Shown here: positions 1-25,426 of the stretch, piece after piece
Position numbering within the stretch: position 1 is the first letter of the stretch
How the letters are laid out: each line of letters starts with the position of its first letter
Virus record (IMG/VR): IMGVR_UViG_3300042731_003674
Location: 1 to 25,426 of that record
Length of the DNA: 25,426 bases
Strand: one strand, 5' to 3'
Source of the DNA: a virus
Translations under genes and position numbers: made by a program
The notes under the pieces: model-generated
What the model was told of the DNA's origin: nothing
Database searches by the model: none
What the model saw: the letters and a program-made list of their open reading frames with translations, nothing else

Positions 1-176
1 AACGCACGTTCCCAGTCTTGAATAAATGCCGTGCCCTGCTTCAATGCAGCCCACGGAGAATTTCCCGTACCGCAGCATCCGGGATAATCGAGCATGTCAG
101 CTACCCACTCTTGTCCCACCCAGTCATACTCAATTGCGACACGCATGCGAGCATAGCGCAAGTCTTTGAGCTTCAT
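1..176 (-). CDS. hypothetical protein, 3'-truncated by window edge (weakly HicB-like)
   Basis: The reading frame starts at ATG 176-174 and runs off the left edge, giving 58 codons. Its start overlaps the stop of the preceding gene as ATGA, which supports the start. The visible protein begins MKLKDLRYARMRVAIEYDWV and continues through 'DYPGCCGTGNSPWAALKQG'. That stretch loosely recalls the strand, 'PGC..G' and helix arrangement of HicB-like antitoxins, but it is too short to assign. This is the most distal visible gene of the left minus-strand operon. The CDS call is firm because of the coupled start; the family is a guess. Confidence 0.65.
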   Translation of the reverse strand, partial: MKLKDLRYARMRVAIEYDWVGQEWVADMLDYPGCCGTGNSPWAALKQGTAFIQDWERA

Positions 177-376
177 GGTTGTGTCTCCCAATCCCTGCGG
201 TATGCTTTCTCGTACTCTTTGAAGCACGACTCGAAAAACCGGTCTTTGGATAGGAGCTTCTCCACCAATAGCATGTGGCACAGCCGGTGCACGCGCCCGT
301 TACCACGTCCCGATAGCTCCCAAATGATTGTTTGAGCGAGTCTCACGCAGCGTTCGTCACTTATGTCACTCGTCAT
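173..376 (-). CDS. small hypothetical protein, 67 aa
   Basis: I chose ATG 376 because GGGAGG lies seven bases upstream. An upstream in-frame ATG at 409 would overlap the preceding gene by 44 bases and lacks a comparable site. The protein (MTSDISDERCVRLAQTIIWE...) is mostly helical, with a basic and aromatic C-terminal half (FFESCFKEYEKAYRRDWE). I do not recognise the family. It overlaps the gene before it by 11 bases and the next gene by 4, so it sits tightly inside the left operon. Confidence 0.7.
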   Translation of the reverse strand: MTSDISDERCVRLAQTIIWELSGRGNGRVHRLCHMLLVEKLLSKDRFFESCFKEYEKAYRRDWETQP

Positions 377-656
377 GATGCGCCTCCCAAAATGCCTCCG
401 CAATCTCATCCCAATTCACTCGATTCATTCGAATCCCATCGTATTCGGGACCATAGTTCGCAGCCCAGAATCCGCAGATGGTATCAGCAAGGATAAGCTT
501 GGGCGACTCGCCAAGACGTTCACATGAATTCTCGGCGTGATGCATGAACTGCAAACACTGATAGTATGCGTGCTCCTCGTTATTTAGCCATAAATCGGTG
601 TTCCACGTATCCCAATTGGTCCAGCCTTGGTAGCCGTTGGAGTTAGAATCAGTCAT
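366..656 (-). CDS. conserved small phage protein ('WTNWDTWNTDLWLNNEE' type)
   Basis: A 96-residue acidic, Trp-rich protein. The N-terminal block GWTNWDTWNTDLWLNNEEHA matches a motif I know from small phage proteins of unknown function ('NW.HWNVSLWLNNDE', the DUF7249-like group). The body is helical and ends WDEIAEAFWEAHHDE. The start at 656 has AGGGGGC upstream. No catalytic motif is visible. It is probably an early accessory or host-interaction protein, judged only from its place in the left operon. Confidence 0.8.
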   Translation of the reverse strand: MTDSNSNGYQGWTNWDTWNTDLWLNNEEHAYYQCLQFMHHAENSCERLGESPKLILADTICGFWAANYGPEYDGIRMNRVNWDEIAEAFWEAHHDE

Positions 657-665
657 CGCTGCCCC

Positions 666-1193
666 CTATTCGTAATGCGGTGTGCGTTGTGGGTAATCTT
701 GACCCGGCTCCCAATCCACCGTGAACTCATAGATCCCGTCCGATAGCACCGAGCCAATGTCTCGCCGCCCCTCGTTTGTGTATCCGGCATGCTTGGCCAT
801 GAGGATAATGTCTTCGGCCAGGTCTCGCTCTGGCACCGGCCAAGTAGCAATTACCTCGCCCGTGTCATACCACCATCCACCCTCCTCGGGACCACCATAC
901 GCACGGTCCACGAGGTATAGCGTTACCCAGATAGGTGCCCGCTCTGGCACTTTTCGAAGTTTTTCCGCACATTCCTCATGGTAGAGATGATGATGACCGC
1001 AAGCGTCACGGAATTCCGGCAGCTCCACGGGTTGCATGTCGGTTTGATCTTCCCACCCTCCGGGCTTCCAAGAGTAACCGGTCATTGGGCATCGACTCTC
1101 CTCATTGAGCCATGCTTCATACGAGATGTGATATCCCTGTTGGCATTTCTTGCAGTAGCCCAGGGCTGTACGATCAGAGCGTGTCAATTTCAT
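666..1193 (-). CDS. hypothetical phage protein with Cys/His cluster
   Basis: This 175-residue protein has an N-terminal CKKC pair (residues 14-17), further Cys at 35, 65 and 75, and a run of His near 67-70, so metal binding is plausible. The C-terminal half contains 'LYLVDRAYGGPEEGGWWYDTGE', a block I recognise from uncharacterised phage proteins; its function is unknown. The gene overlaps the upstream gene by 20 bases and ends 9 bases before the next start. No signal peptide or membrane segment is seen. Confidence 0.8.
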   Translation of the reverse strand: MKLTRSDRTALGYCKKCQQGYHISYEAWLNEESRCPMTGYSWKPGGWEDQTDMQPVELPEFRDACGHHHLYHEECAEKLRKVPERAPIWVTLYLVDRAYGGPEEGGWWYDTGEVIATWPVPERDLAEDIILMAKHAGYTNEGRRDIGSVLSDGIYEFTVDWEPGQDYPQRTPHYE

Positions 1194-1473
1194 CGTCTGC
1201 CCCCTCTATCTCTTCCCAATCTCCATCGAACTCCGTGGCTGGCACGAATGCCGCCATCATGCCAATGTCGTCCTGCCACCAAACAATGTCCTGCCCCACG
1301 ATGCACTCAAGGATATTTCCGTCGAACTCCCTCGCTCCGAAGACCTCCGCCATGATGCGCATTCCGAAACCAGATTCGATATGTGCGTACCGCCCCGAGT
1401 CGAAGCACAGCGTCATGATCCCACCCATGGGCTGCCCCTCCAATCCACTGATGATGTCGTAGTACGCTTGCAT
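1174..1473 (-). CDS. hypothetical acidic protein, 99 aa
   Basis: The start at 1473 (MQAYYDIISGLEGQ) is chosen because AAAGGGGGC precedes it at good spacing; a further upstream ATG has no such site. The protein is acidic, especially at its C-terminus (DGDWEEIEGADDEIDTL), and probably strand-rich (GGIMTLCFDSGRYAHIES). I do not recognise it. The same AAAGGGGGC leader precedes the next upstream gene, suggesting common expression tuning in this operon. Confidence 0.75.
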   Translation of the reverse strand: MQAYYDIISGLEGQPMGGIMTLCFDSGRYAHIESGFGMRIMAEVFGAREFDGNILECIVGQDIVWWQDDIGMMAAFVPATEFDGDWEEIEGADDEIDTL

Positions 1474-1484
1474 GGTGCCCCCTT

Positions 1485-1694
1485 TCAGCTCACGTTCACC
1501 CACTTCATTACCGTTTGAATTACGTTATCGTAGTCGCCGCTCGTTGCTTCTTTTCTGAACTCCTCGATTTGTACGTCTAAAACTCCAGCCCGTCGCATTG
1601 CTCTCATTACCCGAGCGATAATCACGAAAGCATTGCCGTCTTCGCCGATTAAATCTACGTGTATCTCCTCGTACTTCGGCTTATCAGAGCCCAT
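1485..1694 (-). CDS. conserved small phage protein ('VDLIGEDGNAF' type)
   Basis: The 69-residue protein has 'EIHVDLIGEDGNAFVIIARV', then 'AMRRAGVLDVQIEEFRKEA' and 'SGDYDNVIQTVMKWVNV'. I have seen this pattern often in small phage and prophage proteins (VDLIGQDGNAF...SGDYDHLL..VM.W). The function is unknown. ATG 1694 follows AAAGGGGGCAACC; an upstream ATG at 1715 lacks support. It lies between two other small genes with short gaps, in the same operon. Confidence 0.85.
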   Translation of the reverse strand: MGSDKPKYEEIHVDLIGEDGNAFVIIARVMRAMRRAGVLDVQIEEFRKEATSGDYDNVIQTVMKWVNVS

Positions 1695-1707
1695 TGGTTG
1701 CCCCCTT

Positions 1708-1902
1708 TCATTCATCCCAAGTTAGCTTTAGGGTTTTCCCCTGGCGATCTAACATCCAATCCAGCAGTTGGATGAGACCTTCAAGCAATTCCATGCGTGT
1801 CTCCCACTCCCATCCAATGCGTTGTTGGCGCTCGGTCCTCAGATACTCCACCAGCAGGCTGCGTTGGTCCCCAAGCAAATCGCGTTTTAGCTTAGCTTCC
1901 AT
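1708..1902 (-). CDS. small helical hypothetical protein, 64 aa
   Basis: ATG 1902 has GGAGAGA eight bases upstream, so I prefer it to the TTG at 1914. The product (MEAKLKRDLLGDQRSLLVEY...) is highly charged and almost certainly helical, with a Trp-rich C-terminal half (LLDWMLDRQGKTLKLTWDE). I do not recognise it. It lies immediately downstream of the strong hairpin at 1920-1988, whose T-run touches its ribosome-binding site, so its expression may be set by that structure. Confidence 0.7.
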   Translation of the reverse strand: MEAKLKRDLLGDQRSLLVEYLRTERQQRIGWEWETRMELLEGLIQLLDWMLDRQGKTLKLTWDE

Positions 1903-1919
1903 ATCTCTCTCCAAAAAGC

Positions 1920-1988
1920 CGGTGCGCTGGGGACATGCTGACTCGGAGGCGATTCAAGTTATGCATGTCTACCTCGCCCAGCGCACCG
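1920..1988 (-). other. long imperfect hairpin in an operon gap (attenuator or structured RNA)
   Basis: A perfect 12-bp inverted repeat (CGGTGCGCTGGG at 1920-1931, CCCAGCGCACCG at 1977-1988) encloses a second 7-bp stem (GACATGC 1932-1938, GCATGTC 1963-1969). A one-sided 7-base bulge lies between the two stems, and a short extra helix is possible inside. On the minus strand the outer stem is followed by GGCTTTTTGG, which looks like an intrinsic terminator or attenuator. A second small hairpin (GGGACA-CTAT-TGCCCC, 1997-2012) lies just upstream in transcription. It does not fit a tRNA. Confidence 0.55.
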
Positions 1989-2030
1989 ACTCATCCGGGA
2001 CACTATTGCCCCGAATCCTTGTTTTCTAGG

Positions 2031-2075
2031 TCAATGCCCATCGCGCCGCCACGGTCCTGGAGTGTGCTCGGTCAT
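2031..2075 (-). pseudogene. stump of an 'HTPGPW' phage gene
   Basis: Starting in an ATGA overlap with the stop of the upstream gene, and preceded by GGGGGTGGG, the frame reads MTEHTPGPWRRDGH and then stops after 14 codons. 'M-x-x-HTPGPW' is the usual N-terminus of a very common family of small phage proteins, normally many tens of residues longer. Here only the start survives. Downstream (2030-1903) no frame continues the family; the space holds hairpins instead. A +1 shift would allow only about ten more codons (IDLENKDSGQ). I read it as a gene remnant still carrying a good ribosome-binding site. Confidence 0.6.
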
Positions 2076-2752
2076 GATCCCACCCCCAAATACCGCTTGA
2101 AGTAGCGGCGGACGGCTCGGATAGCAGTTTGCCGGGCAAGCTCGCTCCAACTGTGGTCGCGATACTCGGGATTCCACAGCCAGTTCAGATATGCGTCGCT
2201 ATGCCCTTGGTCTTTCATGGCACGCACGATCAGCGAACCGTGAATGTAGACTTCGTCGAGATGCGATTGCAGGCAGTCCGTGGTTTGGAACATGAGGCAG
2301 CCCCAGCAATCGCCCTGGCTGGGCTCTGGCAGCTCTTCTAGCTTGTCCATCTCTTTGCAGAAGTGATTGATTTGCTTGAGGATACGCTTAATGCGGTCGA
2401 TCTCGTCGGGATCGTAGTCGATGGGCTTGCCCGTTTTTGCATCGATCACCATGCCGTCGCTGTAAGCCACGATGGCTTGCTCCAAACGCCCGCCGCTGTA
2501 GTACCAAATACCCTTGTCCTGGTAGATGCGCCCACATGGGAGATAGCGATTCATTCGCTCCTTTGTAGTCACGGTGCGCCAGCCACCCGAATTCAGTTTG
2601 ATGGTGCCGTCTGGACGGAACTCCATGATATCCGTCGTGTGTAACCGGATGACACGAGTGCCATCTTCGCGGAAATACTCGAAGGTATTGTTGGCGATCA
2701 CACGCGATTCCGTGCAATCGATGTTGGCCAATGATTCGGTTTTTGTGGTCAT
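2072..2752 (-). CDS. conserved phage protein ('GGWRTVTTKERMNRYLP' type), unknown function
   Basis: A 226-residue protein. Its N-terminal half holds 'NTFEYFREDGTRVIRLHTTD' and 'LNSGGWRTVTTKERMNRYLP', a strand-rich block I recognise from uncharacterised proteins of many phages. The middle is helical (IDRIKRILKQINHFCKEMDK) with CWGC near residue 150. The C-terminus is basic (RAVRRYFKRYLGVGS). The start at 2752 has AGGGGGC upstream. No enzyme motif is visible; the basic tail could bind nucleic acid, but that is inference. Confidence 0.85.
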   Translation of the reverse strand: MTTKTESLANIDCTESRVIANNTFEYFREDGTRVIRLHTTDIMEFRPDGTIKLNSGGWRTVTTKERMNRYLPCGRIYQDKGIWYYSGGRLEQAIVAYSDGMVIDAKTGKPIDYDPDEIDRIKRILKQINHFCKEMDKLEELPEPSQGDCWGCLMFQTTDCLQSHLDEVYIHGSLIVRAMKDQGHSDAYLNWLWNPEYRDHSWSELARQTAIRAVRRYFKRYLGVGS

Positions 2753-2761
2753 TGCCGCCCC

Positions 2762-3070
2762 CTAGATAGCCCCGCAATGCGGACATGCGGGCCAGCCGCC
2801 ACGGCCCTCATCGATGATGTACCCATACGGTAGCCAGCCGCAGTATCCGCAGAATGTTGGTTGAAGTTTGTGTGCTCGCGCAATCAAGTCTTTGCTCCAC
2901 GTTGGGCGAGCCGCTACGCTTCGCCAATTGTTCTCGATCAATGCGCCACCATCGCGGTCTCGCTTGTTTTCTCCCTTATGGATGAGCACGTGGGCCACGT
3001 GATAGAGCAACTCGCGAGCCTTGCTCTCTTTGACCCACTCGCCATCGATGAGATATTGGTCAAGACTCAT
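2762..3070 (-). CDS. small zinc-ribbon protein
   Basis: The protein has 102 residues with a C-terminal four-cysteine ribbon: CGYC at 74-77 and CPHC at 96-99, about 18 residues apart. The N-terminal part is helical (KARELLYHVAHVLIHKG). ATG 3070 is favoured over 3076 because the AGGGGG box then sits seven bases away. The Shine-Dalgarno and start lie inside the acidic C-terminal codons of the preceding gene (11-base overlap). The zinc ribbon suggests nucleic-acid or protein binding; the role is unknown. Confidence 0.8.
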   Translation of the reverse strand: MSLDQYLIDGEWVKESKARELLYHVAHVLIHKGENKRDRDGGALIENNWRSVAARPTWSKDLIARAHKLQPTFCGYCGWLPYGYIIDEGRGGWPACPHCGAI

Positions 3071-3404
3071 CGTCATCCCCCTGACAGTTGCGGTCGAATG
3101 GCACGGCATGGCAGCCCTCCGGGCACACCCAAGCATTCCGCCCGCCGTTGTCGCAAATGCGCTGCTCGGATGCTTTCTCCCAGATGGCATCGGCCAGAAT
3201 GTCCGTGGTCATTACGGGATCTGTCTGGTATTGCTTGAGCTTGCGCTCATAGACTTGCGGGTGGAAGTATGTCGCACCGTACTCCTCAATCGTGGTCGCA
3301 TCCCACTCGGCCAGGATGATGCAAAGCTCCTCGTGTGGTAGGTCTTGAAGGTTTTTGTATGCGTTGTCGTACGCTTCGGCGGTGTGAGACCATCCCCAGG
3401 TCAT
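3060..3404 (-). CDS. hypothetical phage protein ('MTWGWSHTAEAY' type)
   Basis: The product has 114 residues and begins MTWGWSHTAEAYDNAYKNL, a start I have seen in uncharacterised phage proteins. The body is helical ('LPHEELCIILAEW'), with Cys residues late in the chain (ICDNGG...VCPEGC) and an acidic tail QGDDDES. The tail codons also carry the ribosome-binding site and start of the next gene. The start at 3404 follows TTGGAG at eight bases. Function unknown. Confidence 0.8.
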   Translation of the reverse strand: MTWGWSHTAEAYDNAYKNLQDLPHEELCIILAEWDATTIEEYGATYFHPQVYERKLKQYQTDPVMTTDILADAIWEKASEQRICDNGGRNAWVCPEGCHAVPFDRNCQGDDDES

Positions 3405-3407
3405 GAT

Positions 3408-3689
3408 CTACTCCAATCCTGCCGCTTTGCGGCAAAAGTCCATTGCATTCGCGAAATTGTCTCCGTCTCCAGATGACGGGAAATCGCATGGCATGTGCAT
3501 CACCCAAGCGAGTTGCAAAACCATGAGCTTCAATGCGGGATCGGCCTCGATGGCAGGCGTGCCAACCTTGCCATACTCAGGCTCGGACATGATCTCGTCG
3601 CACGCGGCGACCATTGAACGAAGAATCCCAGGCGGATTGCACGCGCCAGGATCGATGATATGGACGGCATCCCAATGTCTCTGTGCCAT
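3408..3689 (-). CDS. hypothetical protein, 93 aa
   Basis: ATG 3689 (MAQRHWDAVHIIDPGACNPP) follows TTGGAGG at six bases. The longer frame upstream to 3848 would run deep into the preceding gene and is rejected. The protein is helical with a Met-rich central stretch (KLMVLQLAWVMHM) and 'SGDGDNFANAMDFCRKAAG' near the end. No transmembrane helix is convincing. I do not recognise a family. It ends 3 bases before the next start in the left operon. Confidence 0.75.
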   Translation of the reverse strand: MAQRHWDAVHIIDPGACNPPGILRSMVAACDEIMSEPEYGKVGTPAIEADPALKLMVLQLAWVMHMPCDFPSSGDGDNFANAMDFCRKAAGLE

Positions 3690-3717
3690 TATCGCCTCCA
3701 ATGAGATGGATAGTCGC

Positions 3718-4116
3718 TCATGAGTGCGCCTCCATTTCTGCCCTGATGGCATCCTCGACCCAGCCCCTCGCAACCTGGCAAACCATGGTATTGGAGACAA
3801 CGCCGGGCTCGAAATCTTCAGATTCGTAGATGGTGATGGCGTCTCCACTGTGAGGGTATTTCTTCGTTACTGGATCGATTGGAACGGCGGTATCGTATAA
3901 CTTGGTTCGAGTGAGTTGCGCCGGATGGATGCCCCAATGGAGATACACCGCGATACCGTGGCGCGTGACGAATGCTGGCTCGGAAACCCGCTCTGTACTC
4001 AGGAAAGCCAGGGTCGCATCTCCTAGCTGGATTGGACCCTTCTTGAGAATCCAGACCGGGAATCGTCCGCCATTGCATTCTTGCCAATGGGCCGTGATTG
4101 GGTTCTCGTTTGCCAT
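3718..4116 (-). CDS. first gene of the left operon, hypothetical, 132 aa
   Basis: The protein starts MANENPITAHWQECNGGRFP and appears strand-rich in the first half, with a helical C-terminus (VARGWVEDAIRAEMEAHS). I do not recognise it. AGGAGGCGAAC immediately precedes ATG 4116, one of the strongest ribosome-binding sites in the window. As promoter-proximal gene of the left operon (promoter at 4172-4200) it is probably expressed early and well. Confidence 0.8.
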   Translation of the reverse strand: MANENPITAHWQECNGGRFPVWILKKGPIQLGDATLAFLSTERVSEPAFVTRHGIAVYLHWGIHPAQLTRTKLYDTAVPIDPVTKKYPHSGDAITIYESEDFEPGVVSNTMVCQVARGWVEDAIRAEMEAHS

Positions 4117-4134
4117 GTTCGCCTCCTATGTTTG

Positions 4135-4150
4135 GTTCGAACGTTAACGT
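4135..4150. promoter_or_regulatory. overlapping dyads near the left-operon start site (operator candidate)
   Basis: Two perfect palindromes overlap by two bases: GTTCGAAC (4135-4142) and ACGTTAACGT (4141-4150). They lie between the expected transcription start (about 4165) and the first gene of the left operon, where a repressor could block transcription. They could instead be chance restriction-like palindromes; no second copy was noticed. Confidence 0.35.
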
Positions 4151-4171
4151 AAGTGCAGCACCACGAGGATG

Positions 4172-4200
4172 ATGCTAGCACAATGGCGGATCGGCGTCAA
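4172..4200 (-). promoter_or_regulatory. sigma-70 promoter of the left operon (extended -10)
   Basis: On the minus strand, TTGACG (4200-4195) is followed by a 17-base spacer and TAGCAT (4177-4172). TG at the extended -10 position gives TGCTAGCAT. The predicted start is near 4165, leaving a leader of about 50 bases before ATG 4116. It is the only well-placed promoter upstream of the left run. Confidence 0.65.
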
Positions 4201-4295
4201 GTCCGGTCACGGCGGGAGTGTATGCGAAACTTGTGCCACGTGAATCCACAAGCTTGCGCAACGAGTGTTTCAAACGCCCGTTGTGCCGAAATGAC

Positions 4296-4328
4296 GTGCC
4301 AAATCGGCACGACACGCCAAATCGGCAC
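4296..4328. repeat. tandem copies of GCCAAATCGGCAC
   Basis: GCCAAATCGGCAC occurs at 4298-4310 and 4316-4328, a period of 18 bases, separated by GACAC. The first copy is part of a dyad GTGCC-AAATC-GGCAC. The half-site resembles the GGCAC half of the 17-bp repeats at 5993-6067. Nearby lie a 12-bp palindrome CACAAGCTTGTG (4347-4358) and a tandem duplication of GTGTGTCCCC (4356-4375). Confidence 0.6.
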
Positions 4329-4470
4329 ACGCCCCACCACCTACCGCACAAGCTTGTGTGTCCCCGTGTGTCCCCGGTAGCTGCAATACCAGATGCACAT
4401 GGTTGCATTAGGGCAGCCGCCTAAGTTCGCTTGTGTGTTGCACTTGGCATCAAAGCATAATTAATCAATA

Positions 4471-4733
4471 GGGGAATGCGTCAATCTTTGCATCTATTGC
4501 GGGATGCGCAACGTTGTAGCATTGCGCCAGCATGAGGAGCGCTAGCAGGCCCTGAGACGCGCGGAATGCGCCACACGACTCTAGACCCGTGTTAGCCGCT
4601 AGAATGCGGCACAGAGGCCGCTAGGGGTCTTAAACAGGGATTCCAGGGTAAAGAAAAACCCCCGGACAATTCCGGGGGTTCTCCGACACTCTAGCTCGTG
4701 ACCTGTCAGCGCTCAATGGGGGAATGTGCCGCA
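4471..4733. repeat. degenerate dispersed repeat, consensus about GGAATGCGCC
   Basis: Similar 10-12 base elements occur at 4471 (GGGGAATGCG), 4501 (GGGATGCGCA), 4561 (GCGGAATGCGCC), 4601 (AGAATGCGGC) and 4719 (GGGGAATGTGCC). One is inverted at 4519 (GCATTGCGCC). A second small repeat, GCCGCTAG, occurs around 4595 and 4617. The spacing is irregular. Such clusters are typical of protein-binding arrays; no binding protein can be named. Confidence 0.45.
4654..4680 (-). terminator. intrinsic terminator of the 4833-5168 gene
   Basis: A perfect 10-bp stem (AACCCCCGGA at 4657-4666, TCCGGGGGTT at 4671-4680) with a four-base loop is followed on the minus strand by TTTTTCTTT. Strength and orientation fit termination of minus-strand transcription from the 4833-5168 gene, insulating it from the left operon. 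Confidence 0.85.
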
Positions 4734-5277
4734 ATCCGTCCCAGTGCGGGATCCCACCCCGCAACACTCCTGGCATAGTGGAAGTGTCACCCACATCGCC
4801 GACCGAGTTAGATTGCGGCTGGGATATATGCCCTATTCTTGCCTGGCGATTTCGGAGTCTTTGGCGGGCCGAACGGTAACGATCCAGAAATCGACTGGGT
4901 CCCAACGTTTACCGTCGAGAACCTGTTTCCGAATGTTGAGATCTCCGAAATCACAGCCCGCATATGTGCCTTCCCCGTGCGGTTTGACGCTTCCGCGGCC
5001 ATCCGGGACCATTTCGGCAATCTTGAGCGATGTCAGCGCGCCGCTCTTGTCTTTACGGCGTTGTACGACTTTGAAACACAGCATGTGTTCGGGTGAGTCG
5101 TCGTAACGGTCGGAGTCGATTGCACTGCTGTCCGATACCACGAACAACGGTTTTGCTTTCCCTGGCATAGCCTAAACCTTTCGGTCATGGCCACGAGCTA
5201 GATTGTCAAAGAGCGCTGACCGCGCTGGGCGGCCACAGACCGGATATGCAATCGATGCGCCAAGATATGACAGGTCA
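4690..5277. repeat. inverted repeat set bracketing the 4833-5168 gene
   Basis: Three exact short elements left of the gene recur inverted to its right: TCTAGCTCGTG (4690-4700 and 5192-5202), TGACCTGTCA (4699-4708 and 5268-5277), and GTCAGCGCTC (4705-4714 and 5211-5220). On the plus strand the elements keep their left-to-right order while each is individually reverse-complemented, so this is not one simple long inverted repeat. They may be binding sites or the scars of a cassette insertion. Confidence 0.5.
4833..5168 (-). CDS. isolated hypothetical protein, 111 aa
   Basis: The protein (MPGKAKPLFVVSDSSAIDSD...) is mixed and charged, with 'EHMLCFKVVQRRKDK' and a C-terminal 'DPVDFWIVTVRPAKDSEI'. 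I do not recognise it. An 85-residue plus-strand frame covers much of the same DNA, but the minus frame is favoured because a strong minus-strand terminator lies at 4654-4680 and GAAAGG lies a short distance upstream of ATG 5168. The gene stands alone between non-coding stretches and is bracketed by inverted repeats, as a moron-like cassette would be. Confidence 0.6.
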   Translation of the reverse strand: MPGKAKPLFVVSDSSAIDSDRYDDSPEHMLCFKVVQRRKDKSGALTSLKIAEMVPDGRGSVKPHGEGTYAGCDFGDLNIRKQVLDGKRWDPVDFWIVTVRPAKDSEIARQE

Positions 5278-5333
5278 ATAGGTTGCAGCATGTGCCAAGG
5301 TGGCAGATGGGCGCGTCAAAATGGCAGATCGTA

Positions 5334-5351
5334 ATGCTAAAATAATAGCAT
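5334..5351 (-). promoter_or_regulatory. dyad with extended -10 (possible promoter of the 4833-5168 gene)
   Basis: ATGCTA (5334-5339) and TAGCAT (5346-5351) form an inverted repeat around an A/T core. On the minus strand this contains TGCTATTAT, a good extended -10, but no -35 is evident at normal spacing. The start would be near 5335, leaving about 165 bases of leader before ATG 5168. Dyad and -10 coincide, which would suit repression. Confidence 0.35.
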
Positions 5352-5666
5352 CTCGGGTCATGTCCTATCTCGTATCTATTGCGTTATCAATCACTTCCGA
5401 GCTAATTGACGTAGGTTGTGGCCGGCTGGTACGTCCTGTAATCGGTATTATGTCAACCTGATTTGCAAGTGACTGAAAACACACGGGTTAGAAATGGCCA
5501 CAGGTCGCGTCATCTTGGCACACGGCGTACATGCGGCATAAAAACGCCCACCGGTCCGCACGGATCGCCCGCAGAGGCGCACCGGGGGGAGGGGGTTCCG
5601 CTGCGCGTCCCGTGTCTTATCTTCCATCGCTCCCCGTTAGAAACCCGACACTCATTTCTCCAACCC

Positions 5667-5874
5667 CCTGCTATTTGATACACTTAGCGTTTCTCCTGCT
5701 AGTTTTTTAGCATCTATCTCTTGACAATAATGAGACATTGTATTACCTTTCCTATTTAGAGATAGGGAGTTAACTGTTTGGCGGCGGTTATCTTCCTCCC
5801 CTTTGGTTAGCTCGGGGGGCTGCTTCTCATTGTGTGGGGGCAGCCCCTTTGAGTTCTCCTGTTATTTGAAACAC
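5667..5874. repeat. imperfect 17-base direct repeat CCTGYTATTTGAWACAC
   Basis: CCTGCTATTTGATACAC (5667-5683) and CCTGTTATTTGAAACAC (5858-5874) differ at two positions, and the second is preceded by TTCTC. They lie 191 bases apart on the same strand on either side of the TTGACA at 5721. They may be a regulator's sites or a remnant duplication. Confidence 0.45.
5816..5847 (+). other. 8-bp hairpin GGGGCTGC/GCAGCCCC
   Basis: GGGGCTGC (5816-5823) pairs with GCAGCCCC (5840-5847) across a 16-base loop, and TTT follows on the plus strand. The U-run is too short for a confident terminator. A second hairpin (GGGGAGT 5959-5965, ACTCCCC 5974-5980) lies just before the triple repeat. Confidence 0.4.
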
Positions 5875-5990
5875 AGGTGGTCGTATTTATTTCGACCTAC
5901 CCGTGCAGGCCCGACACCTGGGCGGCGTTCTCCGGAGACAGCCAGTGGTGTGACTTTGGGGGAGTGGAGAGTAACTCCCCTGCCACCCCC

Positions 5991-6067
5991 CCTGTCCCAT
6001 TTTGGCACACCTGTCCCATTTTGGCACAGAGTTGTAAAAGTTTGGGCGGATGTCCCATTTTGGCACA
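5991..6067 (+). repeat. three exact copies of TGTCCCATTTTGGCACA (iteron-like)
   Basis: The 17-bp sequence occurs at 5993-6009, 6012-6028 and 6051-6067, all in the same orientation, with starts 19 and 39 bases apart. The first two copies share a CC before them. Degenerate relatives appear upstream (about 5292-5325, and the GGCAC sites at 4296-4328). Exact short direct repeats at near-regular spacing in non-coding DNA usually bind a replication initiator or regulator. A TTGACA (6087-6092) follows 20 bases later. Confidence 0.75.
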
Positions 6068-6539
6068 GGTTTTTTGGTTTAGGGGGTTGACAAGGGGGTT
6101 TCTGGGCGAGTACGGTTGGGGGGCTGGTTTCTTACAGATAATTGGGGAGAGAAAAAGTTCTTATCTCTTCTTAGTAGTATCATCTACTTTGTTCTTTTAC
6201 TACTGAGTAGGTAGAGTGTTACGAGTCTCTAGGGGATACGTATACGGTAGGGTCTTGGTAGGGAAGTAGAATGGAGCGGTACTTCCTAGACTGTAGGGGA
6301 GTTAGGGGAAAGAAGGAGAATCAGAGAGAAAAACGGCGCAAATCCCAGACTTCGTCACACGTCATCTGCGCGGAACGGGTGTGATTGTTAGGCTAATTGG
6401 GGTTTTGGGATTTGGGTTGTTGGAGGCGGGGTCAGTCGTGGCCTCGCCTTTTTCTTGTTGTCTTTTGCTGGGGTTTGCGGCTGGTTGTTGATTAGCGTTG
6501 CCGTTTGTTGCTTTAGCGTTGATTCTAAAGAACTTGTGC

Positions 6540-6568
6540 TTGACAACGCCGTTTCCGCGCCCTACATT
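6540..6568 (+). promoter_or_regulatory. sigma-70 promoter of the HNH gene (leaderless)
   Basis: TTGACA (6540-6545), a 17-base spacer and TACATT (6563-6568) make a near-consensus promoter. The ATG of the HNH gene begins only eight bases after the -10, where transcription should start, and no Shine-Dalgarno lies before it. The mRNA therefore appears leaderless. Confidence 0.65.
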
Positions 6569-6575
6569 CCCCCGC

Positions 6576-6926
6576 ATGGCCAGTGAGGCGTATCGTCGTC
6601 AGCTTCGAGATCCCCGGTGGCAGCGGAAGCGGTTGGAAGTATTCGAGCGGGACGGGTGGCGTTGTGTGAGGTGCGGAGAATCGCGTGAGACGCTTCATGT
6701 TCATCACACGAGGTACAGTCCGGGTGCGCCTTGGGAAATCGATCTGGGGGCCTTGCAGACGCTTTGCGAGGGGTGTCACGATCGCAGGCATGGGGTTGTG
6801 GAGGAGTTTGCTTGGGAGAAGCCGGATTACGTGGAGAGGGCGCGGCAATACACTCTGGACTATTTCCGAAGGATGGGAATTGTGGAGCAGCCGATTTACC
6901 GGGAAGGCGACGAGCCGCCCTTCTAA
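6576..6926 (+). CDS. HNH endonuclease
   Basis: The 116-residue protein starts MASEAYRRQLRDPRWQRKRL and has the HNH layout: C30-x2-C33 (CVRC), then HVHH at 41-44, then CEGCH at 64-68. The cysteines should bind a structural zinc and the histidines the catalytic metal. The usual middle Asn is not evident: the stretch before the last cysteines reads EIDLGALQTLC. HNH proteins in phages nick or cut DNA, either as homing enzymes or at packaging sites. It is the only plus-strand gene left of 15147 and ends convergently, overlapping the next gene by a few bases. The upstream in-frame ATG at 6498 lies before the promoter and is rejected. Confidence 0.9.
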   Translation: MASEAYRRQLRDPRWQRKRLEVFERDGWRCVRCGESRETLHVHHTRYSPGAPWEIDLGALQTLCEGCHDRRHGVVEEFAWEKPDYVERARQYTLDYFRRMGIVEQPIYREGDEPPF

Positions 6927-7144
6927 TTATCCTCCATTGCTGACCGAAAAGCCGCCGTCACCGCCATGCCTATCATCAATCGATCCCAGGCCCCATCGCC
7001 GTGCATGTCGTCGTAAAGGGCTATTTGAGCTTCGTAGCGCTGCGTTTTCTTTTTCAGGATGCTGTTTTCGTCTCGCAGCCGCTCGACCTCATCGCCCATC
7101 ACGCGGATCATGGCGCGAAGTGCGCCCTTGCCAGTCATTCTCAT
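6923..7144 (-). CDS. small coiled-coil protein, end of the minus arm
   Basis: The 73-residue protein (MRMTGKGALRAMIRVMGDEV...) has a heptad-like helix 'GDEVERLRDENSILKKKTQR', then a helical C-terminus. It belongs loosely to the 'EIERLR' coiled-coil set of this operon. The start at 7144 overlaps the preceding stop as ATGA, indicating coupled translation. Its stop codon overlaps the 3' end of the convergent HNH gene. Confidence 0.75.
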   Translation of the reverse strand: MRMTGKGALRAMIRVMGDEVERLRDENSILKKKTQRYEAQIALYDDMHGDGAWDRLMIGMAVTAAFRSAMEDN

Positions 7145-7323
7145 TTTAAATGCCAGCCGTGGGTCTCGTCGCGGCCCCGACGTAGTCTCTCCAGCTCGCC
7201 CCGGAGTTTCTCTATCTCATCCGCTGCCATCTGGAAGAGATTCTCGTGGGTGATGTCTATGATTCCGCCGTCCTTGTAGATCTCCGCGTGATATTTCAGC
7301 TCGCTAAGCAGGTAATCATCCAT
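7141..7323 (-). CDS. small coiled-coil protein with AADEIEKLR motif
   Basis: Sixty residues: MDDYLLSELKYHAEIYKDGG, then 'MAADEIEKLRGELERLRRGR', the module repeated in many genes of this arm. AAGGAGGA precedes two adjacent ATG codons; the second (7323) has the better spacing, and the first would be 7326. It overlaps its neighbours by a few bases. It is probably a small homo- or hetero-oligomerising protein; no enzyme motif is seen. Confidence 0.75.
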   Translation of the reverse strand: MDDYLLSELKYHAEIYKDGGIIDITHENLFQMAADEIEKLRGELERLRRGRDETHGWHLK

Positions 7324-7531
7324 CATTCCTCCTTAGCGCATGTGCTTCATCGCGGTGGTATTTACGTTGGAATTCGCTGATGTCATAAGCAGCATTGAGT
7401 CTCGCGAGTTTAATTTCTAGGTGGTCGGCATATTTTTCCAGTGCTGTGGTGTACTCTCGTTCTTGTTTTGCCATGAGATCACAGTCGATTTGCGGATGGC
7501 CGGTGAAGGGTATTCTCTTGGGGCGCTCCAT
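7316..7531 (-). CDS. small helical hypothetical protein, 71 aa
   Basis: ATG 7531 (MERPKRIPFTGHPQIDCDLM) shares a base with the preceding stop (TGATG), and a GGGGGAG box precedes it. The remainder is a charged helix (TTALEKYADHLEIKLARL) with a basic end. It is not clearly one of the 'EIERLR' paralogues. Function unknown. Confidence 0.7.
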   Translation of the reverse strand: MERPKRIPFTGHPQIDCDLMAKQEREYTTALEKYADHLEIKLARLNAAYDISEFQRKYHRDEAHALRRNDG

Positions 7532-7719
7532 CACTCCCCCTCCCCTTCCTTCTCCGCGAGCGCCAGAAACCGCTTGAACCATCCCTCCTCGTACTCACCG
7601 GAATATTCACGCTTCATCCGCCGAGTCTCCCCGGCATGATCGGACGCCACGTCAACCCCGCATTCGTATCCATCTTCCCAGACGGCGATCAGCAACCCTC
7701 TCATCTTTTCGTAATCCAT
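7531..7719 (-). CDS. small hypothetical protein, 62 aa
   Basis: The start is at one of two adjacent ATGs (7722 or 7719) after AAGGAGGA; I prefer 7719 for spacing. The protein (MDYEKMRGLLIAVWEDGYEC) is mixed, with a Glu-rich end (LALAEKEGEGE) whose codons carry the next gene's G-rich ribosome-binding site. I do not recognise it. Confidence 0.7.
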   Translation of the reverse strand: MDYEKMRGLLIAVWEDGYECGVDVASDHAGETRRMKREYSGEYEEGWFKRFLALAEKEGEGE

Positions 7720-7982
7720 CATTCCTCCTTCAGCCGGTATTTATAGGAGAGTCCGAGTGGTTGTTCACAGTGGGGGCATGTCCGCTGGTATTCTTCTTCT
7801 TCCAGCCAGCCCTCATTAACCAGTTCTCTGAGCAAGTCAAGAAGTTCGCTTTCTTCGATATCCAGTATGCTGCGAAAACTAACCAAATGGGACCATTCTT
7901 CGCTGTGCAGGTTTTTGTCTGAGATTATGCTGATGAGGTAAGCCTTATCGAAGCGGCGCGAGCGTCTGCGGCTACTCATCAT
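7719..7982 (-). CDS. possible winged-helix protein with CxxC
   Basis: Eighty-seven residues. A basic N-terminus (SSRRRSRRFDKAYL) is followed by helices and then 'ESELLDLLRELVNEGWLEEEEY', which resembles the recognition helix and wing start of winged-helix proteins. A CPHC pair and a final strand (LSYKYRLKEE) close the chain. It could bind DNA and regulate, but I see no strong family match. AAGGAGGGGGGA precedes the adjacent ATGs 7982 and 7979. Confidence 0.7.
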   Translation of the reverse strand: MMSSRRRSRRFDKAYLISIISDKNLHSEEWSHLVSFRSILDIEESELLDLLRELVNEGWLEEEEYQRTCPHCEQPLGLSYKYRLKEE

Positions 7983-8230
7983 TCCCCCCTCCTTGGTGTG
8001 AATTTGGCATGAATCTTCCACATATCTGGCGGATCGAGGAAATACTCGATGTCCGCGACATAGTAGCGGGTGGTTTCCTGGCCGTTGTCGAGGATGAGGT
8101 AGTCTTTCTCTTTAATTCCTCGTCCGTGCCCCATCAACACCAGCCACATCCCGCCATCCACCACCCTCACAACGTTATAATCGTGGCCCCAGCAGCGGTG
8201 TTCTCCCGAGTAATCGTGCGTCTCACTCAT
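7979..8230 (-). CDS. conserved small phage protein ('TTRYYVADIEYFLDPPDMWK' type)
   Basis: Eighty-three residues, predicted all-strand: 'IKEKDYLILDNGQETTRYYV' followed by 'DIEYFLDPPDMWKIHAKFTP'. I recognise this pattern (GDYLIL.N...TTRY.V..I.Y..DPPDMW.A...F.PR) from many phage genomes, always without a known function. ATG 8230 starts within the last codons of the previous gene. The ribosome-binding site is weak, so coupling is likely. Confidence 0.85.
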   Translation of the reverse strand: MSETHDYSGEHRCWGHDYNVVRVVDGGMWLVLMGHGRGIKEKDYLILDNGQETTRYYVADIEYFLDPPDMWKIHAKFTPRRGE

Positions 8231-8441
8231 CGACAAAGCCCTTCTCACAGCCGATCCAGGGTGCGTTGACCCGATCTATGAGTTTGCACCAGCGTCCCGC
8301 CTCGTTCGCTATCGTCTCGTCATCCCACCTCACGCCCTCGAAGGTCTGGTACGCCATGCAGCCCTTGCCATAGCACACCTCGAATGCGGCTCCGATGTGC
8401 GTTTTGTATTTCCTGAACGGGCAGCGTCTTTTTTCTTCCAT
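8223..8441 (-). CDS. small cysteine-rich phage protein
   Basis: Seventy-two residues with Cys at 7, 23, 28, 52 and 65: 'RRCPFRKYKTHIGAAFEVCY', then 'GKGCMAYQ' and 'AGRWCKLI'. The pattern CPFRK...C..GKxCMAY...C recurs in small phage proteins of unknown role, and probably binds zinc. Its start overlaps the previous stop as TAATG and no good Shine-Dalgarno precedes it, so translation is probably coupled. Confidence 0.8.
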   Translation of the reverse strand: MEEKRRCPFRKYKTHIGAAFEVCYGKGCMAYQTFEGVRWDDETIANEAGRWCKLIDRVNAPWIGCEKGFVDE

Positions 8442-8593
8442 TAGAACGGCGCTTCCATCTCACAGCAGTCGTCATCCTCATCCCGCTCTACGAAGACGTG
8501 CTCCATGTAGCGCAATCCGAGCTGCCCCCCCGCCTGCTGCTCAATCATCCCTTCCAGAGTCTTCTTCGCAACGTAGTTCCAAAATCTACTCAT
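8441..8593 (-). CDS. very small hypothetical protein, 50 aa
   Basis: The product (MSRFWNYVAKKTLEGMIEQQ...) ends in an acidic tail with two Cys (DEDDDCCEMEAPF). The ATG lies inside the last codons of the upstream gene, after GGAGGACGCCG, which is the recurrent junction of this operon. An upstream in-frame ATG at 8653 would overlap that gene heavily and is rejected. Function unknown. Confidence 0.7.
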   Translation of the reverse strand: MSRFWNYVAKKTLEGMIEQQAGGQLGLRYMEHVFVERDEDDDCCEMEAPF

Positions 8594-8846
8594 CGGCGTC
8601 CTCCAGTTCTCGGAGCGCTTTATGAAGCCCCCACAAGCTGAGCGGTGGCCCAAGGTTGATGTCTTTCCTGCTCGATTTAGTTACCTTCCGCGCCGCATCC
8701 ACCACGCGCTGTAGTCGCTCGTACTCCTCCCACGGCATCAGGGCGTGGGTGCCATTCTTGACCTCCGCATAGAGCGTCACCCTCCCGAGATCATTGTGGG
8801 GTGGTTCAAGCCGCACCTCTCGCACTCGCCGCACGTCACTCGCCAT
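8586..8846 (-). CDS. paralogous coiled-coil protein, 'ERLQRVVDAA...ELED' family
   Basis: Eighty-six residues. The N-terminal half is strand-like (VREVRLEPPHNDLGRVTLYA). The C-terminal module is 'EYERLQRVVDAARKV...LHKALRELEDADE', shared with the genes at 8836 and 9385. ATG 8846 follows GGAGGACTCCG inside the previous gene's final codons. The module looks like a short coiled coil plus a helical tail. A role in oligomerisation is inference. Confidence 0.8.
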   Translation of the reverse strand: MASDVRRVREVRLEPPHNDLGRVTLYAEVKNGTHALMPWEEYERLQRVVDAARKVTKSSRKDINLGPPLSLWGLHKALRELEDADE

Positions 8847-9120
8847 CGGAGTCCTCCAGTTCTCGGAGTGCTGCCATAAGATCGTTGAATCCCTTGGGCC
8901 TGTTGTTGATATGCGCCTTCACAGCATCCACCACGCGCCGCAACCGCTTGATCTCGTCCTTGAGTTCAGTTTCGTATGAGTTCCAGTGTGACTCCCAGTC
9001 AGAAATCTCACCCCGCAACCGCTCGATCTCGGCCTTGGCTCTCGCACAGATGTCCCTGGTATATTGGTCATACCGCCTGGACGTTGCCGTGACCTCAAGC
9101 TCTTTCAACAGGTCACTCAT
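8836..9120 (-). CDS. paralogous coiled-coil protein, MSDLL...ELED
   Basis: Ninety-four residues starting MSDLLKELEVTATSRRYDQY. Two coiled-coil blocks follow (AKAEIERLRGEISDWESHW, DEIKRLRRVVDAVKA), then the shared tail 'LMAALRELEDSDGE'. The start lies in the junction GGAGGACACCGATGAGTGA. It is a duplicate of its neighbours in both the N-terminal 'MSDL' and C-terminal modules. Confidence 0.8.
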   Translation of the reverse strand: MSDLLKELEVTATSRRYDQYTRDICARAKAEIERLRGEISDWESHWNSYETELKDEIKRLRRVVDAVKAHINNRPKGFNDLMAALRELEDSDGE

Positions 9121-9388
9121 CGGTGTCCTCCAGCCTTGCCTCGTCACCCGTTGCTGCGATGTACGCCTCGACCACCTCGCTCATGTACTCTTTGGTGAGC
9201 AACGACCACGAAACCACACCGTCGCAGCACAGGGCTTGGAACTTGTCCACGAACACCCGCAACCGCTCGATCTCGTCCTTCAATTCTCGGTTCTCGTTCT
9301 CCAGCTCTTTCATGGTCGGCTTGCCCGAATACCAGGACCGCTCTATTGCAGCGAAATGGTCGGCAAATTTGCCTGCAATGTCACTCAT
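9113..9388 (-). CDS. paralogous coiled-coil protein, MSD...LEDTDE
   Basis: Ninety-one residues: MSDIAGKFADHFAAIERSWY, a strong coiled coil 'MKELENENRELKDEIERLRV', then a divergent helical region with CC and the acidic end 'EARLEDTDE'. The start follows GGAGGACCG in the previous gene's last codons. It shares the EIERLR core with its neighbours, but the middle differs, suggesting module shuffling or divergence after duplication. Confidence 0.8.
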   Translation of the reverse strand: MSDIAGKFADHFAAIERSWYSGKPTMKELENENRELKDEIERLRVFVDKFQALCCDGVVSWSLLTKEYMSEVVEAYIAATGDEARLEDTDE

Positions 9389-9663
9389 CGGTCCTCCAGT
9401 TCGTCGAGTGCGGTTATCAGCAACTCCATCTCATCACTGAGGTGAGCATTCACGCGCCTGTACGGTCTCGCTACGTCTCCCGCCGCATCCACCACGCGCT
9501 GTAACCGCTCGATCTCGTCTGCGGCTTCTCTGCGTGTCTCGCACAGTAAGCAGGGGTCCCACAGCGTACCCTCGGGATAGTCGTCGTTGAGCCAAGAGCC
9601 GTGCCCGTGACACTGTGGACAATCGTTGATCTCGTCTCGCAACCGATCCACAAGGTCACTCAT
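9385..9663 (-). CDS. paralogous coiled-coil protein with two CxxC pairs
   Basis: Ninety-two residues. MSDLVDRLRDEI is followed by a CPQCHGHGSW block and a CLLC pair (a likely zinc site reminiscent of DnaJ-type CxxC repeats), then 'AADEIERLQRVVDAAGDVAR' and the tail 'LITALDELEDR'. The zinc block is inserted between the two family modules. ATG 9663 follows GGAGGAGTGACG inside the upstream microprotein gene. A frame extending to 9744 is rejected because it would cover that gene. Confidence 0.8.
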   Translation of the reverse strand: MSDLVDRLRDEINDCPQCHGHGSWLNDDYPEGTLWDPCLLCETRREAADEIERLQRVVDAAGDVARPYRRVNAHLSDEMELLITALDELEDR

Positions 9664-9754
9664 CGTCACTCCTCCTCCCAGCATTCCAACCAAGCCATAC
9701 GATCCACACACAGAGTAGAGCGGTGCCATACCACAAGAGATCAAAGTTACTCAT
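9656..9754 (-). CDS. 32-residue single-pass membrane microprotein
   Basis: A short frame from ATG 9754 to TGA 9656 encodes MSNFDLLWYGTALLCVWIVW followed by LGWNAGRRSDDE. Residues 5-23 form a hydrophobic, Trp-rich helix, and the C-terminus is charged (RRSDDE). TTGGAG lies nine bases upstream; the start overlaps the preceding stop (TGATG), and its own last codons carry the next gene's ribosome-binding site. All these fit a real gene in this operon. It would sit in the inner membrane; the role is unknown. Confidence 0.65.
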   Translation of the reverse strand: MSNFDLLWYGTALLCVWIVWLGWNAGRRSDDE

Positions 9755-10044
9755 CAGGCTGCTCCAATCCCGACCAGTTCCTTCTCGGCTTCCAGCCACG
9801 CCTCTGCGTCACTGCACATCGAGTGCGGTGTGGCTTGCATGATTCTCCGTAGAAGCATCCGCAGCCGCTCGATCTCGTCTTCGAGTGCGGTGATCTGCAT
9901 GTGTAACGGGTCGTGGTCACGAGCCTGCAACCGCTCGATCTCGTCTGCGGCCTTCCAGTAAGCGGTTTTCTCTTTTTTGATTCCGTGCGGACTGTCTGCC
10001 ATGTTAACGGCAAGTTTCCGCAGCCTCTCCACAAGGTCACCCAT
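9754..10044 (-). CDS. paralogous coiled-coil protein, MGDLVERLR...
   Basis: Ninety-six residues: MGDLVERLRKLAVNMADSPH, then 'AADEIERLQARDHDPLHMQI' and a second 'ALEDEIERLRMLLRRIM', so the core module occurs twice in one protein. ATG 10044 is preferred over 10050 because GGAGGATGACG then lies at correct spacing. The start lies in the last codons (EDDDG) of the previous gene. The C-terminus lacks the ELED tail seen in relatives. Confidence 0.8.
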   Translation of the reverse strand: MGDLVERLRKLAVNMADSPHGIKKEKTAYWKAADEIERLQARDHDPLHMQITALEDEIERLRMLLRRIMQATPHSMCSDAEAWLEAEKELVGIGAA

Positions 10045-10219
10045 CGTCATCCTCCACGATCTTGACGCGCTTCATCTCGACTTGGTCAATCCCCCCAACG
10101 TCAACGCTGGCATAGGAGGCTATTTCGGAGAGTTTCTCAAGGGCGGTGTCTTCATCCACGTACACACCAACAATTTGTCCGTAATCAGTCACAACCCATG
10201 CCGTCTTTGTGTCACTCAT
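10037..10219 (-). CDS. small mixed alpha/beta hypothetical protein, 60 aa
   Basis: The protein (MSDTKTAWVVTDYGQIVGVY...) has a strand-helix-strand look (YVDEDTALEKLSEIASY, then QVEMKRVKIVEDDDG). It is not a coiled coil, although it shares the operon's junction architecture. The start follows GGAGGACCG in the previous gene's final codons. No family is recognised. Confidence 0.75.
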   Translation of the reverse strand: MSDTKTAWVVTDYGQIVGVYVDEDTALEKLSEIASYASVDVGGIDQVEMKRVKIVEDDDG

Positions 10220-10491
10220 CGGTCCTCCAGGTCTTCAGGGTCAACCAAATCTGGCGAGAACTCGAATGTCACTTTTCCGCTGATTTTTCCTCCCGGATAA
10301 CCCGCTTCGGCCAAGCATCTTTGTAATTCAGCGGCTTCTACCATTTCATTACAGGCATCCATATTCGCCAATCGAAGCTGTTCACGCAGCCGCTCGATCT
10401 CAGCAAGCGCGTCATTGAGGTCAGGATCACGCATCCCATGTCTTCGCATTCTATTGATGCGATTCTGCAACCGATCCACAAGGTCACTCAT
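10216..10491 (-). CDS. paralogous coiled-coil protein, MSDLVDRLQ...DLEDR
   Basis: Ninety-one residues: MSDLVDRLQNRINRMRRHGM, core 'ALAEIERLREQLRLA', a divergent region with 'AGYPGGKISGKVTFEFSPDL', and the tail 'DPEDLEDR'. ATG 10491 follows AGGAGCTGTACG within the last codons of the upstream gene; the frame's farther start at 10587 is rejected. It shares both N-terminal and C-terminal family modules. Confidence 0.8.
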   Translation of the reverse strand: MSDLVDRLQNRINRMRRHGMRDPDLNDALAEIERLREQLRLANMDACNEMVEAAELQRCLAEAGYPGGKISGKVTFEFSPDLVDPEDLEDR

Positions 10492-10696
10492 CGTACAGCT
10501 CCTGAAGATTTTCGCGAAGAATAAGTTCGCACTCCTCTGGGAGTGGTTCCTGATTAGCCACAATATCCATGATGCATTTATTAACAACGTGGCGGCGACG
10601 CCATTTGAGTATTTCCTGTGCAGCTTCGGAGTACAGGTCGTTCTCTTTACGACTCGCCTTCTGAAGTCGCGTCACTATGTCTGGCTCTTTCCACAC
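10484..10696 (-). CDS. paralogous helical protein, DIVTRLQ...EAAQEILKWRR
   Basis: I start this at GTG 10696, where GGGGGAG lies seven bases upstream, giving 70 residues (MWKEPDIVTRLQKASRKEND). ATG 10726 is possible but would overlap the preceding gene by 80 bases. 'DIVTRLQ' and 'EAAQEILKWRRR' match the family's DLVDRLR and AADEIERLR blocks. The last codons (LQELYDE) hold the next gene's ribosome-binding site and start. Confidence 0.65.
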   Translation of the reverse strand: MWKEPDIVTRLQKASRKENDLYSEAAQEILKWRRRHVVNKCIMDIVANQEPLPEECELILRENLQELYDE

Positions 10697-10991
10697 TTGC
10701 CTTCTCCCCCCCGTGTTTGCCATCATTCATCGTCCGCTGAACAAGCGTTTGATAGGCGCTCCACAAAGCCTTGCGGTGTGTTTTCTGCGTGGTAAAAGTC
10801 AGGACGGCGCACATAGCGAAGGACGCAGCCAATTGATCGTGCAGATCAAAGCGCTCCTCGACTGCTTTTCTCCCGGCCATCTCGCCCTTTAGCGCGGCTT
10901 CCAACATCTTGACGTCTTCCTGCAAAGCGCGGATTCGACTGGCCAGCTTAATGTTTTCGGCTTCCAGCTCAGCTTTCGTCATTCTTCCCAT
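10647..10991 (-). CDS. coiled-coil protein, 114 aa
   Basis: The N-terminal half is a long coiled coil (MTKAELEAENIKLASRIRAL, then 'EDVKMLEAALKGEMAG'). The middle is helical and somewhat hydrophobic (AASFAMCAVLTFTTQ), and the tail is Ser/Glu-rich and less protein-like where it overlaps the next gene. A GAGGAGGAGACGG box precedes ATG 10991; ATG 10982 is an alternative. It is related in style to the neighbouring EIERLR proteins. Confidence 0.75.
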   Translation of the reverse strand: MGRMTKAELEAENIKLASRIRALQEDVKMLEAALKGEMAGRKAVEERFDLHDQLAASFAMCAVLTFTTQKTHRKALWSAYQTLVQRTMNDGKHGGEKASVERARHSDATSEGES

Positions 10992-11184
10992 CCGTCTCCT
11001 CCTCTAGCACCTTTTTAATCTCGTTCGCCGCCTGCACGATCCCACGATCCTTCATACTCATGTGGTCGGCGGCGTAGGCGTACATCAGGAGGGACTCACA
11101 CCGCATGATCCCGGCCTGCAAGCGAAGCTCCAGCGCCTTCACCGTCTGTTGGAGCCGGTGAATTTCCCCTGTTGTATCGCTCAT
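10969..11184 (-). CDS. small coiled-coil protein, MSDTTGEIHRLQQ...
   Basis: Seventy-one residues: MSDTTGEIHRLQQTVKALEL, then a Met-rich stretch (CESLLMYAYAADHMSM), 'VQAANEIKKVLEEE' and an acidic end. ATG 11184 overlaps the upstream stop as ATGA. The upstream alternative (TTG 11220) lies inside the previous gene. It is the first, transcriptionally, of the coiled-coil series. Confidence 0.75.
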   Translation of the reverse strand: MSDTTGEIHRLQQTVKALELRLQAGIMRCESLLMYAYAADHMSMKDRGIVQAANEIKKVLEEETDGKNDES

Positions 11185-11735
11185 ATCGATATACTCAAAA
11201 TCCCTTCGCGATTCCAGCAAAGCGTTACGTCATCTTTGGGATTAACTTGTTTTCCCCAATGCACTCGAAGCAGGGGGAGGGGATCGTCAGATCCAAACAT
11301 CACGAAATTGCCCAATAGGCGATCGGTGCGCAGGCAGAAATCAGCCTCGGTCCAGGTAATCTGCGCGTGTCGTGGCACAAAGTGGCTGATATTTTCGAAG
11401 GAGTGATACTTGCCGGTTACAGGGAACATGCGGCCCACCGGCTGAAGGGACCGGAGCGGCGTGTTCAATTTTGCTGTCTTGCGCGTCGGCACAATGAAGA
11501 GTTTCATCCGCTCCAATTCCGTAAAGCGGAGAGGGTCACCGAGTAGCTGAATCTCTCCCGGCTCCCCGCCGAAACGGCCAGTCCACGATATCCAAGGCTC
11601 AGAGTCAAGTTCGTCGTCGAACTCTGGCGGTTGGATTTTGTCGTATTCATCAAGGATTCCAGCCGCCTCGGCGGCTGTAACGCCAGCCGCAGCGAAGATC
11701 CCAGCGGTAGCTTGCAAGAATTGCCTTCTATCCAT
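11181..11735 (-). CDS. exported protein with twin-arginine (Tat) signal peptide
   Basis: The 184-residue protein begins MDRRQFLQATAGIFAAAGVT. This has the R-R-x-F-L twin-arginine motif at residues 3-7, a moderately hydrophobic h-region and a probable cleavage site near AEA (about residue 24). Tat signals export folded, often cofactor-bearing proteins across the inner membrane. The mature part is acidic and then strand-rich (WISWTGRFGGEPGEIQLLGD; 'HFVPRHAQITWTEADF'), with only two Cys and no motif I recognise. The gene lies between membrane-anchored and coiled-coil genes. Export is well supported by sequence; the function is unknown. Confidence 0.8.
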   Translation of the reverse strand: MDRRQFLQATAGIFAAAGVTAAEAAGILDEYDKIQPPEFDDELDSEPWISWTGRFGGEPGEIQLLGDPLRFTELERMKLFIVPTRKTAKLNTPLRSLQPVGRMFPVTGKYHSFENISHFVPRHAQITWTEADFCLRTDRLLGNFVMFGSDDPLPLLRVHWGKQVNPKDDVTLCWNREGILSISI

Positions 11736-11738
11736 GCT

Positions 11739-12113
11739 TCACGCCAATCCCGCGCCGCAACCCCGGCACGTGTGGGGTGGTATATCCCAATATCCACGAT
11801 CGCAATACGGGCAGTGGAAGATGGGCTTCTTGGGGCGCTCAGGTTCTTTCTTCGCCTGCTGCTGCATTTCAAGTTGTCGAGCCATAATCTCCAACTGCGC
11901 TCGCTGCTGCTCCATCATGTTTTGGGCTTCTGCCGCCGAACGAAACGGCTGGACATAGTTCACGCTGGAGCAGGAACACGCCGCCGATCCCATCGCCGTG
12001 CTCATTGAGATCCAATCGTCAGGCGATGCACGCATGCCATAGATCGCTGTAGGACTTGGCTCGGCCAGCGTCGCGCCAGCCACTCCTCCAAGTAAAAAGT
12101 GCCAAAAGCTCAT
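11739..12113 (-). CDS. membrane-anchored coiled-coil protein with zinc ribbon
   Basis: The 124-residue protein has three parts. The N-terminus is hydrophobic (MSFWHFLLGGVAGATLAE), a short anchor or signal; the centre is a Gln/Glu/Met-rich coiled coil (AEAQNMMEQQRAQLEIMARQ); the C-terminus is a zinc ribbon (CPYC...CRGC). ATG 12113 overlaps the previous stop and follows AGGGGGTGGGT. A ribbon facing the cytoplasm could dock a partner at the membrane; that is inference. Confidence 0.8.
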   Translation of the reverse strand: MSFWHFLLGGVAGATLAEPSPTAIYGMRASPDDWISMSTAMGSAACSCSSVNYVQPFRSAAEAQNMMEQQRAQLEIMARQLEMQQQAKKEPERPKKPIFHCPYCDRGYWDIPPHTCRGCGAGLA

Positions 12114-12895
12114 ACCCACCCCCTCGTCGTCGTGATGGCATTACAGAGCCAGTCCTCGATCTTCCCCTCGTCCACCTCGTTAGGCAGGGGGCTGTTGACG
12201 TACGCAAATCTAGCCGCGCCGAAGAGCCGGTCTGCTTCCTTTTTCACCTGATCGAGCGTCCACTTGCCGTCCTTGATATCAAGGAGCTTTGCAGCGTTCT
12301 TGCGCTGGACGTAGAGCTTCCCCTCCGTGAGAAACTCGATACCCATCTCCAGCAGCCGAATGAGATGGCTGGCGTTCTTGGTGTCGTAACCGTAGGCTTC
12401 GACCAACCGCTTGCGCTTTTCGCCCATGTAGCCTTCGAAGTTCATGTTTTCCATGCGATGGAGCTGCGAGTAGGCGTAGCCAGTGTGCGAGTGATACGCC
12501 TTCCTGGACGAAAACCAGTCACGAATGCGGATCATCTCCCGGCCCAGGGCGCTTTTGTAAACGTAATGCTTGTTTTCCAGCCATAGCATACACATCACAT
12601 TTGGGTTGGCTTTCATCAGCAGGTTTACGAATTTCCGCAATTCGTAATGCACCATGTCGTAATCGTCAAACTTAATATCCCTGGCATCCTTGCCGCGCCC
12701 GAAGCCCACGTAGAACTGTTCGGGCGCGACGTAGATAGCCATCAGGTCTTTATCATCCACGGAGCTGGGGTGATCGCTGGGGCGGTAAGTGCCATGGGCG
12801 ATACTCCCCCGATATCCAACGAGAATTAGATCCTTCTCTTCGGATGGGAGGAGGGCCGCAGTCTCCTCTTCGCTCAGCCCCTTAAACTTAATCAT
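12110..12895 (-). CDS. RlaP-type nucleotidyltransferase (COG3541-like)
   Basis: This 261-residue protein shows the nucleotidyltransferase signature. G30-S31 occurs in 'LVGYRGSIAHGTYRPSD', followed by D47-D48-x-D50 in 'SSVDDKDLMAIYV', the metal-binding acids. The next block, 'HYELRKFVNLLMKANPNV', is typical of the RlaP/YcgL family (PF10127) of predicted nucleotidyltransferases that occur in bacteria and phages. Substrates are not established for the phage members, so the product could modify RNA, protein or a small molecule. ATG 12895 follows GGGGGGTCG; a longer frame to 12988 runs into the upstream gene. Confidence 0.88.
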   Translation of the reverse strand: MIKFKGLSEEETAALLPSEEKDLILVGYRGSIAHGTYRPSDHPSSVDDKDLMAIYVAPEQFYVGFGRGKDARDIKFDDYDMVHYELRKFVNLLMKANPNVMCMLWLENKHYVYKSALGREMIRIRDWFSSRKAYHSHTGYAYSQLHRMENMNFEGYMGEKRKRLVEAYGYDTKNASHLIRLLEMGIEFLTEGKLYVQRKNAAKLLDIKDGKWTLDQVKKEADRLFGAARFAYVNSPLPNEVDEGKIEDWLCNAITTTRGWV

Positions 12896-13101
12896 CGACC
12901 CCCCAGCTTGCTGAATGCCCAGACCAGCCCCACCAGAAACCAGACGACGAGGAAAAAAATCAGCGCAAATGTGAAATGGCGATTCCAAATCGCAACAGTA
13001 TCTACAATGTATTGCCCGAGCACGGTGACGCCGATAAGCAGTGGAACCAGCAGCCCACCAGCACAGAGGACATTAAGCCACTTACGTTGATTACTCGTCA
13101 T
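12892..13101 (-). CDS. two-helix membrane protein
   Basis: Sixty-nine residues with two hydrophobic helices, roughly 'LCAGGLLVPLLIGVTVLGQY' and 'FTFALIFFLVVWFLVGLVWA', joined by a short loop with charged ends. Size and topology are holin-like, but no endolysin lies next to it, so a superinfection or envelope role is equally possible. The start at 13101 follows GGAGAACGGCG within the previous gene's acidic last codons. Confidence 0.75.
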   Translation of the reverse strand: MTSNQRKWLNVLCAGGLLVPLLIGVTVLGQYIVDTVAIWNRHFTFALIFFLVVWFLVGLVWAFSKLGGR

Positions 13102-13309
13102 CGCCGTTCTCCACCCAATCTTCACGGACGTAATCTACAGCGCCGGGCTGGATCTCAAACCGACGCATGGTAACGCCCTCTCCATTTAAGACATCAACAA
13201 AGTAGCTCTCCGACACTGTATTGAAATAAATCACGGTATCGCTATCGCCGTCCGTGTTGAAGAACGCGCCGCCGATTGTCCGAACGCCAGTGATGACAAA
13301 CTCTCCCAT
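13091..13309 (-). CDS. small strand-rich hypothetical protein, 72 aa
   Basis: The protein (MGEFVITGVRTIGGAFFNTD...) has several predicted strands and an acidic C-terminus (REDWVENGDDE) that overlaps the next gene's start region. ATG 13309 follows GAGGGGCGGTGA; the long frame to 13405 is less protein-like. Not recognised. Confidence 0.7.
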   Translation of the reverse strand: MGEFVITGVRTIGGAFFNTDGDSDTVIYFNTVSESYFVDVLNGEGVTMRRFEIQPGAVDYVREDWVENGDDE

Positions 13310-13344
13310 ATTCACCGCCCCTCGGGTCTGGAGAAGGGTCACAG

Positions 13345-13608
13345 CTAAGTCCTTCCTCCCGTAATGTCCGGCACTCCCTTCGGTTCCAGCTTCGCTGCTT
13401 TCCACACGTTATTGAACATGGGAGTAACAACGGCTCCGAATCCAGCGAACAGAACCTTGTGAAGCTGCGTGACTGCCGCCAATAGATCCGGGTCCACATG
13501 GGGCGGCTTGGGTGGCTCAATCACGACGCAGCCGAAGAATCGATAATAGGCGTAGACGAGCGAAGCGCCCACCGCCAGGCCAATGACGAGATACCAGAAT
13601 CCACTCAT
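13345..13608 (-). CDS. single-pass membrane protein, 87 aa
   Basis: An N-terminal transmembrane helix (FWYLVIGLAVGASLVYAYYR, residues 4-23) is followed by a Pro-rich linker (IEPPKPPHVDPDLL) and an amphipathic C-terminal part with a second hydrophobic patch (KVLFAGFGAVVTPMF). ATG 13608 follows GGGAGAATAAC. Likely inner-membrane; the role is unknown. With the genes at 11181, 11739 and 12892 it forms an envelope-directed group around the nucleotidyltransferase. Confidence 0.75.
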   Translation of the reverse strand: MSGFWYLVIGLAVGASLVYAYYRFFGCVVIEPPKPPHVDPDLLAAVTQLHKVLFAGFGAVVTPMFNNVWKAAKLEPKGVPDITGGRT

Positions 13609-13609
13609 G

Positions 13610-14719
13610 TTATTCTCCCATCTGATGCCGATATGGATCGGTCGCCTCTTTCCAATCTGTATATGCTTTTTCGTCGAGCATGCCGCGCCTGTCGATCTCA
13701 TCCCAAGTCAAGACAGCTTGCAAATCAATATGCTCCTCCTTCCACGGATCTCGGTCGTGATACGTGACGTACGGACGCACCAGCGGAATCCCTCCCGTGT
13801 ACTCCAAATAGGTGGGGTCTCCGACGAAAAATGCAAACTCAATCCAATTCCGATGAACGTTATCGATAACATGCTGGGGCATGGTTGGCTGGGTTGGTGC
13901 CTCTCGCACGATCGTATTAGCGATGTTCTCCTCAACTTCGAGTTGTTCTGGGGTTGGGGGTTCCCAGAGATGGCTGGGACCAATCGCCAGCTCGTACTCA
14001 GTGCAAGCTCTCTTATAGATAACCGGCGTCTCTTCTCCAAGGCGATCCGTTTCATCTACGACGCGCCGCACCGTCTTGTAGCACTGCATGCCTGCCTCAA
14101 AGGACGTATTATAAAAATAGCCCCCATAGGCACCAAAAACGGTCGGACGTCGCTCAATTCCGCATTTGCAAGCATACTGCTCCAGGTCGGGGTGATTCTT
14201 TTGGATGTCCAGGAGCGCAAAAAGGCCAGCCAAGGATTTCGGGCGCACGACGACCTTCCAGCAATGGTGACAGAAGCTCGGAACAAAGGGGCGCGATGTT
14301 TGCTTTGCCACAACGTTGAAGAGAATGTGATGAGACATAAAACAGTCTGCGCGTTTCAGGTGACGAACGTAATGCCATGGTGCATAAGCTGGAATAGAAT
14401 ACTCCGGGTCGGCCTTACCGTCACCAAAGCGGAGCTTCCAGCCGGACGCGGTGATGACTGGCTTCAGCATCGTCAACGTATCGCGCCGCTTGAGTTGTCC
14501 GTAATAAGAGTTTTTTGCACGTTCGCGGACCTCATCCTTCAGCGCCGCCAACTTCTCACGGGGATCGGTGGGTGCTACTTCGCCAGCAACCTTAGCGAGC
14601 GCTTTTTTGGCGGCGACCCTTCTCTTGTTCTCGGGCAACGGCGTCCAATGTTTCCTGCAAAGCCCTCGCGAGTAGACGGAACGTGTGCAATTTTTTCTCA
14701 TGCATTCATTCTTCGCCAT
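13610..14719 (-). CDS. large hypothetical protein with several Cys/His pairs
   Basis: This 369-residue protein is the longest in the minus arm. Its N-terminus (MRKNCTRSVYSRGLCRKHW) matches the 'C....V.SRGLCxxHW' zinc-knuckle motif seen at the start of many phage DNA-binding or endonuclease proteins. CHHC and CKCG follow in the middle, about 30 residues apart. The C-terminal third is acidic and helical with 'YVTYHDRDPWKEEHIDLQAV'. No nuclease active site was identified. AGGAGGTAA precedes two adjacent ATGs (14722, 14719). It may bind nucleic acid. Confidence 0.8.
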   Translation of the reverse strand: MAKNECMRKNCTRSVYSRGLCRKHWTPLPENKRRVAAKKALAKVAGEVAPTDPREKLAALKDEVRERAKNSYYGQLKRRDTLTMLKPVITASGWKLRFGDGKADPEYSIPAYAPWHYVRHLKRADCFMSHHILFNVVAKQTSRPFVPSFCHHCWKVVVRPKSLAGLFALLDIQKNHPDLEQYACKCGIERRPTVFGAYGGYFYNTSFEAGMQCYKTVRRVVDETDRLGEETPVIYKRACTEYELAIGPSHLWEPPTPEQLEVEENIANTIVREAPTQPTMPQHVIDNVHRNWIEFAFFVGDPTYLEYTGGIPLVRPYVTYHDRDPWKEEHIDLQAVLTWDEIDRRGMLDEKAYTDWKEATDPYRHQMGE

Positions 14720-15006
14720 CATTTACCTCCTGGTAGCTCCTGTATTCCAAGATGAGTGTTCAGCTCTCTTGCGGTTTTGAGAAAGGTGCCCCTCATGTGT
14801 GGCTCCATATTCTTATGCGCCATGCTCCAGCGGTCAATCTTACTAAGTAGCTCAGCAAGTTTAATGTACGTCTGGTAGAGGTGGGGATAGCAGTAGTAGT
14901 CGTTTTTGAGATAGCTGCAGCTCTCCGCGAGCGGGCAGTCCCGATCGCAAATCCCGATGCCGTTTCCCAACAGCCGGGGTTTGACCGGCGCGTTGCGCAG
15001 ATCCAT
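14719..15006 (-). CDS. promoter-proximal Cys-cluster protein, 95 aa
   Basis: The first gene of the minus arm encodes MDLRNAPVKPRLLGNGIGIC, continuing 'DRDCPLAESCSYLKNDYYCY', so four Cys lie within about 20 residues and could hold zinc or an iron-sulfur cluster. A helical C-terminus follows (YIKLAELLSKIDRW). ATG 15006 follows AAGGAGGAGCACCGG. The longer frame to 15129 would cross the promoter and is rejected. Position suggests early expression. Confidence 0.8.
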   Translation of the reverse strand: MDLRNAPVKPRLLGNGIGICDRDCPLAESCSYLKNDYYCYPHLYQTYIKLAELLSKIDRWSMAHKNMEPHMRGTFLKTARELNTHLGIQELPGGK

Positions 15007-15052
15007 CCGGTGCTCCTCCTTTTCGGCTGGTCGCCGCCTGGGCCATGCGGGT

Positions 15053-15081
15053 ATTTTACACTCCGCCAGTTGGGTTGTCAA
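15053..15081 (-). promoter_or_regulatory. near-consensus sigma-70 promoter of the minus arm
   Basis: On the minus strand TTGACA (15081-15076) is followed by a 17-base spacer and TAAAAT (15058-15053): six of six and five of six matches to consensus. The expected start is near 15046, 40 bases before ATG 15006. Its -35 box lies inside the palindrome at 15076-15089. Confidence 0.85.
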
Positions 15082-15089
15082 ATTTGACA
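15076..15089. promoter_or_regulatory. 14-bp perfect palindrome TGTCAAATTTGACA (operator candidate)
   Basis: The palindrome covers the -35 of the minus-arm promoter and a TTGACA (15084-15089) facing the other way; a further TTGACA follows at 15091-15096. A dimeric regulator bound here would control both directions. The helix-turn-helix gene at 15147 is the obvious candidate binder, by proximity only. Confidence 0.7.
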
Positions 15090-15090
15090 C

Positions 15091-15119
15091 TTGACAGTGC
15101 CGGATCAGCGTGTTACGGT
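15091..15119 (+). promoter_or_regulatory. divergent plus-strand promoter (extended -10)
   Basis: TTGACA (15091-15096), a 17-base spacer and TACGGT (15114-15119) are preceded by TG in the extended -10 position (TGTTACGGT). The start would be near 15126, about 20 bases before the GTG of the regulator gene. The -10 is weak apart from the extension. Confidence 0.6.
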
Positions 15120-15146
15120 CGGCGAACAACCCGGAGAGGGGGTGGC

Positions 15147-15371
15147 GTGACCTTCGAAAAGCGCTTCACCGACCAGGAGCTGATGCGGGCCGTGTCGGAG
15201 ATGAAACCGTGTGCCGCCAAGGAGCTGGCAAACAAGTTCGGTGTCAGCAAACAGGCCATCTTCTGGCGCTTAGAACGCCTGGAGAGGCGAGGCAGGGTGC
15301 GCCGGGTGAGGGCACCGAAGCACTCCAAGAATCCAGATCTGTGGTTTTGCTATTTAGAGGGTGACGAATGA
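15147..15371 (+). CDS. small helix-turn-helix regulator
   Basis: Starting at GTG 15147 after GGAGAGGGGGT, the protein has 74 residues: MTFEKRFTDQELMRAVSEMK, then 'CAAKELANKFGVSKQAIFWR' and 'LERLERRGRVRRVRA'. The middle is a clear helix-turn-helix (about residues 22-45) with a winged-helix-like continuation; the end carries a strand (LWFCYLEGDE). An in-frame start at 15045 would put the promoters inside the gene and is rejected. It lies directly downstream of the divergent promoters and palindrome, so it probably regulates its own expression and the minus arm. Confidence 0.85.
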   Translation: MTFEKRFTDQELMRAVSEMKPCAAKELANKFGVSKQAIFWRLERLERRGRVRRVRAPKHSKNPDLWFCYLEGDE

Positions 15372-15389
15372 CCCAGGAAGACCTACAAT
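15361..15389 (+). promoter_or_regulatory. possible promoter before the replication genes
   Basis: GTGACG (15361-15366), 17 bases and TACAAT (15384-15389) overlap the end of the regulator gene. The -10 is good and the -35 matches four of six. Transcripts would have a leader of about 210 bases. That leader (15390-15609) holds an 11-bp inverted repeat (GAATCGATTGG 15432-15442, CCAATCGATTC 15573-15583) and no convincing gene. Confidence 0.4.
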
Positions 15390-15609
15390 AGAGTCATGTG
15401 CGTCCTTGCTCACGCCCCGCCAAGTAACTCAGAATCGATTGGTGGTTCGGCCATTCTCGGAGTTAGTTCATCCGAGACAAGCGCGGCAACACTGTGGCGT
15501 GCCTACCTGAACCCCTCAGCATCACGCCAACCACAACCCTTCACAGGCTTCACTTCCTTCCTTTCCCAGCCGCCAATCGATTCATTTAACCAACCAAAGG
15601 GAGATCTCC

Positions 15610-16059
15610 ATGTCCTCCACCGCCACCCAGCCACAGCTTTTCGAGGATCAATTCGACAGCCCAACAACCTTGGGCGACGGCATCAAGAAACGAGACAAGG
15701 AAGCGGTGCGTCACCTCGCCAAGATGTATGGATTCGACGAGTGGTACACAATTTATCCTAATAAGAAACAAAGACATGACGCCGAACTGGCTTTCGTCTT
15801 TAATCTTCCTCACAGCGATCGCAAGCAAATCATAGACTTAACTCAAGATTATTTACAACGCAGGGAGCGAGCAATACGCGCTAGATACTGGGTTCCATGT
15901 CTACCATATCCAGCCACGTACTTGAATAATAGCCGCTGGGAAGACAAATTCGAGACCGACGATCTTCCACCTGAACTGATTTTGAACAGTGAGGCGAGTG
16001 ACTTGGTCAGGAGATTCCGCCACCGCTACGGCGATGATTTTCTGACCGATGAACACTGA
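15610..16059 (+). CDS. replication initiator / helicase-loader-like protein
   Basis: The 149-residue protein has 'EWYTIYPNKKQRHDAELAFV' and later 'RYWVPCLPYPATYLNNSRWE'. The pairing of 'W..YP.K....A...' with '(Y)IPhPatyLN..rWED' is characteristic of the C-terminal region of phage replisome organisers and helicase loaders. It lacks a clear N-terminal winged helix, so it is shorter than lambda O-type proteins. GGGAGATCTCC precedes ATG 15610. It lies directly before a DnaB helicase with an 11-base overlap, as a loader should. Confidence 0.75.
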   Translation: MSSTATQPQLFEDQFDSPTTLGDGIKKRDKEAVRHLAKMYGFDEWYTIYPNKKQRHDAELAFVFNLPHSDRKQIIDLTQDYLQRRERAIRARYWVPCLPYPATYLNNSRWEDKFETDDLPPELILNSEASDLVRRFRHRYGDDFLTDEH

Positions 16060-17365
16060 TCCCCAAAGCCACATCAGCGAAGAGGCAGAAGAGGCTGTCC
16101 TGGGCGCGTGCCTGCTCGACCAGGACGCCGCCTTGGAAGCTGTGAGTAGGCTGGAGGAGAGTGACTTCTCCGGTGGCAGGATGACCATTTTTCAGGCAGT
16201 CCAGACCTTGGTGGCCGATGGCCTGCCGGTGGACCAGCTCACGATTTCGAACCACTTAAAAGCGAACAAAACCCTCACTGCCATTGGGGGTGCGAGCTAT
16301 CTCGCCGCGCTCACCGATCGATTGCCGGATGTTGCCAACATTGGCTATTATTGCGCAATCATAATCGAGCACACCAAGGTCCGCGAAATTAAGCGAATCG
16401 GTCAGTACATCCTCAACAATGAGCTGGAGTCCCGCGAGCTGCTCGAAGAGACGCTCAACAGGCTGTACAACGTCCGCGAGGGCGGAGAGGATAGGGAGCC
16501 GAAGCAGATCAAGAAGGTGGCGGCGGAGGTGGTGGCCGACTCGCTCATGCTGGCCCAGGGCCATCTCGACGAGGTGGGGCTGCGCACCATCCCGGCGCTC
16601 GACGAGGTTATAACGGTCGGCCCCGGAAAGAACATCGTCTTAGCCGGGGGACCGAGCACCGGGAAGACGTCGCTCGCCCTGCAGATCGCCGACGTCGTGG
16701 CCGAGCGGGGCAAGAGCGTCCTGGTGTTTTCGCTGGAGATGATGGCCGACCAGTTGGCGACCAGGCTGTTGGCCCGTCGCACCGCCGCCCACTTCGACGC
16801 CATCTCCAAGGGCCGGGTCGAACCGTACTTCCAAAAGAGGCTGGAGGATGAGCTGCTCCAGATCGATAACATGCCGCTCTGGATCTGCGATGATCCCGAC
16901 CTGACGTCCACAGATATCCGTGCGCTGGCCAGGAAGCACCAATTGAGGCACGGTCTCGATTTGGTCATAGTGGACTATCTGCAGCTCGTGACCCCGCCCC
17001 CTGGGCTGAGGGGTCGGAGCCGCGAGAACGAGGTCTCAGCGTGCTCCAGGGGCCTTAAAAAGCTATCTATGGCCCTACCCGTGCCCTGCTTCACGCTGAG
17101 CCAGCTCAACCGGAAGGGCCAGGGCGAGGATCACCGACCCGCCCTGCACGAGCTACGCGAGAGTGGATCGATCGAGAACGATGCGGACATTGTAATCTTC
17201 ATCTATCGGCCCGACATTCAAAGCCCGGCAGCCCAGCTTTTGATAGCCAAAAATCGCAACGGTCCCGTGGGCGAGGTTGACATGATCTTCAGGGGGGCAC
17301 GATATTCTTTTGAGGAGCCGATTAGCCATGAGAGAGAAGCCCCTCCCAGATCCCTGGGCTACTGA
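16049..17365 (+). CDS. dnaB: replicative DNA helicase, DnaB family
   Basis: This 438-residue protein has the DnaB N-terminal helical domain (residues about 5-110: 'EEAEEAVLGACLLDQDAALE', 'YLAALTDRLPDVANIGYY') and the RecA-like C-terminal motor. Walker A is GGPSTGKT (200-207), with SLEM at 228-231, Walker B LVIVDYLQL (305-313) and 'LRESGSIENDADIVIFIYR' near 369-387. It should form the hexameric 5'-3' helicase at the phage replication fork. It is slightly shorter than E. coli DnaB. The start overlaps the upstream gene; no good Shine-Dalgarno is seen, so translation is probably coupled. Confidence 0.97.
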   Translation: MNTDPQSHISEEAEEAVLGACLLDQDAALEAVSRLEESDFSGGRMTIFQAVQTLVADGLPVDQLTISNHLKANKTLTAIGGASYLAALTDRLPDVANIGYYCAIIIEHTKVREIKRIGQYILNNELESRELLEETLNRLYNVREGGEDREPKQIKKVAAEVVADSLMLAQGHLDEVGLRTIPALDEVITVGPGKNIVLAGGPSTGKTSLALQIADVVAERGKSVLVFSLEMMADQLATRLLARRTAAHFDAISKGRVEPYFQKRLEDELLQIDNMPLWICDDPDLTSTDIRALARKHQLRHGLDLVIVDYLQLVTPPPGLRGRSRENEVSACSRGLKKLSMALPVPCFTLSQLNRKGQGEDHRPALHELRESGSIENDADIVIFIYRPDIQSPAAQLLIAKNRNGPVGEVDMIFRGARYSFEEPISHEREAPPRSLGY

Positions 17366-17741
17366 CGAGGGCCGTCAAATGATGGCCGATTACCTCGACG
17401 TATTGGCCACCAACCGAACCGCGCTTGATACCGTCATGGCCGCGTGGGATGGGGCGCTCCCCATGGTGCGGTATTATCGCGAAATCAACCGCTACACGGG
17501 GAGCAAAACTGATGGCTACAAGAGGCTGCAAGAAGTCGGCATCATCAGAAGGACCGGCAAGCGCGGAAATGTAATCAATCGCATAGGTTACAAGCTCGAA
17601 TTAATAGACGAGAACGTGAGGAACATCATCACAGAGACGGTGGCACTCCTCATGCGCAGAACGCGAGCGGACCTGGAAGCGTGCGAGGAATTTTTTGATA
17701 CCCTGGAAGAAATCTCCCGCGAAGATTTGACAGAATCGTAA
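17328..17741 (+). CDS. hypothetical protein after the helicase, 137 aa
   Basis: ATG 17328 (MREKPLPDPWATDEGRQMMA) follows GAGGAGCC within the last codons of the helicase gene, overlapping it by 38 bases. The middle reads 'YREINRYTGSKTDGYKRLQE' followed by 'VGIIRRTGKRGNVINRIGYK', which could form a winged or MerR-like DNA-binding fold, but I cannot assign it. The end is acidic and helical. Position suggests a replication or early-to-late regulatory role (inference). Confidence 0.8.
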   Translation: MREKPLPDPWATDEGRQMMADYLDVLATNRTALDTVMAAWDGALPMVRYYREINRYTGSKTDGYKRLQEVGIIRRTGKRGNVINRIGYKLELIDENVRNIITETVALLMRRTRADLEACEEFFDTLEEISREDLTES

Positions 17742-17755
17742 TCCAACCCTACTAT
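17727..17755 (+). promoter_or_regulatory. sigma-70 promoter of the head/packaging operon
   Basis: TTGACA (17727-17732), a 17-base spacer and TACTAT (17750-17755) overlap the end of the preceding gene. The start would be near 17762, 48 bases before the small terminase ATG. It begins the structural module, so it is the best candidate for a late promoter, although it looks like ordinary sigma-70. Confidence 0.7.
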
Positions 17756-17809
17756 TTGATTAGGTAAAACTATGATTACGATTCCTGTCTCTGCTCCACT
17801 GGAGATCAC

Positions 17810-18511
17810 ATGGCGAGGGTTAAAGGCGAAGCGAAAGATCTGCTTGAAGAGCTAGGTATCAGCCGAGACATTGATAACAAGACGCTCGAAGAGCTAATCC
17901 AGCTCCACCCGACAGTCCGCAATTTCGTAGAAGGACACCTCACTTTCGCCGAGGCGCTATTCATTGAAACCTACATTTGCAATGGATTTAACGGCCCAAG
18001 GGCCGCAAGAACCGCACAATTCAAGGCCCTGAATGCCAGGGGTGACACTCAGCTCGCAAACAACATCCTCCGCAAGCCCGTCGTCAAGAGAGTGCTCGCT
18101 GCCCGGATCGCCGAGCGGGCGATGGACGCGGACGAGATTCTCGCCAGGATTCGCGAGGTTGCCGAGGGCAGCCTGGAAGATTTCATCGACATCAAGGAAG
18201 TAAATGATCCTGGCGTGGAGGGCGACAGCATGACCGTTGCCGTGCCCGATCTCCACAAGGCCGCAGAGATGGCCAAGATGCATCTTCTCAAGGAGTTCAA
18301 GTACGACAAGGACGGCAACATCACCGTGAAGCTCCGGGACCAGGACAGAGCCCTGGAGCTGATGGCCAAGCATCTCGGCATGTTCGAGAAACACGACAAC
18401 CGCATCCCGGCAGAGTTCATGGCGGTCATGATGATGACCCCGGACGAGCGAGCGCAGGCCCTCAAGGATTACCGGGAGATGAAAAGCTGGGAAGATGAAG
18501 CGGCGGGCTGA
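17810..18511 (+). CDS. terS: terminase small subunit
   Basis: The 233-residue protein has the Terminase_2-type N-terminal DNA-binding region: 'LTFAEALFIETYICNGFNGP' then 'RAARTAQF', then 'NNILRKPVVKRVLAARIAER'. The central 'ADEILARIREVAEGSLEDFI' and the late 'LRDQDRALELMAKHLGMFEK' are also usual in TerS proteins. It recognises the packaging site and activates the large subunit. GGAG lies six bases before ATG 17810. It is followed, with a 17-base overlap, by the ATPase half of the large subunit. Confidence 0.93.
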   Translation: MARVKGEAKDLLEELGISRDIDNKTLEELIQLHPTVRNFVEGHLTFAEALFIETYICNGFNGPRAARTAQFKALNARGDTQLANNILRKPVVKRVLAARIAERAMDADEILARIREVAEGSLEDFIDIKEVNDPGVEGDSMTVAVPDLHKAAEMAKMHLLKEFKYDKDGNITVKLRDQDRALELMAKHLGMFEKHDNRIPAEFMAVMMMTPDERAQALKDYREMKSWEDEAAG

Positions 18512-19295
18512 CGCTCAGACCTTGGAGCTGCTGGCTCACAAGGAAGAAATGGACGCCATCTGGTCCAAGGACTGCTGGCGTTGGTTCTGTCAGATGGTCC
18601 AGACGGTGGACGAGGCGGCGGTCAGCAATGAAACCGGCAACGTGTTCCGCTGGCCAGCTCACTACACCTACCTGCGCGAAGTGCTGAAGGTTCTTGAGAA
18701 CGAGCCGCTTGTTATTATCCCCAAAAGTAGACGCATGATGATCTCGTGGCTGGTTGCGGCATACTTTGTGTGGCATGCCAGGTATCACGAGAATGGAGCG
18801 CTCTTCTGGCAGTCCGAAACGGAGCAGAAGGCAGCCTTCATTGTGGATCAGCGCTGCAAGTTTATCGAAGAGCACCTCTACAGACCCGAATTCAAGGAAC
18901 AGATCAAGACCATCAAGACCAAGCAGGGCCTGGTTGGGCGCATCACGTATCCCAACGGCTCCTATATATGGGCCGTGGCGCAGGGAGGAGACGTGCTCCG
19001 CACCTACACAGCCACCAAGGTCATGATGGATGAGTGCGAGTTCCAAGACGAGTCGCCTGACGCCTTGACTGCCCTACTGCCCCTGGTCGAGAAGGGCGCT
19101 CAGGCCATCCTCGTCTCCTCAAGTAACGGCCCGATCGGCGTCATGGCGGAGCTGTGTCGAGATGTTGGTTTCACGTCCTGGAAAGACATGAGCACGCTCT
19201 GTAATGCGTTGGAGGGAGGGGCAGATGCCACAGACAGCTTACGGATATCCCAACCCACAAAATCAACAGTGGGGTTATCAGGGGCAGCGGGCTAA
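18495..19295 (+). CDS. terL: terminase large subunit, ATPase half (split gene)
   Basis: These 266 residues correspond to the TerL motor domain. There is a deviant Walker A in 'LVIIPKSRRMMISWLVAAYF' (about 72-91), Walker B as VMMDE (176-180) with the catalytic Glu, and the coupling motif SSS at 208-210. Family-like sequence runs to about 'DVGFTSWKDM' (residue 232). The last 34 residues are unrelated-looking read-through into the intervening segment and end at TAA 19293. The nuclease half lies 0.4 kb downstream as a separate gene in the same reading frame. Together they would be a normal-sized TerL. Confidence 0.92.
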   Translation: MKRRADAQTLELLAHKEEMDAIWSKDCWRWFCQMVQTVDEAAVSNETGNVFRWPAHYTYLREVLKVLENEPLVIIPKSRRMMISWLVAAYFVWHARYHENGALFWQSETEQKAAFIVDQRCKFIEEHLYRPEFKEQIKTIKTKQGLVGRITYPNGSYIWAVAQGGDVLRTYTATKVMMDECEFQDESPDALTALLPLVEKGAQAILVSSSNGPIGVMAELCRDVGFTSWKDMSTLCNALEGGADATDSLRISQPTKSTVGLSGAAG

Positions 19296-19713
19296 CCCCT
19301 GGATTGCGGATTGGTCTCAGAACCAGAATCGCATGGGCTGGCCGAACTATCCCCGGCAACCGCAGGGTGGTTGGGGGGGAATGCGCCCGCAGCCGCACCC
19401 CGGTTGGGGTGGCTGGCAAGCGCAGCCTCAGCCGGGGCCGCCCGGAGGGACCGGCTGGGCTGGGCAACCTGGCTCGTGGAGTGGTGGTGAGATGAGGCCG
19501 ATGCCTGCGCCGGGATGGGGCTGGGGTGGTGGCATGAGGCCAATGCCCGCGCAGCCGCCGCAGTGGTACGATCAGCTTCGCGCCAGGCCAGTTGATCCAG
19601 GATTCGGCAACATCAGCCCGGAACATTGGAAAATATTGAGAAATCGAGGTGTCGTCGGGGGAAACGCGGCAACCCAAGGCCCAGAGAGCCTCGGATACCG
19701 GGGGGGTAAGTGA
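19225..19713 (+). CDS. Gly/Pro/Trp/Gln-rich protein between the TerL halves
   Basis: ATG 19225 has an excellent ribosome-binding site (GGAGGGAGGGGCAG), better than ATG 19204. The 162-residue product starts MPQTAYGYPNPQNQQWGYQG and is low-complexity: many Gly, Pro, Trp, Gln and Tyr, with repeats such as GWGG, 'MRPMPA' and 'MRPQPHPGWGGW'. Only the last 50 residues look foldable (WYDQLRARPVDPGFGNISPE, then 'HWKILRNRGVVGG'). I recognise no family. It overlaps the end of the ATPase half and the start of the nuclease half (TAAGTGA). It may be an intrinsically disordered virion or assembly protein; that is inference. Confidence 0.75.
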   Translation: MPQTAYGYPNPQNQQWGYQGQRANPWIADWSQNQNRMGWPNYPRQPQGGWGGMRPQPHPGWGGWQAQPQPGPPGGTGWAGQPGSWSGGEMRPMPAPGWGWGGGMRPMPAQPPQWYDQLRARPVDPGFGNISPEHWKILRNRGVVGGNAATQGPESLGYRGGK

Positions 19714-20585
19714 CCGAGCTAACCCCCGTCCGTGTTCTCGATCATCCGGGCGGCTGGAAGATCGTGCCGGTTCATTACTCCATGGACCCAAGCAAGGACG
19801 TGGATTGGGTTTGGAAGACGAAAGCCAGGGGCAAGGACACCGACTGGGAGAAAGAATATGAGATCAACTTTGCGTCGGTGGTGGGCAAGCGTTGCTTTGA
19901 AAGCTTTTCCCTCATGGCGAACACGAAAACGGATCTCAAGTGTGACGACCACCTTCCCATCCGTCTCACGTGCGATTTCAACGTCGATCCCATGTGCTGG
20001 CTCGTTTGCCAAATCAACAACGATGTTCTCTACGTGCTCGATGAAGTCTATCTCTCCCCAGGTTCCGTGGTCGAAGCCTGTGATGCTTTCCTTGACCGGT
20101 ACGGAGACCATTATGGTGAGGTCTTTATATACGGAGACGCCTCTGGTAAGGCCCGCTCGCAGCGAGATCAGCGGAGCAACTACGACGAGATGCGCCTACG
20201 TTTCTCCAACCGCCCGTTTCGAGTACGGATGAAGGTGCCCACCCGCAATCCCTCCAACGTCAACTCGGTGATGGCTCTCAATCGCAGGCTTCAAGATGAA
20301 TGGGGCAATCCGAGAGCTTTCATAGCAAGAGCCGAGTGTGAGAATCTGATCGCCGATCTCACCCAGGTCGTCTGGGATGAGCTAAGCGAGGGCAAGCGCA
20401 TCAAGAAAGTGCGCAACCCAGACGACCCGTACTTCTACCGGACCCATGCATCCGACGCCCTCATGGCCCTGGTGTATCGGGAATGGCCAACCAAGAAAGA
20501 GCTGGTGGACAGCACCGACACTGGGAAGAGTCTCAAGCATAAGCGCAAGCGCAAGAAACGCTTACTGGCCATGTTCCCAGACTAG
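19710..20585 (+). CDS. terL: terminase large subunit, nuclease half (split gene)
   Basis: From GTG 19710, which overlaps the previous stop, this 291-residue protein opens with the segment that normally links motor and nuclease ('GGWKIVPVHYSMDPSKDVDW', 'EKEYEINFASVVGKRCFESF'). It then shows the RNase H-like nuclease acids: D89 in LTCDFNVD, D143 in YGDASG and D249 in THASDAL. The end is very basic (KHKRKRKKR), suiting DNA contact. A TAA lies immediately before the GTG in the same frame, so this half must be initiated separately. It should assemble with the ATPase half to cut concatemers. Confidence 0.93.
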   Translation: MTELTPVRVLDHPGGWKIVPVHYSMDPSKDVDWVWKTKARGKDTDWEKEYEINFASVVGKRCFESFSLMANTKTDLKCDDHLPIRLTCDFNVDPMCWLVCQINNDVLYVLDEVYLSPGSVVEACDAFLDRYGDHYGEVFIYGDASGKARSQRDQRSNYDEMRLRFSNRPFRVRMKVPTRNPSNVNSVMALNRRLQDEWGNPRAFIARAECENLIADLTQVVWDELSEGKRIKKVRNPDDPYFYRTHASDALMALVYREWPTKKELVDSTDTGKSLKHKRKRKKRLLAMFPD

Positions 20586-20594
20586 GAGGATGAG

Positions 20595-20951
20595 ATGGCA
20601 GACAGAACGGCAGTCTTTCTGATCGATATCACGGAAGACGATCAAAACTCGAACGAGATCCCGCTTGGCAACGACGCGCTATATGCGATCGAGATGCCCA
20701 GCGCCTGGACTGCGGGGAATATCACGGTCAAGGGCAAGATCAACGTGGATGCAACGGCGCGTAACGTGCTCCTGTTCGATTACTCGGACGGGACGCAGGA
20801 TGTTCTAACGATTGTCTCGCCAGCGGTTGATACGCTGATCTTCTTTGATCCGCCAATTCGTGGTCTTTACAGCGTGCAGCTCTATTCAGCCGCCGCCCAA
20901 TTGGCAGATCGCACCATCACACCCAGATTCCACCGCTTTATCCCCAAGTGA
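20595..20951 (+). CDS. small hypothetical protein of the head operon, 118 aa
   Basis: AGGAGGATGAG precedes ATG 20595. The protein (MADRTAVFLIDITEDDQNSN...) is strand-rich with almost no charged helices ('AGNITVKGKINVDATARNVL', 'TLIFFDPPIRGLYSVQLYSA'), resembling small beta-sandwich head or decoration proteins. No family is recognised. It sits between the terminase and portal genes. Confidence 0.8.
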   Translation: MADRTAVFLIDITEDDQNSNEIPLGNDALYAIEMPSAWTAGNITVKGKINVDATARNVLLFDYSDGTQDVLTIVSPAVDTLIFFDPPIRGLYSVQLYSAAAQLADRTITPRFHRFIPK

Positions 20952-20958
20952 GGCAGCT

Positions 20959-22941
20959 ATGCCCGAGGAACTTCGAATTGAATCCGCGCCAGACGCCCCA
21001 ATTACAGAGCGGCTGAAGCCACAAACTCCTCTCCACGGTCAAGTTCTGGGGCGGCTCACCGACCGGCGCGACTATTCGGAAGAGTTCCTGGCAGATCGCC
21101 GCACAGAATGGAATCGCGTCAAGCGCCACCTTCGTTTTTACATCGACCTAACCGAAAAAACCAAACTCGCTGACAAGACCACCGACAGCCAAGACCTGGA
21201 GATGCCCTTTAAGCGAGCTATCACCATCCCCTTATCCGCCGCCACACTGGAAGTCTATCTCACCCAGCTCATGTCGATCTTCACCGCTCGCGACCCGATT
21301 TTTCAAATCAAGGGCCGGGCACCGGAGGACATCTTCTCGGCACGACTCGTCGAAGCCCTTTTGACGTACGACGCGCAGCAAACCAAGGCTTTCTCGGCGA
21401 TGTATTCCATGTTCCACGATGCCATTGCATACGGAAATGGAATCACCTACGACAGTTGGGAGATTGAAGAGGGGATCAAGCACGAATTCGAGCCTCTTCA
21501 AGTTCCTGGCGCTCCTCCTGGACTCCTTGCGGCTGTGCTTGGTCCTCTCGCTTACACGCCCATGCGACGCTGGGGAATTAAGCGTGAGTACAATCGGTGG
21601 CGTCCCGTAGATCCCTTCTCGATGAGACCAGATCCAAGGGTGGCGCTCTCCGATCTGCAGGGGGGCGAATTCTTCGGGCACAAGTTTGAGGCCAGTTACA
21701 ACACGCTACTCAAGAAATCTGGCGAAAGGGGGCCTTACTTCAACGTCGAGAACCTTCCCGCCAGAGCGGGCTTGAGTCTCAAAAATGAGGACAAGGAAGA
21801 ATATGGGATCAACGAGCTTACGGCGGACAGCACCAGCCACGACGTCAAGGACCGTGGATACTACAACTGCGAAACCATGACCGTGGAGCTGATCCCGTGG
21901 GATTGGGAGCTTGGTGAGTCCACCATGCCAGAGAAGTGGATCTTTGCCTGGGCAGAGGACGACGTCATCATCAGGGCCAATCCACTGGCCAATGCGCACG
22001 ACCAATTCCCGTACTCGGTTGCTGAGCCAAACCCGGATTTCCATTCCACGTTTGGCCCCGGCGTAATTGAAAACATCGAGCCGATGCAGCGATTTATCAA
22101 TTGGCTCTTCAATAGCCACGTTGAAAATATCGCGTCGATGCTTAACAACCAGTGGGCGTACTCACCCAAGTTCATCCAGGAGATGGACCTGGAGTATGGC
22201 GGGCCTGGTCAGCACATCCGGCTTACCAATGATGCTGTGGAGATGATGCTCAGCGGTGAGATCCAGGATGTGAAGCAGTTTCTGTGGCAAGTGCCCGCCC
22301 AGGACGTCACCGGCCCGAGCTACATGAATGCCGTGCAGTACGTGTACCAGATGGCGCAGCTTTTGACCAGCGTGAACGATCCCCTCTCGGGCGTTCAAAC
22401 GCCCACCGAGCGCTCCGCAACGGAGATCCAAACCATCACGGCCAAGGCCAGCGACAGGGTCGCAATCAAGGCTCGTTTAATGGACGAGAACGCCATGCAG
22501 CCGCTCATCCAGCGAGCGATCGCCAACCGTCAGCAGTTCACCCAGATGCAGCAGTATTACAACATCGGCGGGCAGCTCGCCAAGGATCTCATGATGGAAA
22601 GCATCTTCATCGATATGCGTGAGCTGCAGGGCCAGTATGACTACGTGCCAATCACGGGCATCCTGCCCGAAGATCCAGCCCGATCAGCCCAGGTCTGGGC
22701 GAATGTCATGGCTGCGGCAGCCCAGATCCCCATGCTCCAACAGCCTGGACCGGACGGCAGGATGCTCGATTTTCGCGAGGTTTTCAATACTGTCGCCGAA
22801 AAGCAAGGCATCCAGAATATCGATCGCTATTACATGAACGTCAACGTCATGCCCGATCAACAGGTGGCTCAGCAAGAGCAGGCTGGCAACATGGTGCCGC
22901 TGCCCGAGCCGCAGGGCATGCTGCCCCCAGGAGCCATGTAA
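20959..22941 (+). CDS. portal protein
   Basis: The 660-residue protein starts at ATG 20959 after GAGG; a longer frame to 20845 would overlap the previous gene by 107 bases. The N-terminal third has the usual portal layout: 'ADRRTEWNRVKRHLRFYIDL', 'ITIPLSAATLEVYLTQLMSI', then 'MFHDAIAYGNGITYDSWEIE'. A central 'ERSATEIQTITAKASDRVAI' is followed by a long helical region and a Gln/Pro/Met-rich end. Twelve copies should form the vertex ring for DNA entry. Size and order (terminase, portal, scaffold, capsid) fit; motif evidence is good, not exhaustive. Confidence 0.88.
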   Translation: MPEELRIESAPDAPITERLKPQTPLHGQVLGRLTDRRDYSEEFLADRRTEWNRVKRHLRFYIDLTEKTKLADKTTDSQDLEMPFKRAITIPLSAATLEVYLTQLMSIFTARDPIFQIKGRAPEDIFSARLVEALLTYDAQQTKAFSAMYSMFHDAIAYGNGITYDSWEIEEGIKHEFEPLQVPGAPPGLLAAVLGPLAYTPMRRWGIKREYNRWRPVDPFSMRPDPRVALSDLQGGEFFGHKFEASYNTLLKKSGERGPYFNVENLPARAGLSLKNEDKEEYGINELTADSTSHDVKDRGYYNCETMTVELIPWDWELGESTMPEKWIFAWAEDDVIIRANPLANAHDQFPYSVAEPNPDFHSTFGPGVIENIEPMQRFINWLFNSHVENIASMLNNQWAYSPKFIQEMDLEYGGPGQHIRLTNDAVEMMLSGEIQDVKQFLWQVPAQDVTGPSYMNAVQYVYQMAQLLTSVNDPLSGVQTPTERSATEIQTITAKASDRVAIKARLMDENAMQPLIQRAIANRQQFTQMQQYYNIGGQLAKDLMMESIFIDMRELQGQYDYVPITGILPEDPARSAQVWANVMAAAAQIPMLQQPGPDGRMLDFREVFNTVAEKQGIQNIDRYYMNVNVMPDQQVAQQEQAGNMVPLPEPQGMLPPGAM

Positions 22942-23336
22942 TGCAACAGGAAAGCTCCCAGTCCAGACTGGGTAATCGCGTTCAGGAATTGGAGAAAGAA
23001 TTGCGGCTCCTTGAGCCAGTCGTCGAGCGTGCCCGCCTGCGGGCGAGAGGACTGGATGAGGAGTGGAACGAATGGAAGGAGAGAACCATTGTCAAAATCT
23101 GTAAGGAGATCCTCAAGGTAAAGACGGATGATCCGCCGTCCAAGGCCGTGGCGATTATCAATCGCCTACACAGTGATTGCGCCGAAATAGAGGCCCCGGA
23201 CAGGCTCATCGCGGATTACGATCAAAAAAAGAGCACGCTCCTCTTGATAAGACAGGAGTATAAGAGTTATCTTACTTCTGTGGAAAAGGCGCAGAAGGCT
23301 TACGAGGATCTCGCATGGAAACAGGCAATAAGCTAA
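22941..23336 (+). CDS. coiled-coil protein between portal and scaffold
   Basis: The start overlaps the portal stop as TAATG. The 131-residue protein is almost wholly helical and highly charged (LGNRVQELEKELRLLEPVVE; 'RIRQEYKSYL'-like later parts), with a central 'AIINRLHSDCAEIEAPDRLI'. It has no enzyme motif. It may help assemble the head or be a minor internal protein. The next 103 bases (23337-23439) show no gene. Confidence 0.8.
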   Translation: MQQESSQSRLGNRVQELEKELRLLEPVVERARLRARGLDEEWNEWKERTIVKICKEILKVKTDDPPSKAVAIINRLHSDCAEIEAPDRLIADYDQKKSTLLLIRQEYKSYLTSVEKAQKAYEDLAWKQAIS

Positions 23337-23439
23337 CCCGTTCTATCCGGCACGAGGAACATGGGGCGACGCGCACCGGAATCGCGACCCTAAACCACCT
23401 TCGGCTGACCTGCCGAGCGGGAGCCAGTAAGGAGTAGAT

Positions 23440-24588
23440 ATGCCACCGGAAAAGCAGGAGGATACCACCAGGCAGGAATTCGAGGATGCCCTCGATCTGT
23501 CGCAAGATCCTTACGACCCCGGCTTTGATGACGACCTCAAGGTAGACGAGGATCAGAAAAAGCCCGAGGCTGACGAAAAGGAGAAAGCGGCAGATGACCA
23601 AGCCAAGGAGACTAGCGAGAAAGAAGCGGAAGCTACCCCTGAAGCCGAAGAAAAGCAAGAAGAAAAGCCCGTCCAAGAAGAGCTGAAATTGGAACAGGAA
23701 GAGATCCACGAGATCACCCTGCCAGACGGCTCGAAGATGGCGGTGCCCAAGGAACTGGCTGAGCACGAACAATTCAAGAAGCTCGTCACGCAGGATCATC
23801 AAGTTGCGCACTATCAGAAACTTGCAGAGGAAAGACAGGCACAGCTCGATGAGCTTCAAAAGCAGCAGGACCAGAAGCGACAAGAGGCTATTGATATCCT
23901 CTTGCAGCAGCAGGCGGCACAAGCGGAACAGGCGCAACAGCAGCAGCAAGTTCAGCAGTTCCAGAGACCACCGGCAGACAAGATCAAGGAACATTTCACT
24001 CCAATGATCGCCCAGATGCAAGCAGAGGGGCGGATCACTGAGGAGGAAGCCTACGATCACGGTGGCCTCATTGCCGAACAGCTCTTTCAGAATGCATTGC
24101 TGGAGCAGAAAATCGCCCAGCTTGAGCACGGAATGACTCAGGTGGTGACAGCAATGCCGACGCAGGAGATGTTCGATCTTTTCCGAGCGCAACAGGTGCA
24201 AACAGAAGAGGCTAAACTACTCGCCGAAGTTTCCAACCGGCAGGGCTACGAAGACCTAACAAATCCTGATGAGTGGCAGAAGCTCAAGGATTTCGTAGCT
24301 CAGAAAATAGCTAACAGCCCGAAAGACGGAGAAGGTAATCCAACGTTCAATCCCCTGTTCGATGCGGACACGGTCTGTGCGCTTTACGATGCCATGATGG
24401 CACCAACCTGGCGCGCAGCAATCCAGAAGCAAAGGGCACAGGCGGAGGAGGACGCCAAGACGTCGGCGAAACAGGCGGCTGGAGATTCCGCCAGTAAAGC
24501 TCCAGCCAAACCAACGCCGCCGAAAGCTCCAATGACGCCGGAACTGGACGCGATGACCTTCGACGATCCAAAGGCTGCTACTGGCTAA
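23440..24588 (+). CDS. scaffolding protein
   Basis: The 382-residue protein has a very acidic N-terminus with many Asp, Glu and Lys (DDDLKVDEDQKKPEADEKEK), then a short folded block (EIHEITLPDGSKMAVPKELA). A long Gln-rich coiled coil follows ('LDELQKQQDQKRQEAIDILL', 'QAEQAQQQQQVQQFQ'), then a helical C-terminus and an Ala/Pro/Lys-rich tail. This composition, and the place just before the capsid gene, are typical of tailed-phage scaffolds, which guide capsid assembly and leave before packaging. AAGGAG precedes ATG 23440. Confidence 0.9.
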   Translation: MPPEKQEDTTRQEFEDALDLSQDPYDPGFDDDLKVDEDQKKPEADEKEKAADDQAKETSEKEAEATPEAEEKQEEKPVQEELKLEQEEIHEITLPDGSKMAVPKELAEHEQFKKLVTQDHQVAHYQKLAEERQAQLDELQKQQDQKRQEAIDILLQQQAAQAEQAQQQQQVQQFQRPPADKIKEHFTPMIAQMQAEGRITEEEAYDHGGLIAEQLFQNALLEQKIAQLEHGMTQVVTAMPTQEMFDLFRAQQVQTEEAKLLAEVSNRQGYEDLTNPDEWQKLKDFVAQKIANSPKDGEGNPTFNPLFDADTVCALYDAMMAPTWRAAIQKQRAQAEEDAKTSAKQAAGDSASKAPAKPTPPKAPMTPELDAMTFDDPKAATG

Positions 24589-24626
24589 ACTAAAGCTGCA
24601 ATTCTTGGGCTGCAGCGGAGGAAACA

Positions 24627-25426
24627 ATGCCTGCAGTCCTTGGAATGCGTGGAATTGGGTCGTTCTCGGACGACGAACGCCCAACTAACTTCCGTGAAGC
24701 TATCCTGCGGGAATATCCGCAGGGAGGTGCTGTCTTCACGATGATCCTTGGCATGCTGAAAAGCGAAGCCACGGACGACGTGAAATTCACGATTTTCGAG
24801 CAGGGCTTGCCCCAGCAAGAGTTCGTGATTGAAAGCGCCTCTGGTGGATCGGACAACTCCGACGATACCGTTTTCGTTCTGTCTGACACCCTGCCGGTTG
24901 CCAATCTCACCCCGACGACTTCTTGGAAGGCGGGGATGTTAGGGCGGATCGAGAGCACGAATGAGATCTTCTTTGTCACCGGCACCACTCTCGCGACCGA
25001 CAGCCTAACGGTTGTTCGCGGCATCGGTAATAGCGGGACCGGCGTCATCTTCGACGATGGTGCAGCCTGCACGATCATCGGACACGCTGACAAAGAAGGT
25101 GCCGACACTCCGACCGCGATCAGCTACGACCCAACGACCAAGTACAACTACATCGAAACCTTCCGTACTGCACTGACCCTGACCGACGACGCCGCCCAGA
25201 CCTACTACCGGACGGGCGATGTCATGAAGAACAAGAAGTTCGACGCGGCCCAGGATCACGCGATGCAGATGGAGAAGGCTTTCCTGTGGGGGAAGCGCGA
25301 CAGCGTGGACCACGACTCGGACGGGTACGAGTATCGCTCAACTGGCGGTCTTGCCCACTGGCTCTGGGCCAGCTACAAGACCGACTTCTCATCCACCGGC
25401 CTCACCAAAGACGGGCTGAACACCTT
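24627..25426 (+). CDS. major capsid protein, 3'-truncated by window edge
   Basis: From ATG 24627, after GCGGAGGAAACA, the frame stays open for 266 codons to the right edge. The protein begins MPAVLGMRGIGSFSDDERPT. It includes 'EATDDVKFTIFEQGLPQQEF' and later 'YNYIETFRTALTLTDDAAQT', 'NKKFDAAQDHAMQMEKAFLW' and GKRDSVDHD. The helix-rich 'Q...A..DHAMQMEKAFLWGKR' pattern is like that of SU10/DUF5309-type HK97-fold capsid proteins. Position directly after the scaffold supports it. The remainder lies beyond the window. Confidence 0.88.
   Translation, partial: MPAVLGMRGIGSFSDDERPTNFREAILREYPQGGAVFTMILGMLKSEATDDVKFTIFEQGLPQQEFVIESASGGSDNSDDTVFVLSDTLPVANLTPTTSWKAGMLGRIESTNEIFFVTGTTLATDSLTVVRGIGNSGTGVIFDDGAACTIIGHADKEGADTPTAISYDPTTKYNYIETFRTALTLTDDAAQTYYRTGDVMKNKKFDAAQDHAMQMEKAFLWGKRDSVDHDSDGYEYRSTGGLAHWLWASYKTDFSSTGLTKDGLNT

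Follow-up and report, generated by a model that had tools for sequence, protein, structure and literature searches.

The DNA-packaging motor protein TerL is normally one chain. We analysed a 25.4 kb virus record over its whole length (hereafter the window), in which the genes follow the order TerS, ORF1, a middle gene, ORF3, a 118-aa ORF and an SU10-type portal; all features given coordinates below lie on the plus strand. The small terminase TerS (17810-18511; PF03592 Terminase_2, 9.7e-16; phrog_51, 1.8e-17) sits directly 5' of ORF1 with a 17-nt overlap, and the SU10-like portal, a packaging partner (20845-22941; PF23899, 2.3e-30), lies 3' of ORF3, which together make up the gene neighbourhood expected of a large terminase. 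ORF1 (18495-19295) and ORF3 (19710-20585; 291 aa, GTG start) give no Pfam match at E ≤ 0.1, and we recognise them through PHROG families: ATPase families for ORF1 (phrog_2, 4.5e-7; phrog_5989, 1.1e-6) and nuclease families for ORF3 (phrog_10250, 3.4e-8; phrog_5653, 2e-6). A preliminary description of this DNA had named the two as the ATPase and nuclease halves of TerL; the family matches bear this out, and its coordinates for the halves are correct.

The conserved part of ORF1 (18495-19190) is kept in all relatives, and the remainder is a tail running over the next gene. We find the features of an ASCE ATPase core, with a Walker B Asp-Glu pair, D179 and E180 (19029-19034), and the motif III or coupling motif SSSNG (19116-19130), in an alignment to T4 gp17 that extends up to residue 290. 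Both motifs had been noted before, but the Walker A listed with them is a deviant PKSRRMMISW (18720-18749) rather than the classical GxxxxGK[S/T], with its lysine and arginines invariant in split and fused relatives alike. Other terminases, too, are known to have a deviant Walker A, and the classical form is not defining. ORF3 carries a predicted RNase H-like nuclease at residues 58-265 (19881-20504), with an acidic triad of D89, D143 and D249 and a further acidic residue, E112.

Borders of the two TerL genes

The two TerL domains thus do not share a polypeptide in the window, but are encoded by two ORFs with stops and starts between them. ORF1 and ORF3 are in the same frame, and the 519 bases that separate the conserved part of the first from the second (19191-19709) hold another reading frame, much as the preliminary description had it (about 520 bases); the in-frame TAA that it placed directly before the GTG is also there, at 19707-19709. 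The ATGA at 19188, which it took as the first border, is read through by ORF1, which continues to a TAA at 19293-19295 and so overlaps the middle gene by 71 nt. The middle gene (19225-19713), delimited by alignment and composition, encodes a Pro/Gly/Gln/Trp-rich protein of 162 aa. Its start is most likely the ATG at 19225 and not that at 19204, since the proteins of relatives all begin with 'MP...' or 'MM...' at this point and a strong Shine-Dalgarno sequence, GGAGGGAGG, lies 5' of it (19211-19219). The GTGA at 19710, read earlier as an insertion scar, is an ordinary stop/start overlap of the middle-gene TGA with the nuclease GTG. Slippage by -1 at the G7 run (19700-19706) would run directly into the TAA, giving no fusion. 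An intein was also rejected, as the middle gene is out of frame and has neither a Hint domain nor a Pfam match. Intein-like domains are present in three other loci of the collection (L181, L186 and L189).

Relatives of the window share the split

IMG/VR was searched with each half and then with profiles, and loci were classed by whether the ATPase and nuclease matches fell in one ORF or not, which yields about 30 non-redundant split members and 51 non-redundant fused relatives. In the clade of the window all 15 non-redundant members are split, and closely related loci from separate samples (L004 and L005; L002 and L006) agree with each other. Eight loci have two TerL genes that overlap or abut with nothing between them: two belong to the window's clade, L008 with a 10-nt gene overlap and no insert and L096 with a 1-nt overlap, and six to a sister group (L107, L111, L123, L129, L130 and L133), with TAG followed directly by ATG between the halves of L123. 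Another member of the window's clade, L103, has 34 nt between the genes. Gap sizes across the family span -38 to about +3200 nt, values that are individually approximate, as nuclease starts were picked by a simple rule, and the frame relation of the ATPase and nuclease genes takes all three values (0, 1 and 2). A search of a genome collection finds nothing with a narrow profile and two metagenome-assembled genome (MAG) contigs with a wider one, both with overlapping split genes (L196, Synergistaceae; L197, Latescibacterota). We find no close split relative among 50,697 phage records, all split members being metagenomic; the isolated relatives examined, e.g., BcepC6B, Pmp11, Hodr and Rollin, have a fused TerL gene.

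These relatives bear directly on the earlier proposal that a mobile reading frame had recently inserted at a TGA and broken an intact terL in the window phage. Such an event would accommodate two halves in frame and a gene between them of different composition (GC 0.64 for the middle gene vs 0.57 and 0.55 for the flanking TerL halves), but we regard it as barely credible, because the split is present in 15 of 15 clade members, some of which have no insert (L008, L096 and L103 contradict it) while others carry entirely different ones, ORF1 has no stop at the proposed border, and no mobile-element signature is found. In all 15 members the homologue ends near residue 232 and the nuclease is a gene of its own, an outcome that the preliminary description had itself named as incompatible with its insertion; this refutes an insertion event and strengthens the two-gene motor that was also proposed. 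Since all close relatives share the split, several without an insert and others with unrelated ones, the comparison argues that the window's lineage inherited two genes and acquired the intervening one later, as cargo. An artefact of sequencing or assembly, or a decayed pseudogene, might be suspected from the purely metagenomic origin of the split members; we consider this equally far-fetched, given the same arrangement in many samples and in two bacterial MAG contigs, the depth of the clade, and the conserved catalytic residues and strong third-position bias of both halves.

Both halves are conserved and inherited together

Residues K77, R79, R80, E180, E49, D89, E112 and D143 are invariant in 28 of 28 split members, and D249 is retained in all but one of the 28; nearly the same catalytic pattern is found in the 51 fused members, where K77, R79 and R80 are invariant too. 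Pairwise ATPase and nuclease distances correlate in split (r = 0.895) and fused (r = 0.888) members, and the halves are therefore inherited as a unit. Differences between the window and L001 at codon positions 1/2/3 number 39/22/106 in ORF1 and 34/20/125 in ORF3, a pattern indicative of purifying selection on both halves. Neither the window nor any of eight records of 28-65 kb yields a second TerL, though all of them may be fragments.

Splicing and joined translation

If the halves were exons and the region between them an intron, self-splicing or other, an ordinary single TerL would be made. Group I introns and nested genes are known in terL (PMC12363816, PMC3322345), herpesvirus UL15 carries UL16 and UL17 inside it (PMC3079670), and the gap of one relative, L108, holds an endonuclease VII/HNH-like gene that fits such an arrangement. 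We nonetheless find splicing very unlikely. Rfam gives no group I or II match in the window or in 30 relatives scanned, 27 of them being loci other than the intein cases, and for group I introns none in the window at the gathering threshold and none at E ≤ 1 for 19000-20000. The overlapping or abutting genes of relatives leave no room for an intron, the frame relation varies, and the ATPase gene has its own stop, followed by the Shine-Dalgarno sequence and start of the next gene; these separate start, stop and Shine-Dalgarno signals also argue against splicing of the UL15 type.

The halves could instead be joined in translation, by read-through, frameshift or ribosome bypass, with the Pro-rich protein as a linker or absent. 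In the window, as in L001-L004, the ATPase and nuclease genes do share a frame, and in L002-L004 all three genes lie in one frame with TAG as the only separators, such that read-through would produce a single polypeptide containing a disordered linker. We rate this as improbable, if somewhat less so than splicing: the frame relation is not conserved in the family, kilobase cargo with several genes and stops lies between the halves in L007, L104-L106, L112, L117 and L132, and the stops coincide with the Shine-Dalgarno and start signals of the next gene. TAG also terminates the nuclease gene of the window, with the start of the next gene just behind it. Recoding of TAG in L002-L004 was rejected likewise, as TAG also ends the nuclease gene just 5' of the next start, and the standard code is thus kept.

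Predicted structures place the cut inside the ATPase fold

The split site maps, in fused relatives, to a variable loop lying between the post-motif-III helix and the strand 'RVHYTADP', and comparison of fused L110 with its split relative L123 likewise puts the cut in the loop after the post-motif-III helix. The conserved part of ORF1 ends about 20-28 residues past the position aligned to gp17 residue 290, i.e., near 310-318, and the T4 gp17 profile match in ORF1 ends after motif III. We take the border between NsubI and NsubII of T4 gp17 to lie near residue 313.

To approximate a linked complex, the L004 locus was modelled by AlphaFold2 (AF2) as a read-through single chain (TAG = Q), a model that joins the chains artificially and in which alignment near the junction is imperfect. 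The pLDDT is mostly over 90 in the ATPase part, below 50 in the Pro-rich part and mostly over 80 in the nuclease part. For the ATPase domain of T4 gp17 (2o0h, residues 101-357) the superposition covers 244 residues at 2.6 Å (Z 24.3) and spans model residues 14-499; for that of P74-26 it spans residues 27-501. The nuclease gene product of L004 starts at model residue 445, and since the T4 superposition extends past this point, the first ~55 residues of the nuclease chain fall in the ATPase domain. The window ORF3 modelled alone with AF2 (pLDDT 85.6) is matched by nuclease structures only at about residues 58-265, with Z 19.5 and an rmsd of 2.1 Å for the D6E TerL nuclease, Z 14.5 for T4 gp17 361-557, and further fold matches to P22 and SPP1. 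It is structural comparison that gives these matches; a profile of seven nuclease halves finds no meaningful match among PDB sequences.

The models thus locate the cut inside the ATPase fold and not at the ATPase/nuclease hinge, or between ATPase and nuclease as had been thought. ORF1 would correspond to NsubI, the engine, and ORF3 to NsubII (transmission), hinge and nuclease, its first ~57 residues (19710-19880) being the predicted lid or transmission subdomain, which matches T4 gp17 ~314-360 and completes the ATPase domain. This N-terminal segment has a pLDDT of 74-91 beside the ATPase half in the L004 model vs 61-80 in the window ORF3 alone, which may be a faint sign of packing, the two models differing in sequence and alignment.

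The junction holds variable cargo

Middle genes of one family are found in the window and five relatives (L001-L004 and L007). Their products, of 162-279 aa, are rich in Pro, Gly and Gln, share an ANPxxxDxxQNxN-like motif and a C-terminal GGK, and match nothing in Pfam or PHROG. The gene is fast-evolving, the L004 version is predicted to be disordered, and the product may either assist the motor or simply be cargo. Other contents differ: the gap of L007 has four ORFs, one of which encodes a CarboxypepD_reg protein (2.4e-11), that of L105 a metallophosphoesterase (2.2e-55), that of L106, in the window's clade, an M15-type peptidase/endolysin, and that of L108, in the sister group, the endonuclease VII/HNH-like gene (phrog_1035, 1.1e-25). 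By its gene content, the junction is a variable cargo site, with 0 to 3.2 kb of unrelated genes.

Fused relatives nest among split lineages

The 51 fused relatives have the deviant Walker A too, in one continuous TerL gene. This fused IPKSRRMM-type TerL, of about 505-570 aa, is found in L110, L120-L122, L125 and a 46-member clade, which have the same motifs as the split members, are their direct relatives, and differ in having one gene. A concatenated tree (IQ-TREE, 48 rows) accounts for the split/fused label with only two changes on the ingroup and places the fused group of L110, L120, L121, L122 and L125 within split lineages; a topology with all split members on one side is rejected (dlnL 127, AU p = 1.6e-91). 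The closest relative of this fused group is split L123, whose TAG and ATG would need a change of only one codon to give a fused gene. Adding distant outgroups raises the number of changes to five, of which well-supported branches force at least three. Because fused members nest within split lineages, fission or fusion has occurred more than once; one fission and two fusions would be the shorter account on the ingroup tree, with a direction that depends on the root.

Discussion

Across these genomes we document the split, its conservation, the intact catalytic residues and the variable cargo. We think it probable that the TerL of this lineage is naturally a two-gene protein whose two products together rebuild one motor, and we infer their association and joint action. 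Of the preliminary description, the two-gene TerL and the two-component motor are supported, with co-assembly as the inferred step, and the reading frame inserted at a TGA is not.

The two polypeptides most likely co-assemble. ORF1 would supply the ATP-hydrolysing core, with Walker A, Walker B and the coupling motif, and ORF3, as one chain, the final ~57 residues of that domain's fold (lid/transmission), the hinge and the nuclease/translocation domain. The two genes follow TerS in a single operon in which stops overlap starts, an arrangement that suggests coupled translation, by which the two products would be made together; they would probably then associate into the canonical TerL fold, several pairs forming a ring on the portal. 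Because the TerL genes are independent, the space between them would be free for other genes, with a Pro/Gly/Gln-rich gene as the occupant here and, elsewhere, an endolysin, a metallophosphoesterase, an endonuclease VII/HNH-like gene or no insert at all.

Reviews of T4 describe NsubI as an engine and NsubII as its transmission, which links it by way of the hinge to the C-domain that moves DNA (PMC3012670, PMC9958956). T4 gp17 split at the linker keeps both activities and loses translocation (PMC3012670), so that activity of a split motor cannot be taken for granted, though the T4 cut lies elsewhere; judged by the models, the natural cut avoids the T4 hinge joint. The Walker A of Sf6 contains an arginine that switches between ATP and a glutamate of the lid (PMC7617512); alignment would place this arginine on ORF1 and the lid on ORF3, so that such a switch would act here between two chains.

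The window shares with T4 gp17 and other phage TerL proteins the ATPase fold, Walker B, coupling motif, RNase H-like nuclease and the order TerS-TerL-portal, but differs in having two genes, a cut at NsubI/NsubII rather than the hinge, and a Walker A without GK[S/T]. Intron-split terL genes, as in Jug phages and in Campylobacter phage IBB_35 (intein and intron), also have TerL coding pieces with genes between them, but these pieces are spliced back (PMC12363816, PMC3322345), whereas no intron is detected in the window and the genes of the family often overlap or abut. The coding region of herpesvirus UL15 is similarly broken by unrelated, lineage-specific genes (PMC3079670), but it is a spliced eukaryotic-virus gene that makes one protein, and the window has separate bacterial-style cistrons. 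Artificially split T4 gp17 likewise consists of two TerL polypeptides; that cut at the linker lost translocation (PMC3012670), whereas after the natural one a single chain still carries transmission, hinge and nuclease. The open-access literature searched describes only intron or intein cases, and nowhere a natural two-gene TerL.

A bolder and distinctly tentative picture is that a two-polypeptide motor is normal in a large uncultivated lineage, cut exactly between engine and transmission, with ATPase domains built in trans, repeated splitting and re-fusion, a junction that is a standing cargo site, and some cargo products (the Pro/Gly-rich protein) that may themselves be motor components tethering the halves.

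TerL is regarded as an indivisible single-chain motor and a universal marker of tailed phages, and a natural two-gene lineage departs from that. Marker-gene pipelines can miss or mislabel such phages, neither half having matched Pfam at the threshold used here. A two-gene TerL would let the dosage or partners of engine and nuclease vary in trans. A lineage cut inside the ATPase engine would be a natural test of which covalent link the motor needs: a hinge cut kills translocation in T4 (PMC3012670), whereas this lineage separates the engine and keeps transmission, hinge and nuclease together, which makes the contrast informative.

Results

The window's TerL ATPase core has an (I)PKSRRM-type sequence at the Walker A position (18720-18749), and such a sequence replaces the usual GK[S/T] across the whole family, split and fused alike, with the lysine and the two arginines invariant. 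The motif is reminiscent of that of lambda gpA, which also has a deviant Walker A.

The tail of ORF1, which encodes this ATPase core, and the Pro/Gly/Gln-rich middle gene that follows it share 71 nt (19225-19295) in different frames. Unlike in the window, a TAG closes ORF1 ahead of the Shine-Dalgarno sequence in L002-L004, window-clade loci with relatives of the middle gene, so either the overlap arose when this stop was lost, or the change ran in the opposite direction. Further downstream, past the portal gene, a 382-aa ORF occupies a head-gene position (23440-24588); searches of Pfam and PHROG returned no match to it.

Fused TerL relatives L181, L186 and L189 (IMG/VR) carry ≈300 additional residues within a single ORF, matching Intein_splicing/Hint in L181 and LAGLIDADG in L186 and L189; judged from these sequence matches, the extra residues are likely inteins, placed in the nuclease half.

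The phage contig that holds the split TerL locus L108 also contains a Type-P5 twister ribozyme match (1368-1422, minus strand, 62 bits). Split TerL is also found on short contigs binned to a Synergistaceae MAG (L196) and a Latescibacterota MAG (L197), a possible hint of the hosts of the sister lineage.
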